Positions 1 through 64,000 of a stretch of DNA of 64,000 bases are shown here, piece after piece. A model generated the notes under the pieces. It was not told the DNA's origin, searched no databases, and saw only the letters and a program-made list of their open reading frames with translations. Source of the stretch: Dyella sp. SG609 (lineage in GTDB: Bacteria; Pseudomonadota; Gammaproteobacteria; Xanthomonadales; Rhodanobacteraceae); NCBI RefSeq assembly GCF_012275375.1, contig NZ_JAAZQJ010000006.1:62001-126000 (forward strand). Reading direction: 5' to 3'. A program made the translations under genes and the position numbers. Each line of letters opens with the position of its first letter. Within the stretch, counting starts at the first letter, position 1.

Positions 1-30
1 AGCACCCACCCCTCATCTGCCTGCCGGCAT

Positions 31-51
31 CTTCTCCCCGGAGGGGAGAAG
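31..51. repeat. Short palindrome of an intergenic repeat family
   Basis: A perfect 9-bp stem (CTTCTCCCC / GGGGAGAAG) with a 3-nt loop lies 17 bp beyond the stop of the TpsB gene. The same type of palindrome, often with the word CTCATCNGGCTGCC beside it, recurs at about 16536-16556, 55107-55130 and 61017-61037. It could fold in the TpsB transcript and act as a 3' end, but no T-tract follows. I call it a dispersed repeat first and a possible terminator second. Confidence 0.55.
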
Positions 52-67
52 CGTGCATCGGCATGCG

Positions 68-1747
68 TTACGGGAACAATTGATACGAGAACGTCAGGTC
101 ATACCGCGTATGCCGCGCCAGGTTGTCCTGCGTCTTGTCGCCCACCGGCTGCGCGGCGGAGACGTCCACCGTGTAGTGCTTGCCGTCGGTCAGGCGCAGG
201 CCCAGCGCGGCTGTCTGCAGCTTGTCGGCGGCCGGGCGCGCGCCATTGAGATACACGCGCGCCATCTGGCCCAGCACGTACGGAGTGAGCACCTTCACCC
301 ATTTGGCGTTCACCTTGAACGGCCGGTTGAGTTCCAGCGAGGCGCCCCAGCCGCTGTCGCCCGATACCGAGCCCGGGTCGTAGCCCAGCGCGAAGCGCGG
401 TCCGCCGAAGCTGATCTGCTCGGTCGACGGCAGGCGATAGTGGCTGTACTGGCCCACCACGCTGGCCACTGTCACCAGGTGAGCCGGCCAGGTATCGCTC
501 TGCATTGCGTTGAGGTTGTAGCGGGTGAAGCGCACGTCGGTGGGATTGGCCACCAGCGCGCCGGGGATATTGGTAAGGCCACGGCTGCCGGCGCCGAGCA
601 TGTCGAAGCCCTGGGCGATGCCGATGCCGAGCTTGCGCGTGCGTTTTTCGCCGGTCTGGGTGAAGTCCAGTTCGCTGTGCAGCACGCGCACGTCGTTCTT
701 CAGTTCCAGTTGCGCGCCGTTGATCAGGTTGCGGTACTTGTCGTTCTGGTTGGAACCGTACAGGCCGGCGCCCAGCATCAGGCTGCGCGTATTGCTCAGC
801 AGCAGCGGGTAGCTGAGGCTGAAGTCGAGGCGGTTCTGTGAAAGGCGATGGCGCAGATACGACGGCAGCTGGTTGTCGATGTCCGGGTTGCCGTAGTAGC
901 TCGAGGCGTTGAGCCGGCCCATCAGGCCGCTGGAGCCGAGCATCTGCGCATAGCCGGCGCTGTAGAACTGCTGCTTGCCGCGGCCGGGCGGGTAGAGCAC
1001 CGAGCCGGTGAGCTGTTCGGCCAGGGGCGTCATGCCGTTGAGCGTGCCGGCGAAGATGCCCTGCACGCCGGGGTGGTTGGTGTCGATGCCGGTGCTCATG
1101 TCGTAGCGCTGGCGCTTCACCTTCAGCTTCAGGCGCGTGGCGCCGTCGGTGGTGGTGGGCGCGGGGATGTCGGCGTCGATCTTGGCGCCGGGCAGCATGC
1201 CCAGCGTCTGGATATAGCGCTCGAAGGTGCTGCGGCGCAGGGGGCGGTCGGCGGTGATGTGGCTGGCGATGGCGCGGATCTTCCGCTCCATGTTGCCGGG
1301 GGCGCCGCCGACGTCCACTTCGGCCACATAGCCTTCCACCACGCTGACCTTGACCACGCCGTCCTGGAAGTTCTGCGCGGGAATGAAGCAGAACGACAGC
1401 GCGTAGTCGCGATCCTGATAGAGCTTGGTGCAGGCATTGGCCGCGGCGACCAGGTCGGCGATGCGCACGGTCTTGCCGGTGAGCGGCTTGAACAGCGCGG
1501 CCACCTGGTCGAACGGCACGGAGTGCACGCCGTCGATGTCGATGCGCGTCGGCGCGAGGGTGAGCGCCATCAGCGCGGCGAGCTGGTCGTTGCGCTGCTG
1601 CTCCACGTTGAGCGTGACGCTCGGTTGCCGCGTGGGCGCTTCCACGCGCGGCAGGGTCTGCAGGGGATTGGGAACCGGAGGACGACTCTGCGCCCAGCCC
1701 GTGGTCGAGGCTGCGGCGGCGGTGGCGAACACCAACCATCTCCTCAT
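68..1747 (-). CDS. ShlB/FhaC-type (TpsB) outer-membrane transporter
   Basis: This 559-residue protein looks like a two-partner-secretion transporter, a 16-strand outer-membrane barrel with periplasmic POTRA domains that exports one partner protein. An N-terminal signal peptide ends near WAQ (residue 20). A Pro-rich linker follows, then a POTRA-like part (about 70-220, with the typical GxVxVxVVEGYVAEV segment), then a beta-barrel half of alternating aromatic strands ending in the aromatic-rich YDLTFSYQLF. The length matches ShlB/FhaC (about 550-580). The ATG at 1747 follows a good AAGGAG site. It is downstream of, and co-oriented with, the glycine-rich lipoprotein gene, 108 bp away with a hairpin between them. 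The substrate is probably that neighbour, but the neighbour lacks a recognisable TPS domain, so this is inference. Confidence 0.85.
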   Translation of the reverse strand: MRRWLVFATAAAASTTGWAQSRPPVPNPLQTLPRVEAPTRQPSVTLNVEQQRNDQLAALMALTLAPTRIDIDGVHSVPFDQVAALFKPLTGKTVRIADLVAAANACTKLYQDRDYALSFCFIPAQNFQDGVVKVSVVEGYVAEVDVGGAPGNMERKIRAIASHITADRPLRRSTFERYIQTLGMLPGAKIDADIPAPTTTDGATRLKLKVKRQRYDMSTGIDTNHPGVQGIFAGTLNGMTPLAEQLTGSVLYPPGRGKQQFYSAGYAQMLGSSGLMGRLNASSYYGNPDIDNQLPSYLRHRLSQNRLDFSLSYPLLLSNTRSLMLGAGLYGSNQNDKYRNLINGAQLELKNDVRVLHSELDFTQTGEKRTRKLGIGIAQGFDMLGAGSRGLTNIPGALVANPTDVRFTRYNLNAMQSDTWPAHLVTVASVVGQYSHYRLPSTEQISFGGPRFALGYDPGSVSGDSGWGASLELNRPFKVNAKWVKVLTPYVLGQMARVYLNGARPAADKLQTAALGLRLTDGKHYTVDVSAAQPVGDKTQDNLARHTRYDLTFSYQLFP

Positions 1748-1821
1748 GCGATGACGCTCCTTCGTGTCGCTGGATCTTCACTGCACACGGCCAGTGTGCA
1801 GCGAAGCGATGCCTCATGCGA

Positions 1822-1845
1822 AGAGGCGGCCCTGCGGCCGCCTCT
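1822..1845 (-). terminator. Hairpin between lipoprotein and TpsB genes
   Basis: A perfect 10-bp stem AGAGGCGGCC / GGCCGCCTCT with a 4-nt loop lies 11 bp after the stop of the glycine-rich lipoprotein gene. No long T-run follows on the minus strand. It may only partly stop transcription, which would give more lipoprotein than transporter transcript. Confidence 0.4.
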
Positions 1846-1855
1846 CCGTTGCCGC

Positions 1856-3553
1856 TTACTTCTTCAGCAATCCGCCCAGCAGGCCCCCGTTGTTGTTCGA
1901 GGTGCTGCCGCCGGTGCTGCCGACGCCGGAGGTCACGCTGCCCACCGTGCTGGTGAGCGAGCCGACCAGGCCGCTGACCGGGTTGCTGCCGGTGCCCGAC
2001 GTGCCGCCGGATACGGCTCCGGTGATCGGCGCCGTCACCGTATTCACCAGGCTACCCAGTCCGCCCAGGCTGCCGGTGCCGGCCGTGGCGTTGGTGCCCA
2101 GTGGCACGGTGGTGGCGCTGGCGACCGTGTTGACCACGTTGCTCAGGCCCTGCGTGACCGGCTGCAGCGGACCGTTGACCGTATTGGTCACCGCGCCGCC
2201 CAGATTGGTCACGCCGCCGCCCACCTGGTTGACCGCCGAAGCTAGCGTGCTGGTCAGCGGGTTCAGGCCCGACAGCTGGCCGCTGCCAAGGCTGCCTACC
2301 ACGCCGGCCACGCCGCTGGTGGTGGCACCCACGCCGGAGACCACGCCGCCGGTGCTGGCCAGCGTCACGCCGACCGGGTTGGCGATGCTGCCCGCCTTGC
2401 CCAGGCCGTTGCTGAGGCCGCCGCCGAGCGCGCTGACTGTGCCGCCGACGTCGCTGACGGTATTGCCCAGCGCGACGGTGGTCGGATTGCTCAGGCCGCC
2501 CGGCAGGGAGGTGCCGAGCGAAGCACCGATGCCGCTGAGCCCGTTGCCCAGGCCCGTGGCCGCGCCGCCGCCCGCCGTCGACACGGCGGCGACGAGGTTG
2601 GTCGGATTGCCCGTCGCGCTGCCGTTCTGGCCGACCAGGGCGATCGGCGTCAGCGTATTGCTCAGCGTCTGCGTCAACTGCTTCGGCAGGCCGCTGGCGA
2701 GCTGGCCGTTGAGGCCAGTGTCGAGCTTGCTGACGTCGGTGCCGACGGTGGACACCACGTTGCCGACCAGCGAAGTGATCGGCGTGATCGGCGAGCCTTG
2801 GAACGCGCCGGCTGCCTTCACGGTGCCGCCGAGGCTGGTCACCGCCTGGCCAAGATCGCCGACGGCGCTGCTCGTGCCGAGCACCGTGGTACCGACTGGA
2901 TCGCTGGTGTTGCCGATCTGGCCGAGGCCGCTCTTCAGGCCGTTGCCGACGTCGACCACGGCTTCGCCGGTGTTGGTCACCACGCCCGCCAGGCCCTGCG
3001 TCACCGGCGTATTGCCCAGGATGGTGGTGTTGGGAATCTGCTGGCCGATGCCGACGACGGTGTTGCCTACCGCCGTGACGATGCCGCCACCGCCGGTCGC
3101 CACCGCGCCGACGACACCCGTGGGTGCAGGTGTGCCGGTACCGCCGCCACCGCCTCCGGTGCCGCCGCCGCCGCCATCTCCACCGCCACCGCCGGTGCCG
3201 CCACCGCCGCCGCCGGTGCCGCCACCACCGCCGCCGGTGCCGCCACCGCCGCCACCGGTGCCGCCACCGCCGCCACCGGTGCCGCCACCGCCGCCACCGG
3301 TGCCACCACCGTCGCCGCCAGTGCCACCACCACCGCCGCCGGTGCCGCCACCGCCGCCGCCAGAACCATCGCCGCCACCGCCGGAACCACCGCCATCGCC
3401 GCCACCGGCGCCGCCGGGATTCACGACGCCGCCGCCGCCTCCGGATTTATAGGAACTGTGACCCGAGCAGGCCGTCAGCGAAATGCCGGCGGCCAGCATG
3501 CAGGTAATCAATAGGGTCTGCTTCAACACGGTGCTCACATGTCGCTTACTCAT
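1856..3553 (-). CDS. Glycine-rich (collagen-like) repeat lipoprotein
   Basis: This 565-residue exported protein starts with a hydrophobic signal and a lipobox (LTAC-S, Cys near residue 28), so it should be lipidated. Residues from about 36 to 140 are almost pure Gly with Thr every seventh residue (GGGGGGT units), encoded by 21-bp DNA repeats. The rest (about 140-550) consists of degenerate repeats rich in Gly, Val, Thr, Ser and Asn, such as PVTQGLAGVVTNTG, NPVSGLVGSL and LGNTVSDVGGTVSALGGGL. It ends in GGLLGGLLKK. I chose the ATG at 3553 because GGAGG sits 8 nt upstream; an ATG two codons earlier is too close to it. Such proteins are usually annotated as collagen-like triple-helix repeat proteins. 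A surface or adhesive role is inferred. It is first in a likely two-gene unit with the TpsB transporter. Confidence 0.75.
   Translation of the reverse strand: MSKRHVSTVLKQTLLITCMLAAGISLTACSGHSSYKSGGGGGVVNPGGAGGGDGGGSGGGGDGSGGGGGGTGGGGGGTGGDGGGTGGGGGGTGGGGGGTGGGGGGTGGGGGGTGGGGGGTGGGGGDGGGGGTGGGGGGTGTPAPTGVVGAVATGGGGIVTAVGNTVVGIGQQIPNTTILGNTPVTQGLAGVVTNTGEAVVDVGNGLKSGLGQIGNTSDPVGTTVLGTSSAVGDLGQAVTSLGGTVKAAGAFQGSPITPITSLVGNVVSTVGTDVSKLDTGLNGQLASGLPKQLTQTLSNTLTPIALVGQNGSATGNPTNLVAAVSTAGGGAATGLGNGLSGIGASLGTSLPGGLSNPTTVALGNTVSDVGGTVSALGGGLSNGLGKAGSIANPVGVTLASTGGVVSGVGATTSGVAGVVGSLGSGQLSGLNPLTSTLASAVNQVGGGVTNLGGAVTNTVNGPLQPVTQGLSNVVNTVASATTVPLGTNATAGTGSLGGLGSLVNTVTAPITGAVSGGTSGTGSNPVSGLVGSLTSTVGSVTSGVGSTGGSTSNNNGGLLGGLLKK
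3139..3375. repeat. 21-bp tandem repeats inside the lipoprotein gene
   Basis: The plus strand shows about ten imperfect copies of CCGCCACCGCCGCCACCGGTG (unit 21 bp, coding TGGGGGG on the minus strand). One copy carries CCGTCGCC (Asp codon) and others vary at single third positions. Because the unit is a multiple of three, slippage would change stalk length without breaking the frame. Confidence 0.8.
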
Positions 3554-4051
3554 CGCCATTTCCTCCGAGAAACGCAACCGAGTCGCTGGTAATAGGGCTT
3601 CCGAAGGGGCACGCGCGCCGCCCGATTCCGTCCTGGATCCAGGCAGATGATTAATGCCGCGTGTGTCGTTTCCGGATTAGCCACTCCCCTGTCCCAGTGG
3701 CATGTGCGCGTCGTTTCCCCATGCCCATCCGAGCACCTCAACGCGCGTTGCTGGGCGAGGCCGATACTCTGTGAAGAAATGTGAAAATAGCGTGTTAATT
3801 CCGGATTATTTTTGATATTCGCATGATTTGTTTCTCAGTGCCGGAAACACATTTGTGAAGGACGGGTATTTGGCATTTTCCATGCTTTATGGATTTTAAT
3901 GCCTATGCTTATTGCATCGTTCTAATAAGCCTTTTGGCCTAATACCCGCCAAGTCCATTAATCCCTTCATTCGGTACGACCAAGGTCTAGTGCAACCCTC
4001 CGCGCGGCTTGGGCGAGTCTTGCCGTCCATACCCGGCGGGCGGATGCGGAC
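3554..4051. other. Divergent intergenic region, lipoprotein / prpE
   Basis: These 498 bp separate the minus-strand lipoprotein gene from prpE. Bases 3770-3960 are clearly richer in A and T than their surroundings, for example GTGAAAATAGCGTGTTAATTCC and the stretch around ATTATTTTTGATATTCGCATG, and should hold both promoters. An imperfect palindrome AATAAGCCTTTTGGCCTAAT (3925-3944) is a possible operator. I see no gene, and no c-di-GMP riboswitch signature in the long lipoprotein leader. Confidence 0.5.
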
Positions 4052-5944
4052 ATGGATTACGAGGCTTTTTACCGGCGCTCGATCGAAGAGCCCGAGATCT
4101 TCTGGGCCGAGCAGGCGCGACTGATCCATTGGCAGACCCCGCCGCAGCAGGTGCTCGATTATTCGCGCCCGCCGTTCCGCCGCTGGTTCGTCGGCGGCAC
4201 CACCAACCTCTGCTACAACGCGGTGGACCGGCACCTGGCCGAGCGCGGCGAACAGCTGGCGCTGGTGGCGATTTCCACCGAGACCGGCATTACCCGCGAG
4301 CTGACCTATCGCCAGCTGCATCGCGAAGTGAATGTGTTCGCCGCGGTGCTGGCCGCATTGGGCGTGCAGCGCGGCGACCGCGTGGTGATCTACCTGCCCA
4401 ATATGGCCGAGGCGGTCTTTGCGATGCTGGCCTGCGCGCGCCTGGGTGCGATCCACTCGGTGGTGTTCGGCGGCTTTGCGGCGCACAACCTTGCATTGCG
4501 CATCGACGATGCACAGCCCCGCTTGCTGATCGCCGCCGACGCCGGCATGCGTGGCGGCAAGGTGATTCCGTACAAGCCGCTGGTGGATGCCGCGCTGGAA
4601 GAAGCGTCGTCGCCGCCGCCGCACGTGCTGATCGTCGACCGCGGACTCGATCCCCAGATGACCCGCGTGGCTGGCCGCGATCTGGACTACGCCGAACTGC
4701 GCAAGGTGTACGAGCAGGCCGAGGTGCCGGTGGCCTGGCTGGAATCGAACGAGCCGAGCTATCTGCTCTACACCTCGGGCACCACGGGCAAGCCCAAGGG
4801 CATCCAGCGCGACGTCGGCGGCTATGCGGTGGCCATGGCGATGTCGGTGCGTTGCATCTTCGATATCGCGCCGGGGCAGGTGATGTTCTCCACCTCCGAC
4901 GTGGGCTGGGCGGTGGGGCATTCGTACAACGTCTACGGTCCGCTGATCGGCGGCGCCACTTCATTGTTGTACGAAGGACTGCCGACGCGGCCGGACCCGG
5001 GCATCTGGTGGTATCTGTGCGAGCGCTATGCGGTGCGCACCATGTTCTCCTCGCCCACCGGCATCCGCGTCTTGAAAAAGCAGGACCCGGAGTGGCTGCG
5101 CAAGTACGACCTGTCCGCGCTCAAGTGGCTGTTCCTCGCCGGCGAGCCGCTGGACGAGCCGACCGCGCACTGGATCACCGAAGGCCTGGGCGTGCCGGTG
5201 ATCGACAACTACTGGCAGACCGAAACCGGCTGGCCCGCGATCACCCTGATGCCGGGCCTGGATCTGAAGCCGGTGAAGTTCGGTTCGCCGGGCCTGCCCG
5301 CGCCGGGCTACCGCATGAAGGTGATCGACGAAGCCAGCGGCGCGGAAGCCGCGGCGGGCAGCAAGGGCGTGCTGGTGTTCGAGCCACCGCTGCCGCCGGG
5401 CTGCCTCACCACGGTATGGGGCGACGACGAGCGTTACCTGAGCAGCTACTTCGCTCACTTCAACGAGCTGCTGTACAGCTCGCTGGATTGGGCGATCCGC
5501 GATGCCGACGGCTACACCACCATCCTCGGCCGCACCGACGACGTGATCAATGTGGCGGGCCATCGCCTGGGTACGCGCGAGATCGAGGAATCCGTCGCCA
5601 CCCATCCGGCGGTGGCCGAGGCGGCAGTGATCGGCGTGCGCGATGAACTGAAAGGCCAGGTGCCGGTGGTGTTCGCCACGCTCAAGCAGGACGCGGGCGC
5701 GCAGGCGGGGCAGGTGGCGCATGCCATGCAGCAGCGCGTGGTCGACCAGCTCGGCGGCATCGCCAAGCCGTCGCGCGTGTACGTGGTGAATGCGCTGCCG
5801 AAGACGCGCTCGGGGAAATTGCTGCGGCGCTCGCTGCAGGCGCTGGCGGAGCAGCGGGATCCGGGGGATCTGTCGACGCTGGACGATCCGGGCGCGCTGG
5901 AAGAGATCCGGCGTGCGCTGGAGCGTGGGCCGGATCAGGGCTGA
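4052..5944 (+). CDS. prpE: Propionyl-CoA synthetase
   Basis: This enzyme activates propionate to propionyl-CoA (ATP to AMP + PPi) and so feeds the 2-methylcitrate cycle. The 630-residue length and the opening MDYEAFYRRSIEEPEIFW fit PrpE, an acetyl-CoA-synthetase-like ANL enzyme. The adenylation signature YTSGTTGKPKG lies at residues 240-250 and the aromatic motif NYWQTETGWP near 386-395. The C-terminal lysine in KTRSGKLLRR is K589, the residue needed for the adenylation half reaction and the usual site of regulatory acetylation. The other prp genes lie 4-20 kb downstream on the same strand (prpBC, acnD-prpF-prpD). An acetyl-CoA synthetase is the main alternative, but the genomic context favours propionate. 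Confidence 0.9.
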   Translation: MDYEAFYRRSIEEPEIFWAEQARLIHWQTPPQQVLDYSRPPFRRWFVGGTTNLCYNAVDRHLAERGEQLALVAISTETGITRELTYRQLHREVNVFAAVLAALGVQRGDRVVIYLPNMAEAVFAMLACARLGAIHSVVFGGFAAHNLALRIDDAQPRLLIAADAGMRGGKVIPYKPLVDAALEEASSPPPHVLIVDRGLDPQMTRVAGRDLDYAELRKVYEQAEVPVAWLESNEPSYLLYTSGTTGKPKGIQRDVGGYAVAMAMSVRCIFDIAPGQVMFSTSDVGWAVGHSYNVYGPLIGGATSLLYEGLPTRPDPGIWWYLCERYAVRTMFSSPTGIRVLKKQDPEWLRKYDLSALKWLFLAGEPLDEPTAHWITEGLGVPVIDNYWQTETGWPAITLMPGLDLKPVKFGSPGLPAPGYRMKVIDEASGAEAAAGSKGVLVFEPPLPPGCLTTVWGDDERYLSSYFAHFNELLYSSLDWAIRDADGYTTILGRTDDVINVAGHRLGTREIEESVATHPAVAEAAVIGVRDELKGQVPVVFATLKQDAGAQAGQVAHAMQQRVVDQLGGIAKPSRVYVVNALPKTRSGKLLRRSLQALAEQRDPGDLSTLDDPGALEEIRRALERGPDQG

Positions 5945-5951
5945 CGGGCAT

Positions 5952-6013
5952 AAAAAAATCGCCCGCCCGACAAACCCCCGCCTGTTGGCGTACCGGGGGC
6001 TGCGGGCGGGCGA
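5952..6013 (-). terminator. Rho-independent terminator of ahpF (possibly bidirectional)
   Basis: A long stem TCGCCCGCCCG / CGGGCGGGCGA encloses a second stem (ACCCCCG / CGGGGGCT-like). On the minus strand it is followed by seven T residues, ideal for ending ahpF. prpE ends 8 bp before it on the other strand, so the hairpin may block both convergent transcripts. Confidence 0.88.
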
Positions 6014-6027
6014 GTTCTAAGCAACGA

Positions 6028-7611
6028 TCAGGCCGCGACAGCTTCCGCTTCGATCACCGGCATGCGGATCAGATGATCGAAGGCGCTGAGCGAGGCCTTG
6101 GCGCCTTCGCCCATGGCGATCACGATCTGCTTGTACGGCACGGTGGTGACGTCGCCCGCGGCGAACACGCCGGGGATCGAGGTCTCGCCGCGCGCATCCA
6201 CTTCGATCTCGCCGCGCGGGGACAGCTTCAGCGTGCCCTTCAGCCATTCGGTATTCGGCAGCAGTCCGATCTGCACGAACACGCCTTCCAGTTCCACGCG
6301 CTCGCCGGCGCCGCTCTGGCGGTCGGTGTACGCCAGGCCGGTGACTTTCTGGCCGTCGCCCAGCACTTCGGTGGTCTGCGCGTTCACGATGATCCTTACG
6401 TTGGGCAGGCTGCGCAGCTTGCGCTGCAGGACTTCGTCGGCGCGCAGCTTGCCGTCGAATTCCAGCAGGGTGACGTGGCCGACGATGCCGGCCAGGTCGA
6501 TCGCCGCTTCCACGCCGGAGTTGCCGCCGCCGATCACCGCCACGCGCTTGCCCTTGAACAGCGGGCCGTCGCAGTGCGGGCAATACGTCACGCCCTTGTT
6601 GCGGTATTCCTGCTCGCCCGGCACGTTCATGTTGCGCCAGCGCGCGCCGGTGGAAAGGATCACCGTCTTGGACTTCAGCGTGGCGCCGTTGGCCAGCTTC
6701 ACTTCGAACAGGCCGTTCGGATCGGCCGGCGCGACCAGCTTCTCGGCGCGCTGCATGTTCATCACGTCCACGTCGTACTCGTGCACGTGCTGCTCCAGCG
6801 AGGCGGCCAGCTTGGGGCCTTCGGTATAGGTGACCGAGATGAAGTTCTCGATCGCCATGGTGTCCAGCACCTGGCCGCCGAAACGCTCCGCTGCCACGCC
6901 GGTGCGGATGCCCTTGCGCGCGGCGTAGATCGCCGCCGCGGCGCCGGCCGGGCCGCCGCCGACCACCAGCACGTCAAATGGCTTTTTGGCGTCGATCTTC
7001 CTGGCGTCGCGCTGGGCGGCGCCGGTGTCGAGGCGGGCGACGATCTGCTCGATCGTCATGCGGCCCTGGTCGAAGGTTTCGCCGTTGAGGAACACGGTGG
7101 GCACGGCCATCACCTGGCGCTCGTTCACCTCGTCCTGGAACAGCGCGCCGTCGATGGCCACGTGCTTGATATTGGGGTTGACCACGCTCATCAGGTTCAG
7201 CGCCTGCACGGTGTCCGGGCAGCTGTGGCAGGAGAGCGACATGAAGGTCTCGAAGCGGTACTCGCCTTCGAGGTTGCGCACCTGCTCCAGCAGCTCCGGC
7301 GCGGCCTTGGACGGATGGCCGCCGACCTGCAGCAGGGCCAGCACCAGGGAGGTGAATTCGTGGCCGAGCGGGATGCCGGCGAAGCGCACTTCGACGTCGG
7401 TGCCGACGCGGCTGATCGCGAACGAAGGCTTGCGCGCATCCTTGCCGGCGCGGCTCAGGCTGACCTTGTCGGACAGCGAGGCGATGTCTTCCAGCAGCCC
7501 GGCCAGTTCCTGCGAGGCAGCGCTGTCGTCGAGGGAGGCCACCAGCTCGATCGGGTGCGTGACCTTTTCGAGGTAGGCCTGCAATTGGGTCTTCAGATCG
7601 GCGTCCAACAT
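6028..7611 (-). CDS. ahpF: Alkyl hydroperoxide reductase subunit F
   Basis: This FAD- and NADH-dependent disulfide reductase (527 residues) recharges AhpC in the cytoplasm. The N-terminal tandem thioredoxin-like domain carries CHSC at 128-131. The thioredoxin-reductase-like part carries the FAD loop [10 protein letters not shown] (218-227), the redox pair CPHC (344-347), the NADH loop [10 protein letters not shown] (361-370) and the closing FAD motif [15 protein letters not shown]. These positions are within one residue of E. coli AhpF. It lies 162 bp downstream of ahpC on the same strand with a hairpin between, giving the classical ahpCF order. Control by OxyR is usual for this pair; no oxyR gene is in the window. 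Confidence 0.96.
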
Positions 7612-7703
7612 GGTGGTTGCTCCGTTGTTTCGGGGAATTCGGGGTGAGCGCCGCGAGCACCTGGCCAGAGCCAGGCGTCGCGGGCAACTTGCGTCTTCGG
7701 AAA

Positions 7704-7728
7704 GCGGACCCGGCAGGACGCCGGGTCC
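7704..7728 (-). terminator. Hairpin between ahpC and ahpF
   Basis: A perfect 10-bp stem CGGACCCGGC / GCCGGGTCCG with a 5-nt loop lies about 45 bp after the ahpC stop. Only a short pyrimidine tail (CTTTCC) follows on the minus strand. It probably terminates part of the ahpC transcripts, which fits the large excess of AhpC over AhpF seen in other bacteria. Confidence 0.5.
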
Positions 7729-7773
7729 GGAGCGGCCCGATGCAGCGGGCCGCGTATCGCGGAAAAGCGTGGC

Positions 7774-8337
7774 TTAGATCTTGCCAACCAGGTCGAGCGA
7801 GGGCTTCAGGGTCTTGTCGCCTTCCTTCCACTTGGCCGGGCACACCTCGCCCGGGTGGGAGGCGACGTACTGCGCGGCCTTCACCTTGCGCAGCAGCTCG
7901 GAAGCGTCGCGGCCGATGCCGTTGTCATGGATCTCGCACAGCTTGATCTGGCCTTCCGGATTGATCACGAAGGTGCCGCGCAGCGCCAGGCCTTCCTCTT
8001 CGATCATCACGTCGAAGTTGCGGGTGATGGTGCCGGTCGGATCGCCGATCAGGGTGTACTTCACCTTCTTGATCGCGTCGGAGGTGTCGTGCCATGCCTT
8101 GTGCGCGAAGTGGGTGTCGGTGGACACGCCGTAGATCTCCACGCCCAGCTTCTGGAATTCGGCGTAATGGTCGGCCAGGTCCTCGAGCTCGGTCGGGCAG
8201 ACGAAGGTGAAGTCCGCCGGATAGAACACCACCACCGACCACTTGCCCTTGAGGCTGGCGTCCGTCACTTCGATGAACTTGCCGTCCTTGTAAGCCTGCG
8301 CCTTGAACGGTTTGATTTCGGTGTTGATCAACGACAT
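7774..8337 (-). CDS. ahpC: Peroxiredoxin AhpC
   Basis: This is a typical 2-Cys peroxiredoxin of 187 residues, the same length as E. coli AhpC. It reduces hydrogen peroxide and organic hydroperoxides and is reduced by AhpF. The peroxidatic cysteine is C47 in DFTFVCPTE, and the resolving cysteine is C166 in GEVCPAKW. I chose the start at [11 protein letters not shown] (8337) because it matches the family N-terminus; an upstream in-frame ATG would add 18 residues with no homology. It is followed by ahpF. Confidence 0.96.
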
Positions 8338-8507
8338 CGGTTGTTTTCCCGTGTTGTGGTGGTTGGAAGCAGCAAAGATTAGCGCCGGCAACGGGATTTA
8401 TCTAATCGATTGTCGGGATGGTGGTGATAGATGGCGACTATCGATAGCCGGCCCCGGCGCAAGACCTGGAGTCTGCGCCCGCCATCGTGACAGGAACGCG
8501 AGCCTGG

Positions 8508-9815
8508 TCAGGTGCCAGCGCGGCTGGCCTGGACGTCCACCACGGTGGCGGCGACCAGGTCGCCGCCCACGTTCACCGTGGTGCGCAGCATGTCCAGGAT
8601 GCGGTCCACCCCCAGCACCAGGCCGATGCCGTCCGGCGGCACCCCGAAAGTGGCAAGCAGGCCGGCGATCAACGGCATGGAGCCGCCGGGGATGCCGGCC
8701 ACCGCCACCGCGCTGAGCACGGCCAGCAGCATCAGCACGCACTGCTGGCCCAGCGCCAGTTCCACGCCGAAGGCCTGGGCCACGAACAGCACCACGCAGC
8801 CTTCGAACAGGGCGGTGCCGCTCATGTTCATGGTGGCGCCCAGCGGCAGCACGAAGCCGGCGGTGCTGGGCGAGAGCTTGAGCTGATCGCGGGCCAGTGC
8901 GAGCGAGGCGGGCAGGGTGGCGCTGCTGGAACTGGTGGAGAAGGCGGTGATCAGCACCGGCCGCACCTGCCGGAACCAGGCCAGCGGCGAGCGCCCGGCC
9001 AGCAGGCGCAGCCACAGCGACATGGTGCCGAACAGATGCAGCGCCAGCGCGAAGGCGCAACCGGCGGCGAACACGGCCAGGGTGAGCAGCGCATCGGTGC
9101 CGATCTTCACGATCACGCTGTAGATCATCGCCGGCACCGCCACCGGCGCCAGCCGCAGCGCGAAGCCGACGATGCCGGTCATCAGCTCGCTCACCAGATC
9201 CAGCCCCGCCTGCAGCCGGCGGCGTTTTTCATCGTCCAGCAGGGTGGCCGCCGCACCGACCAGGATGGCGAACAGGATCAGCGGCAGCACGTCGCCGAGC
9301 ATGCCGCGATCGTTACCGACGAAGGCGCCGAACAGATTGCGCGGCATGAACATGTCCACCACCGCGGCCGGCGTCAGCGCCGGCCGCTGCTGCTGGCGCT
9401 CCACCGCCAGGTGCGCGCTGCCGCCGTATTCCTGCATCAGCCGCTCGCGCGAACCCGGTTCCAGCTGATGGCCCGGCTGCAGCAGGTTCATCATCAGCAG
9501 GCCCAGCGCCACCGCGATCAGCATGTTGGCCGCGAACAGCGCAAAGGTGCGCCCGGCCAGCGGCCCGAGGCGGCCGAGCCGGCCCAGCTGCGCCACGCCG
9601 GAAGCGAGCGAGGCGAATACCAGCGGGATCACTACGAAGAACAGCAGGCGCAGGAACACCTGGCCGAGCGGATCGAGCACGGTGGCGGCGAAGGCCTGCA
9701 TGGCCTTCAGCGCACCCGGATAAAAGCGGCCGATGGCGAGGGTGAGCACCGCGGCGGCAATGCCGATCAGCAGGCCCTGGAGAATGCGTGTGGCAAGTCG
9801 GGTGGGTGTACTCAT
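8508..9815 (-). CDS. Dicarboxylate/amino acid:cation symporter (DAACS family)
   Basis: This 435-residue inner-membrane carrier belongs to the glutamate/C4-dicarboxylate symporter family (GltP/DctA/GltT). About eight hydrophobic helices are visible. The family hallmarks are present: the serine-rich re-entrant loop TSSSSATLPASL, the cation site NMSGTALFEG, and the second re-entrant segment GIPGGSMPLIAG followed by DRILDMLRTTVNVGGD. The last of these normally contacts the substrate carboxylates. The start at 9815 (MSTPTRLATRI) is the family-like one. Its exact substrate (glutamate, aspartate, succinate or fumarate) cannot be read from the sequence. It diverges from prpB, but I see no shared operator. 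Confidence 0.88.
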   Translation of the reverse strand: MSTPTRLATRILQGLLIGIAAAVLTLAIGRFYPGALKAMQAFAATVLDPLGQVFLRLLFFVVIPLVFASLASGVAQLGRLGRLGPLAGRTFALFAANMLIAVALGLLMMNLLQPGHQLEPGSRERLMQEYGGSAHLAVERQQQRPALTPAAVVDMFMPRNLFGAFVGNDRGMLGDVLPLILFAILVGAAATLLDDEKRRRLQAGLDLVSELMTGIVGFALRLAPVAVPAMIYSVIVKIGTDALLTLAVFAAGCAFALALHLFGTMSLWLRLLAGRSPLAWFRQVRPVLITAFSTSSSSATLPASLALARDQLKLSPSTAGFVLPLGATMNMSGTALFEGCVVLFVAQAFGVELALGQQCVLMLLAVLSAVAVAGIPGGSMPLIAGLLATFGVPPDGIGLVLGVDRILDMLRTTVNVGGDLVAATVVDVQASRAGT

Positions 9816-9958
9816 GCAAGCGAATGTAGGTAGCGATACGGCGCCCGGCGATACGCATATCGACGCTTGTGGTACGCGATTGGTGCGATCTTTGACGCGC
9901 CGCAGCACGGGTTGGACCCGCTCCGCGCGCTAAAATCGCCGCTTTACGCGGAGGTTCC

Positions 9959-10846
9959 ATGACCCACAACGCATCCCCCGGCGCACGCTTCCGCGCCGCA
10001 CTGGCCGAAGAGCAGCCGCTGCAGGTCATCGGTGCCATCAATGCCAACCACGCTCTGCTCGCCAGGCGCGCCGGCTACCGTTCGATCTATCTCTCCGGCG
10101 GCGGTGTCGCAGCCGGCTCGCTGGGCCTGCCGGACTTGGGCATCAATACGCTGGACGACGTGCTCACCGACGTGCGCCGCATCACCGACGTGTGCGACCT
10201 GCCGCTGCTGGTGGACATCGACACCGGCTTCGGCCCCAGCGCGTTCAATATCGCCCGCACGGTGAAGAGCCTGATCAAGTTCGGTGCGGCCGCCTGCCAT
10301 ATCGAGGACCAGGTCGGCGCCAAGCGCTGCGGCCACCGCCCGGGCAAGGAAATCGTTTCTTCCGGCGAGATGGCCGACCGCGTGAAGGCGGCGGCGGACG
10401 CCAAGACCGATGCGGACTTCTTCCTGATCGCACGCACCGACGCCATCCAGACCGAAGGCGTGGATGCGGCGATCGAGCGCGCCATCGCCTGCGTCGAAGC
10501 CGGCGCCGACGGCATCTTCGCCGAGGCCGTCTACGACCTGCCGACTTACCGCCGTTTCGCCGATGCGGTGAAGGTGCCGGTGCTGGCCAATATCACCGAG
10601 TTCGGCAAGACGCCGCTGTTCAGCGTCGACGAACTGCGCGAAGCCGGCGTCGGCATCGTGCTGTATCCGCTGTCCGCGTTCCGCGCCATGAACAGGGCCG
10701 CTGAGAACGTCTACCAGGCGATCCGCCGCGACGGCCACCAGCGCAACGTGATCGACACCATGCAGACGCGCGAGGAGCTGTACGACCGCATCGGCTATCA
10801 CGATTTCGAGCGCCGCCTGGACGAGCTCTTCGCCAAGAAGGGCTGA
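9959..10846 (+). CDS. prpB: 2-methylisocitrate lyase
   Basis: This enzyme cleaves 2-methylisocitrate into pyruvate and succinate, the last step of the methylcitrate cycle. The 295 residues form a PEP-mutase/isocitrate-lyase TIM barrel. The active-site loop [10 protein letters not shown] (122-131) holds the catalytic cysteine, and VDIDTGFG (85-92) supplies Mg-binding aspartates. The ATG follows GGAGG at 9950-9954. It is separated from prpC by 70 bp and shares a terminator with it. A TAAAAT -10-like box at 9931 is the best promoter candidate, but it has no good -35, suggesting that an activator is needed. No prpR-like regulator is nearby. Confidence 0.95.
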
Positions 10847-10916
10847 GCGCCGCTTTCCCCACGGAGGCGCGCGCCGCCTTCGTCCATAGAGATTCATGCG
10901 TGCAGGAGAACCATCG

Positions 10917-12062
10917 ATGAGCGAGCAAGTCCTCCCCAAGGCCAAGAAATCCGTCGCCCTGTCGGGCGTGGCCGCGGGCAATACCGCGCTGTGCACGGTT
11001 GGCCGCAGCGGCAACGACCTGCATTACCGCGGCTATGACATCCACGACCTGGCCGCCAAGGGCTGCTTCGAGGAGGTCGCCTATCTGCTGGTGCACGGCG
11101 TGCTGCCGAACTGGGCCGAACTCAACGCCTACCGCGCCAAGCTCAAGCGCCTGCGCGGACTGCCCGCGCCGGTGAAGAGCGCGCTGGAACTGCTGCCGGC
11201 CGCCACCCATCCGATGGACGTGATGCGCACCGGCTGCTCGGTGCTGGGCACCGTGCTGCCGGAGAAGGACGACCACAACCTCACCGGCGCGCGCGACATC
11301 GCCGACCGCCTGATGGCCAGCTTCGGCTCGATGCTGCTGTACTGGTACCACTTCAGCCACAACGGCAAGCGCATCGAGACCGAGACCGACGACGAGTCGA
11401 TCGCCGGCCACTTCCTGCACCTGCTGCACAACAAGAAGCCTAGCGAGCTGCACGCGCACGCGCTGGACAAGTCGCTGGTGCTGTACGCCGAGCACGAGTT
11501 CAACGCGTCCACCTTTACCGCGCGCGTCATCGCCGGCACCGGTTCGGACATGTATTCCGCCATCACCGGCGCGATCGGCGCGCTGCGCGGTCCCAAGCAC
11601 GGCGGCGCCAACGAAGTGGCGATGGAGATCATCGCGCGCTACCGCAACGCGGCCGAGGCGGAAGCCGACATCCGGGCCCGCGTCGAGCGCAAGGAGATCA
11701 TCATCGGCTTCGGCCATCCGGTGTACACCGTGTCCGACCCGCGCAACGAGATCATCAAGGAGGTCTCGCGCAAGCTGTGCACCGAAGGCGGCAACCCGAC
11801 CCTGTTCGAGGTGTCCGAGCGCATCGAGAAGCTGATGTGGGAACTGAAGAAGATGTTCCCCAACCTCGACTGGTTCTCGGCCAGCGCGTACCACATGATG
11901 GGCGTGCCCACCGCGATGTTCACGCCGCTGTTCGTTATCGCGCGCACCTCCGGCTGGAGCGCGCACGTGATCGAGCAGCGCCAGGACGGCAAGATCATCC
12001 GCCCGAGCGCGAACTACACCGGTCCGGAAGACCAGGCTTACGTGCCGATCGAAAAGCGCTGA
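10917..12062 (+). CDS. prpC: 2-methylcitrate synthase
   Basis: This enzyme condenses propionyl-CoA with oxaloacetate to 2-methylcitrate. The 381-residue length is that of the short citrate-synthase subfamily to which PrpC belongs (GltA is about 430). The citrate synthase histidine signature [13 protein letters not shown] is present, as are [11 protein letters not shown] and [12 protein letters not shown] prefer the ATG at 10917 ([10 protein letters not shown]) because AGGAGA lies 8 nt upstream; an in-frame start 7 codons earlier has no such site. It follows prpB and ends at a strong terminator, so prpBC is a bicistronic unit separate from acnD-prpF-prpD. Confidence 0.94.
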
Positions 12063-12088
12063 GCGCAAGCCGTCCGGCACGGAAAGAA

Positions 12089-12112
12089 GGGAGCCCGCGG
12101 GCTCCCTTTTTT
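12089..12112 (+). terminator. Terminator of prpBC
   Basis: GGGAGCCCGCGGGCTCCC forms a perfect palindromic stem followed at once by six T residues. It lies 26 bp after the prpC stop. Confidence 0.93.
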
Positions 12113-12369
12113 GTTTCCGCCGCATGGCATTTCGCATGTTCTTGCGTTTGCGTCAGCATCGTCTGCGGCCGGTGAAGAAGTGGCGGCCTTCCATTCACAC
12201 CGGTTGTACGCGTGCTTCGCAGCAAGGAATCCGCATTCGGTGTCAACTTCCCCGGCCATCTGGACGGCCATACGCGCGGCCTGTCTTCGCACCCGCACGC
12301 CGCGTGCGAAGACGTTGCGCACCACGCCAGGAGGGCGCTATCCCAACCGTCATCAGGAGTGTGCGACCC

Positions 12370-13386
12370 ATGAATAGATTCATCGGAAGAACGCGCCGGA
12401 GCAGGTTCGGCGCATCGTTGATCGCCGTCTTGTCCTTGCTGGCCGTCGCCGTCGGCGCGCAAGCCGCCGAGCAGGCCGCGTTGAAGCCCGACGCGGCCCT
12501 CACCTCGGTGAGCGCGATGGAGCTGCAGCTGCGCCCGCAGGGCGTGCCAAGCAATTTCGTGGTGACACCCAATGGTTATTTCGATCCTGCCTGCGTGCAG
12601 GAAGTGCATGAAGGCGAGGAGCTGCACAAGGACGGCAATATCCGCCGCGTCGACGGTTCGCTGCGCAAGCCCGCGCTGTGCTCGCAGCCGCACTTCGCGC
12701 TGAACGGCACGCGGATCGAGCCGAACGGGGCGGTGAGCTTCCCGGCCGCGCACAACCCGACCATCAACGGCTGGGTGATCGACACCAATTATTCCAGCAG
12801 CGTGGCGATCGGCCGCATCGTGGCCAGCTGGAAGGTGCCGAGCAACCCGACCACCTCGGCCAGCCAGGTGATCTATTTCTTCCCTGGACTCGAGCAGCTG
12901 CCGAACGTGCAGTCGATCCTGCAGCCGGTGCTGGGCTGGAACGGCTACAACGACCACAAGTGGACCATGGCCAGCTGGAACTGCTGCGTCAGCGGCACCA
13001 CGTACCACAGCTCGCCGATCAACGTGTCGGTGGGCGACAGCATCACCGGCGACACCTTTTCCAATTGCGCGCCCGGCGTGACCTGCTCGACCTGGAAGAT
13101 CGTGTCCAAGGACGTGACCAAGGGCACCAGCACCACGCTCACCACCAATCCGTATGCCACGCTGAACTGGGTCTTCGGCGGCGTGCTGGAAGCCTATGGC
13201 GTCAGCAGCTGCAGTCATTACCCGAGCAACGGCTCGATCGCCTTCACCAATATCGCGGTCTATAACCTGAACCAGGTGCAGATCGCCAATCCGCCGTGGA
13301 CCAAGGACTTCCCGGTGGGTTCGACCAGCCCGCAGTGCAACTACGGCATCACCGCCACGGCGTCCAACACCACGCTGGTGTACTGA
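12370..13386 (+). CDS. Secreted beta-rich protein of unknown function
   Basis: This 338-residue protein has a clear Sec signal (MNRFIGRT... to about GAQA). The mature part is rich in Ser, Thr, Asn, Trp and Tyr, with several cysteines (NCCVSG, SNCAPGVTCS, SSCSHYPS), as expected of an extracellular beta-sandwich. Characteristic stretches are VIYFFPGLEQ, ILQPVLGWNGYN, WTMASWNCC and GVLEAYGVSSC. I recall similar unannotated secreted proteins in fungi and soil bacteria, possibly related in fold to glutamic peptidases, but I cannot point to a catalytic pair here. The ATG at 12370 was chosen for AGGAG 10 nt upstream and the signal peptide; an upstream in-frame extension is low-complexity arginine-rich. 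The gene stands alone between two terminators. Confidence 0.7.
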   Translation: MNRFIGRTRRSRFGASLIAVLSLLAVAVGAQAAEQAALKPDAALTSVSAMELQLRPQGVPSNFVVTPNGYFDPACVQEVHEGEELHKDGNIRRVDGSLRKPALCSQPHFALNGTRIEPNGAVSFPAAHNPTINGWVIDTNYSSSVAIGRIVASWKVPSNPTTSASQVIYFFPGLEQLPNVQSILQPVLGWNGYNDHKWTMASWNCCVSGTTYHSSPINVSVGDSITGDTFSNCAPGVTCSTWKIVSKDVTKGTSTTLTTNPYATLNWVFGGVLEAYGVSSCSHYPSNGSIAFTNIAVYNLNQVQIANPPWTKDFPVGSTSPQCNYGITATASNTTLVY

Positions 13387-13396
13387 GCCGACGTGC

Positions 13397-13437
13397 CATC
13401 CGCGGGCGCGCCGGTTGCGGCGCCCGCGGATGTTTTT
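13397..13437 (+). terminator. Terminator of the secreted-protein gene
   Basis: A perfect 13-bp stem CATCCGCGGGCGC / GCGCCCGCGGATG with a 10-nt loop is followed by five T residues. It starts 10 bp after the stop codon. Confidence 0.92.
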
Positions 13438-13824
13438 ATCCGGCAGCGCGAAAAGCGCCGCTTCCTTCGCGCTTCGCGGCGCGTAGATGCTTTGTTGCTG
13501 ACCGGCAGGCACAGGGCGTAACGCCGCTGTTACAGCGTAGCGAAGCGTGGCCTGCACCGAGTGGTGGCGGGCTGCGTCCGCCCTTGTTTTCAGCCCTTTG
13601 GGGCCTGCGCGCGTCTGCGCGGCGTAACACGATTGATGCACTCGGGCCCGCTGCCATTCCCGGCGTTCAGCGGCGCGATCGGTTTCGCGCCATGCAAGTG
13701 CTTGACTGCGCGCAAGGATTTCGCGCGATGCGAAACGGTGGAAGCCAGTGGCATGCATGTTGCCACGTCTGGAAGCCGCGTAGCTCGGCGTACCAGGGGG
13801 CCACTGTTCCGCAGGAGAGAGTCC
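13438..13824. other. Leader region of the Fap-like cluster
   Basis: These 387 bp contain no convincing gene: the open frames are short and arginine-rich. The stretch holds imperfect GCGCG/CGCGC palindromes and a TTGACT hexamer at about 13702 without a good -10 at normal spacing. It should contain the promoter and a long 5' leader for the glycine-rich gene at 13825, but I cannot place them. Confidence 0.35.
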
Positions 13825-14754
13825 ATGCGCAAGACACTCATCGCCACGGCAATTCTGCTTGGCATCGGCTTGACGCTACCCGCCATGGCAGACGACGACA
13901 ATTCGACCAACTCGCACAACAACAGCTCCACTCATACCCGGACCAATTCGAGCCAGGGCAACGACCGCAACAACATGGGCGATGCCAATGCATCGGCAGT
14001 GGGCGCGGCGTCCGCCAACAACGGCGGCACGGCCACTTCGGCGGTCACCAACTCGTTCAATAACAGCAAGGCGGTGGCGGTCAGCCGGCTCGACGGCACG
14101 GTGACCGATATCCAGGTCAGCGGCATCGGCAACGTCGCGCAGAACTGGGGCAATGCCAATGGCGCACGCGGCGGTTCCGGCGGCGATGCCTATGGCGGCT
14201 ACGGCACGGGCGGCGGCGGCGGCTCAGGCGGCAGCGGCGGCAACGCGCATGCGCGCAGCGGCCGCGTCGGCGACAGCTCGGGCACCAGCGGCGGCGCAGC
14301 GGCAGGCGCGGGCGCGTGGGGCGGCGGCAGCGACGGCGACAACTACGGCAACGCCAGCGCGGATGCGCGCCGCAACAGCACCGGCGGCACCTCGACCGGC
14401 GGCAGCGGCGCATGGGCCGGCGGCTCGGCGACGGGCGGCACCTCGACTTCGACCAGCGGCAGCGCCACCGCCACCGGCGGCGCGAGCGGCGCGGCCGATG
14501 CCACCGCGGGTGCGGGCGGCATGGGCGGCGAAGGCGGCGTGGGCACGGGTGGCGGTGCGGCCGGCGGCGCCGGCGGCGCGGGCGCGGCGGGCGGCGCGTC
14601 GTGGGCTACGGCGGGCACCTTCGACATGTCCAACCACATGGAAGGCGCCGCGGCAGCGGCGGCAGGCGTGACCGTGATGGCGCAGAACAGCGGCGTGGCC
14701 GCGCTCACGCAGCAGAGCGTGAACGTGCAGGCCAACCTCAACGTCGGCCATTGA
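13825..14754 (+). CDS. Secreted Gly-rich protein, candidate amyloid-like subunit
   Basis: This 309-residue protein has a Sec signal (to about PAMA, residue 22). An Asn/Ser/Thr-rich segment follows (23-85), then a core with LDGTV (89-93) and GIGNVAQNWGNANG. The middle (about 113-262) is low-complexity Gly/Ala/Ser/Thr. The C-terminal part (263-309) contains AGTF, GAAAAAAGVTVM, QNSG and TQQSVNVQANLN. The LDGTV, AG[ST]F, GAAGV and QN[ST]G...NVQ elements recur in the same order in the 133-residue product of the next gene, so this is that core plus a Gly-rich insertion. The Asn/Gln/Ser/Gly composition and the neighbouring C39 peptidase and barrel gene resemble Pseudomonas Fap operons. Amyloid formation is inferred. 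The start has GCAGGAGAG 6-8 nt upstream. Confidence 0.72.
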   Translation: MRKTLIATAILLGIGLTLPAMADDDNSTNSHNNSSTHTRTNSSQGNDRNNMGDANASAVGAASANNGGTATSAVTNSFNNSKAVAVSRLDGTVTDIQVSGIGNVAQNWGNANGARGGSGGDAYGGYGTGGGGGSGGSGGNAHARSGRVGDSSGTSGGAAAGAGAWGGGSDGDNYGNASADARRNSTGGTSTGGSGAWAGGSATGGTSTSTSGSATATGGASGAADATAGAGGMGGEGGVGTGGGAAGGAGGAGAAGGASWATAGTFDMSNHMEGAAAAAAGVTVMAQNSGVAALTQQSVNVQANLNVGH

Positions 14755-14811
14755 TGTGCAACCGCGTGGCGGGGCCCACGCCCCGCCACGTTCGCGCAAG
14801 GGAGAACCGCC

Positions 14812-15213
14812 ATGAGGAAGATCACAGCTGCATGCGGCGTCGGCATGGCGTGCCTGTCGCTGGGTGCATGGGGGCTGGCGCAGGCGCAAGCGGCGCCCAC
14901 GTATCTGTCCGCCTCGCCCGCATCGGCCTATCGCGCGGCCGCGGCAGCGCATCCCGATGAAGTGAACGGCTTGGGCGCGCGCGTCGACAGCAAGGTGCTC
15001 GCGAGCTTGAGCGGCGGCGCCGACGTCAGCGCGAAAATGACCCTCGACGGCACGGTGAGCAACAACCAGGCCGACGACGTGGTCACCGGCACCAACTCGA
15101 TCAGCGCAGGCTCCTTCCAGGGGGCCGCCGGCGTGCCGATGGTGATCCAGAACACCGGCAACAATGTGCTGATCCAGAACGCCACCATCATCAACGTGCA
15201 GTTCCGGCAGTAG
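14812..15213 (+). CDS. Small secreted protein, paralog of the Gly-rich protein core
   Basis: This 133-residue protein carries a signal peptide (to about AQA, residue 27). The mature part has VLASLSGG (62-69), then LDGTV (78-82), ISAGSF (97-102), GAAGVPM (104-110) and VIQNTGNNVLIQNATIINVQ (111-130). Those elements match the flanks of the Gly-rich insertion in the upstream 309-residue protein and the end of the 170-residue protein downstream. L63, L66 and the GG pair fit the spacing of a double-glycine processing site (L at -7, hydrophobic at -4). The gene lies 57 bp after the previous one and 4 bp before the C39 peptidase gene, with GGGAGA upstream of the ATG. The function is probably a structural or nucleating subunit (inference). 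Confidence 0.72.
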   Translation: MRKITAACGVGMACLSLGAWGLAQAQAAPTYLSASPASAYRAAAAAHPDEVNGLGARVDSKVLASLSGGADVSAKMTLDGTVSNNQADDVVTGTNSISAGSFQGAAGVPMVIQNTGNNVLIQNATIINVQFRQ

Positions 15214-15217
15214 CGCC

Positions 15218-15904
15218 ATGAGGCCATGGCTGCCGGTGCTGCTGCTGTCCGCGCTGTGCTGGCACGGCGCGGCGCCGGCTGCGTCGATCACGGTGCCGGG
15301 CGCGCAGGGGCAGAGCCTCAGCCTCAGGCTCACCAGCCTGAAGGAAGCGCGCTTCCGCAACACCATCCGGCAGAAGTACGACTTCAGCTGCGGCTCGGCG
15401 GCGGTGGCGACGCTGCTTACCTATCAATACGGCTATCCGGTCGACGAGCAAGCTGCGTTCGCGCAGATGTATGCGCACGGCGACCGCGCCAAGATCGGCC
15501 GCGAAGGCTTCTCGCTGCTGGACATCAAGCGCTATCTCGCCGCCAACGGCTTCGATGCCGATGGCTTCGAAGTGCCGCTGGACAAGCTGCAGCAGGAACG
15601 CCTGCCGGCGATCGTGCTGATCGACGAGCGCGGCTATCACCATTTCGTGGTGGTGAAAGGCCTGCTCTACGACCGCGTGCTGATCGGCGACCCCGCGCTG
15701 GGCACGCGCTCGCTGCCGCGCGCGCGCTTCGAGGCGATGTGGAAGAACCGCCTGGTCTTCGTCATCCACAACCGCCGCACGCTGGCGGTCTTCAACAGCC
15801 CGTCCGACTGGCGCGCCGCGCCGCTGGCGCCGCTCGGCACCAGCATCGACCGCCGCGGCCTGGACGGCATCACCCTCCCCAAGCGGGGGCCGGGGGACAT
15901 ATGA
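15218..15904 (+). CDS. Periplasmic C39-family cysteine peptidase (FapD-like)
   Basis: This 228-residue protein has a Sec signal (MRPWLPVLLLSALC... to about PAA) and a papain-like C39 domain without ABC-transporter parts. The catalytic cysteine is C58 in QKYDFSCGSAAVATLL, the histidine is H142 in GYHHFVVVKG and the aspartate is D158 in LIGDPALGT. C39 peptidases usually cut leaders after Gly-Gly. In Pseudomonas the stand-alone periplasmic C39 protein FapD is part of the functional amyloid operon. The gene sits 4 bp after the small paralog gene and overlaps the next gene by ATGA, so it is clearly translationally coupled. Its substrates are likely the neighbouring secreted proteins, two of which contain GG sites. 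Confidence 0.88.
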   Translation: MRPWLPVLLLSALCWHGAAPAASITVPGAQGQSLSLRLTSLKEARFRNTIRQKYDFSCGSAAVATLLTYQYGYPVDEQAAFAQMYAHGDRAKIGREGFSLLDIKRYLAANGFDADGFEVPLDKLQQERLPAIVLIDERGYHHFVVVKGLLYDRVLIGDPALGTRSLPRARFEAMWKNRLVFVIHNRRTLAVFNSPSDWRAAPLAPLGTSIDRRGLDGITLPKRGPGDI

Positions 15905-16413
15905 GCACGCGCACGTATCGCGCCGGCCTGGGGCTGGCGCTGCTGGTCGCGACGGCGCTGGCGGCGCCGCGCGCTTACGCGGACGAGCAGGCCGTTGCGC
16001 AGTGGACGCCGGTAAGCGAGGCGCGCCTCGATGCGGCGCGCGGCGGCTTCGATCTCGGCACGGGCCTGGTGGCGTCGCTGGGGCTGGACCGCGTGGTGTA
16101 CGTCGACGGCAACCTGGTCGCGTCCACCCATATCCAGATTCCCGACGTCGCGCATCTCACGCCGGCGCAGGCCAGCGCGCTATCGGCAGCCATCAATACG
16201 GCCGCGGTGGTGCAGGTGGGGCCTGGCAACGCGGTCGATCCGGCTGCGCTCGGCCAGAACGCCGCGACCACCGTGGTGCAGAACACGCTCGACAACCAGC
16301 GCATCGCGGCGATGACCACGCTCAATGTTTCGGTGAACACGCTCGGCGCGTTCCGCAGTCTGAATCTGGGGCAGAGCCTGCAGTCGGCTTTGAGCAACCC
16401 GCTCGGCCGCTGA
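15901..16413 (+). CDS. Secreted small protein with double-glycine-like site
   Basis: This 170-residue protein has a signal peptide ending about residue 27 (PRAYA). A short segment SEARLDAARGGF (39-50) follows, with Gly48-Gly49 preceded by Leu at -7 and Ala at -4. The rest is beta-prone, and VVQNTLDNQRIAAMTTLNV (125-143) aligns with VIQNTGNNVLIQNATIINV of the 133-residue protein. The start codon overlaps the C39 peptidase stop (ATGA), so the two are coupled. By position and type it could be the FapE-like exported component of the cluster, but sequence similarity to FapE is not something I can show. The GG site would release a 22-residue propeptide after Sec cleavage (inference). Confidence 0.7.
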   Translation: MSTRTYRAGLGLALLVATALAAPRAYADEQAVAQWTPVSEARLDAARGGFDLGTGLVASLGLDRVVYVDGNLVASTHIQIPDVAHLTPAQASALSAAINTAAVVQVGPGNAVDPAALGQNAATTVVQNTLDNQRIAAMTTLNVSVNTLGAFRSLNLGQSLQSALSNPLGR

Positions 16414-16429
16414 GCATGAAGCCCCTCTC

Positions 16430-16570
16430 CCGTCGGCGACCCGAAGGTAGTCCCTGTGGGAGAGAGGGGTTGGGGTGAGGGTACGGCCGGAGTGGTGCGT
16501 TGCGCTCCGCCCGGACCCTCATCCGGCTGCCGCCACCTTCTCCCGGAGGGAGAAGGGTTTGCCTTGGGGA
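16430..16570. repeat. Intergenic palindromic repeats before the barrel gene
   Basis: The stretch contains CCCCTCTCCC ... GGGAGAGAGGGGTTGGGGTGAGGG and CCTTCTCCC GGA GGGAGAAGG (16536-16556), with the linking words CTCATCCGGCTGCCGCCACC. It belongs to the same dispersed family as copies near 31, 55107 and 61020. It separates the first four cluster genes from the barrel gene and could fold in a read-through transcript, but it has no T-tract. Confidence 0.6.
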
Positions 16571-16612
16571 GTGAGAGAAGAAAGTGCCAATCAAGGAACC
16601 GGGGAGAGGGTG

Positions 16613-17965
16613 ATGATCGGGAATCGTGGGGTAAGGCATAGCGTCGCCGCAGCCGTGGGCTTGGCGCTCATGGCCAGCACAGTCGCCGCGCAGCAAGCGC
16701 CCGCAGTGGAATCCGATGAACTGCACCAGCAGGTGAAAGCGCAAGGCGAGCGCCTGAATGCCATGCGCAGCCAGATCGCCGCGCAGATGGAACAGCTGGA
16801 AACCATGAGGCGCACGCTCGCCGCGCAGGAAGCCCAATACCGCGAGCTGCGCCAGGCAGTGGGCCTGGATGTGCTGGACCGTCAGCGTGCCGGCAATATC
16901 CGCGCGGCCGGCAGTTCGGCCACGGCCTTGCCGATGCCGGCCGATGCGGTGGCCGCTGCGGGCCCGGAAGACACGCAGCCCGTCGGCCAGGCGCCGCAGC
17001 GCGACTCGCGCCCGCCCGAAGTGGCGCCGATCTTCGACCAGCCCGGCGTGCTGACGCCGCCCGGCAAGCTGATCGTCGAACCCTCGTACCAGTTCGGTTA
17101 TTCCTCGGCGGACCGCGTGGCGCTGGTGGGCTACACCATCATTCCGGCGATCCTGATCGGCCTGGTCGACGTGCGCCAGGTGAAGACCACCACGCAGACC
17201 GGCGCGATCGCGCTGCGCTACGGCATCACCAACCGGATGGAAGCGGAGGTGCGCATTCCCTTCGTGCATGGGCACACCGACACCATCAGCCGCGAGATTT
17301 TCACCGGCAGCGCCACCGACCGCGCCTTCGGCGCCAGCGGCAGCGGCCTGGGCGACATCGAGGCGACGCTGCGCTACCAGCTCAACGACGGCGGCGCCGA
17401 CAAGGCTTATTACGTGGCCTGGCTGCGCGCGAAATCGCGCACCGGCCGCGATCCGTTCGAGGTCACCACCGACTGCGTGCAGCGCTGCGTGCAGAACGCC
17501 ACCGGCACCGGCCTGCCATTGCAATTGCCTACCGGCAGCGGCTTCTACTCGCTGCAGCCGGGCGTGACCTGGCTGTATCCGTCCGACCCGGTGGTGTTCT
17601 TCGGCAACGTCAGCTACCTGCACAACTTCGCGCGCAACAACGTCAGCCGCACCCTGGTGCTGGCGGGCAAGGAGAACCTCGGCAAGATCCAGGTCGGCGA
17701 CGTGGCCGACGTCAGCGTGGGCATGGGCCTGGCGCTCAACGAGAAGGCCTCCTTCAGCATCGGCTACGACCAGAGCTGGGTAGGCGTGACCAAGCAGAAC
17801 AACCGTCGGGTGGCCGGTTCGGTGAAGACGGTGCTGGGCACCTTGCTGATCGGCGGCTCGTACCGCTTCAGCGACAAGCGCACGCTCAACTTCACCCTGG
17901 GCGTGGGCGTGACGCGCGATACGCCGGACGCGACGGTGACGGTGCGGGTGCCGATGATGTATTGA
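16613..17965 (+). CDS. Outer-membrane beta-barrel with N-terminal coiled coil (FapF-like)
   Basis: This 450-residue protein has a signal peptide to about VAAQ (27). A coiled coil follows (about 35-82, heptads LHQQVKAQGERLNAMRSQ and onward), then a Pro/Ala linker (95-140). The long C-terminal part has amphipathic strands typical of an outer-membrane barrel, ending in VTVTVRVPMMY with a terminal aromatic residue. The order coiled coil, linker, barrel is that of FapF, the secretion pore of Pseudomonas functional amyloid. The database name acetate kinase is sometimes misapplied to such proteins; no kinase motif is present. I chose the ATG at 16613 (GGGGAGAGGG just upstream), since upstream in-frame sequence is the palindromic repeat. 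It is likely the exporter for the cluster products (inference). Confidence 0.75.
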   Translation: MIGNRGVRHSVAAAVGLALMASTVAAQQAPAVESDELHQQVKAQGERLNAMRSQIAAQMEQLETMRRTLAAQEAQYRELRQAVGLDVLDRQRAGNIRAAGSSATALPMPADAVAAAGPEDTQPVGQAPQRDSRPPEVAPIFDQPGVLTPPGKLIVEPSYQFGYSSADRVALVGYTIIPAILIGLVDVRQVKTTTQTGAIALRYGITNRMEAEVRIPFVHGHTDTISREIFTGSATDRAFGASGSGLGDIEATLRYQLNDGGADKAYYVAWLRAKSRTGRDPFEVTTDCVQRCVQNATGTGLPLQLPTGSGFYSLQPGVTWLYPSDPVVFFGNVSYLHNFARNNVSRTLVLAGKENLGKIQVGDVADVSVGMGLALNEKASFSIGYDQSWVGVTKQNNRRVAGSVKTVLGTLLIGGSYRFSDKRTLNFTLGVGVTRDTPDATVTVRVPMMY

Positions 17966-17990
17966 GCGCGCCGCGGCGGTGCTACAAGTT

Positions 17991-18123
17991 CGTCATTCCG
18001 GCGCAGGCCGGAATCCAGTAGCGGCAACATTCGGTTGTCGTGTCGCCGCTCAAGCGATGCTTGTGGCGTAGTCGCTCAAGCCAGCGCCGTCGTCACTGGA
18101 TTCCGGCCTGCGCCGGAATGACG
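17991..18123. repeat. Inverted pair of 29-bp intergenic repeats
   Basis: The element spanning 17991-18019 (CGTCATTCCGGCGCAGGCCG and onward) recurs as its exact reverse complement at 18095-18123. Each copy also contains an internal palindrome (TTCCGGC..GCCGGAA). Related copies lie at 54772 and 55590. Placed between the convergent barrel and terC genes, it may serve as a bidirectional transcription stop. Confidence 0.8.
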
Positions 18124-18166
18124 GGGTTTGGAGTGGGCGGCACACCCGTGGCCGCCCGTTTTCGAC

Positions 18167-18844
18167 TCACGCAAGCTTCGCGCGCCGCTTCTGCACATAC
18201 CACCCGCCGCCGCACACCGCGGCCACCAGCAGCACGTCCAGCGCGTAGCGCGCCCAGCCGTGCGCATCGAACCAGTCGTGCAGCAGGTGGTCGTGCGCGA
18301 TCATGCGCGCGGCGGTCCAGGCGATCGCGCCGGCGCCGATGTAGACGATGACGGGGAAGCGTTCGATCAGCTTCAGGATCAGGGTGGAGCCCCACACCAC
18401 CAGCGGCACGCTGATGGCCAGGCCGATGATCACCAGCACCATGTGGCCGCCGGAGGCGCCGGCGATCGCCAGCACGTTGTCCAGGCCCATCAGTGCGTCG
18501 GCCACCACGATGGTGCGGATCGCCGTCCAGAATCCCGCCGCGGCGCTCACCTGGTGTCCGTCGCCCTCGTCCGAGCGCAGCAGCTTCCAGGCGATGGGCA
18601 GCAGCAGCAGGCCGCCGACCAGCATCAGGCCGGGCAGCTTGAGCAGGTAGACCACCACGGCGGTCAGCGCCACGCGCACCGCCACCGCGCCGAAGCTGCC
18701 CCAGAACACCGCCTTCTTCTGCAGCTGCTTGGGCAGGTTGCGCGCGGCCATGGCGATGACGATGGCGTTATCGCCCGCCAGCACGAGGTCGAGCAGGACG
18801 ATGGCCAGCAGGCCGGAGAAGAATTCGGGGGTGAGGAAATCCAT
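18167..18844 (-). CDS. TerC/Alx-family membrane protein, probable Mn2+ exporter
   Basis: This 225-residue integral membrane protein of the TerC/YjbE/Alx family has about seven hydrophobic helices. The family motifs are the acidic pair in LDLVLAGDNAIVIAMA (about 19-34) and its inverted repeat ADALMGLDNVLAIAGA, where the aspartates are thought to bind the metal. Recent work on this family (Alx, MntP-associated TerC proteins) supports manganese efflux. That fits the yybP-ykoY manganese riboswitch directly upstream in its 5' leader, so expression should rise with Mn2+. The gene is transcribed away from acnD and is convergent with the barrel gene. Confidence 0.9.
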   Translation of the reverse strand: MDFLTPEFFSGLLAIVLLDLVLAGDNAIVIAMAARNLPKQLQKKAVFWGSFGAVAVRVALTAVVVYLLKLPGLMLVGGLLLLPIAWKLLRSDEGDGHQVSAAAGFWTAIRTIVVADALMGLDNVLAIAGASGGHMVLVIIGLAISVPLVVWGSTLILKLIERFPVIVYIGAGAIAWTAARMIAHDHLLHDWFDAHGWARYALDVLLVAAVCGGGWYVQKRRAKLA

Positions 18845-18907
18845 GGCGGTTCATGTTCCTGCGCGCGGGACGAATGCAGCAACCACGAGCGCACGCAGCC
18901 TCGTGAT

Positions 18908-19026
18908 TACCGCAAAAGTCTCGTTCCCGGCAGAACCGCTGCAGTGACCGGGGCGGTGCTCCGCCCGTGATGACGACCACTGCACGGACGCGCGCTGCGG
19001 CGCGTCCGGAACTACTCCCCTTTGGG
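18908..19026 (-). promoter_or_regulatory. yybP-ykoY (Mn2+) riboswitch upstream of terC
   Basis: The minus-strand leader of terC contains the two conserved words of the yybP-ykoY aptamer in the right order. CCAAAGGGGAGTAG is at its 5' side (19011-19025) and CGAGACTTTTGCGG at its 3' side (18910-18923), about 90 nt apart. CAAA and TTTTG can close P1, and GCAGTG / CACTGC can pair in between. Known members bind Mn2+ and switch on exporters, which matches the TerC gene 64 bp downstream. Confidence 0.88.
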
Positions 19027-19039
19027 ATTAGTGCCCGCC

Positions 19040-19069
19040 ATTGTCGGTGGCGCCGTGCATACCAGTCAA
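19040..19069 (-). promoter_or_regulatory. Sigma-70 promoter of the Mn riboswitch-terC transcript
   Basis: On the minus strand TTGACT (19064-19069) is followed after 18 bp by GACAAT (19040-19045). This places the start of transcription a few bases upstream of the riboswitch 5' edge. Confidence 0.6.
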
Positions 19070-19079
19070 GCCAACACCC

Positions 19080-19108
19080 TTAAGCAAAAGGCTTTCCCTC
19101 GCTACAAT
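19080..19108 (+). promoter_or_regulatory. Candidate promoter of acnD-prpF-prpD
   Basis: TACAAT (19103-19108) is a near-consensus -10 box. A weak -35 (TTAAGC, 19080-19085) lies 17 bp upstream. It is back to back with the terC promoter and about 75 bp before the acnD start. Confidence 0.5.
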
Positions 19109-19188
19109 GTGGCGGTTTTGCATCGACGCGAGCGGCCGCCGCCCGGCGGACGCGGGCCGGGCAATCTCTTCCTGGGTTCTCGACACAT

Positions 19189-21783
19189 ATGAATAGCGAC
19201 TACCGCAAACCCCTTCCCGGCACCTCGCTGGATTACTTCGATGCGCGCGCCGCCGTGGAGGCGCTGCAGCCGGGCGCCTACGACACGCTGCCGTACACCT
19301 CGCGCGTGCTGGCCGAGAACCTGGTGCGCCGCTGCGATCCGGCGATCCTGGCCGATTCGCTGCGGCAGCTGATCGAGCGCAAGCGCGAGCGCGACTTCCC
19401 GTGGTTCCCGGCGCGCGTGGTCTGCCACGACATCCTCGGCCAGACCGCCCTGGTCGACCTCGCCGGCCTGCGCGATGCGATCGCCGAGCGCGGTGGCGAT
19501 CCGGCCAAGGTCAATCCGGTGGTGCCGGTGCAGCTGATCGTCGATCACTCGCTGGCGGTGGAATGCGGCGGCTTCGATCCGCAGGCCTTTGCCAAGAACC
19601 GCGCGATCGAGGATCGCCGCAACGAGGACCGCTTCCACTTCATCGAGTGGACCAAGAAGGCGTTCGAGAACGTCGACGTGATTCCGCCGGGCAACGGCAT
19701 CATGCACCAGATCAATCTGGAGAAGATGTCGCCGGTGATCCAGGTGCAGGAGGGAGTGGCTTACCCCGACACCTGCGTCGGCACCGACAGCCACACGCCG
19801 CACGTGGACGCACTGGGCGTGATCGCCATCGGCGTGGGCGGCCTGGAAGCAGAGAACGTGATGCTCGGCCGCGCCTCGTGGATGCGCCTGCCGGACATCG
19901 TCGGCGTGGAACTGACCGGCAAGCGCCAGCCCGGCATCACCGCCACCGACATCGTGCTGGCGCTGACGGAATTCCTGCGCAAGGAGAAAGTGGTCGGCGC
20001 CTACCTGGAATTCCGCGGCGAAGGCGCGGCCAGCCTGACGCTGGGCGATCGCGCCACCATCTCCAACATGGCGCCCGAATACGGCGCCACCGCCGCGATG
20101 TTCTTTATCGACGGCCAGACCCTCGACTACCTGCGCCTGACCGGCCGCAGCGACGAGCAGGTCAAGCTGGTGGAAACCTATGCCAAGGCCGCCGGGCTGT
20201 GGGCCGATACGCTGGCCGCCGCGCAGTACGAACGCACGCTGAGCTTCGATCTGTCCTCGGTGGTGCGCAACATGGCGGGCCCGTCCAACCCGCACAAGCG
20301 CCTGCCGACGGCCGATCTCGCCGCGCGCGGCATCGCCGGCGAGTGGCAGGAACAGCCGGGCCAGATGCCCGATGGCGCGGTGATCATCGCGGCCATCACC
20401 AGCTGCACCAACACCAGCAATCCGCGCAACGTGATCGCCGCGGCGCTGCTCGCGCGCAATGCCAATGCGCGCGGCCTTACCCGCAAGCCGTGGGTGAAGA
20501 GTTCGCTGGCGCCCGGTTCCAAGGCGGTGGAGCTGTACCTGAAGGAAGCGAACCTGCTGCCGGAACTGGAACAGCTCGGCTTCGGCATCGTGGCCTTCGC
20601 CTGTACCACCTGCAACGGCATGTCCGGTGCGTTGGATCCGAAGATCCAGCAGGAAATCATCGAGCGCGACCTGTACGCCACCGCGGTGCTTTCCGGCAAC
20701 CGCAACTTCGATGGCCGCATTCATCCGTACGCCAAGCAGGCTTTCCTCGCTTCGCCGCCGCTGGTGGTGGCGTACGCCATTGCCGGCACTATCCGCTTCG
20801 ATATCGAGAAGGACGTGCTCGGCGTCGACGCCAACGGCCAGCCGGTGCTGCTCAAGGACATCTGGCCCAGCGACGAGGAGATCGATGCGATCGTGTCCTC
20901 CAGCGTGAAGCCGGAACAGTTCCGCAAAGTCTACGAGCCGATGTTCGCGCGCAGCGGCCAGGGCGGCACCACGGCCGCGCCGCTGTACGACTGGCGCGCG
21001 CAGAGTACGTATATCCGCCGTCCGCCGTACTGGGAGGGCGCCCTGGCCGGCGAGCGCACGCTCAAGGGCATGCGCGCGCTGGCGGTGCTGGGCGACAACA
21101 TCACCACCGACCATCTGTCGCCGTCCAACGCGATCCTGCTGGACAGCGCCGCGGGCGAATACCTCGCGAAGATGGGCCTGCCGGAAGAAGACTTCAATTC
21201 CTACGCCACCCACCGCGGCGACCACCTCACCGCGCAGCGCGCCACCTTCGCCAATCCCACCTTGCTCAACGAGATGGCGGTGGTCGACGGCGCGGTGAAG
21301 AAGGGCTCGCTCGCGCGCGTGGAGCCGGAAGGCAAGGTCATGCGCATGTGGGAAGCGATCGAGACGTATATGCAACGCAAGCAGCCGCTGATCGTGATCG
21401 CCGGCGCCGACTACGGCCAGGGTTCGTCGCGCGACTGGGCTGCCAAAGGCGTGCGTCTGGCCGGCGTGGAAGCGATCGCGGCGGAAGGCTTCGAGCGCAT
21501 CCATCGCACCAACCTGATCGGCATGGGCGTGCTGCCGCTGGAGTTCAAGCCCGGCACCGACCGCAAGACCCTGGGCATCGACGGCAGCGAAACCTTCGAC
21601 GTGATCGGCGCGCGCACGCCGCGTGCGGAACTTACGCTGGTGATCCACCGCCGCAACGGCGAACGCGTCGACGTGCTGGTGACCTGCCGCCTCGACACCG
21701 CCGAAGAAGTGTCGATCTACGAAGCGGGCGGCGTGCTGCAGCGTTTCGCGCAGGACTTCCTCGAAGCTTCGCAGGCGGCATGA
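19189..21783 (+). CDS. acnD: Fe/S-dependent 2-methylcitrate dehydratase AcnD
   Basis: This 864-residue aconitase-family enzyme dehydrates 2-methylcitrate to 2-methyl-trans-aconitate, which PrpF then isomerises. The 4Fe-4S ligands are C406 (TSCTNTSNPRN) and C472/C475 (ACTTCNGMSG). GTDSHTPHVDALG and the C-terminal swivel-domain motif YGQGSSRDWAAKG are also present. The length is short of AcnA (about 890) and typical of AcnD. The adjacent prpF is the signature partner that distinguishes AcnD from housekeeping aconitase. The stop overlaps the prpF start (ATGA). No strong Shine-Dalgarno precedes the ATG at 19189. Confidence 0.94.
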   Translation: MNSDYRKPLPGTSLDYFDARAAVEALQPGAYDTLPYTSRVLAENLVRRCDPAILADSLRQLIERKRERDFPWFPARVVCHDILGQTALVDLAGLRDAIAERGGDPAKVNPVVPVQLIVDHSLAVECGGFDPQAFAKNRAIEDRRNEDRFHFIEWTKKAFENVDVIPPGNGIMHQINLEKMSPVIQVQEGVAYPDTCVGTDSHTPHVDALGVIAIGVGGLEAENVMLGRASWMRLPDIVGVELTGKRQPGITATDIVLALTEFLRKEKVVGAYLEFRGEGAASLTLGDRATISNMAPEYGATAAMFFIDGQTLDYLRLTGRSDEQVKLVETYAKAAGLWADTLAAAQYERTLSFDLSSVVRNMAGPSNPHKRLPTADLAARGIAGEWQEQPGQMPDGAVIIAAITSCTNTSNPRNVIAAALLARNANARGLTRKPWVKSSLAPGSKAVELYLKEANLLPELEQLGFGIVAFACTTCNGMSGALDPKIQQEIIERDLYATAVLSGNRNFDGRIHPYAKQAFLASPPLVVAYAIAGTIRFDIEKDVLGVDANGQPVLLKDIWPSDEEIDAIVSSSVKPEQFRKVYEPMFARSGQGGTTAAPLYDWRAQSTYIRRPPYWEGALAGERTLKGMRALAVLGDNITTDHLSPSNAILLDSAAGEYLAKMGLPEEDFNSYATHRGDHLTAQRATFANPTLLNEMAVVDGAVKKGSLARVEPEGKVMRMWEAIETYMQRKQPLIVIAGADYGQGSSRDWAAKGVRLAGVEAIAAEGFERIHRTNLIGMGVLPLEFKPGTDRKTLGIDGSETFDVIGARTPRAELTLVIHRRNGERVDVLVTCRLDTAEEVSIYEAGGVLQRFAQDFLEASQAA

Positions 21784-22970
21784 CCATGGCCCACGCTCCC
21801 CAGCTGCGCATTCCCGCCACGTATCTGCGTGGCGGCACCAGCAAAGGCGTGTTCTTCCGCCTGCAGGACCTGCCCGAAGCCGCGCAGGTGCCCGGCGCCG
21901 CGCGCGATGCGCTGCTGCAGCGGGTGATCGGCAGCCCCGACCCGTACGGCAAGCAGATCGACGGCATGGGCGGCGCCACCTCCAGCACCAGCAAGACGGT
22001 GATCGTGTCGCGCAGCACGCGCGCCGACCATGACGTGGACTACCTGTTCGGCCAGGTGGCGATCGACCAGGCCTTCGTCGACTGGAGCGGCAACTGCGGC
22101 AACCTGTCGGCGGCGGTCGGTCCGTTCGCTATCGCGGGCGGCCTGGTCGACCCCGCACGTGTGCCGCGCGACGGCGTGGCCGTGGTGCGCATCTGGCAGG
22201 CCAATATCGGCAAGACGATCATTGCCCACGTGCCGATGACCGGCGGCGCGGTGCAGGAAACCGGCGATTTCGAACTCGACGGCGTGACGTTCCCGGCGGC
22301 GGAAGTACAGCTGGAATTCATGGATCCGGCCGCGGACGAAGAGGGCGCGGGCGGGGCGATGTTCCCCACTGGCCACGTGGTGGACGACCTGGATGTGCCG
22401 GGCGTCGGCACGCTCAAGGCGACCATGATCAATGCCGGCATCCCCACCATCTTTGTCGAGGCCGCGGCGATCGGCTACACCGGCACCGAGCTGCAGGACG
22501 CGATCAACGGCGATCCGAAGGCGCTGGCGATGTTCGAGACCATCCGCGCGCATGGCGCGTTGCGCATGGGGTTGATCGGTTCGCTGGAGGAGATCGCCAC
22601 GCGCCAGCACACGCCGAAGGTGGCGTTCGTCGCCGCGCCGGCGGACTACGTCGCTTCCAGCGGCAAGGCGGTGAAGGCGGGCGACATCGATCTGCTGGTG
22701 CGCGCCATGTCGATGGGCAAGCTGCACCACGCCATGATGGGTACGGCGGCGGTGGCGATCGGCACGGCGGCGGCGATTCCCGGCACCCTGGTCAACATGG
22801 CGGCCGGCGGCGGCGAGCGCTATGCGGTGCGCTTCGGCCATCCCTCGGGAACGCTGCGGGTCGGTGCCGAAGCGGCGCAGGTCGGCGGTGCGTGGACGGT
22901 GACCAAGGCGGTGATGAGCCGCAGCGCGCGCGTGCTGATGGAAGGCTGGGTGCGCCTGCCTGCAGTCTGA
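21780..22970 (+). CDS. prpF: 2-methylaconitate cis-trans isomerase PrpF
   Basis: This 396-residue enzyme has two diaminopimelate-epimerase-like halves. It converts 2-methyl-trans-aconitate, the product of AcnD, to the cis form that aconitase can rehydrate. Typical segments are IPATYLRGGTSKGVFFR at the start, NCGNLSAAVGPFAI around the first half active site, and MGKLHHAMMGTAAVA late in the second. The ATG lies within the acnD stop (ATGA overlap), showing translational coupling. The second in-frame ATG (MAHAPQ) two codons later is also possible. It is followed 83 bp later by prpD. Confidence 0.94.
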   Translation: MTMAHAPQLRIPATYLRGGTSKGVFFRLQDLPEAAQVPGAARDALLQRVIGSPDPYGKQIDGMGGATSSTSKTVIVSRSTRADHDVDYLFGQVAIDQAFVDWSGNCGNLSAAVGPFAIAGGLVDPARVPRDGVAVVRIWQANIGKTIIAHVPMTGGAVQETGDFELDGVTFPAAEVQLEFMDPAADEEGAGGAMFPTGHVVDDLDVPGVGTLKATMINAGIPTIFVEAAAIGYTGTELQDAINGDPKALAMFETIRAHGALRMGLIGSLEEIATRQHTPKVAFVAAPADYVASSGKAVKAGDIDLLVRAMSMGKLHHAMMGTAAVAIGTAAAIPGTLVNMAAGGGERYAVRFGHPSGTLRVGAEAAQVGGAWTVTKAVMSRSARVLMEGWVRLPAV

Positions 22971-23053
22971 TTCGGCGGGGGCGGGCGTTGACTGCCGCCG
23001 GATGCGGCGACATGGTTAGTGGTCTCGATCAGGCTTGCCAGGAGAGGGGCTTC

Positions 23054-24505
23054 ATGAGTTCGCATGACATCCGCTCCGCCGAGCGGCCGTCGCCCGACCA
23101 GGCGATGGTCGACGTCGCCGATTACGTCCTCGACTACCGCATCGATTCCGCCGAAGCCTACGACACGGCGCGCTACATGCTGCTGGATTCGCTGGCTGCG
23201 GCAATGCTGGCGATGAAGTTTCCCGAATGCGTCAAGCACCTCGGCCCGCTGGTGCCGGGCGCCGTGCTGCCGGGCGGCGCGCGCGTGCCGGGCACCAGCT
23301 ACGAGCTGGACCCGGTGCAGGCGGCATTCGCCATCGGTACGCAGATCCGCTGGCTGGACTTCAACGACACCTGGCTGGCGGCCGAGTGGGGCCACCCCTC
23401 CGACAACCTCGGCGCGATCCTGGCCGTGGCCGACTATCTCGGCCGCAAGGCCCAGCGCGAGGGCGGCACGGCGCTTACCGTGCGCGAGGTGCTGGGCTGG
23501 GCGATCAAGGCGCACGAGATCCAGGGCTGCTACGCCCTGCTCAACAGCTTCAATAGAGTGGGGCAGGACCACGTGATCCTGGTCCGGCTGGCCTCCACCG
23601 CGGTGGCCGCCGCCATGCTGGGCGGCAGCAGGGAGCAGATCGTCACCGCCGTCTCGCACAGCTGGATCGACAACGGCGCCCTGCGCACCTACCGCCACGC
23701 CCCGAACACCGGCCCGCGCAAGAGCTGGGCGGCGGGCGACGCCTGCCGCCGCGCGGTGACCCATGCGATCCATGCGGTCTACCGCGGCGTGGCGGGCTAT
23801 CCATCCGCGCTGAGCGCGGCGACCTGGGGCTATTACGACGTGGCGTTCAAGGGACACGCCTTCCGCTTCGAGCGGCCGTTCGGCAGCTATGTGATGGAGA
23901 ACGTGCTGTTCAAGCTCAGCTACCCGGCCGAGTTCCACGCGCAGACCGCGGTGGAGTGCGCCATGCGGCTGCACCCTCAGGTGGCCGGTCGCCTCGACGA
24001 GATCGACCAGGTGGCGATCGAGACCCAGGAGGCGGGCGCGCGCATCATCGACAAGACTGGCCCGCTGGCCAACTACGCGGACCGCGACCACTGCATCCAG
24101 TACATGGTGGCCGTGCCGCTGATCTTCGGCCGCCTGACCGCCGAGGACTACGGCGACGAGGTCGCCGCCGACCCGCGCATCGATGCCTTGCGCGCCCGCA
24201 TGGCGGTCAGCGAGGACCCGCGCTTCACCCGCGACTACTACGACCCCGACAAGCGCTTTATCGGCAACTCGGTGCAGGTGTTCTTTAAAGATGGCAGCAG
24301 TACGGAAAAGATCACCGTCGATTATCCGATCGGCCACCGCCGGCGCCGGGCGGAAGGCATCCCGGTGCTGCTCGGCAAATTCGAAGCGGCGATGCGCGGG
24401 CACTTGCCCGGGCACAAGGTCGGGGCGATCCTCCACGCGATAGCAGACCCGAGCAGGCTGGACGCCATGCCTGTTCAGGAATTCCTGGAACTCTTCACGT
24501 TGTAA
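23054..24505 (+). CDS. prpD: 2-methylcitrate dehydratase PrpD
   Basis: This is a MmgE/PrpD-family enzyme of 483 residues, the same length as E. coli PrpD. It dehydrates 2-methylcitrate to cis-2-methylaconitate without a cofactor. Recognisable parts are RYMLLDSLAAAMLAM near the N-terminus, FNDTWLAAEWGHPSDNLGAI with the lid and active-site His/Asp residues, and HAPNTGPRKSWAAGDA. I chose MSSHDIRS because AGGAGAGG lies 7 nt upstream. It duplicates, by a different chemistry, the step done by AcnD plus PrpF encoded immediately upstream, so the cell has both routes or uses PrpD for related substrates. Confidence 0.94.
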   Translation: MSSHDIRSAERPSPDQAMVDVADYVLDYRIDSAEAYDTARYMLLDSLAAAMLAMKFPECVKHLGPLVPGAVLPGGARVPGTSYELDPVQAAFAIGTQIRWLDFNDTWLAAEWGHPSDNLGAILAVADYLGRKAQREGGTALTVREVLGWAIKAHEIQGCYALLNSFNRVGQDHVILVRLASTAVAAAMLGGSREQIVTAVSHSWIDNGALRTYRHAPNTGPRKSWAAGDACRRAVTHAIHAVYRGVAGYPSALSAATWGYYDVAFKGHAFRFERPFGSYVMENVLFKLSYPAEFHAQTAVECAMRLHPQVAGRLDEIDQVAIETQEAGARIIDKTGPLANYADRDHCIQYMVAVPLIFGRLTAEDYGDEVAADPRIDALRARMAVSEDPRFTRDYYDPDKRFIGNSVQVFFKDGSSTEKITVDYPIGHRRRRAEGIPVLLGKFEAAMRGHLPGHKVGAILHAIADPSRLDAMPVQEFLELFTL

Positions 24506-24650
24506 AGACGGTGTGAGCTAAAAACTGAACGGGCGTTCGGAGAATTGTTTGTTTTTTGCTAAGCTCTCTGCGCCCGTTTCGGGTGGTTTGGCTTCAAGGC
24601 CGGCATCGGCCGGGACTCATGGCGGCACGGCCCGCAGGGTCGTTCGCCTG

Positions 24651-24693
24651 GGGGTGGAACGGACGCGAAAACCAATAAACGAGGAGACACCTG
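24651..24693 (+). repeat. Leader shared by the two ompA paralogs, copy 1
   Basis: The 43 bp before the first ompA-like start (GGGGTGGAACGGACGCGAAA and onward, including the AACGAGGAGACACCTG ribosome-binding region) are identical to 26082-26124 before the second. The TAAGCT at 24560 may be its -10 (TTTTTTGCTAAGCT compared with TTTTGCTACACT before copy 2). Confidence 0.8.
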
Positions 24694-25803
24694 ATGAAAC
24701 GTAAGGGCTTGTACTTCGTGATCGCGCTTGCCCTGGGCGGCGTAGGTGCCGCTCACGCGCAGGACACTGCCAGCGCCACGCCCACTTACGACGGCCGCTG
24801 GTACATCGCCCCCACCGTGGGCGGCTACTACAACGATACCGACCGCAATACCAACAGCCGCCAGGTCTATTACGGCCTGGGCGTCGGCAAGTTCATCGCG
24901 CCGAACACCTCGATCGACCTGTTCATCGATCGCACCAAGCGCGACATCGATTCCAAGATCGGTGGCGGCAACTGGTCCAACAACAACTTCGGCGCCGCGG
25001 CGCGCTTCTACTTCGGCGCGTGGGACGCATGGCGTCCGTACCTGCTGGCCGGCGTGATGGGCAGCTACCACCACAGCCGCTTCGACAACGCGTGGTCGCC
25101 CGCCGCCGAGCTGGGCGTCGGTATCTCCAAGACCATCACCGACAGCAGCGACATCCGCGCGGAAGCCGGCTACCGCTACGACTGGGACGACAAGACCCAG
25201 CCGGAGAAGAACGGCTACGGCGACTGGTTCCTGGGCTTCAGTGTGGTGTCGCGCTTCGGCGCTCCGCCGGCTGCCCCGACCACCACGCCGCCCCCGCCGC
25301 CGCCGCCGGATTGCTCCAAGCTCGACAGCGACGGCGATGGCGTGAACGATTGCGACGACAAGTGCCCGGGTACGCCGGCCGGCACCATCGTCGGTCCGGA
25401 TGGTTGCCCGCAGAAGGTCGTGATCGACCTGCGCGGCGTGAACTTCAAGTTCGACTATCCGAAGAAGGGCCACGTGAAGGCTGGCGAGATCGGCAAGGCC
25501 CTGGCCACCCCGACCGCCGACTCGATCGCGATCCTGGACCAGGCCGTGGACACCCTGGGCCGCTATCCGAACGTGAAGGTCACGGTCGCCGGCTATACCG
25601 ACTCGGTCGGCAAGGACGACTACAACCAGAGCCTGTCGGAGCGTCGCGCGCAGATCGTGTTCGACTACCTGACCTCGCACGGCATCGACGCCAGCCGCCT
25701 GCAGGGTCCGATCGGTCACGGCAAGAACGACCCGATCGACAGCAACGACACGGATGCCGGCCGCGCCCGCAACCGTCGTACCGAGCTGCAGGTCCAGCAG
25801 TAA
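24694..25803 (+). CDS. OmpA-family outer-membrane protein with TSP3 repeats (paralog 1)
   Basis: This 369-residue protein has a signal peptide ending AHA (22) and an eight-strand-type OmpA-like barrel (about 25-190). A Pro-rich hinge follows, then a thrombospondin type 3 calcium-binding segment (DSDGDGVNDCDDKCPGTPAG, about 210-229). A peptidoglycan-binding OmpA C-terminal domain (245-369) carries VAGYTDSVGKDDYNQSLSERR, and the Asp and Arg in it hold diaminopimelate. It should link outer membrane and cell wall. It is about 90 percent identical by eye to the next gene, from which it differs mainly at the signal end, the hinge and a five-residue stretch (HVKAG) before the OmpA domain. Each copy has its own terminator. 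Confidence 0.92.
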   Translation: MKRKGLYFVIALALGGVGAAHAQDTASATPTYDGRWYIAPTVGGYYNDTDRNTNSRQVYYGLGVGKFIAPNTSIDLFIDRTKRDIDSKIGGGNWSNNNFGAAARFYFGAWDAWRPYLLAGVMGSYHHSRFDNAWSPAAELGVGISKTITDSSDIRAEAGYRYDWDDKTQPEKNGYGDWFLGFSVVSRFGAPPAAPTTTPPPPPPPDCSKLDSDGDGVNDCDDKCPGTPAGTIVGPDGCPQKVVIDLRGVNFKFDYPKKGHVKAGEIGKALATPTADSIAILDQAVDTLGRYPNVKVTVAGYTDSVGKDDYNQSLSERRAQIVFDYLTSHGIDASRLQGPIGHGKNDPIDSNDTDAGRARNRRTELQVQQ

Positions 25804-25822
25804 CCGACCGCATGGTCGTCAG

Positions 25823-25853
25823 AAAAGCCCGGCGCGAGCCGGGCTTTTCTTTT
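25823..25853 (+). terminator. Terminator of ompA paralog 1
   Basis: AAAAGCCCGGC GCGA GCCGGGCTTTT is a strong hairpin ending in a T-rich tail (TTTTCTTTT). It starts 20 bp after the stop. Confidence 0.93.
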
Positions 25854-25952
25854 GCCTCGCAGCCACGTGCGAAGAACTTTCGGTGAGGCGCGTTTTCACG
25901 CGAATTTGCCTGAACGAGAACCCACCAAAAGCTTAAGCTGTCACGTTTACCT

Positions 25953-25992
25953 GTTAAGGGACGTGTGTATCTCTTAACGGTTTTGCTACACT
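25953..25992 (+). promoter_or_regulatory. Promoter and possible operator of ompA paralog 2
   Basis: TACACT (25987-25992) resembles a -10 box. The inverted repeat GTTAAG-N14-CTTAAC (25953-25958 / 25973-25978) covers the -35 area and may bind a regulator. The whole 25804-26124 gap (321 bp) holds only the terminator of paralog 1, this region and the duplicated leader. Confidence 0.45.
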
Positions 25993-26081
25993 CTGCGCCG
26001 CTTGCTGTTAGGAACGCCAAGCAGGGAGCCATGAGGCCCCCGAATGTCGAACCCTGAAGTTCTGACGCGCGATTTCCGTCT

Positions 26082-26124
26082 GGGGTGGAACGGACGCGAA
26101 AACCAATAAACGAGGAGACACCTG
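26082..26124 (+). repeat. Leader shared by the two ompA paralogs, copy 2
   Basis: This is an exact copy of 24651-24693, directly before the second ompA-like start. A leader conserved to the base suggests recent duplication, gene conversion or a shared post-transcriptional control site. OmpA leaders are common targets of small RNAs acting with Hfq. Confidence 0.8.
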
Positions 26125-27231
26125 ATGAATCGTAAGGGCTTGTATTTTCTGATTGCCCTGGCCCTGGGCGGCGTGGGTGCCGTTCACGCGCAGGACAGCA
26201 GCTCCAGCGCACCCGCCGGTTTCGATGACCGTTGGTACATTGCCCCGACCGTCGGCGGCTACTACAACGACACCGACCGCAACACCAACAGCCGTCAGGT
26301 TTACTACGGCCTGGGCGTCGGCAAGTTCATCGCGCCGAACACCTCGATCGACCTGTTCATCGATCGCACCAAGCGCGACATCGACTCCAAGGTCGGTGGC
26401 GGCAACTGGTCCAACAACAACTACGGCGTGACCGCCCGCTACTACTTCGGCGCGGCCGACGCATGGCGTCCGTACCTGCTTGCCGGCGTGATGGGCAGCT
26501 ACCACCACAGCCGTTTCGACAAGGCCTGGTCGCCGGCCGCCGAGCTGGGCGTCGGTATCTCCAAGTCGATCACCGACAGCAGCGACATCCGTGCGGAAGC
26601 CGGCTACCGCTACGACTGGGACGACAAGACCCAGCCGGAGAAGAATGGCTACGGCGACTGGTTCCTGGGCTTCAGCGTGGTGTCGCGCTTCGGCGCTCCG
26701 CCGGCTGCCCCGGTGGCCGCCACCCCGCCGCCGCCGCCGGCTCCGGACTGCTCCAAGCTGGACAGCGACGGTGACGGCGTGAACGACTGCGACGACAAGT
26801 GCCCGGGTACGCCCGCCGGTACCATCGTCGGTCCGGACGGCTGCCCGAAGCAGGTCGTCATCGACCTGCGCGGCGTGAACTTCAAGTTCGACCGTCCGAA
26901 GAAGGGCGAGAAGGACATCAAGAAGGCCCTGGCTGAGCCCAGCGCCGACTCGATCGCCATCCTCGACCAGGCCATCGACACCCTGCAGCGCTACCCGCAG
27001 GTGAAGGTGACGGTTGCCGGCTACACCGACTCGGTCGGTAAGGACGCCTACAACCAGAGCCTGTCGGAGCGTCGCGCGCAGATCGTGTTCGACTACCTGA
27101 CCGGCCACGGCGTCGACGCCAGCCGCCTGCAGGGCCCGATCGGTCACGGCAAGAACGACCCGATCGACAGCAACGACACGGATTCGGGCCGCGCCCGTAA
27201 CCGTCGCACCGAGCTGCAGGTCCAGCAGTAA
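26125..27231 (+). CDS. OmpA-family outer-membrane protein with TSP3 repeats (paralog 2)
   Basis: This 368-residue tandem paralog of the preceding gene has the same signal peptide, barrel, Pro-rich hinge, TSP3 segment (DSDGDGVNDCDDKCPGTPAG) and OmpA C-terminal domain (VAGYTDSVGKDAYNQSLSERR). Differences cluster in the mature N-terminus (SSSSAPAGFDD), the hinge (APVAATPPPPPAPD) and KGEKDIKKALAEPSAD before the OmpA domain. The start and ribosome site (GAGGAGAC) are identical to paralog 1. Two near-identical envelope proteins with separate promoters suggest differential expression or a gene-dosage effect. Confidence 0.92.
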   Translation: MNRKGLYFLIALALGGVGAVHAQDSSSSAPAGFDDRWYIAPTVGGYYNDTDRNTNSRQVYYGLGVGKFIAPNTSIDLFIDRTKRDIDSKVGGGNWSNNNYGVTARYYFGAADAWRPYLLAGVMGSYHHSRFDKAWSPAAELGVGISKSITDSSDIRAEAGYRYDWDDKTQPEKNGYGDWFLGFSVVSRFGAPPAAPVAATPPPPPAPDCSKLDSDGDGVNDCDDKCPGTPAGTIVGPDGCPKQVVIDLRGVNFKFDRPKKGEKDIKKALAEPSADSIAILDQAIDTLQRYPQVKVTVAGYTDSVGKDAYNQSLSERRAQIVFDYLTGHGVDASRLQGPIGHGKNDPIDSNDTDSGRARNRRTELQVQQ

Positions 27232-27253
27232 TCACGACCGCAAGGTCGCGTGG

Positions 27254-27284
27254 AAAAGCCCGGCGCAAGCCGGGCTTTTCTTTT
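27254..27284 (+). terminator. Terminator of ompA paralog 2
   Basis: AAAAGCCCGGC GCAA GCCGGGCTTTT with a TTTTCTTTT tail is almost identical to the terminator of paralog 1, so the duplication includes the 3' end. Confidence 0.93.
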
Positions 27285-27301
27285 GGGCGGACTGGGGCAC
27301 G

Positions 27302-28081
27302 ATGACCGGCATGGACCGAAAGCAAGGGCAGGGCAGGCGAATCACGCCGGGCCGCGGTGCCGCAGCCGCGCCGAAGCACGGCCTGGCCCGCGTGCTCAGC
27401 AAGCTTGGCGTGTGCTCGCGCAGCCGGGCGGAGAAGGCCATACGCGAAGGCCGCGTCAGCGTGGACGGCCGCGTGGTGCTCGACCCGGAACGCCCCGCCG
27501 ACGCCGCCCGCCAACGCATCCTGCTCGACGGCGCCCCGGTCAGCGAGACGCAGCGCGTCTACATCATCCTCAACAAACCCCGCGGCATCGTGGTCAGCGC
27601 CGCCGACGAGCGCGGCCGCGACACCGTCTACGACCTGCTGAAGGACGCCGGCCTGCCCTGGCTCGGCCCGGTCGGCCGCCTGGACAAGGCCAGCGAAGGC
27701 CTGCTGCTGCTGAGCAACGACAGCGCCTGGGCCGCTCGCCTCACCGAGCCGCGCCACCACGTCGACAAGACCTACCACGTGCAGATCGACGCCGTGCCGG
27801 ACGCCGCGCTGCTCGAGCAACTCGCACTGGGCGTGGTGGACGAAGGCGAACGCCTGGCCGCGAAGCAGGCCACGCTGCTGCGTGCGGGCGAAAAGAACGC
27901 CTGGCTGGAGATCGTCCTCGACGAAGGCCGCAACCGCCATATCCGCCGCCTGCTCGAAGCGCATGGCATCGGCGTGCTGCGGCTGATCCGCGTGGCCATC
28001 GGCACGCTGCCTTTGGGCGAACTCGCCAAGGGCCGGTGGCGCCACCTGCGCCCCGAGGAAGTCGCCGCGCTATCGCGCTGA
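27302..28081 (+). CDS. Pseudouridine synthase, RsuA/RluB/RluE/RluF family
   Basis: This 259-residue enzyme isomerises a specific uridine in rRNA (or tRNA) to pseudouridine. An S4 RNA-binding domain (about 27-75: LARVLSKLGVCSRSRAEKAI...GRVSVDGRVV) precedes the catalytic domain. The catalytic aspartate is D128 in GRLDKASEGLLLLSND, the hallmark of this family, and EGRNRHIRRLLEAHG is the conserved late motif. Which uridine it modifies cannot be read. RluB-type proteins are longer, so RluE/RluF- or RsuA-like specificity is as likely. The start is uncertain between 27302 and the Met three codons on. The stop abuts that of the convergent LysR gene. Confidence 0.88.
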   Translation: MTGMDRKQGQGRRITPGRGAAAAPKHGLARVLSKLGVCSRSRAEKAIREGRVSVDGRVVLDPERPADAARQRILLDGAPVSETQRVYIILNKPRGIVVSAADERGRDTVYDLLKDAGLPWLGPVGRLDKASEGLLLLSNDSAWAARLTEPRHHVDKTYHVQIDAVPDAALLEQLALGVVDEGERLAAKQATLLRAGEKNAWLEIVLDEGRNRHIRRLLEAHGIGVLRLIRVAIGTLPLGELAKGRWRHLRPEEVAALSR

Positions 28082-28951
28082 TCAGCCGCGCAACTGCTCC
28101 CGCACCACGTCCAGCGTGCGCTCCTGCAGCGGATGCGTGCGCGCCGGATCCATCACCGCATAGATCGTATTGAGGCAAGGCTTGCTCTCGCGCCCCACGG
28201 CGACGACGTCGCCGCGCGCCTCGGCCTCCCGCGCGCACGCATACGGCACGACCGACAGCCCCCGGCCGGCCGCCACCCAGTCCAGCACTTCCTCCAGTTC
28301 CTCGAAATGCGCCACGCTGCGCAGCCGTGCGGGCTTCTCGCCCAGCACCTGGGTGAACCAGGTGGCGAACACGTAGTCGCTCTCGTCATAGGTCACGTAA
28401 TCGGCCTGGGCCAGCGCGGCGATATCCAGCGTTGGCAAACTCTGCCGTGCGGATGCGATCAAGGCCGCCTGTTCCATGCCGACTGCAACCAGGCGCAAGG
28501 CGCCATGCGGCAGCATCAGATGCACGAAGCCCAGATCGCTGGCGCCGGTTTCCACCTGCCGCACCACTTCTTCCGCGGTGGGAAAGCTCATGCGGATCGG
28601 CACATCCGCCAACGGCCCTTCGCGGAACAGCGGCAGCAGTTCATAGCGCCCGAAGCCGCTCACCGCCGCGATGCGCAGCGGTTGCGCCGGCTCGTCGCGC
28701 ATCGCCTCGTGCACCTTGGCCAGGTCGCGCCCCATATCGCGGCAGAACGCCAGCAGCCGCTCGCCGGCGGCATTGGGCACCAGCGGACCCTGTCCGCGGC
28801 GGAACAGCGGCATGCCCAGCGCTTCCTCCAGCTTGCGCAGCTGGTAGCTCACCGCCTGCTCGGTGCGGTGCAGCGACGCGGCGGCAGCGCGCAGGCTGCC
28901 GCCTTCGCAGACGGCGCGGAACGCGTGCAGATAACGCAACTCCACATTCAT
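28082..28951 (-). CDS. LysR-family transcriptional regulator
   Basis: This 289-residue regulator has an N-terminal winged helix (MNVELRYLHAFRAVCEGGSL, with AAASLHRTEQAVSYQLRKLE as the recognition part) and a two-lobe periplasmic-binding-like effector domain (about 90-289). The TEQAVSYQLR helix is the GcvA/MetR-like variant of the usual SQPAVS motif. I chose the start at 28951 because it begins the HTH domain at the family position. It diverges from a gene for a small secreted protein across 127 bp with a perfect palindrome, the standard arrangement for a LysR regulator and its target. The ligand is unknown. Confidence 0.88.
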   Translation of the reverse strand: MNVELRYLHAFRAVCEGGSLRAAAASLHRTEQAVSYQLRKLEEALGMPLFRRGQGPLVPNAAGERLLAFCRDMGRDLAKVHEAMRDEPAQPLRIAAVSGFGRYELLPLFREGPLADVPIRMSFPTAEEVVRQVETGASDLGFVHLMLPHGALRLVAVGMEQAALIASARQSLPTLDIAALAQADYVTYDESDYVFATWFTQVLGEKPARLRSVAHFEELEEVLDWVAAGRGLSVVPYACAREAEARGDVVAVGRESKPCLNTIYAVMDPARTHPLQERTLDVVREQLRG

Positions 28952-28982
28952 GCGCGGAACCCTGGGCGAGGAGGGGATGAGG

Positions 28983-28999
28983 GGCGAAAAATTTTCGCC
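28983..28999. promoter_or_regulatory. Perfect palindrome in the LysR divergent region
   Basis: GGCGAAAAATTTTCGCC has 8-bp perfect arms and a 1-bp centre. It lies 32 bp before the LysR start and 80 bp before the divergent gene. AT-centred palindromes of this size are typical regulator sites; assignment to this LysR protein is inference. Confidence 0.5.
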
Positions 29000-29078
29000 G
29001 CAAGCCCAAAAAGATTCGCATGGCCGCGAAGGCAGCGGCAAGCCGAGAATCGCAGCCGCCCACCCGCCAGGAATCCCC

Positions 29079-29816
29079 ATGAGCCGCTGCCACGCGTTTC
29101 TGCTAGCCCTGTGCCTTGCCTTGCCCGCCCATGCTGCCCCAAGCCAGGCCGCCCCGGGCCATGCCGCACATTTCTACCTCTACCGCATGCAAACCGGCGC
29201 CGCCGATAAGTTCGAGCAGGGCTACCGCCAGCACCTCGCATGGCATCGCGCCCACCGCGATCCGCTGTCCTGGTACGGCTGGACCATCGAGGACGGCGAG
29301 CGCAGCGGCTGGTTCGTCGACGCCAGCGTGGGCGAACCGTTCGCCGCCTTCGATCATCGGGTGGACGTAGCGGGCGACGGCGCCGATTTCCGCGCCAACG
29401 TGTCTGCGTATGCCATCCCGATGGGACAGCCCACCTATGTGCTGCTGCGCGAAGCCAGCACCGGTACGCCGCTGGAGAACCGCAAGCCCAGCGCCACCAT
29501 GCAGGTGACGCACGTGCACGTGCGGCTTGGCATGGAGGCGCGTTTCGAACGCGCGCTGGCCGTCGCACGCCAGGCCTTGCAGAAGGAACCCGGAGCACCG
29601 GCCCATACCTGGTATCGCCTGGTCACCGGCGGCGACTCGGCGCAATACATGCTGCTGGTGGCCCGCGATCGCTGGGCCAGCTATGACGGTTTCGAACGCA
29701 GCCTCGGTTCGCTGCTGGCGAACGACGAAGCTGCACAGCGCGACATCGGCGATGCCGTGCAATCGGCCACTACCGAAACCTGGCGCTACCGCGCCGAACT
29801 CAGCGCGCTGCAATAG
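29079..29816 (+). CDS. Secreted protein of unknown function, likely LysR target
   Basis: This 245-residue protein has a Sec signal (MSRCHAFLLALCLALPAHA, cut near residue 19-20). The mature part seems to consist of two similar halves. AAHFYLYRMQTGAADKFEQG starts the first, and THVHVRLGMEARFERALAVA starts the second. Each could be a beta-alpha-beta ferredoxin-like (dimeric alpha-beta barrel) unit, with WYGWTIEDGERSGWFVDA and WYRLVTGGDSAQYMLLVARD as matching later strands. I do not recognise a named family and see no catalytic motif. It is transcribed divergently from the LysR gene, which probably controls it. Confidence 0.6.
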   Translation: MSRCHAFLLALCLALPAHAAPSQAAPGHAAHFYLYRMQTGAADKFEQGYRQHLAWHRAHRDPLSWYGWTIEDGERSGWFVDASVGEPFAAFDHRVDVAGDGADFRANVSAYAIPMGQPTYVLLREASTGTPLENRKPSATMQVTHVHVRLGMEARFERALAVARQALQKEPGAPAHTWYRLVTGGDSAQYMLLVARDRWASYDGFERSLGSLLANDEAAQRDIGDAVQSATTETWRYRAELSALQ

Positions 29817-29853
29817 CGAAAGCGGGGGAGCGCAGCCGCTCCCCCGTCGATGC

Positions 29854-31056
29854 TCAGCCGATCACCCCAAGCTCGCGGCCCACCTTGGTGAACGCCGCGA
29901 TCGCGCGGTCCAGGTGCTCGCGCGTATGCGCCGCGCTCATCTGCGTGCGGATGCGCGCCTGGCCCTGCGGCACCACCGGATAGAAGAAGCCGGTGACGTA
30001 GATGCCTTCCTCCAGCAGCTTCGCCGCCATGGCCTGCGCCTTCTTGGCGTCGTAGATCATCACCGGCACGATCGGGTGCACGCCCGGCTTGATGTCGAAG
30101 CCGGCCTGGCTCATCTGCTCGCGGAAGTAGCGGGTGTTCTCCTGCACGCGCTGGCGCAGCTCGCCCGCGCTGGACAGCATGTCGAACACCTTCAGCGCCG
30201 CGGCCACCACGTGCGGCGGCAGCGAGTTGGAAAACAGATAAGGACGCGAGCGCTGGCGCAGCAGTTCGATCACTTCGGCGCTGCCGGTGGTGAAGCCGCC
30301 CAGCGCGCCGCCGAGTGCCTTGCCCAGGGTTCCGGTGAAGATGTCGATCTTGTCCATCACGCCGTTGACTTCAGCCGAGCCGCGGCCGCTGTCGCCGAGG
30401 AAGCCGGTGCAGTGGCATTCGTCGATATGCACCATCGCGTCGTACTTGGCGGCGAGCGCGGCGATCTTGTCCAGTGGCGCGATAAAACCGTCCATCGAGA
30501 ACGCACCGTCGGTGGTGATCAGCTTGGTGCGCGCGCCCGCGGCGTCGGCCGCCTGCAGCTGCTTTTCCAGGTCGGCCATGTCGCAATTGGCGTAGCGGAA
30601 GCGCTTGGCCTTGCACAGGCGGATGCCGTCGATGATCGAGGCGTGGTTGAGCGCATCGGAAATGATCGCATCCTCTTCGCCCAGCAGCGGCTCGTACAGG
30701 CCGCCGTTGGCGTCGAAGCAGGCGGCGTAGAGGATGGTGTCCTCGGTGCCGAAGAACTCGGCGATCTTCTTTTCCAGCTGCTTGTGCAGGTCCTGCGTGC
30801 CGCAGATGAAGCGCACCGAGGCCATGCCGAAGCCGTGGCTGTCCAGCGCCTCCTTGGCGGCCTGGATCACGTCGGGATGGTCGGCCAGGCCCAGGTAGTT
30901 GTTGGCGCAGAAGTTCAGCACCTTGCGCCCGCCCTCCAGCTCGATCTGCGCCGACTGCGGCGAGACGATCACGCGCTCGCCCTTGAACAGGCCCTGCTCG
31001 CGGATGGAATCCAGTTCGGCGGCGTAGCGCGCGCGGGTGGTGTCGGAGTAGCTCAT
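29854..31056 (-). CDS. kbl: 2-amino-3-ketobutyrate CoA ligase (glycine C-acetyltransferase)
   Basis: This PLP enzyme splits 2-amino-3-ketobutyrate with CoA into glycine and acetyl-CoA, the second step of threonine breakdown after Tdh. It is 400 residues (E. coli Kbl 398). The PLP lysine is K246 in [13 protein letters not shown], and [17 protein letters not shown] carries the aspartate contacting the pyridine nitrogen. [14 protein letters not shown] is the alpha-oxoamine-synthase N-terminal motif. I chose [11 protein letters not shown] as start by family fit. In many proteobacteria kbl adjoins tdh; here a large DUF748 gene lies between them, all on the minus strand. Confidence 0.95.
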
Positions 31057-31142
31057 CGGGATCGGCCCTTGGGGGGAAAGATGCCGATTGTGAGCCTTTG
31101 CGGCCCGCCGGAAAACCCGAGCCTGATCGAAAAGCCCGCGCA

Positions 31143-31228
31143 GGTTGGGGTGAGCCGCAGGCGAACCCCAACGATGCGGTGCGTCTGGACGTGGCGCGGT
31201 TGGGGTTCGCCTGCGGCTCACCCCAACC
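31143..31228. repeat. Inverted pair of GGTTGGGGTGAG repeats
   Basis: A 30-bp element (GGTTGGGGTGAGCCGCAGGC and onward, 31143-31172) is followed 26 bp later by its exact reverse complement (31199-31228). Each arm is itself palindromic (GTTGGGGT ... ACCCCAAC). The same family lies at 38478-38582, 55175-55268 and 57675-57756, always as an inverted pair between genes. Confidence 0.85.
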
Positions 31229-31255
31229 TACGCAGGCTGCGCAGGCCGGCAGGCG

Positions 31256-34200
31256 TCAATGCAAGCCGAAATCCACCCGCGTCGTCTTGCCCTTGTCGTC
31301 GATCCCCTCCGGCGTCAGCTTGGGATCCTTCAGCCCATACCGGTTGTCCGGCAGCTTGCCCTTCAGCCAGTCGCGCACCGCGTTGGCGCGGCGCTCGGCC
31401 AGGTCGCGCATCGCCGCGTCGTCGGTCTTGACGTTGGTCTCCAGCAAGGCCCGCATTTCGTCGGGCTCCAGCGACTTCTTCAGTCCCAGCGCATTGCGCG
31501 GCTTGTCGATGTCGTCGGCGTGCTTGTACGCACGCGCCAGATAGCGCTCTTCCTGGTCCGGCGTGATCGCCACCGCGGCGAGCGCGGCGGGCGAGGTGTC
31601 GGCGTTCTTGCCGCCGTCGTCCAGCAGCTTCTCCTTGCGGATCATGTCCTGCACGGTCACCTTGCGCAGCCCGTTCTGGTCCTGCGCCGGATCGGCGCGG
31701 CCGACGATATCCAGGGTCAGCGAGGTCTTCTGGTTGAGCATCGCCACCACCTTGCCCAGGCGCTCCTGCGCGGCGCCGTTGAGCACGGCCGAGCCGGGTT
31801 CGAATTCCACGTAGCCGAGGTCTTCGTGGTCGCCGCCGCCGAAGGCCGAGCCGAGCAGGCGGAACGGCGAGGTCACCGCCTTGACGATCAGGTTGCCGAT
31901 GGCGCGCCAGATCAGGCCGCCCATGCTGAACTGCGGATCGTCCAGCGAGCCGGACACCGGCACGTTGACGTCGATATTGCCCTGCGTGTCCTTCAGCAGC
32001 GCCACCGCCAGCTTCACCGGCAGGTGCGAAATGCCGGGCGCTTCGATGCGGTCGCCGAAGGTGAGCTGGGTGATGTAGATGTGGTTGTCGGCCTTGAGCT
32101 TGCGCTGGTCGAGGTTGTACTTCACGTCGACGGTGAGCTTGCCCGCGGTGATCGGATAGCCGGTGTACTTGCTGGAGTAGGCGCTGAGGCGCGTCAGCTC
32201 CACTTCGTTGGCCTTGCCCTGGATATCCAGGAAGGCCACCGGCGCCAGCGGATTCATGCTGCCGCTGATGTCCACCGGCGAGTTGTCGTCCAGCTGCGCC
32301 TGCACGGCCACCTCGGCCGGCGGGCCGCCCGCGGTGCCGAACGCGCCGATCTTGCCGGTGACCTTGGTGAGGTTGGCGGTGTAGTTGGGCTTGATGAAGT
32401 TGTCGGTGTAGTTGAGCTGGCCGTTGAGCAGGGTGATCTGGCCGAGCTGGATATCCGCCGCCGGAGCGATCGATTCGGTGGGCTTCTCGGTTTCCGTCGT
32501 CGTCTTCGACACCTTGGGTGCCGCCGGCGCATTGGTTTCGGCGCGCGTCACCGAGACCGGCGCTTCCTGCTCCGGCTTCGCCACCACGTCAGCCAGATTC
32601 AGCCGTCCATTCGCATTGACGATCATGCGCGCATAGAACGCGCTCAGCACCAGGCTGCCCACGTGCATGCGCGGCGTGCCGCTGCCGTAGGCCACGTCGA
32701 GGTTGCCGGCGTTGAGCGCGCTCCAGCGCAGGAAGTCGTCGCCGGTGACCTTGTCCTGCACGCGCACGCGTTCCAGCGCGGCATTGCCCTTGAAGCCGAA
32801 CTTCGGTTCCGCGCTGCGTCCGTCGTAATGCAGCTTGCCCTTGCCGCTCAGGCGCGCGCTGGAGATGGTCACGTTCAGCGGCACGCTGATGTACGGCGCG
32901 AAGGTGGCGATGTCCAGGCCGCGGGTGGTGACGTCCAGTTCGGCCAGGGCAGGGGAGGGCTGCACATTGCCGGCGAGCGAGAACGTGCCCTTGCCGATGG
33001 AGCCGTCCAGCTTCATCGCGCGCTGCTGGTTGAACTTGTCGCTGAGCTCGTCGATGCCGCCCTTCAGCGCCGTCACTTCCACCACCGCGGGCTTGCCGTT
33101 GCCCACCGCGTGGTCGGCGAAGCGCACGGCGCCGTTGTCCACGCCGAGGTGGGCGATGCTCCATTGCCACGCCGGTCCGGCGTCGGCCGGCCTGGCCTTG
33201 CCGCGTGGCGCGGCTGCCTTGGCGGCGGTCTTGGGCGGCGCGAACAATTCGGTGAGCGAGATAGTGCCGTTGGCCGCGCGCTGCACGTCCAGGCTAAGGC
33301 CGGTGCCGACCAGGCTTTTCAGGCGCGCCTGGCGCGACGCCAGGTCGATCTGTTCGATGTCCGCCTGCAGCTTGCCCCAGGCCACCGGTGCGGCCTGGCC
33401 CTTGCCGCCGGCTTCCAGCGCGAAATCGCTCACCGTCGCCTGCGCCGGCGCCAGGTGCACATTGGTGGCCTTGCCCCAGTCCAGCTGCAACTGGCCGTTG
33501 GCATCGAGCTTGCCCTTGGCGGCGCGCGCGGCCATGGCGGAGCCGGCCATCGCCTGCAGCGGCACCATGTCCACCTGCTTGAGCGACAGCGCCGCCTTCA
33601 GCGTGGCCGCGGCCAGGTCGAGCGTGCCCTTGGCGCCGATGTCGCCGCCGAACAGCTGGCCGGCCAGATCGAGCTTCGCCGGCGGCGCGGCAAGCATGCT
33701 CAGGCCGAGCAGGCTGCCGTGCAGGTCGGCGAGATCGAGCTTGTTCTGCGTGGCGTCGGTGTAGTGGATGGCGCTGCCGGTGAGCGCGATCGAGGCGATG
33801 CGCAGGTCGGTGGGCGCGGCTTTCTTCGCCGGATCGGCTGGCGCCGACGGCGCCGTCAATGTGTCGTAGTTGCTGTGCCCGCCTTCGCTCGCCGTGTAGT
33901 AGACCTGGGCCTGCTCCAGCTTCAGCGCGCCAAGCCGGTAGCGCGACACCAGCGGCTGCACGTCCGCCAACTCCGCCGTGCCATGGCCGAGGCGCGCGAT
34001 CGGCTCGCCCTTGCTGCTGTCGAGCGCGAAATCGTCCAGCTGCAGGTTGCCGGTGAGGCGCACCTGCGGCGCATCCGGTGTCTGCACGAAATTGAGTTCC
34101 AGCTTGCCGCTGAGCAGGCCCTTCGGAATCGCGATCGGCAGCGGCTTGGGCACGTAGCCGAGGTAGCGGGGCAGGTCGAGGCGGTCGAGCTGGAAGCCGA

Positions 34201-34921
34201 TCGCCGATTCGCGGTTGCTGGCGAACGGCTTGGTCTGGCCTTCGATGCGCAGCGGGCTGCCGTCCACCTTCAGCGCCAGCAGCGGCTTGACGAACACGTC
34301 GGTGCTGCTGGGCAGGTTGGCGAGGAAGGGAATGCCAAGTTCCAGTTGCTCGACATGGTGGCTGGCTTTCGCCGCCTGGTCGTCGAACACGATGTCGCCG
34401 CCGTGCACGCTGATATTGGACAGCGCGAAGCGCGCCGGCTTGGCGTCGGGCGCGGCCGGTTGCGATGCGTAGCGCTCGATGATGTCGGAGAAATTGAAGC
34501 GCTGGTCGGCCGTGCGCGCGATGTGGATGCGCGGGCGCTGCAGCGAGAGTTCGTCCAGCACCGGCGCCAGGCGGAACAGCGAGGTCCACGAGGTGTTGGC
34601 GACGATCTGGTCGACGTCGACGAAGCTGGTCTTGCCGTCGCGTTCGCCGATATGCAGCTGGTCCAGCTGCAGCCGCAAGGTGTAGGGGTTGAGGTGCACC
34701 TTGCCCAGCGTCACTGGCCGGTCCAGCGCGGCGCTGGCGTGCTTTTCGATCTGGCCGCGGATGATCGACGGCGCGGCGAGAAAGCCGAACAGGCCGAACA
34801 GCACCAGCACGATGGCGGCGATCAGCGCGGTCTTGCGCGTGCGCCGCGAGCGGTAGACGGTGAGCGCACGTGTGCGCGCCGCCGTCAGCCGGGAACTGCC
34901 GGAAGAAATCTGATCTGCCAT
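31256..34921 (-). CDS. AsmA-like DUF748 envelope protein with OmpA-like C-terminus
   Basis: This 1221-residue protein is anchored by one N-terminal membrane helix (about 31-52, KTALIAAIVLVLFGLFGFLAAP) and lies mostly in the periplasm. The N-terminal stretch IRGQIEKHASAALDRPVTLG with NPYTLRLQLDQLHI is characteristic of DUF748, part of the AsmA/TamB group of long beta-groove proteins that carry lipids between membranes. Repeated hydrophobic beta segments run to about residue 1000. The last 190 residues contain DLGYVEFEPGSAVLNGAAQE and a Lys/Arg-rich tail resembling an OmpA-type peptidoglycan-binding fold. A role in phospholipid transport or envelope integrity is inferred. It lies between kbl and tdh without obvious functional relation. 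Confidence 0.85.
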   Translation of the reverse strand: MADQISSGSSRLTAARTRALTVYRSRRTRKTALIAAIVLVLFGLFGFLAAPSIIRGQIEKHASAALDRPVTLGKVHLNPYTLRLQLDQLHIGERDGKTSFVDVDQIVANTSWTSLFRLAPVLDELSLQRPRIHIARTADQRFNFSDIIERYASQPAAPDAKPARFALSNISVHGGDIVFDDQAAKASHHVEQLELGIPFLANLPSSTDVFVKPLLALKVDGSPLRIEGQTKPFASNRESAIGFQLDRLDLPRYLGYVPKPLPIAIPKGLLSGKLELNFVQTPDAPQVRLTGNLQLDDFALDSSKGEPIARLGHGTAELADVQPLVSRYRLGALKLEQAQVYYTASEGGHSNYDTLTAPSAPADPAKKAAPTDLRIASIALTGSAIHYTDATQNKLDLADLHGSLLGLSMLAAPPAKLDLAGQLFGGDIGAKGTLDLAAATLKAALSLKQVDMVPLQAMAGSAMAARAAKGKLDANGQLQLDWGKATNVHLAPAQATVSDFALEAGGKGQAAPVAWGKLQADIEQIDLASRQARLKSLVGTGLSLDVQRAANGTISLTELFAPPKTAAKAAAPRGKARPADAGPAWQWSIAHLGVDNGAVRFADHAVGNGKPAVVEVTALKGGIDELSDKFNQQRAMKLDGSIGKGTFSLAGNVQPSPALAELDVTTRGLDIATFAPYISVPLNVTISSARLSGKGKLHYDGRSAEPKFGFKGNAALERVRVQDKVTGDDFLRWSALNAGNLDVAYGSGTPRMHVGSLVLSAFYARMIVNANGRLNLADVVAKPEQEAPVSVTRAETNAPAAPKVSKTTTETEKPTESIAPAADIQLGQITLLNGQLNYTDNFIKPNYTANLTKVTGKIGAFGTAGGPPAEVAVQAQLDDNSPVDISGSMNPLAPVAFLDIQGKANEVELTRLSAYSSKYTGYPITAGKLTVDVKYNLDQRKLKADNHIYITQLTFGDRIEAPGISHLPVKLAVALLKDTQGNIDVNVPVSGSLDDPQFSMGGLIWRAIGNLIVKAVTSPFRLLGSAFGGGDHEDLGYVEFEPGSAVLNGAAQERLGKVVAMLNQKTSLTLDIVGRADPAQDQNGLRKVTVQDMIRKEKLLDDGGKNADTSPAALAAVAITPDQEERYLARAYKHADDIDKPRNALGLKKSLEPDEMRALLETNVKTDDAAMRDLAERRANAVRDWLKGKLPDNRYGLKDPKLTPEGIDDKGKTTRVDFGLH

Positions 34922-35048
34922 GCGGGCGATGCTCCGTCAGTTAAGCGACCCGACGGCGTGCGGTCCTACCCCGGCCGCGCACTGCCTAACCCAGTCCCAT
35001 AAGCGCCGGTCGCGGGGGGAGTTTACCCGTGCGTGAGACGTTTCGGTG

Positions 35049-35077
35049 GGCTCCCGCGCACGCCCGGCGCGGGAGCC
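35049..35077 (-). terminator. Hairpin downstream of tdh
   Basis: A perfect 10-bp stem GGCTCCCGCG / CGCGGGAGCC with a 9-nt loop lies 30 bp after the tdh stop. No T-tract follows, so termination strength is uncertain. Confidence 0.45.
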
Positions 35078-35106
35078 TTCAGGCCACGATCAGAGCCGGC
35101 TTCGCA

Positions 35107-36129
35107 TCAAAGCCAGGAACACACGACCTTGCCGCAATGGCCGGCATCCATCAGGTCGAAGCCCTTCTGGAAGTCGTCGATGTGGATCTGGTGGGTGAGC
35201 ACCTTCTGCAGCGGGAAGCCGGTGAGCACCATCTGGGTCATCTTGTACCAGGTCTCGTACATGCGGCGGCCGTAGATGCCCTGCAGGGTGAGGCCCTTGA
35301 AGATCACCTTGTCCCAGTCGATGCCGGCGCCGCGCGGCATGATGCCGAGCATGGCGATCTTGCCGCCGTGATACATGCAGTCGAGCATGTCGTTGAAGGC
35401 GCGCGGGTTGCCGCTCATCTCCAGGCCCACGTCGAAGCCTTCGATGTGCAGGTCCTTCACCACGTCGCGCAGCGACTGGTTGGCCACGTTCACCACGCGG
35501 GTGGCGCCCATGTCGGCGGCCAGCTTCAGGCGGTAGTCGTTGACGTCGGTGACCACCACGTTGCGTGCGCCCACGTGCTTGGCGATGCCGGCGGCGATGA
35601 TGCCGATCGGGCCGGCGCCGGTGATCAGCACGTCCTCGCCGATCAGGTCGAACTCCAGCGCGCAGTGCGCGGCGTTGCCGTAGGGGTCGAAGAAGGCGGC
35701 CAGCTCCGAGGGGATCTGGTCCGGGATCGGCCACAGGTTGGAGGCCGGCATGGCCATGTATTCGGCGAAGGCGCCGTTGCGGTTCACGCCGATGCCCACC
35801 GTGTTCGGGCACAGGTGCTGGCGGCCGGCGCGGCAGTTGCGGCAGTGGCCGCATACGATATGGCCCTCGGCCGAGACGCGGTCGCCGATCTTGTAGCCGG
35901 TGACGCCCGGGCCGATCTCGACGATGCGGCCGACGAATTCATGGCCGATGGTCAGGCCCGGCTTGATGGTGCGCTGGCTCCACTCGTCCCACTTGTAGAT
36001 ATGCAGGTCGGTGCCGCAGATGGCGGTTTTTTCCATCTTGATCAGCACCTCGTTGGGGCCGACCTCCGGCACGGGCACTTCTTCCATCCAGATGCCCTGC
36101 TCGGGCAAGCGCTTGACCAGGGCTTTCAT
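35107..36129 (-). CDS. tdh: L-threonine 3-dehydrogenase
   Basis: This Zn- and NAD-dependent alcohol-dehydrogenase-family enzyme (340 residues; E. coli 341) oxidises threonine to 2-amino-3-ketobutyrate for Kbl. Catalytic zinc ligands lie in [12 protein letters not shown] and GHEFVG. The structural zinc site is the four-cysteine lobe [16 protein letters not shown]. The NAD fold motif is GAGPIGI. The start [11 protein letters not shown] matches Tdh across the family; an ATG four codons upstream (36141) is also in frame, and neither has a clear ribosome site. Together with kbl and gcvP in this window it gives a threonine to glycine to one-carbon route. Confidence 0.95.
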
Positions 36130-36295
36130 CGTCTGCTGCATGGGGAATCCATCGGCTGGCCCGCAAGGCGGGCGGGGAAAGCGGCGATTATAAAGTGCGG
36201 GCACGGCGGGCCGTCTTCGTGCAGTGCAGCGTTGCCGGCCCGGCCGCTTCGGTCTAAGGTCGCAAGTTTGTGCGATCACCCAGAAGGGACAGCGG

Positions 36296-38455
36296 ATGCG
36301 TAAGAAGACGATGGGCCTGGCCGCGGCCATGGCGATGGGCCTGGCTCCGGGCGCGCAGGCGGACGAGGGCATGTGGATGCCCTCGCAGCTGCCCTCGATC
36401 GGCAAGCAGCTGCGCGCCGCCGGCTTCCAGGGCAACCCGGCCGACCTGGCGGACCTGACCAGGCCGCCGCTCAGCGCGGTGGTCAAGGTGGGTGGCGCCA
36501 CCGGCGCCTTCGTCAGCGGCGACGGCCTGGTGCTGACCAACCACCACGTGGCCTTCGGCGTCATCCAGTACAACAGCAATCCGCAGCGCGATCTGATCCA
36601 GCACGGCTTCGTCGCCGGCGACCGCGCGCAGGAGCTGCCGGCCAATCCGGACTTCCGCCTGCGCGTGACCACCGGCTTCGACAAGGTCACCGACCAGGTG
36701 CTGGCCCAGGCCCGGGGCAAGACCGGCCGCGCCTACTACGACGCGGTGGACGCCGCCGGCAAGGCGCTGGTGGCCGAGTGCGAGCGCGAGGCGGGCTATC
36801 GCTGCAGCGTGGTCAACATGTTCTACGGGCGCGATTTCTACCTGGTGAAGCAGCTGGAGATCCGCGACGTGCGTCTGGTCTACGCGCCGCCGCGCGCCAT
36901 CGGCAACTACGGCGACGAAGTGGACAACTTCGTCTGGCCGCGCCACAGCGGCGACTTCACCGTGCTGCGCGCCTATGTCGGCCCCGACGGTAGGCCGGCG
37001 GCCTATGCCAAGGAAAACCAGCCGTACCACCCGCCGGCGCATCTGCAGGTCGCCAGCGAAGGCGTGAACGAGGGCGACTTCGTCATGCTCGCCGGCTATC
37101 CCGGCACCACCTATCGCCACCGCACGGCGGCGGAGTTCGCCGACCAGGTGCAATGGCGTCTGCCCAAGTCGGTGGAGGTGATGAAGCAGGTGCAGGGCGT
37201 GATCGAGGACGCCGGCCGCGCCGACAAGCAGGCGGCGATCCGCTACGCCTCGCAACTGCAGTCGCTGAAGAACGGCATCAAGCGTTTCAGCGGCGAACTC
37301 GACGGCCTCAAGCGCAGCGACGCGGTCGACATCCGCCGCAAGGACGAGGACGCCATGCTGGCGTGGCTGGACAAGCAGCCGCAGGCAAGAACGCTGCGCC
37401 CGGACATCGACACGGTGGCCAAGCTGATCGCCGGCGGCAATGCCAACCGCGAGCGCGATCTGCTCTTCGCCATCCTGCAAGCGCAGACGCAGCTGCTGCG
37501 CTCGGCGCTCACCTTGCAGCGCTACGCCCACGAACGCGCCAAGCCCGACGCCGACCGCGAAACCGGCTACCAGCAGCGCGACGAGGACCTCACCGCCGGC
37601 ATGCTCAAGCAGGTGCAGCGCCGCTACGACGCGGGGGTGGAAAAACGCATCCTCACGGCTCTGCTCATCCGCTATCAGCAGTTGCCCGATCCGCAGCGCG
37701 TGCCGGAATTCGACGCCGCCTTCGGCCGCACGCCGGCCGAACTGGCCGGGACGCTGGACCGCGTGTATGGCGCCACCCAGCTCGGCGACGAGGCGCAGCG
37801 CCTGCATTGGCTGAAGGCGCAGCCCGACGAAGTGGCGAAGTCGGACGACGCGCTGCTCAAGCTGGCGGCGGCGCTGCAGCCGGCGCTGCTGCGCATCGAA
37901 GACCAGCGCAAGGAGCGCGACGGCGAGCTGCTGCGCCTGCGCCCGGCCTATATGCAGGCGCTGATCGCCTATCGCGAGCAGCAGGGGCGGGCGGTCTATC
38001 CGGATGCCAACTCCACCTTGCGCGTCAGCTACGGCAAGGTCACGCCGCTGAAGGCACGCGACGCGGTGAGCTATTCGCCGCTGACCAGCACCGCCGGCAT
38101 CGTCGAGAAGAACACCGGGGTGGAACCGTTCGACGCGCCCAAGCCGCTGCTGGACGCCATCGCCAAGGGCGACTACGAGGGCTATCTGGACAAGCGTTCC
38201 GGTGTGATGCCAGTGGATTTCCTCAGCAACCTCGACACCACCGGCGGCAACTCCGGCTCGCCCGTGCTCAATGCGCACGGCCAGCTGGTGGGGCTGAATT
38301 TCGACAGCAACTGGGAAGCGGTGAGCGCGAGCTGGATGTTCGATCCGCGCTACAAGCGCGCGATCCACGTGGACATGCGCTACATGCGCTGGCTGATGGA
38401 CAAGGTGTATCCGGCGCCGTGGCTGCTGAAGGAGCTGGGCGTGCCGGCGCGGTGA
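36296..38455 (+). CDS. S46-family dipeptidyl-peptidase (DPP7/DPP11 type)
   Basis: This 719-residue exported serine peptidase removes dipeptides from peptide N-termini. The signal peptide ends near GAQA (21), followed by [11 protein letters not shown], the conserved S46 opening. The chymotrypsin-like parts are split by a helical domain. TNHHVAFG (81-88) carries the catalytic histidine, [12 protein letters not shown] the aspartate, and TGGNSGSPV the nucleophile S653. The substrate-specificity residue is normally Gly (DPP7, hydrophobic P1) or Arg (DPP11, acidic P1) in the FDxxWE motif; here it is S671 ([10 protein letters not shown]). ATG 36296 has AAGGGA about 9 nt upstream. It likely acts with the M1 aminopeptidase at 52017 in periplasmic peptide use. 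Confidence 0.92.
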
Positions 38456-38477
38456 TGCCGCGCCGGCGGCGAACGTA

Positions 38478-38582
38478 GGTTGGGGTGAGCGCAGCGAACC
38501 CCAACAGACGTTTCAGGTCGTCCTATCAAAGGGAAGGCCGGGCGCCGCGGCCGCGTTGGGGTTCGCTGCGCTCACCCCAACC
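38478..38582. repeat. Inverted pair of GGTTGGGGTGAG repeats, variant arm
   Basis: A 28-bp arm (GGTTGGGGTGAGCGCAGCGA and onward, 38478-38505) recurs as its exact reverse complement at 38555-38582, with 49 bp between. The inner word GCGCAGCG differs from the GCCGCAGGCG of the copies at 31143 and 55175. It sits between the convergent S46 peptidase and small membrane protein genes. Confidence 0.85.
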
Positions 38583-38593
38583 TGCACGGCGGC

Positions 38594-38785
38594 TCAGCGC
38601 AGCGCCGAATAGATCAGCGCGAAAACCAGGCTGGCCGCGACGCAGACCACGAACCAGAAACCGCGGTTGTCCTTGTGCCACACCGGTGGCGCGCCATCGT
38701 CGCCCGCACGCGCGGGCTTGGCGGCGGCAGCGGGTGCCGAGGCGCGGTTGCCGGGTTCGGCCACCATGTACTTGCGTTTGTTCAT
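38594..38785 (-). CDS. Small single-span membrane protein
   Basis: This 63-residue protein has a charged, Ala/Pro-rich N-terminus ([20 protein letters not shown]) and a C-terminal transmembrane helix (about 43-60, [17 protein letters not shown]). A strong ribosome site (GGGGGGAAG) lies 5-7 nt before the ATG, which supports it as a real gene. No family is recognised. It diverges from miaA. The topology suggests a C-tail-anchored inner-membrane protein of unknown role. Confidence 0.65.
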
Positions 38786-38992
38786 TCCGTACTTCCCCCC
38801 GTTCAACGTTGTCTCGGCGGTTCGCTGTGGCTGACCACGGTTGCGATCGTGCAAGACACCGTGATTCTCGTCCAAAATGTGAAGCAAGGCACGTGCCCAT
38901 ACCGTCCAAATGGCGTTGCGTTGCCGTTGGGCGGGAAAACGCTGCATGCCAGCCTGACCCAGCACGTCACCTTGAGCCCTCCGGAAGCGTAC

Positions 38993-39943
38993 ATGCCTGC
39001 CGACTCGCGTCACCCCAGCATTTTCTTGATGGGCCCTACGGCGTCGGGCAAGACCGCGTTGGCGTGTGCGCTGAGCGAGAATTTTCCGGTTGAGCTGGTG
39101 AGCGTGGATTCCGCGCTGGTGTACCGCGGCCTGGACATCGGCGCGGCCAAGCCGGATGCGGCGACGCTGGCGCGCCATCCGCACGCGCTGATCGATATCC
39201 GCGATCCGGCCGAGCCGTATTCGGCGGCGGATTTCCGCGCCGACGCCCTGCAGGCGATGAAAGACATCACGGCGCGCGGCAAGGTTCCGCTGCTGGTCGG
39301 CGGCACCGGCCTGTACTTCCGCGCGCTGCAACATGGGCTGTCACATTTGCCGGAGGCGGACGCGGCGATCCGCGAGCGTCTCACCGAAGAGGCGGTGCTC
39401 ATCGGCTGGCCCGCCATGCACGAGCGCCTGCGCCAGGCCGATGCCGCCGCCGCCGCGCGGATCGGGCCGAACGACGCGCAGCGCATCCAGCGCGCGCTGG
39501 AAGTGATCGAACTCACCGGCCGCCCGCTGTCCGAACAGCAGCGCGGCGGCAGCGGCGAGCGCTTTCCGTGGCGGGTGCTCAAGCTGGCCCTGCTGCCGGC
39601 GGACCGGGCGCCGCTGCACGCGCGCATCGCCGAACGCTTCGACGCCATGCTGCGCGACGGCTTCCTCGACGAGATACGCGGCCTGCGCGCGCGCGGCGAC
39701 CTGCATCCGGACCTGCCCTCGATGCGCGCGGTCGGCTACCGGCAGGCCTGGGAGCATCTGGATGGCGCCACCGACGCCGCACAATTCCGCGACCGCGGCG
39801 TGTTCGCCACCCGCCAGTTGGCCAAGCGCCAGATCACCTGGCTGCGCGGCGAGCTGGACGCGCGGACTTTCGACCCCGACCGCCCCGGCCTGGAGGCCCG
39901 GGCCGTCGACGCGCTGGAGCTGTTCCTGGGCGCTTCCGGCTAA
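38993..39943 (+). CDS. miaA: tRNA dimethylallyltransferase MiaA
   Basis: This enzyme adds a dimethylallyl group to N6 of A37 in tRNAs that read codons starting with U. The 316 residues fit E. coli MiaA (316). The P-loop GPTASGKT is at residues 14-21. [17 protein letters not shown] holds the catalytic Asp/Ser region, and [11 protein letters not shown] and [20 protein letters not shown] are standard. The start at 38993 has GGAAG 7 nt upstream and fits the family; upstream in-frame sequence is unrelated. It heads the conserved miaA-hfq-hflX-hflK-hflC block. Confidence 0.96.
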
Positions 39944-40123
39944 GGTTGGCGCGCGGTTTTGGCGAACGGGTTCGCGCTTCCCGGGCAGCCTGCCGGAAAG
40001 GCTTTCCAACGCGGGCGCGGAGCCTTTCATCAACGATTTAAAAGTGGTTAATATTCCGAAGCCTTGGGCCGGGGCGCGCGAGCGTCTTTTATCCGGCCCG
40101 TCCGATGCGAGGGGAGAACAACA

Positions 40124-40390
40124 ATGTCCAAAGGGCAGTCATTGCAAGATCCGTTTTTGAACGCACTGCGCCGCGAGCGCGTCCCGGTTGCCATCTACCT
40201 GGTCAACGGCATCAAGCTGCAGGGCACGATCGAGTCGTTCGACCAGTTCGTGGTGCTGCTGCGCAACCAGGTCAGCCAGATGGTCTACAAGCACGCCATT
40301 TCCACCGTGGTGCCCAGCCGCAACGTGCGGATGGGGACCGGCCACGAGGGCCACGTCGAGGCTACGACGGCGCCCGAAACGGAAGGTTGA
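40124..40390 (+). CDS. hfq: RNA chaperone Hfq
   Basis: This 88-residue hexameric Sm-like protein pairs small RNAs with mRNAs. Sm1 ([20 protein letters not shown]) and Sm2 ([12 protein letters not shown], with the YKHA uridine-binding motif) are intact. The N-terminal [16 protein letters not shown] carries the proximal and rim residues (RRER). The C-terminal tail is short and rich in Gly, Thr and Glu (E. coli Hfq has 102 residues). A GAGGGGAGA ribosome site precedes the ATG. The 180-bp gap after miaA contains TTAATATT at about 40048, a possible -10 box, so hfq probably has its own promoter. Confidence 0.97.
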
Positions 40391-40420
40391 AACGGGCCTG
40401 GAATGACCCATGTGTAAGAG

Positions 40421-40446
40421 GCGGCGGGCCTTAAGGTCCCGCCGCT
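40421..40446 (+). terminator. Hairpin after hfq
   Basis: GCGGCGGG-N10-CCCGCCGC forms an 8-bp GC stem 31 bp after the hfq stop. The tail (TTGGTCGTTT) is only moderately T-rich, so it may attenuate transcription into hflX. Confidence 0.55.
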
Positions 40447-40555
40447 TGGTCGTTTCCGACCCCCGCGGCCGCTGGCGCCGCTACACTTCGCATTCGCCCC
40501 GTCGCGGCCGTCCGGCCCGGTGCCGGGCCCATTCCGCACAGGTCATTCCGCATCC

Positions 40556-41866
40556 GTGTTCGATAGACAAAAGAAAGGCGAGCGCGCCGTACTGGTGCTG
40601 CCGCATTCCCGTGGCGAGGGCGACACCGTGCGCCGCGCCGAAGAATTCACCGAGCTGGTGAAATCCGCCGGCGCCGAAGTGCTGGGCAGCGTCGCCGCCC
40701 GCGTCGAGGACCCCAACCCGCGCTACTACATCGGTTCCGGCAAGGCCGACGAGGTCGCCGAGATGGTGCGCGCGCTCGAAGCCGACCTGGTGCTGGTGGA
40801 CCACACCCTCAGCCCGGTGCAGGAGCGCAACCTCGAGAAGCACCTGAAGACCCGCGTGGTCGACCGCGCCGGCCTGATCCTGGACATCTTCGCCCAGCGC
40901 GCCCGCTCGCACGAAGGCAAGCTGGAAGTGGAGCTGGCCCAGCTCAAGCACGTCGCCACCCGCCTGGTGCGCGGCTGGACCCATCTGGACGCCCAGCGCG
41001 GCGGTGCCATCGGCAACCGCGGCCCGGGCGAAACCCAGCTGGAAACCGACCGCCGCCTGCTCGCCGAGCGCGTGAAGATGCTGAGCAAGCGCCTGGAGAA
41101 GGTGCAGGTGCAGCGCACCCAGCAGCGCCGCGCGCGCCTGCGCAACACGGTGCCGCGGGTGGCCCTGGTGGGCTACACCAATGCCGGCAAGTCCACGCTG
41201 TTCAATAAGCTGACTTCGGGCGAGGTGTTCGCCGCCGACCTGCTGTTCGCCACGCTCGACCCCACCGTGCGCAAGCTGGACGACCTCAGCTGCGGCCCGG
41301 CTGTGCTGGCCGACACCGTAGGCTTCATCCGCGATCTTCCGCACGACCTGGTGGCCGCGTTCCGCGCCACCCTGGCCGAGGCGCGCGACGCCGACCTGCT
41401 GCTGCACGTGAGCGACGCCGCCGACGAGGAGCGCGAATACCTGCACAAGGTGGTCGACGGCGTGCTGGAGGAAATCGACGCCGGCGACGTGCCGCAGCTG
41501 CGCGTGATGAACAAGATCGACCTGGCCGGCACCGAGCCGCGCATCGACCGCGACGACGAAGGCCGCCCGGCCACCGTGTGGCTGTCGGCCGCCACGGGGC
41601 AGGGCCTGGACCTGCTGCGCCAGGCCCTGGGCGAACTGCTCGGCGGCGAGCGCGTGCAGTCCGAGCTGCGCCTGCCGCTCACCGCCGGCCGCCTGCATGC
41701 GCGGCTGAAGGCCGCCGGCGCCATCGCCGGCGAGGACGTGGACGTGGACGGCTGGCGCCTGCGCATCGACGCGCCGCGCAGCGTCATCGCCCCGCTGAGC
41801 GGCGGCAGCCCGGCCGAGGCCGAGCTGCTGCGCGGCTTGCTGGGCGAGCCCCGCGACGAGCCGTGA
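40556..41866 (+). CDS. hflX: Ribosome-associated GTPase HflX
   Basis: This 436-residue GTPase binds the large ribosomal subunit and splits stalled ribosomes after stress such as heat. The HflX N-terminal domain ends in RGPGETQLETDRRLL, followed by a coiled linker. The G domain carries G1 GYTNAGKST, G3 DTVGF and G4 NKID. I prefer a GTG start at 40556 (protein beginning fMet-FDRQKKGERA) because HflX proteins usually begin with MFDR; a GTG 12 codons upstream is the alternative. Neither has a strong Shine-Dalgarno. It stands between hfq and hflK as in E. coli. Confidence 0.93.
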   Translation: MFDRQKKGERAVLVLPHSRGEGDTVRRAEEFTELVKSAGAEVLGSVAARVEDPNPRYYIGSGKADEVAEMVRALEADLVLVDHTLSPVQERNLEKHLKTRVVDRAGLILDIFAQRARSHEGKLEVELAQLKHVATRLVRGWTHLDAQRGGAIGNRGPGETQLETDRRLLAERVKMLSKRLEKVQVQRTQQRRARLRNTVPRVALVGYTNAGKSTLFNKLTSGEVFAADLLFATLDPTVRKLDDLSCGPAVLADTVGFIRDLPHDLVAAFRATLAEARDADLLLHVSDAADEEREYLHKVVDGVLEEIDAGDVPQLRVMNKIDLAGTEPRIDRDDEGRPATVWLSAATGQGLDLLRQALGELLGGERVQSELRLPLTAGRLHARLKAAGAIAGEDVDVDGWRLRIDAPRSVIAPLSGGSPAEAELLRGLLGEPRDEP

Positions 41867-42039
41867 GCGAGGCGGGACGGGCCTTCGCCCGTCCGCCTCT
41901 GCTAGAATGCCCGCCGTTTGTGCCGCTTCCCTGCCGGGCAGGACCCTTGCCCGGACGCGACTCGCCACCATGATGCTTTCCGACCAAGGTGCTTCCGGCT
42001 ATTGCTGCCGGCCTCCCAGCGGCCTCAAGGAGACTGACA

Positions 42040-43191
42040 ATGGCCTGGAACGAACCCGGTAACGGGCAACGTGACCCCTGGGGCAAGCCTCGCCAGAACC
42101 CCGGTAAATCCGGTCTGGACGATGCTTTCAAGCAGTTGAAGAACCGGTTGTCCCGCTTAGGCGGCGGCCCCGGCGGCGTGCTCACCATCGTGCTCGCCCT
42201 GCTGCTGGCCTCCCTGCTGCTGAGCAGCTACACCATCGTCGACGCCCGCCAGGCCGGCGTGGTGCTGCGCTTCGGCCAGTACGCCCGCACCCTGCAGCCG
42301 GGCTTCCACTTCAAGCTGCCGCGTCCGCTGGAGACCGTCACCAAGGTCAGCACGACCGAGGTGCGCTCGGTGTCCGACAAGGTGCGCATGCTGACCAGCG
42401 ACGAGAACATCATCTCGGTCGACTTCAACGTGCAGTACCAGGTGTCGGACGCACGCAAATTCCTGTTCTCGCTGAGCGGCCAGCCGGAAGATACGCTGCG
42501 CCAGGCCGCCGAGGCCGCGGTGCGCTCCGTGGTCGGCGCCAATGTGATGGACAACATCCTCACCAGCTCCGCGCCGGAGCAGGCCGCCGTGCCCGCCGCG
42601 CCGTCCACCGCGGCCGCGCCGGTCGCCGCCGCGCAGGCCGCGGTGACCCAGGCCGCCGCCGCCGCGCAGACGCGCGACACGCTGCAGCAGCAGACCCGCG
42701 AGATCCTCCAGGCCACCCTGGACAGCTACGACGCCGGCCTCGCCGTCACCGACGTGAGCTTCCAGAACGTGTCGCCGCCGCAGGAAGTGAAGGACGCCTT
42801 CGACGACGTCAACGCCGCGCGCGAAGACAAGCAGGGCACCGAGAACAACGCCCGCGCCTACGCCAGCAAGGTGGTGCCCGAAGCACGCGGCGAAGCCTCG
42901 CGCATCGCGGCCCAGGCGCAGGGCTACTCGGCCGAGCGCGTGGCGCGCGCCACCGGCGACGCCGACCGCTTCAACCTCATCCTCAAGGAATACCGCGGCG
43001 CGCCCGAAGTGACCCGCCGCCGCCTGTGGCTGGAAACCGTCGAGGACGTGATGTCCAACAATCCCAAGGTGCTGGACGGCACCGGCGGCCGCAACATGAT
43101 CTACCTGCCGCTGGACCGCGCCGCCGTGCGCGACCTGCCGGGCGTGGGCACGGTGGCGCCGGCCGCCGACTCGGGCAAGGAGAAGCAGTGA
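42040..43191 (+). CDS. hflK: FtsH modulator HflK, with Ala-rich insertion
   Basis: This 383-residue inner-membrane SPFH protein forms with HflC the large cage around the FtsH protease. A Gly/Pro-rich cytoplasmic N-terminus precedes one membrane helix (about 47-66). The SPFH domain follows (RQAGVVLRFGQYARTLQPG...), with the conserved AFDDVNAAREDKQGTENNARAY. Between NILTSS and RDTLQQQTREILQ lies an Ala/Pro/Gln insertion of about 34 residues (178-211, APEQAAVPAAPST...) that is absent from E. coli HflK. The ATG at 42040 has AAGGAG 8 nt upstream. The stop overlaps the hflC start (TGATG). Confidence 0.94.
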   Translation: MAWNEPGNGQRDPWGKPRQNPGKSGLDDAFKQLKNRLSRLGGGPGGVLTIVLALLLASLLLSSYTIVDARQAGVVLRFGQYARTLQPGFHFKLPRPLETVTKVSTTEVRSVSDKVRMLTSDENIISVDFNVQYQVSDARKFLFSLSGQPEDTLRQAAEAAVRSVVGANVMDNILTSSAPEQAAVPAAPSTAAAPVAAAQAAVTQAAAAAQTRDTLQQQTREILQATLDSYDAGLAVTDVSFQNVSPPQEVKDAFDDVNAAREDKQGTENNARAYASKVVPEARGEASRIAAQAQGYSAERVARATGDADRFNLILKEYRGAPEVTRRRLWLETVEDVMSNNPKVLDGTGGRNMIYLPLDRAAVRDLPGVGTVAPAADSGKEKQ

Positions 43192-44057
43192 TGAAATTCC
43201 TCGCCGGCATCATCGTCGTCATCGCCGTCCTGCTCGGTTTCAACAGCGCCTACGTGGTGCACGAAGGGCAGAGCGCGCTGGTGCTGCAGTTCGGCCGCAT
43301 CGTGCGCACGGGCGACACGCCCGGCCTGCACTTCAAGCTGCCGCTGATCCAGCAGGCCCTCCTGTTCGACAACCGCATCCTCACCCTGGAGGCGCAGCCG
43401 GAGCGCTACTTCACCTCCGAGAAGAAGAGCGTCAACGTCGACTTCTACGTGAAGTGGCGCATCGCCGACAACGCCGCCTATTACCGCGCCACCGCCGGCG
43501 CCGAGCTGCAGGCCGCCAACCGCCTGTCGCCGATCGTGAAAGACGCCCTGCGCTTCGAGTTCAACGGCCGCACCCTGCAGGAACTGATCGCTGGCGGCCG
43601 CAAGGACATCACCGAGCGCGTGCGCAAGCAGACCGACGCCACCGCGCGCAAGAGCCTCGGCATCGCCGTGGTCGACGTGCGCATCAAGCGCATCGACCTG
43701 CCGGACGAAGTGAGCGAGTCGGTGTACAAGCGCATGCGCGCCGAGCGCCTGCAGCTGGCCAACGAATTGCGCTCCACCGGCCGCCAGGCCGCCGAAACCA
43801 TCCAGGCCGACGCCGACCGCCAGGGCCAGGTGATCCGCGCCGAAGCCGAGCGCGACGCGGCCAAGATCCGCGGCGAAGGCGACGCGCAGGCCGCGGCGAT
43901 CTACGCGCAGGCCTACGGGCAGGATCCGGAATTCTTCGCCTTCTACCGCAGCCTCGGCGCGTACCGTAAGTCGTTCGACGACGGCAAGGGCGTGCTGGTG
44001 CTGAAGCCGGATTCGGAGTTCCTGAAGTATTTCAACGACGGCGCGAGCAAGCGCTGA
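43191..44057 (+). CDS. hflC: FtsH modulator HflC
   Basis: This 288-residue partner of HflK has an N-terminal signal-anchor (about 4-21, LAGIIVVIAVLLGFNSAY) and an SPFH domain (VHEGQSALVLQFGRIVRTG...). A long helix with RMRAERLQLANELRSTGRQ and EAERDAAKIRGEGDAQAAAI builds the cage wall. The C-terminus PEFFAFYRSLGAYRKSF...DSEFLKYF is typical. Overlap with hflK by one base shows translational coupling. A DUF2065 gene follows 11 bp later. Confidence 0.96.
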   Translation: MKFLAGIIVVIAVLLGFNSAYVVHEGQSALVLQFGRIVRTGDTPGLHFKLPLIQQALLFDNRILTLEAQPERYFTSEKKSVNVDFYVKWRIADNAAYYRATAGAELQAANRLSPIVKDALRFEFNGRTLQELIAGGRKDITERVRKQTDATARKSLGIAVVDVRIKRIDLPDEVSESVYKRMRAERLQLANELRSTGRQAAETIQADADRQGQVIRAEAERDAAKIRGEGDAQAAAIYAQAYGQDPEFFAFYRSLGAYRKSFDDGKGVLVLKPDSEFLKYFNDGASKR

Positions 44058-44068
44058 GGCAGCCGGGC

Positions 44069-45626
<1,558 letters not shown>

Positions 45627-45652
45627 TCGGGCGTGCTTGCCCGACACGAAGA

Positions 45653-45679
45653 AAGCCCCGCCAATGCGGGGCTTTTTTT
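45653..45679 (+). terminator. Terminator of purA
   Basis: AAGCCCCG CCAATG CGGGGCTT followed by a run of T residues. It starts 27 bp after the purA stop and closes the hfq-to-purA block. Confidence 0.93.
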
Positions 45680-45790
45680 ATGGACTCAAGCAGCGCGTTC
45701 ACTGTGCCGTTCCGCAATCACCACGCCGCTTCCACGCCGTGCTGATCATCCAGGTTGGACCATGAGCCCTCCGCAGCAGGAGCGCATGCC

Positions 45791-46162
45791 ATGGCCAACG
45801 CAGACAACAAGCATCCCCGCCGCGATACCGCCCCCGAGGACGAGCCGAAGCAGGGAGGCGAATTGCCCACCAAGCAGCTGCCGCGCGAAGACGAGGACGA
45901 AGACGAGTCGGGCTCGACCGGCGGTGACGGTGAGTCGTCCACGGCGAGCGCGGCGACGCCACCGGAGCGTGCGATCGCCCCGGAGGGCGGTGTCGGCCGG
46001 CGCAGCGGCACGGGGCAGGCGAGGGCGCATCGCTCGTTCGACGACGATGCGGGCAGTCAGATGCTTGGGCGTGCGGTCGATCCGGATGGCGAGCTGCCGG
46101 AGCCGGGCGTGGGCGACAGCTATCAGTCCGGCGTACGGGTCAAGGCGTGGCGCGACAGATGA
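45791..46162 (+). CDS. Acidic, probably disordered protein of unknown function
   Basis: This 123-residue protein is very rich in Asp, Glu, Gly, Ser and Pro (PKQGGELPTKQLPREDEDED) with no hydrophobic core, signal or membrane segment, so it should be intrinsically disordered. The C-terminal half has RAHRSFDDDAGSQMLGRAVD and DSYQSGVRVKAWRDR. A CAGGAG ribosome site 8 nt before the ATG at 45791 supports translation. An upstream in-frame start (45755) would add 12 residues without such a site. No family is recognised. Confidence 0.6.
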   Translation: MANADNKHPRRDTAPEDEPKQGGELPTKQLPREDEDEDESGSTGGDGESSTASAATPPERAIAPEGGVGRRSGTGQARAHRSFDDDAGSQMLGRAVDPDGELPEPGVGDSYQSGVRVKAWRDR

Positions 46163-46329
46163 CGAACGGACGCTGCGCCTATCCGTATAGCCTGCGTGTT
46201 CTGCGCAGCGCGCGGTAAGGCGCCGTGAAGACCGATGCGATCCAGCGCGTGAACCGGATGTGCGCCCCTGCACAATCACAACCATTGCAAGCCCCACCGC
46301 GCCGGTTCTTGGCCGCTTTGTGAGCTGGA

Positions 46330-46548
46330 TATAAGTCGAGGCATCGATCGCAACCTAAGGTTGCGCGCAGCCATGGTCGGCTCCAGGCGGCCGGAGATGG
46401 TCAGCGGGCCGGAGTGCGTCTGTGCTCTTGGCTCGCGCATGGTTTCTCCCCTCCGTCACGCGGGCATCGTTACCCGAGCGATGCCACCCACGCGCGACGG
46501 ACCTATTCCGGCAGAAGCAGGGCCGCTACGGCGACCCTGCTTTTTTTT
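46330..46548 (+). ncRNA. Candidate structured small RNA with promoter and terminator
   Basis: The 400-bp gap 46163-46562 holds no convincing gene but has the layout of a small RNA gene. A TATAAG -10 (46330-46335) lies 18 bp after TTCTTG. CGCAACC TAA GGTTGCG (46349-46365) is a perfect hairpin near the expected 5' end. A long interrupted stem spans 46453-46500 (CCGTCACGCG-GGCATCG with CGATGCC...CGCGCGACGG). The 3' end is AGCAGGG...CCCTGCT followed by eight T residues (46516-46548). The transcript would be about 205 nt. It matches neither 6S, RNase P, SRP nor tmRNA signatures that I know. The terminator may alternatively belong to the disordered-protein gene upstream. Confidence 0.45.
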
Positions 46549-46562
46549 CGCGCCGCGTTCGC

Positions 46563-47150
46563 TCAAGTCCCGAATACATGCATCGCCGCGTACTGCAGCA
46601 GCATGATGGTCTTGCCGTCGACGATCTCACCGCGGCGGAGCATGGCCATGGCGTCGTCGAACGGCAGCTCCAGCACTTCGATGTCCTCGCCTTCGCCGGG
46701 CAGCCCGCCGCCGTCGCCCACCTTCTGCGAGGCGTCGTATTCGGCGACGAAGAAATGCAGCTTCTCGGTGACCGAGCCGGGACTCATGAAAGCCTCGAAC
46801 ACCTTGCGCACTTCGCCGACGCGGTAGCCGGTCTCTTCCTCCGCTTCGGCGCGGATGCGCTGCTCGGGTGTGGCCTGGTCGAGCAGGCCGGCGGGTGCTT
46901 CGATCAGCATGCCGTCGTGGCCGTTGACGAAGCAGGGGAAGCGGAATTGCCGCACCAGCACCACGCTCCGCGTCTCGCGCTGGTACAGCAGCAGGGCGGC
47001 GCCGTTGCCGCGGTCGTAGGTCTCGCGCTGCTGGCGCTGCCAGCTGCCGTCGGCGCGGCGGAAGTCGTAAATGGTCTTCTTGAGCAGGTACCAGTCGTTC
47101 GACAGCACCTGGCTGTCGATCACGCGGACCCGGTCGGGGGTGGTGGACAT
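46563..47150 (-). CDS. nudK: Nudix hydrolase, NudK-like (GDP-mannose / ADP-sugar pyrophosphatase)
   Basis: This 195-residue Nudix enzyme hydrolyses nucleoside-diphosphate sugars to a sugar phosphate and NMP. It follows E. coli NudK along its length: REVYDRGNGA-like RETYDRGNGAALLLY, VRQFRFP, the Nudix box AGLLDQATPEQRIRAEAEEETGY (E-rich metal site), YMSPG-like AFMSPGSVTEKLHFFVAEYD, and EDIEVLELPF near the C-terminus. NudK prefers GDP-mannose; ADP-ribose is a possible substrate. It diverges from the DeoR-type regulator gene across 81 bp containing repeated TTCGTGCAA words. Confidence 0.85.
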   Translation of the reverse strand: MSTTPDRVRVIDSQVLSNDWYLLKKTIYDFRRADGSWQRQQRETYDRGNGAALLLYQRETRSVVLVRQFRFPCFVNGHDGMLIEAPAGLLDQATPEQRIRAEAEEETGYRVGEVRKVFEAFMSPGSVTEKLHFFVAEYDASQKVGDGGGLPGEGEDIEVLELPFDDAMAMLRRGEIVDGKTIMLLQYAAMHVFGT

Positions 47151-47187
47151 GGGGGAATCCAGCTGGACAGGGGACGCTGGCTACCGT

Positions 47188-47227
47188 ATCGTGCAGTTTC
47201 GTGCAAAGTCAATTAAATTCGTGCAAA
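47188..47227. promoter_or_regulatory. Phased TTCGTGCAA repeats, candidate DeoR-type operator
   Basis: ATCGTGCAGT (47188-47197), TTCGTGCAAA (47198-47207) and TTCGTGCAAA (47218-47227) are spaced 10 and 20 bp apart, so they face the same side of the helix. They end 4 bp before the regulator start. The site would let the regulator control itself and the divergent nudK. Confidence 0.6.
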
Positions 47228-47231
47228 TGCT

Positions 47232-47996
47232 ATGCTGACCAGCCAGCGCAAGCAAGCCATCCTCGCGGCCCTGCAACGGGACGGGCAGGTCGTCGCCAAA
47301 GCGATGAGCGAAACCTTCGGGGTGTCCGAAGACACCGTGCGCCGCGACCTGCGCGAGCTGGCCGCCGAAGGCCTGCTGCAACGCGTGCACGGCGGCGCGC
47401 TGCCAGCCTCGCCGGCGATGGCGGACTTCGCCCATCGCCAGCACATCGGCCCGGAGGCGAAATCCGCCATCGCGCACCGCGCGGCGCAGATGGTGCTGCC
47501 CGGGCAGGTGGTCTTCATCGACGGCGGCACCACCTGCGTGCAGCTCGCCCGCAGCCTGCCGCAGGCGCTGCGCGCCACGGTGGTCACGCACAGTCCCAGC
47601 ATCGCGGTGGAACTGGTGGATCACGCCGGCATCGAGGTGGTGCTGATCGGCGGACGCCTGTTCAAGCATTCGGTGGTGGCGGTGGGCGCCGCGGCGATGG
47701 AGGCGATCGCGCGCGTGCGCGTCGACCTGTACTTCATGGGCGTCACCGGCGTGCATCCCACCGCTGGCCTGAGCACCGGCGATTTCGAGGAAGCCAGCGT
47801 GAAGCGTGCGCTGATCGAACGCGCGGCCGAAGTGGTGGTGCTCGCTTCGGCGGAGAAACTGCACGCGGCCTCGCCGTATGTGATCGCGCCGGTGCAGGCC
47901 GCGCAGACCCTGGTGGTGGAGGGCGATACGGCAGAGGCCGTGCTGGCGCCGTTCGCGGCGCTTGGCCTGGCGGTGCTGCGGGCAGGGAGGGAGTAA
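47232..47996 (+). CDS. DeoR/GlpR-family transcriptional regulator
   Basis: This 254-residue repressor of sugar or sugar-phosphate metabolism has an N-terminal winged helix (about 5-55, RKQAILAALQRDGQVVAKAM, then FGVSEDTVRRDLRELAAEGL) typical of the DeoR group. The C-terminal sugar-phosphate-binding domain has FIDGGTTCVQLARSL, VVLIGGRLFK and GLSTGDFEEASVKRALIERA. The effector is unknown. The direct repeats just upstream suggest autoregulation. The divergent NudK-like gene links it to nucleotide-sugar turnover, but that target is inference. Confidence 0.9.
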   Translation: MLTSQRKQAILAALQRDGQVVAKAMSETFGVSEDTVRRDLRELAAEGLLQRVHGGALPASPAMADFAHRQHIGPEAKSAIAHRAAQMVLPGQVVFIDGGTTCVQLARSLPQALRATVVTHSPSIAVELVDHAGIEVVLIGGRLFKHSVVAVGAAAMEAIARVRVDLYFMGVTGVHPTAGLSTGDFEEASVKRALIERAAEVVVLASAEKLHAASPYVIAPVQAAQTLVVEGDTAEAVLAPFAALGLAVLRAGRE

Positions 47997-48010
47997 GCCG
48001 CTGCGCGTGC

Positions 48011-48577
48011 TTACAGCAAGCCCGTCATCGGGCGCAGCGCCGCCACGGTGGTGGGCAGCCCCTGCGCCAGCAGCGTCGCCAGGCATTCCTCGACGGTTCT
48101 CGGCGGGTTCTTCAGTGCTTCGCGTTGAGCTTTGACCGCCGCGCAGACGCTGCCGCGCTGCAGGTCGAACAGGTGATGGATGAATTCGTCGGGATGCTGC
48201 GCTTCGATGTGGAAGGGTTCGAGCGCGTGCTGCGGAAAGTCCCTGAGGTTGAACGTGACGATCACGCCGGCATGGCATCGGATGGCCGCGGCCAGCACGT
48301 GGCGGTCGTCCGGGTCTTTAAGCGCCAGGCCTGCCTCGAGCTGTTCGTAGCCCGCGACCAGGCAGTCGGGCACGGCTGAGTCCATCAGCTCGCGCGTGCG
48401 CTGCAGCGCTTCCGGCTTCAGCTCCGGACGCCTGGCCAGCACCGAGCGCATCCATTCGTGATGGATGCGCTCGGTCCAGTGGGCGCGGAACAGGCCGGTA
48501 AGCGCCAGGCGCATGAGCAGGTCGCGCAAGGGTGCCGGGTACAGCACGCAGGCGTCGTAAATCACCGGAAAGGGCAC
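48011..48577 (-). CDS. PIN-domain protein, probable VapC-like toxin
   Basis: This 188-residue protein opens with FPVIYDACVLYPAPLRD, where D8 is the first metal-binding acid of the PIN nuclease fold. Further acids lie in the central part (KDPDDRHVLAAAIRCHAGVIVTFNLRDF), a pattern typical of PIN toxins that cleave RNA. It starts 2 bp after the stop of the upstream DNA-binding protein gene, so the pair is co-expressed like a toxin-antitoxin operon. The length (longer than VapC at about 130) fits the PIN group paired with excisionase-like antitoxins. Confidence 0.82.
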   Translation of the reverse strand: MPFPVIYDACVLYPAPLRDLLMRLALTGLFRAHWTERIHHEWMRSVLARRPELKPEALQRTRELMDSAVPDCLVAGYEQLEAGLALKDPDDRHVLAAAIRCHAGVIVTFNLRDFPQHALEPFHIEAQHPDEFIHHLFDLQRGSVCAAVKAQREALKNPPRTVEECLATLLAQGLPTTVAALRPMTGLL

Positions 48578-48579
48578 AG

Positions 48580-49071
48580 TCAGTATCCAAGGCCCAGCTC
48601 TTGCGCCTGCGCGGCCAGCTCGTCGAGGGCGTTCCTGCTCACCGCATCGCGCTTGTGCCGATAGGCCAGCAGGTCGCTGGCGTAGATGCGCCGATGCGTG
48701 CCGGTCTTGTGGAAGGCGATGTCGCCGGCTTCGAGCAGCGAGACCAGATGCGGCCGGGACACGTTGAGGAAGTCGGCCGCCTGCTGGGTGGTCAGCTCAG
48801 CCTTCACCGGAATGATGCTGACCGCCTTGCCCTCGGCCATGTTGGCGAGGATTTCCACCAGCATGCGCAGGGCGCTGACCGGCACGTCGATGGTGGCGTC
48901 GCCGTCGATGACCTTGATGCGTCCGTTGCCGCCGTCGCCGAGGTAGGCGGCCAGCAGGCGGCCGCTGGCGCGGGCGGCTTCGGCTTCTTCGGGGGTGGGT
49001 GGCAGCGAGGGGATATCCTGGCGCGGCACGGTCATGGGAGCTCTCCAGCGGTCGATCCTGACTACGTTCAT
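48580..49071 (-). CDS. Excisionase/MerR-like DNA-binding protein, probable antitoxin
   Basis: This 163-residue protein has a mixed alpha/beta N-terminal half. A small excisionase-type winged helix follows (about 91-140): ELTTQQAADFLNVSRPHLVS, then LLEAGDIAFHKTGTHRRIYASDLLAYRHK. Such proteins pair with PIN toxins and repress their own operon. Both MNVVRIDR (49071, GGAGGAG 8 nt upstream) and MTVPRQD (49035, GGAGAG upstream) are good starts; I kept the longer. Direct repeats CGTTTATTTCG lie just upstream and are likely its operator. Confidence 0.82.
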   Translation of the reverse strand: MNVVRIDRWRAPMTVPRQDIPSLPPTPEEAEAARASGRLLAAYLGDGGNGRIKVIDGDATIDVPVSALRMLVEILANMAEGKAVSIIPVKAELTTQQAADFLNVSRPHLVSLLEAGDIAFHKTGTHRRIYASDLLAYRHKRDAVSRNALDELAAQAQELGLGY

Positions 49072-49091
49072 GGCAGATGCTCCTCCAAAAT

Positions 49092-49125
49092 CGAAATAAA
49101 CGCAACATACGAAATAAACGAAATT
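49092..49125. promoter_or_regulatory. Direct repeats upstream of the PIN toxin-antitoxin operon
   Basis: CGAAATAAACG occurs at 49092-49102 and 49110-49120 (18-bp period), with a partial third copy CGAAATT at 49119-49125. They cover the AT-rich promoter area 20-55 bp before the antitoxin start. Autorepression by the antitoxin is the likely use (inference). Confidence 0.6.
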
Positions 49126-49288
49126 GTCTGGGCTTGTACCCGGCTCCCGCTGGCGATCGTGTGGCGAAGGGGCTGGCGTGACCGGGAGCGAAGGCCAGAT
49201 TACGGCCGGTGCGAGCGGCCGTATGCCGGTTTGACCGTAAAGTCAGACAAGACCTAGCCCGCTTCGATGTGCGTGGCCGCGAACGCAG

Positions 49289-49317
49289 AACGGGCCCGGT
49301 CGGCGACCGGGCCCGTT
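49289..49317 (-). terminator. Hairpin after the PKD-protein gene
   Basis: AACGGGCCCGGTC GGC GACCGGGCCCGTT is a perfect 13-bp stem about 25 bp beyond the stop. The minus-strand tail (CTGCGTTCG) lacks a T-run, so it may be a strong hairpin that depends on other factors. Confidence 0.55.
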
Positions 49318-49341
49318 GCGTTTACGCCTCGATGCTGCGTC

Positions 49342-51228
49342 TTACTGCACGTTGAGGTTGACGTCGTCCAGCACGAACGAGGTCTGCAGCGAGCTGTCCT
49401 CGGTGCCCGTGAACTTGATGGTCACGGTCTGGCCGATGTACGCGCTCAGGTCGAACGAACGCTGCGTATAGCCCGACGCTTTGTTGAGGTTGGAGTACGT
49501 CGCCAGCGTCTTCAGCACGGTGCCGCTGCTGTTGAGCACCTGCACCGTCAGCTTGTCGTACGCCGTGGTGGTGGTGGTCTCGGCGGTGTCGATGTGCAGG
49601 TAGAACGTCAGTGTCGCGCTGGTCTTGCCGCTGGGAATGGCCACGCTCTGCGAGACGGTGTCGGTGTGGCTGCTGCCATAGCCGTCCAGCCACGCGAACC
49701 AGGTGCCGCCATGCGCGGTTTCGCCGCTGCAGCTGGAGTTGCTGCACAGCACGCCGGAGCTCATCGACCACGGCGAAGCCGTGCCGGTCTCGAAGCCGGG
49801 GTTGACGATCAGCTGGCTGCCGCCGCCACCGCCGCTGGACACCGCCACCGATGCCGTCTTGCTGCTGGTCTTGCCGCTGCCGCCGTCGGTCACCGTCTCG
49901 GTCACGCTGTAGGTGCCGTTGGCCGCGTAGGTGTGGCTCGGGTTGGTGGCGCTGGAGGTGCCGCCGTCGCCGAAGGTCCACGCGTGCGCGGTGATGCTGC
50001 CGCCGCTGTCGGTGGAGCTGTCGGTGAAGTTCGCGGTCAGGCCGTTGGTGGTGTAGCTGAAGTTGGCCGTGGGTGTGCCGCCGCCACCGCCGCCGCCGAC
50101 TACCGGATGCGCCAGGTCGCAGCGATTGGTGTCGTTGGACCAGGTGCTCTGCATGGCGAAGTTGCCGGTGCTCATCGCCACGTTCGCGCTGGCGCCCTGG
50201 CCGGAGCTGAGCCACGCGCATTCGTCCGCGTTTTCCTGGCCGTTGTAGCTGGAGCCGGTGTGGTTGGTCCAGCCGCCGGCCGGGTTCTGGTCGCTGATGG
50301 TCTCGGCGTATTCGTGGCCGTTCACCAGCGAGAAGCCGTCGAGATTGCCGGCGCTGCCGCTGTTGACGAAGTTCTGTCCGCAGCTGGAACCCATGTCGAG
50401 CACATAGGGCATGTTGGTGAACGCGATGTCGCCGTACGAGGAGCTCACGCCCACGTCGCCGTTGTAGTCGTGCCACGCGCAGAATTGGCCGCTGGACGTG
50501 TTGAAGCCGTCCGGATGCGTGCCGGTGGGCGACAGGATCACGTATTGCACATAGCGGTTGGATGCGGCGGTGGTATTGCCGAAGTGGCCCGCGGCCTTCA
50601 CCGCTTCCTGGCCGAGCTGCGCGGCGGTGGCATTGCTCGGCGAAGCTGCCGAGTTGTCGTACCACACGCCGGCGAGGGTGGCGCCGCCGGTGGGATAGCC
50701 GACATACGAGGCGCCGGTGGGACAGGCGGTGGCGCCGGAGGACACGCCGGCGCCGTCGCAGTACTGCGTCATCACGCCGGACCACAGCTCGCCGTTGGTG
50801 CCCAGTCCCTTGAACATCTGCTGCAGGTAGGGCACGGCGCCGGCGGAGTCGCCGGACAAGGTCATGTTGCCGTTGGCGTCGGTGCCGGCGGTGCCCCACT
50901 GGCTGCCGTACACCACCAGGTAGACCTTGGGCGTACCGCTGGTGACACCGATGCCGTCGATGCCGCCGCCGTAGCTCAGCGTCTGCGTGCCGGTGGCCGC
51001 GGGCGTGGCCAGATGGAAGGCCGCCCATTGCTTCATCTGCGCGTGCGCTTCGCGTGTCGGCACGGCGCCGTGGCGGTATGGGTGGTCGTAGTTGGGCGCG
51101 TAAGGATTGGCGACCTGGCTGCTGGCGGCCTGGCCAGCCGCGGCGGGACTGCCGCCGGCCGCGATGGCGCCGCCGCTCAGGGCGAGCAGCGCGGTCATGG
51201 CGGTCACTGCGATGGAACACGTCTTCAT
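49342..51228 (-). CDS. Secreted PKD-domain protein with peptidase-like N-terminal part
   Basis: This 628-residue protein is exported by a signal peptide ([20 protein letters not shown], cut near AIA). The N-terminal domain (about 45-365) has [31 protein letters not shown] (H305, E306, E309) and ENADECAWL. HExxE followed by a D/C/W motif recurs in a group of secreted bacterial proteins that may be metal-dependent peptidases, but this is not proven. A Gly-rich linker leads to a PKD domain (about 379-465, [20 protein letters not shown]), then another Gly linker and a jelly-roll domain (about 472-628) with [15 protein letters not shown], typical of carbohydrate- or surface-binding modules. GGGGAG precedes the ATG. 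Confidence 0.75.
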
Positions 51229-51447
51229 GAATGACTCCCCGGTTGAGATTTCTGGGGACAAGCGCGCCCGATGCGGCCGCGCGGACCCCATGCACAAGTG
51301 GATGCCCGGCTTGGGCCGGACCTGGTTTCGGCCTTGCTCCCCGCGGATCCCGGTCCGCTTCCCCTGGCGCGGCGAGCCGACGCGTGCCACAGCGGCGCCT
51401 CCACCGGGATATTCGTCAACCCCTCCCCGGGCCGGCGAATTGACGAC

Positions 51448-51476
51448 GATATAAATACCGGCGGAGCACCGGTCAA
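51448..51476 (-). promoter_or_regulatory. Sigma-70 promoter of the PKD-protein gene
   Basis: On the minus strand TTGACC (51471-51476) and TATATC (51448-51453) are separated by exactly 17 bp. The transcript would have a leader of about 210 nt before the start at 51228. Confidence 0.65.
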
Positions 51477-52016
51477 TTGGATTTTCAGGGCATTTTTGCC
51501 GGCTTTTTGTTGCGATTAATTTCCGTGAAATTGCGCAAGTTCGTGCGCGGGTTTCTTGCGCAGATAATGCTTCGCAAAGCTATTTTCATTGCGGTGGCGC
51601 GCCAGTCGTGGCGCGGTTGCGCACGCCGGCCTGTTTTCAGGGTTGCGCGAAGCTTTCGTGGCCGGTGAAAGCGGTGTGCATGGATTTTTTGCGTAATCGT
51701 TTTAGATGGGCAATTAATTGCGTTTCAAGAATAGCGATATGGCGCACGGCGCTTATTTATTCGAATGCTTCGCGCAAACTCCGCCTAAGTATTTGCTAAG
51801 CCCGCGCTAAGTTGATTTTTCAGTGGCCGCGCGTTTTTTGCCGACGGCCCCTCCCGCGAGCATCGCCGCACCCCGCCATGACTTCCGGGCCGTGCTCCCG
51901 CCCGGCATGGCCGGCGACCATCATGGGGACGTGCCGTAGAAGGGGAGCTTCGCCGGCCGCCTCCCGAATGCCTCGCCGGCACCCGCCGGACCCCACGCCT
52001 TTCCCAAGGAGCTGAC
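51477..52016. other. AT-rich divergent region before the M1 aminopeptidase
   Basis: No gene is convincing here. Bases 51477-51830 are much richer in A and T than the window average (for example TTTTTGCCGGCTTTTTGTTGCGATTAATTTCC at the start), with several TTGCG and GCGCAA words. Such AT-rich divergent regions usually carry promoters and nucleoid-protein binding. An acquired fragment is also possible. A clear AAGGAG ribosome site for the aminopeptidase is at 52002. Confidence 0.4.
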
Positions 52017-54668
<2,652 letters not shown>

Positions 54669-54695
54669 CGGTTATTTGGATGGTTTTGGTTTTGG

Positions 54696-54721
54696 GGCCC
54701 GCGTAAGCGGGCCTCTTTTTT
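54696..54721 (+). terminator. Terminator of the M1 aminopeptidase gene
   Basis: GGCCCGC GTAA GCGGGCC followed by TCTTTTTT, 28 bp after the stop. Confidence 0.92.
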
Positions 54722-54821
54722 GTGTTGGCGAGATGTGGGGCGCTCGTGATCCTGGCGTGGCCACTCCTACTCGTCATCCCGGCGTAGGCCGGGATCCAGT
54801 AGCGACTAGGTGCGGTTGTCG

Positions 54822-55080
54822 CGACTTGGCCGCTTATGCAGCGGGCATTTCGGACGCCTGCCGGCGCCCGAGTTACTTTCTCTTTGCTGGCCCAAAGAGA
54901 AAGTAACCAAAGAGAGAATGGCCTCAAGTCAAAGGCTCGCGACGCGACTAGAAGGAGCGGTGGGCGGCTGCGGTAGCCTGATTAACCTGGGTCTACACGA
55001 AACGGCAGTGCGGTTTCGTAACGCGTCCTTCAACGTGCCGTGGCCGAGAGGACATTCAAGAACCGGGGCCAGCTTTGGCT
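54822..55080 (+). repeat. 260-bp inverted repeat, left arm
   Basis: The left copy is about 88-90 percent identical by eye to the reverse complement of 55298-55558. It includes a perfect 15-bp hairpin GTTACTTTCTCTTTG / CAAAGAGAAAGTAAC (54872-54907). An open frame across it reads RLATRLEGAVGGCGSLINLG and NVPWPRG, matching the right arm. Similar repeats encoding small hypothetical proteins are common in Xanthomonadaceae genomes. Confidence 0.8.
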
Positions 55081-55174
55081 CTTCGTCCCTGCCTACCTCA
55101 CGCTTTCCCCCTCTCCCCTCCGGGGAGAGGGCAGGGTGAGGGGGCGGGCGGAGCGCAACGTCAAATCTTGCCGG

Positions 55175-55268
55175 CGTAGGTTGGGGTGAGCCGCAGGCGA
55201 ACCCCAACGTGGCGAGGCGGGGGAAGGTGCGGGTGTTGGGGTTCGCCTGCGGCTCACCCCAACCTACG
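55175..55268. repeat. Inner inverted pair of GGTTGGGGTGAG repeats
   Basis: A 34-bp arm (CGTAGGTTGGGGTGAGCCGC and onward, 55175-55208) is repeated as its exact reverse complement at 55235-55268. The inner word is the same as in the pair at 31143. Confidence 0.85.
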
Positions 55269-55297
55269 CCGTGCGCTTACGCGACGAACAGGGCTAA

Positions 55298-55558
55298 GCC
55301 TAAAAGCTGGCCTCAGTCACTGAACATCCTCTCGGCCACGGCACGTTGAAGCACGCGTTACGTAAACGCACTGATGTTTCGTGTAGACCCAGGTTAATCA
55401 GGTTACCGCAGACGCCCACTGCTCCTTCTAGTCGCGTCGCGAGCCGTTGCTCTAAGGCTATTTCTCTTTGGTTACTTTCTCTTTGAGCCAGCAAAGAGAA
55501 AGTGACTCGGGCGCCGGCAGGCGTCCGAAATGCCCGCTGCATAAGCGGCCAAATCGCG
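55298..55558 (-). repeat. 260-bp inverted repeat, right arm
   Basis: This is the partner of 54822-55080 in opposite orientation. The hairpin is present with one mismatch (about 55471-55506, GTTACTTTCTCTTTG / CAAAGAGAAAGTGAC). The minus-strand open frame reads RLATRLEGAVGVCGNLINLG and NVPWPRG. I do not annotate a gene because no ribosome site or start is conserved. Confidence 0.8.
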
Positions 55559-55617
55559 ATAACGCAAAAACCGAGCGACACCGCAAAAAGAACCCCGGCC
55601 TACGCCGGAACCCAAGT

Positions 55618-57633
55618 TCAGGGCTTGAAGCCCACCGACTCCCACAGCGGCGCGGGGTCATACACGCTGCCATTGGCGATAGTCTTGGCAATGCGCCGCG
55701 TATTGTGGATGTCCGCCAGCGGGTCGGCGTCGAGCAGCAGCATGTCGGCGCGTTTGCCGACCTGCAGGGTGCCGACCTCCTTATCCAGGCCAAGCACCTT
55801 CGCCGGCACGCTGGTCGCCGCCTGCAGCGCTTCCATCGGAGTGAAGCCGGCCTGCACGTAGATCTCCAGCTCGCGGTGCAGCGAATAGCCGGGGATGCCC
55901 TGGTCGGTGCCGGCCACGATGGTCAGGCCCTGGCGGTGCAGTTCGCGCAAGGTGGCGAGCATGTACTGATACCGCTTGATCGAATCCTCGGTGTGGTCCG
56001 GCGCCGCACCCGTCGCATTCAAGGCGGCGGCCAGCGGCGCGGCGACGTGGTCGATGCCGGGCTCGATCGAGCGCAGCGGCGTGGTGCTGGGGCGGTCGAA
56101 CAGTTCGAACAGGGCGATGGTGTCGTCGAACACGGTGTGGTGCTGCTTGAACAGCGCCAGCTGCCGGCGTGCGCCGGGCGTCTTGAAATCCAGCGGCGGC
56201 AGCGGCTGCCCGCGCTGGACGCCGAGCAGATCGCGCATCACGAAATGAATGTGGTTGATGCTGTCGTAGCCGGCTTCCACGGCCTGCGCGCTGGTCATGC
56301 CCTGGGGCACGTGGCCGGTCACGGTAAGGCCGAGCTTGTGCGCTTCGGCGGCGATCACCGGCACCAGTTCGGGTTTCATGCTGCTGTAGATCTTGATTTG
56401 GATCGCGCCGGCCTCCTTGTAGCGCCGCACCACCGCGCGCGCCTGCTCGGGCGTGTCGGCGGTGATCGCCCCCAATGCGATCGGGCCGCTGCCGTCGACG
56501 ATGCCGGCGATCAGCAGGCGCGGGCCGATGCCGCGGCCGGACTGGATCGCGTCGCGCACGGTAGTGATGAAGTCGAATTCGTTGCCGCAGTCGCGCACGG
56601 TGGTGACGCCGGCGGCCAGGTAGATCGGACCCCATTCCACCTGTTCGTAGTGCGCGTGCATGTCCCACAGGCCGGGGATCAGGAACTTGCCGCTGCCATC
56701 GAGCACGTCCAGGCCAGGCTCCGCCGGTGGCGCGGCGCCGCTGGTGTCGATGCGCACGATGCGCCCGTCTTCCACATAGACGGAGGCGTTGCGCCGCGCC
56801 GCCGCGCCGGTGCCGTCGATCAGGGTGACGTGGGTGACGACCAGTTTCTTCGAGGCGGGGCGCTTTGCCTTCTCGGTGAGTCCGGCCAGCGCCTGCAGGT
56901 TGTTGCCGGCGGCGTGCTGAATGAAGGCGGGCAGGGAGTCCTCGTAGCCTTCGCGCACGGCCTCGAAGTGATCGAACTCGCTGTCGGTGGTGACCACCGC
57001 GGCGAGCTTCTGCTGCTCGTCCAGCCAGGCGGTCTCGTTGCCCCAGACGAGGCCGCTGATCACATAGCCCTGCAGCCTCACCGGCTTGCCGCCGGCCTGG
57101 ATCTCCAGCGAGCCGGCCGGCTGGATGCTGACCTGTCCGTCCGGCGGTACGGCGATACGCGCGGGCTTGCCCTTCGCCAGCCAGTAGCGCAGCAGCATCT
57201 GCTGCATCGCCACCGGTGAATAGCCGTCCACCAGGAAGGTGTTGTCGGTGACCGGATGCTGCGTGGTCTTGCCGGCGCGCAGCAGGGTCACCTTGCCGCT
57301 CTTGGCGTCCAGGGTGAAGCTGTCGTGCATCGGCGATTCGCGCGAAGACTGTCCGTCGCTCTTCAGCGTCAACGGATGCGTGGCGTCGGCCGCGGTGAAC
57401 TCGGTCTTCAGCGGCACCTCGGTGCCGCGGTCCTTGAAGCTGAAATCCGAACGCAGCAGCAGGCGGCCCTGATCGTTGGAGATCGTGTAGCTCTCCTTGC
57501 CGATCGCCTGCGCGAACTTGTGCAGCACGAAGCTGCCCTGCTCGGCGGTGGGCGGGGTCTGCGCCGCGGCGTGCGCTGACAAGAGAGAGAAAAGGGCGGC
57601 GAGGGCGAGCGAACGAGCGAATGGATGCGGCAT
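55618..57633 (-). CDS. Secreted amidohydrolase-family protein
   Basis: This 671-residue protein has a signal peptide (to about AAAQ, 25) and a long N-terminal beta-rich part (30-270) of no named family. A metal-dependent amidohydrolase barrel follows: KFLIPGLWDMHAHYE (H326 and H328), IKIYSSMKPE with the likely bridging lysine, GHVPQG, NHIHF and AGTDQGIPG (catalytic Asp). It ends in KVLGLDKEVGTLQVGKRADM, typical of the imidazolonepropionase/prolidase-like branch. Substrates could be dipeptides or cyclic amides; none can be assigned. The extra N-terminal region resembles lipoprotein-sorting-like beta folds only vaguely. It is upstream of the nested repeat island, with its stop about 60 bp from the right arm. 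Confidence 0.85.
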   Translation of the reverse strand: MPHPFARSLALAALFSLLSAHAAAQTPPTAEQGSFVLHKFAQAIGKESYTISNDQGRLLLRSDFSFKDRGTEVPLKTEFTAADATHPLTLKSDGQSSRESPMHDSFTLDAKSGKVTLLRAGKTTQHPVTDNTFLVDGYSPVAMQQMLLRYWLAKGKPARIAVPPDGQVSIQPAGSLEIQAGGKPVRLQGYVISGLVWGNETAWLDEQQKLAAVVTTDSEFDHFEAVREGYEDSLPAFIQHAAGNNLQALAGLTEKAKRPASKKLVVTHVTLIDGTGAAARRNASVYVEDGRIVRIDTSGAAPPAEPGLDVLDGSGKFLIPGLWDMHAHYEQVEWGPIYLAAGVTTVRDCGNEFDFITTVRDAIQSGRGIGPRLLIAGIVDGSGPIALGAITADTPEQARAVVRRYKEAGAIQIKIYSSMKPELVPVIAAEAHKLGLTVTGHVPQGMTSAQAVEAGYDSINHIHFVMRDLLGVQRGQPLPPLDFKTPGARRQLALFKQHHTVFDDTIALFELFDRPSTTPLRSIEPGIDHVAAPLAAALNATGAAPDHTEDSIKRYQYMLATLRELHRQGLTIVAGTDQGIPGYSLHRELEIYVQAGFTPMEALQAATSVPAKVLGLDKEVGTLQVGKRADMLLLDADPLADIHNTRRIAKTIANGSVYDPAPLWESVGFKP

Positions 57634-57674
57634 GTCGGCTCCCTTGGCTACGGCGCGGTCGATACGATCGGCGT

Positions 57675-57756
57675 AGGTCGGGGTGAGCGTGAGCGAACCC
57701 CGACGCTGGCGTATCCGGTTCGCGATGTCGGGGCTCGCTGGCGCTCATCCCGACCT
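57675..57756. repeat. Degenerate inverted pair of the GGTTGGGGTGAG family
   Basis: AGGTCGGGGTGAGCGTGAGC (57675 on) faces GTCGGGGCTCGC...CATCCCGACCT (57727-57756). The arms are imperfect and carry C for T in GGTCGGGG, making this the most diverged of the four pairs. It separates gcvP from the amidohydrolase gene. Confidence 0.7.
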
Positions 57757-57830
57757 GCGAAGGACGTGGGCGATCAGAGCAGCCGCCCCCGCCGATGGCA
57801 AGAGCCCGAAAGTCATTCCCCCGGAACGAA

Positions 57831-57856
57831 ACAGGCCCCGCCATGGCGGGGCCTGT
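57831..57856 (-). terminator. Terminator of gcvP
   Basis: ACAGGCCCCGCC AT GGCGGGGCCTGT, a 12-bp stem with a short T-containing tail (TTCGTTCC), starts 28 bp after the gcvP stop. Confidence 0.8.
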
Positions 57857-57884
57857 CGCGGCATGCGGGGGTGAAACCGGCGGC

Positions 57885-60755
<2,871 letters not shown>

Positions 60756-60810
60756 GACAGGGGCGTCCGGAGTGCCTGAATACAGGCAGGACGTGCGTGC
60801 CGCACGTCAG

Positions 60811-60985
60811 GCGCCCCTCTGTCCTTTTGCCTGAGAGTTTGGAAGCTCGCGCTTCGTGCCCCTTCGGCGCCGGATCTAACCGGTCTCTCCAGAGTTGTTC
60901 CGCGGCGGCGGTGGTATGGGAGCCTGAGCGATTACGGGCGTTGCGCCTTCGGCAGCGGATATGTCCGCTTCTCCCACCGCGCCTT
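60811..60985 (-). promoter_or_regulatory. Tandem glycine riboswitch upstream of gcvP
   Basis: The minus strand reads two glycine aptamers in series. The first has GGTGGGAGAAGCGGAC...CTGCCGAAGGCGCAA...TCAGGCTCCCATACCACC. The second has CTCTGGAGAGACCGG...GCGCCGAAGGGGCA...AAACTCTCAGGCAAAAGGACAGAGG, the classical signature. In known cases glycine binding turns on the glycine cleavage genes, which fits gcvP directly downstream. Confidence 0.95.
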
Positions 60986-60994
60986 AAGGGGGCG

Positions 60995-61000
60995 ATTATA
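60995..61000 (-). promoter_or_regulatory. -10 box of the gcvP riboswitch transcript
   Basis: A perfect TATAAT on the minus strand lies about 10 bp before the first glycine aptamer. The -35 region is GC-rich and not recognisable. Confidence 0.6.
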
Positions 61001-61009
61001 CCCAACCTG

Positions 61010-61220
61010 TGGTCCCTTCTCCCCTCCGGGGAGCACGCGGGGAGCGCACATGGATGTGCGCGGCTCTGAGGAGCGAGGAAGGTGGCGGCAGCCGGATGAG
61101 GGGCGGGTGCTCGCGGAAGAAGATCGACGAAGCGTCGCTTGCTTTTGTGCTCTCGCTTCACCGCTCCGTAGGCCCCCCTCACCCCAGCCCTCTCCCCGCA
61201 GGGGGGGCAGAAGCTTGGCG
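61010..61220. repeat. Dispersed intergenic repeat segment
   Basis: This stretch contains CTTCTCCCCTCCGGGGAG (61017 on), GGTGGCGGCAGCCGGATGAG (about 61080-61100) and CCCCTCACCCCAGCCCTCTC (about 61175-61194). These words match the repeat copies at 1-51, 16430-16570 and 55098-55150. No gene is seen between the gcvP promoter and the VOC gene. Confidence 0.6.
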
Positions 61221-61303
61221 CCGTGGTGGTTTTAACGAAAACTTGCGCGTTCCCCCGGCGCGACGGAGTAGCGTTTGCCGGATCCCCTCATTCAGGTGCA
61301 TCC

Positions 61304-61726
61304 ATGCCCCATCCCCCGTTCCGCCTGCGCCAGCTCGACCACATCGTGCTGCGCGCCATCGACCCCGCGGCGCTTGAAGACTTCTACTGCCGCGTGCTCG
61401 GCTGCACGGTGGAGCGGCGGCAGGAGGCGATCGGCCTGGTGCAGCTGCGCGCCGGCGCCTCGCTGATCGACCTGGTCGGCATCGACGGCAAGCTGGGCCG
61501 CCTCGGCGGCGCGGCGCCCGGCGCGGAAGGCCACAACGTGGACCATATCTGCCTGGCGGTGGAGGGCTACGACGAGGCGGCCATCCGCGCCCATCTCGAA
61601 GCGCACGGCGTGCGCGTCGGCGAGAGCGGCTTGCGCTACGGCGCGGAGGGCGAGGGCCTCTCGCTGTATCTGTACGATCCGCAGGGCAACATGATCGAGC
61701 TGAAAGGGCCGCCGGCGCAGGCTTGA
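61304..61726 (+). CDS. VOC (glyoxalase/bleomycin-resistance) superfamily protein
   Basis: This 140-residue protein has one vicinal-oxygen-chelate unit of two beta-alpha-beta-beta-beta modules. Metal-ligand positions are H13 (LDHIVLRA), H81 (HNVDHICLAVE) and E132 (GNMIELKGP), as in glyoxalase I-like and YaeR-type proteins. The natural substrate is unknown. Being half the length of two-domain dioxygenases, it should dimerise to form the site. I chose the start at 61304 because upstream in-frame sequence is repeat-derived. Confidence 0.87.
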   Translation: MPHPPFRLRQLDHIVLRAIDPAALEDFYCRVLGCTVERRQEAIGLVQLRAGASLIDLVGIDGKLGRLGGAAPGAEGHNVDHICLAVEGYDEAAIRAHLEAHGVRVGESGLRYGAEGEGLSLYLYDPQGNMIELKGPPAQA

Positions 61727-61760
61727 GCGGGGCGAGAGGCGGCGCATCGAAGGGGGCTTC

Positions 61761-63416
61761 ATGCGTGGCGTGGTGCATCGGTGGTGCGGACGGGTGTGCG
61801 GACTGCTGGCGCTGGCCGGCATCCTGGCCGCCTGCGCGCCATCGGTACGCCGGCTGGCGCCGCCCGCGCCCGACGCCGCCCTGAGCGTGGCCAAGGCCGC
61901 GGCCATGGACGCCATGCGCCAGGCCTCGCCGGAACGCGCGGCGCGCGGCTGGCTGCGCTGCGCCGCGGGTGCGTATCGCGCGGCGCTGGCCGGCGGCGCG
62001 GTGGCGGACGAAGCCGCGGCGCTCGATACGCAATGCACCGGCCATCTGCTCGACTTCCTGCTGGCCACCGAAGACGAACGCTGGAAGGCGCGCACGCTGG
62101 ACGTCGGCGGCGATCCGCTGGCGGTGCAGCTGGACGGGCTGTCGACGGATCTGGCCGGCGCCCCCATGTTCGTGCGCGCCGAGCGCATCCAGGTCTCCAG
62201 CCTGATGTTCGGCCAGCGCTTCGCCACCAACGGCTTCGGCGTGGCCCTGGTCGCGGCCACCCGGCGCTGCGAGGGCACGCCGCGCTGCCGCCTGTTCCCG
62301 CCGGAAGGCGTGACCCGCACGGCAGTGGCCTGGGTCGAGGCGGATGCGCAGGGCGGCACGCCGCGCCTGGTCTTTGCCGATCCGCTGAAGCGGGGCAGCC
62401 TGGCGATCGGCCCGCGCGAATACGTGCTGTCGATGGACACCACCGCGCCCTACGCGATGCTGGCCGATGCTTCCCAGCTCAAGCAGCTGGCGATCCGCAA
62501 CCTGCTGGTCAACGGCCGCGACATCGGCGTGCGCGAGGGCGTGTACCTGCTGGAGGACTACGACCCCGGCAAGATCCCGGTGGTGATGCTGCACGGCCTG
62601 GGCGGCAGCCCGCTGGTGTGGGCGCGCCTGACCAACCGCATCCAGGGCACGCCGGCGCTGCGCTCGCGCTACCAGGTGTGGCACGTGGTGTACCAGACCA
62701 ATGCGCCGGTGCTGCTGTCGCGCCTGCGCGTGCAGGGTTTTCTCGACCGCGCCTGGGCCGCGGTGGACCCGGCCGCGCACGACGCGGCGCGCGCGCACAT
62801 GGTGCTGGTCGGCCACAGCATGGGCGGCATCATCGCGCGCCTGCTCAGCGCCGACAGCGGCGACGTGCTGTGGCGCGCCGCCTTCCTGGTGCCGGAGCAG
62901 CAGCTGCACGGCAATGCGGACGACATCGACACCATGCGGCGCGTGCTGCGCTTCACGCCGTATCCGGGCGTCGATACGGCGTTCTTTCTCGCCACGCCGC
63001 ATCACGGCAGTCCGGCCACCGAGGATTTCTTCGGCCGTCTCGCCCAGCATCTGGTGAAGCCGGGCGGGCCCGAGCTGGATGCGATCGCGCGGCTGGTCAA
63101 GGCCAACCCCGACGGGATCCAGCCCGACCTGCTGCGCGCCTATCGCGAACGCGGCCTCAGCAGCATCAGCTCGCTGCGGCCGGATCAACCCGTGAGCCGC
63201 GCCGCCTGGTCGCTGCTGCCGGTGGCGGGCGTGCGCTACTACACCATCGCCGGCAGCCTGCCCGGCGAGGCGGTGCCGGGCGACGGCGTGGTGCCGCTGG
63301 AAAGCAGCTTCCTGCCCGGTGCGGTGTCCACCACCACGGTGACCTCGGGGCATCGCGTATACCGCAACGACGAGGCGATCAACCTGATCGTGAAGACGCT
63401 GGGCGAATCGCCGTAA
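61761..63416 (+). CDS. Lipoprotein alpha/beta hydrolase (esterase/lipase)
   Basis: This 551-residue hydrolase has a lipoprotein signal (LAGILAACAPS, lipobox LAAC), so it should sit in the outer membrane or periplasm. The N-terminal half (30-265) is unlike known enzymes and includes DVGGDPLAVQLDGLSTDL and SSLMFGQRFATNGFGV. The C-terminal alpha/beta hydrolase has PVVMLHGLGGSPLVW (oxyanion loop) and nucleophile S353 in GHSMGG. The likely late catalytic histidine is in VTSGHRVYRN. The split resembles DUF-plus-PGAP1-like lipases. Substrate unknown. It ends 9 bp before the convergent SDR gene. Confidence 0.85.
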   Translation: MRGVVHRWCGRVCGLLALAGILAACAPSVRRLAPPAPDAALSVAKAAAMDAMRQASPERAARGWLRCAAGAYRAALAGGAVADEAAALDTQCTGHLLDFLLATEDERWKARTLDVGGDPLAVQLDGLSTDLAGAPMFVRAERIQVSSLMFGQRFATNGFGVALVAATRRCEGTPRCRLFPPEGVTRTAVAWVEADAQGGTPRLVFADPLKRGSLAIGPREYVLSMDTTAPYAMLADASQLKQLAIRNLLVNGRDIGVREGVYLLEDYDPGKIPVVMLHGLGGSPLVWARLTNRIQGTPALRSRYQVWHVVYQTNAPVLLSRLRVQGFLDRAWAAVDPAAHDAARAHMVLVGHSMGGIIARLLSADSGDVLWRAAFLVPEQQLHGNADDIDTMRRVLRFTPYPGVDTAFFLATPHHGSPATEDFFGRLAQHLVKPGGPELDAIARLVKANPDGIQPDLLRAYRERGLSSISSLRPDQPVSRAAWSLLPVAGVRYYTIAGSLPGEAVPGDGVVPLESSFLPGAVSTTTVTSGHRVYRNDEAINLIVKTLGESP

Positions 63417-63425
63417 CGCTGCGCT

Positions 63426-64000
63426 TTACAGCTGGCTCATGCCGCCGTCGACCACGATCTCGGTGCCGACGATAAAGGCCGATTCCGGCGCGGCCAGATG
63501 CAGCACGGTCGAAGCCAGTTCCTCCGAGGTGCCGAAGCGGCCCAGCGGCACCTGGTTCTGGATCTGCGCGGCGGTGCTCTCCAGCGTGGCGGCATCCAGG
63601 CCCAGCTTGCCGTACAGCGGCGTGCCGATCGGGCCGGGGCTGATCACATTGACGCGGATGCCCTGCGCCAGCAGTTCGCCCGACAGCGTCTTCGCCAGCG
63701 AGATCAGCGCGGCCTTGCTGGCGGCATACACCGACGAGGCCGGCATGCCGATATGCGCATTGATCGAGCCGTTCAGCACGATGGACGCGCCGCGGTTCAG
63801 CAGCGGCAGCAGCGCCTGGATCTGGAAATACGCGCCCTTGACGTTGATGTCGAACATCTCGTCCCAGAAGCTTTCCTGCACCTCGGCAAACGCAGCGAAG
63901 CGCGCGATGCCGGCGTTGATGAAGACCGCATCCAGGCGGACGGCTTGCCCGGCCAGCGTAGCGGCGAGCTGGCGCGCGGCGGCGACGTTGCCCGCGTCGT
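63426..64000 (-). CDS. SDR-family oxidoreductase (5' end beyond the window)
   Basis: About 191 C-terminal residues of a classical short-chain dehydrogenase are visible; the N-terminal GxxxGxG cofactor loop lies outside. Visible motifs are FINAGIA (NNAG-type), NGSINAHIGMPASSVYAASK, which holds the catalytic Ser and YxxxK, and VISPGPIGTPLY. The C-terminus FIVGTEIVVDGGMSQL is typical. The frame is open to the window edge. NAD(P)H-linked reduction or oxidation of a small carbonyl or alcohol is expected, but the substrate is unknown. Confidence 0.92.
   Translation of the reverse strand, partial: DAGNVAAARQLAATLAGQAVRLDAVFINAGIARFAAFAEVQESFWDEMFDINVKGAYFQIQALLPLLNRGASIVLNGSINAHIGMPASSVYAASKAALISLAKTLSGELLAQGIRVNVISPGPIGTPLYGKLGLDAATLESTAAQIQNQVPLGRFGTSEELASTVLHLAAPESAFIVGTEIVVDGGMSQL

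Follow-up and report, generated by a model that had tools for sequence, protein, structure and literature searches.

A Fap-related operon of Xanthomonadales with candidate double-glycine leaders for a periplasmic C39 peptidase

Which proteins does a C39 peptidase serve when it is encoded among small exported proteins and beside an outer-membrane barrel resembling that of the Fap functional amyloid system, and is such a locus simply Fap? The question is raised by five forward-strand genes in a 64,000-nt stretch of the genome of Dyella sp. SG609 (the window), whose order, A, B, C39 peptidase, D and barrel, fits the Fap-type order of subunits followed by D, E and F. The genes and their coordinates are as a preliminary description of this DNA gave them, and the motifs it quoted were found in the sequences. 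A (13825..14754) is an exported 309-aa protein, likely the main exported subunit, and comprises an N-terminal Asn/Ser-rich part, a Gly-rich middle of about 168 residues and a C-terminal segment of 33 residues that is shared with B. The Gly-rich insertion already noted in A is real, spanning 168 residues in the window and a median of 175 (range 127–340) in the 75 of 81 A rows measured, five fragments and one gapped row having been excluded. B (14812..15213) is an exported 133-aa protein in which a Sec-like signal (assigned by eye) is followed by a spacer, a double-glycine leader and a short mature part. The C39 peptidase (15218..15904) is periplasmic and has a Sec-like signal, D (15901..16413) is an exported 170-aa protein that occupies the position of FapE and has a leader of the FapE type, and the barrel (16613..17965) is a FapF-like outer-membrane protein with an N-terminal coiled coil, recognized by eye and from weak Pfam coiled-coil matches.

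The five genes form a conserved operon. Among loci found via the C39 gene, the order A-B-C39-D was kept in 80/80 loci of named relatives (the best 80 of 553 confirmed candidates), and a barrel gene lay nearby in 79 of these, on the same strand in 66 and on the opposite strand in 13. The sole exception, L130, has no barrel among its neighbours, and its upstream side stops at the contig end. B was present in 24 of 81 genomes, exactly the 24 that hold the C39 clade of this operon, and matches to D at E < 1e-20 occurred in the same 24. Homologs occurring routinely without the C39 and barrel genes, which the preliminary description had said would speak against a common system, were thus not what we found.

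The peptidase matches the solved double-glycine protease 6mpz (E 7.5e-7), and its Cys58, His142 and Asp158, invariant in 8 aligned C39 rows, align with the Cys, His and Asp of 6mpz; we take these to be the catalytic residues, with roles as in double-glycine proteases. A search that detected C39 domains in long frames elsewhere yielded no second C39 in the window's genome at E <= 0.001. The peptidase also matches the NCBIfam FapD model NF058616 (E 8e-40, 136.5 bits, curated cut-off 330), whereas the barrel matches the FapF model NF058560 (E 3.7e-43, 147.9 bits, curated cut-off 700) and, over residues 130–448, FapF crystal structures (PDB 5o67, E 1.7e-27). The curated cut-offs alone decide nothing, because all five proteins of loci called true Fap also fall below theirs, Fap locus L063 for instance giving 253.8 on NF058616, and scoring below cut-off was therefore discarded as an argument against Fap.

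These two matches, together with the shared order of subunits, C39, E and barrel, could mean that the locus is no more than a divergent Fap operon (fapB/C, D, E, F). Consistent with this, a model of D finds the gene adjoining FapD in G046 (E 7e-6), G029 (2e-5) and G010 (8e-4), the match spanning signal, leader and first mature positions, and in a C39 tree the operon's clade and the Fap clade are adjacent among the C39 sampled, with weak support (80/52). In that same tree, from which fap_L069, o_L062p6313 and the short row s1_L170 were excluded because non-C39 rows distort it, the operon's peptidases nevertheless form a clade of their own (24 rows, 99/99), apart from that of Fap (18 rows, 100/99), and both systems coexist in 4 of the 24 genomes. 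Models of FapA, FapB and FapC gave no match in the window's genome, against 4/4 Fap-bearing relatives as a positive control, and in G049, which holds both systems, they matched solely at the Fap locus; FapA itself is often absent from Fap systems, according to PMC3792158. A, B and D had no match to Fap subunit models at E <= 1. At the level of profiles, B reached 7% and 4% with FapB and FapC, and A 8% with FapB (control FapB–FapC, 98%), whereas a 58% match of A to FapC was confined to the signal peptide; homology of A or B to the imperfect N/Q repeats of FapB/FapC was accordingly rejected as not significant. These comparisons indicate a system that is related to Fap but is not Fap, in agreement with the earlier suggestion that such a Fap relative has a subunit family of its own, and the reading as divergent Fap alone, already weakened, appears unlikely.

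The three secreted proteins had also been described as homologous to each other, with a small core and a Gly-rich paralog. BLASTP with single sequences gave E values of 0.014 for A–B, 0.03 for B–D and 2.9 for A–D. In profile–profile comparison (81 rows each, window included), A and B matched across 33 C-terminal columns with 98.4% probability (E 4.6e-15), whereas A–D stood at 5%, which is not significant and leaves homology of A to D unsupported. B and D matched at 93% (E 3.5e-7) with the leader included, compared with 30% for the mature parts and 61% when the C-terminal portion was cut more narrowly. An alignment puts the LDGTV elements of A and B in register, though not significantly (8.8%). 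Because the profiles place the kinship of A and B at their C-termini and tie D to B mainly through the N-terminal leader, the claim of three homologs survives for A and B over the 33-residue segment, to which the idea of a core and its Gly-rich paralog is likewise confined; it extends to B and D mainly via the leader, and is not supported for A and D, the one pair for which a lack of significant profile similarity, anticipated as a possible refutation, was observed. The leaders of B and D, the main source of the B–D match, were overlooked in the preliminary description.

This leader is a double-glycine C39 leader placed behind the Sec signal. In B it reads VDSKVLASLSGG (14983..15018, residues 58–69), with a predicted C39 cut after residue 69, and in D VSEARLDAARGG (16012..16047, residues 38–49), with a cut predicted after residue 49. 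The consensus in D is PVSxxxLxxxRGG, where L(-7) and GG are found in 81/81 proteins and R(-3) in 79/80 distinct contexts, and the GG ends at residues 39–84 in all but three long rows (start codons by our own rule). B has L(-7) in 81/81 and GG in 80, with GA in the remaining one; in distant members its cut site reads GR, GK or GM. The AF2 model of B contains a single helix, that of the leader (residues 60–66), which falls within its best-predicted stretch (block means 78 and 72); the mature part has no confident predicted structure (mean pLDDT of B 57). In the model of D, the leader helix (40–46) is of low confidence (block means 53–54) and the mature part is a modestly predicted alpha/beta domain (mean pLDDT of D 67), for which Foldseek found no match in the PDB at E <= 0.001.

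As the cut site is predicted from sequence only, the GG motif might be a structural turn or another conserved surface of B and D and not a peptidase site. Its L(-7) and GG are, however, invariant amid N-terminal regions that vary. A scoring matrix built from the D leaders alone, with the 99% shuffle limit as threshold and the first 22 residues omitted from the scan, also finds 68/81 B, 25/80 barrels and 9/13 FapE (the valid set of full-length proteins, identified by gene position), but 0/81 C39 and 0/75 A, and at the same Fap loci 0/13 FapC, 0/12 FapB, 0/9 FapA and 0/13 FapF. A count of 1/28 among trimmed FapE rows is an artefact, because there the leader falls within the 22 skipped residues. 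Leaders judged similar by eye adjoin other lone C39 genes as well, and we regard the structural-turn reading as very improbable.

Many barrels bear a degenerate copy of the leader just past the coiled coil. In the window this site, VGLDVLDRQRAG (16859..16894, residues 83–94), lies directly after the coiled coil, reads RAG and, with a score of 2.3, stays under the 99% shuffle limit (6.0), as do 55/80 barrels. RGG is present at the site in 24/80 barrels, and 6/80 have no L-x3-R[GA] there.

The leader is also where D resembles FapE. The FapE model matched neither D nor anything else in the window's genome, and the mature part of D had no significant profile match to FapE (4.5%), but the two profiles share the leader region (75% over 29 columns, with about half of the FapE rows motif-picked). 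FapE sequences of L171–L186 were extracted by a motif pattern (15/16, L174 being left out for an internal stop in the match, and three repeating rows of the first set), and for that reason they are not independent proof; the 13 of the first set were chosen by gene position. None of 369 genomes scored above the cut-off of the FapE model, so no Pseudomonas FapE was obtained by that route and FapE of Aeromonas caviae was read in its place. From the distribution of the leader, we propose that the peptidase acts on B, on D and possibly on the barrel, and that FapE is a substrate of FapD. A has no C39 leader, and cutting would therefore not be required for all cargo.

We consider it probable that this Fap-related locus is an operon for export in two steps. 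Judging from their signal-like N-termini, A, B, D, the peptidase and the barrel would cross the inner membrane via Sec. In the periplasm, the C39 peptidase would bind the short leader (V-S/D-x3-L-x3-[RS]) and cut after Gly-Gly, which, given the leader and the C39 family, would strip leader and spacer from B and D and leave the mature proteins; it may also cut or dock at the degenerate barrel site, which could time pore opening. The barrel would then deliver all three cargo proteins to the cell surface. If fibres form there, the large, Gly-rich A would likely be the main polymer; B, which has the C-terminal segment of A, would be a small partner, and D would correspond to FapE. The operon might instead export peptides of a bacteriocin-like or signalling kind, in line with the proposal made for the Nap island of Neisseria, in which, according to PMC11798529, the same kind of machinery occurs (C39, FapF-like pore and GG-motif cargo), and relatives of the operon's C39 do adjoin short cargo bearing a similar leader. 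Yet A is about 300–500 aa long with an abundance of Gly, Ala, Ser, Asn and Thr, Asn/Gln motifs occur in B, and the leader of D resembles that of FapE; peptide export seems decidedly unlikely.

The leaders on the cargo also suggest what FapD itself cuts. According to PMC5557850, the catalytic Cys of FapD is required for amyloid secretion, its target is called unclear and the Fap proteins are said to be without canonical C39 sites; a 2025 review has FapD thought to process FapE and FapF (PMC12822426). It is quite conceivable, if slightly on the doubtful side, that lone periplasmic C39 peptidases rely on a single leader code, such that Sec-crossing cargo would carry a helix LSxxxLxxMxG[x] behind the signal and be cut before export via a FapF-like pore. 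In true Fap it would persist as LSDxELxxMRG[RK], carried by FapE and, for two lineages, also by the FapF linker, and the P1 residue of cargo and pore would vary together (here mostly as GG, in Fap as G[RK]); since the code would survive at these places, FapE and FapF would be the substrates of FapD. With textbook double-glycine sites in a related system that is widespread and a leader aligned to a conserved, altered FapE site, the question of the FapD target becomes one of N-terminal sequencing at a named residue. The operon also defines a family of exported subunits in soil Xanthomonadales and Burkholderiales, for which no earlier description was found in the literature searched; titles and abstract openings, with most subscription journals outside the scope, yielded no account of double-glycine leaders in Xanthomonadales Fap-like amyloid operons. 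Pairs of fapD and fapF have already been noted in five further phyla, as PMC6173800 states, and Fap, Nap and other lone-C39 loci may be linked by one export logic, a similar logic having been proposed for Nap peptides in 2025 (PMC11798529).

Among known systems, the Nap island (NapP, a C39; NapF, FapF-like) shares with this operon a C39, a FapF-like pore and cargo with a GG motif, and in its authors' model the cargo is cut in the periplasm; according to PMC11798529, that cargo differs in being small cationic peptides linked to autolysis, and the likeness is drawn from the published description. The Acinetobacter Fil system is similar in that NCBIfam models of FilB and FilC match the peptidase (E 3e-35) and the barrel (E 9e-10), but both matches are far under the model cut-offs, and the comparison covers C39 and barrel. 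Fap (fapABCDEF; Pseudomonas and others) shares the order of subunits, C39, E and F, a homologous C39 and FapF barrel, and the leader region of D and FapE, but differs in its FapA, FapB and FapC, unmatched in the window's genome, in the separate clade of its C39 and in G[RK] at the FapE cut in place of GG; here, B bears a leader as well. The leaders of ABC exporters have the consensus L(-7), GG(-2,-1). Their double-glycine peptidases (PCAT/AMS, such as 6mpz) resemble ours in C39 family, aligned Cys/His/Asp and a leader of this form, whereas the peptidase of this operon is a free enzyme with a signal peptide in place of an ABC transporter part, and its cargo has a Sec-like signal ahead of the leader.

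The operon lies on the forward strand of a 5.1-Mb genome and comprises the genes for A (13825–14754; 309 residues, Gly-rich), B (14812–15213; 133 residues), a C39 peptidase (15218–15904), D (15901–16413; 170 residues), which overlaps the C39 gene by 4 bases, and a barrel protein (16613–17965), all five products having signal-peptide-like starts as judged by eye. The C39 product matches Pfam Peptidase_C39 (E 8.6e-20) and both the FapD and FilB models of NCBIfam, and the barrel matches the NCBIfam FapF model and, over residues 130–448, FapF crystal structures (E 1.7e-27), which bears out the Fap-related system proposed in the preliminary description. Its suggestion of a separate subunit family also held, as A, B and D gave nothing worth naming in Pfam and no match to the NCBIfam Fap subunit models. 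Between D and the barrel gene, the 199 intergenic bases (16414–16612) contain GC-rich inverted repeats that by eye resemble REP elements. Upstream of A lies the gene for a 338-residue secreted-looking protein (12370–13386) without Pfam or NCBIfam matches, which has a counterpart beside the operon in two or more closely related Dyella genomes (L034 and L035). Within 10917–22970 the operon is flanked by citrate-synthase-like and aconitase-like genes, which we take to be a 2-methylcitrate cluster, and the opposite strand carries a TerC-like gene; the upstream neighbor in this arrangement is kept in several relatives inspected.

When the window's genome was searched together with 80 relatives (81 in all), 38 had a C39 match at E ≤ 0.001: 24, the window's own counted, at ≥62% identity, 14 at 37–46%, both kinds together in four (G007, G012, G045 and G049), and weak matches alone in another four. 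The 37–46% kind sits in loci with Fap gene order, which we call true Fap from this order and NCBIfam matches; at two such loci (L063 and L065), five proteins match FapA, FapB, FapC, FapD and FapE, none of them reaching the curated cut-off. The B model (with a second match in G004 that is the D gene of that genome) and the D model at E < 1e-20 each recovered the same 24 genomes as the window's C39 clade. Four weaker D-model matches fell outside these genomes: three (G046, G029 and G010) are the gene adjoining FapD and cover D positions 4–63, comprising the signal, leader and first mature residues, and the fourth (G057) looks like chance. In the best 80 of 553 confirmed candidate loci, A, B, C39 and D always occur in that order, with the barrel downstream on the same strand in 66, nearby on the opposite strand in 13, and not found in one (L130), where a contig end truncates the upstream side. 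The predicted co-occurrence of the subunits with the C39 and barrel genes was observed, for the barrel in loci that had been found through C39. The locus occurs in genera including Dyella, Rhodanobacter, Luteibacter, Pseudoxanthomonas, Lysobacter, Luteimonas, Ralstonia, Polaromonas, Variovorax and Paraburkholderia, as well as in Cupriavidus metallidurans; by C39, the closest named relative among the matches listed is Dyella marensis (93%). Paraburkholderia gardini (L166) has two A-type matches in tandem, and a contig titled Candidatus Eremiobacteraeota (L117), perhaps misplaced, carries the whole gene set, probably through a binning error or transfer.

The three small proteins had been described as mutually homologous, which profile-profile comparison upheld in part. 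A and B have a common C-terminal segment of 33 columns (98.4%, E 4.6e-15; control pair FapB–FapC 98%), but B and D match chiefly through their leaders (93%, E 3.5e-7 with leaders; 30% without, or a weak 61% with a narrower cut) and A and D do not match (5%). Control pairs with C39 or the barrel scored 0.1–4%, except A–barrel at 12% in the signal peptide; A–FapC (58%) was likewise confined to the signal peptide, and FapE–FapB reached 43%.

Behind the signal peptide, all 81 D and all 81 B sequences carry a double-glycine-type leader in which L(-7) and G(-2) are invariant, with GG in every D and in 80 B, the remaining B having GA. Across 80 distinct D contexts, V(-12) occurs in 65, S(-11) in 53, R(-3) in 79 and F/Y(+1) in 76; across 75 distinct B contexts, V(-12) occurs in 55 and S or R(-3) in 67. 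A matrix trained on D leaders alone, with the 99% shuffle limit as threshold, recognized 68/81 B, and scored above it in 0/75 A (after setting aside five fragments and a gapped row), 0/81 C39 and, in the first Fap set, 0/9 FapA, 0/12 FapB, 0/13 FapC and 0/13 FapF. The leader persists in alphaproteobacterial and distant gammaproteobacterial members; its B copy there has GK, GR or GM at the cut position, and its D copy, wherever it could be read, has GG.

The same matrix exceeded the limit in 9/13 FapE set by gene position, peaking at the leader place in the six rows inspected, the two lowest included. All 13 read [LM]..[ML]RGR[FYW] there; 12 more distinct FapE, picked by motif, conform, Lys taking the -1 position in some. 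The preceding residues are mostly [LIV][STP]D, and the leader of Aeromonas caviae FapE is ELADGELAHLRGRY. Passages of Rouse et al. (PMC5557850) report that secretion requires the FapD catalytic Cys, that the target of FapD is unclear, that no canonical C39 site is present in Fap proteins although FapE and FapF contain GG or GA motifs, and that FapE is the only one whose first ~70 residues yielded no peptides; a 2025 review (PMC12822426) names FapE and FapF as presumed substrates of FapD. From these accounts FapE was already a suspected FapD substrate, and the conserved leader, as read in FapE outside Pseudomonas, would give this suspect a named candidate cut site. The published peptides cannot place the cut because trypsin itself cleaves after Arg and Lys.

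A leader-like L-x3-R[GA] directly follows the coiled coil in 74/80 barrels (24 RGG, 23 RAG, 14 RG-other and 13 RAR, the last counted by eye among 19 'other'). The matrix placed 25/80 barrels above the limit, and the window's site, VGLDVLDRQRAG, below it. FapF linkers of two true Fap lineages, PTDRELGHLRGK (G341) and VPDSELERLAGR (G219), share the G[RK] form seen in their own FapE; in other FapF compared, the linker leader was absent or unclear. True FapF linkers with FapE-type leaders (HLRGK, RLAGR) are those of L173/L204 and L172/L200, which suggests that the cut residue co-varies between FapE and FapF. These sites form the weaker part of the case and agree with a suggestion, in the portion of PMC5557850 concerned, that FapD may cut FapF.

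Leaders beside lone C39 genes elsewhere were picked out visually or by loose pattern matching, without a control. Exported-looking proteins there carry LSDQEMKNTEGA (L194), LSEAEMLETQGE (L195) and LSDADMDGVTAG (L193), and an Acinetobacter plasmid (L207) has LELSRQEMKDTQGA near a lone C39. Short exported-looking proteins with LSxxEMxxTxG-type leaders adjoin lone C39 genes at L193, L194, L195–L198 and L207, and some short proteins beside such genes are bacteriocin-like by eye. In the 16-locus comparison four loci (L189, L191, L192 and L199) had no candidate leader; L191 shows a TGQ variant in another listing. One genome (G125) holds seven C39 matches. The same logic has been put forward for the Nap island of Neisseria (PMC11798529), which gives the principle a precedent in print.

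The comparisons establish the conservation of the operon and of the leader as well as the homologies; beyond this, we infer a route in which Sec would carry the operon proteins across the inner membrane, the periplasmic C39 would cut the leader, and the cargo would pass the FapF-like pore and assemble, presumably into fibres, at the cell surface. In a tree of 58 C39 sequences, the window's system forms one clade (24 rows, support 99/99) and Fap another (18 rows, 100/99), the two being nearest each other among the C39 sampled with weak support (80/52). The FapA, FapB and FapC models match in 4/4 true Fap genomes tested (G035, G049, G060 and G069), in G049, which has both systems, at the Fap locus only, and find no match in the window's genome. 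Because the FapB/FapC feature was looked for and not found, we do not class the window's system as Fap, but on our best reading it functions like Fap.
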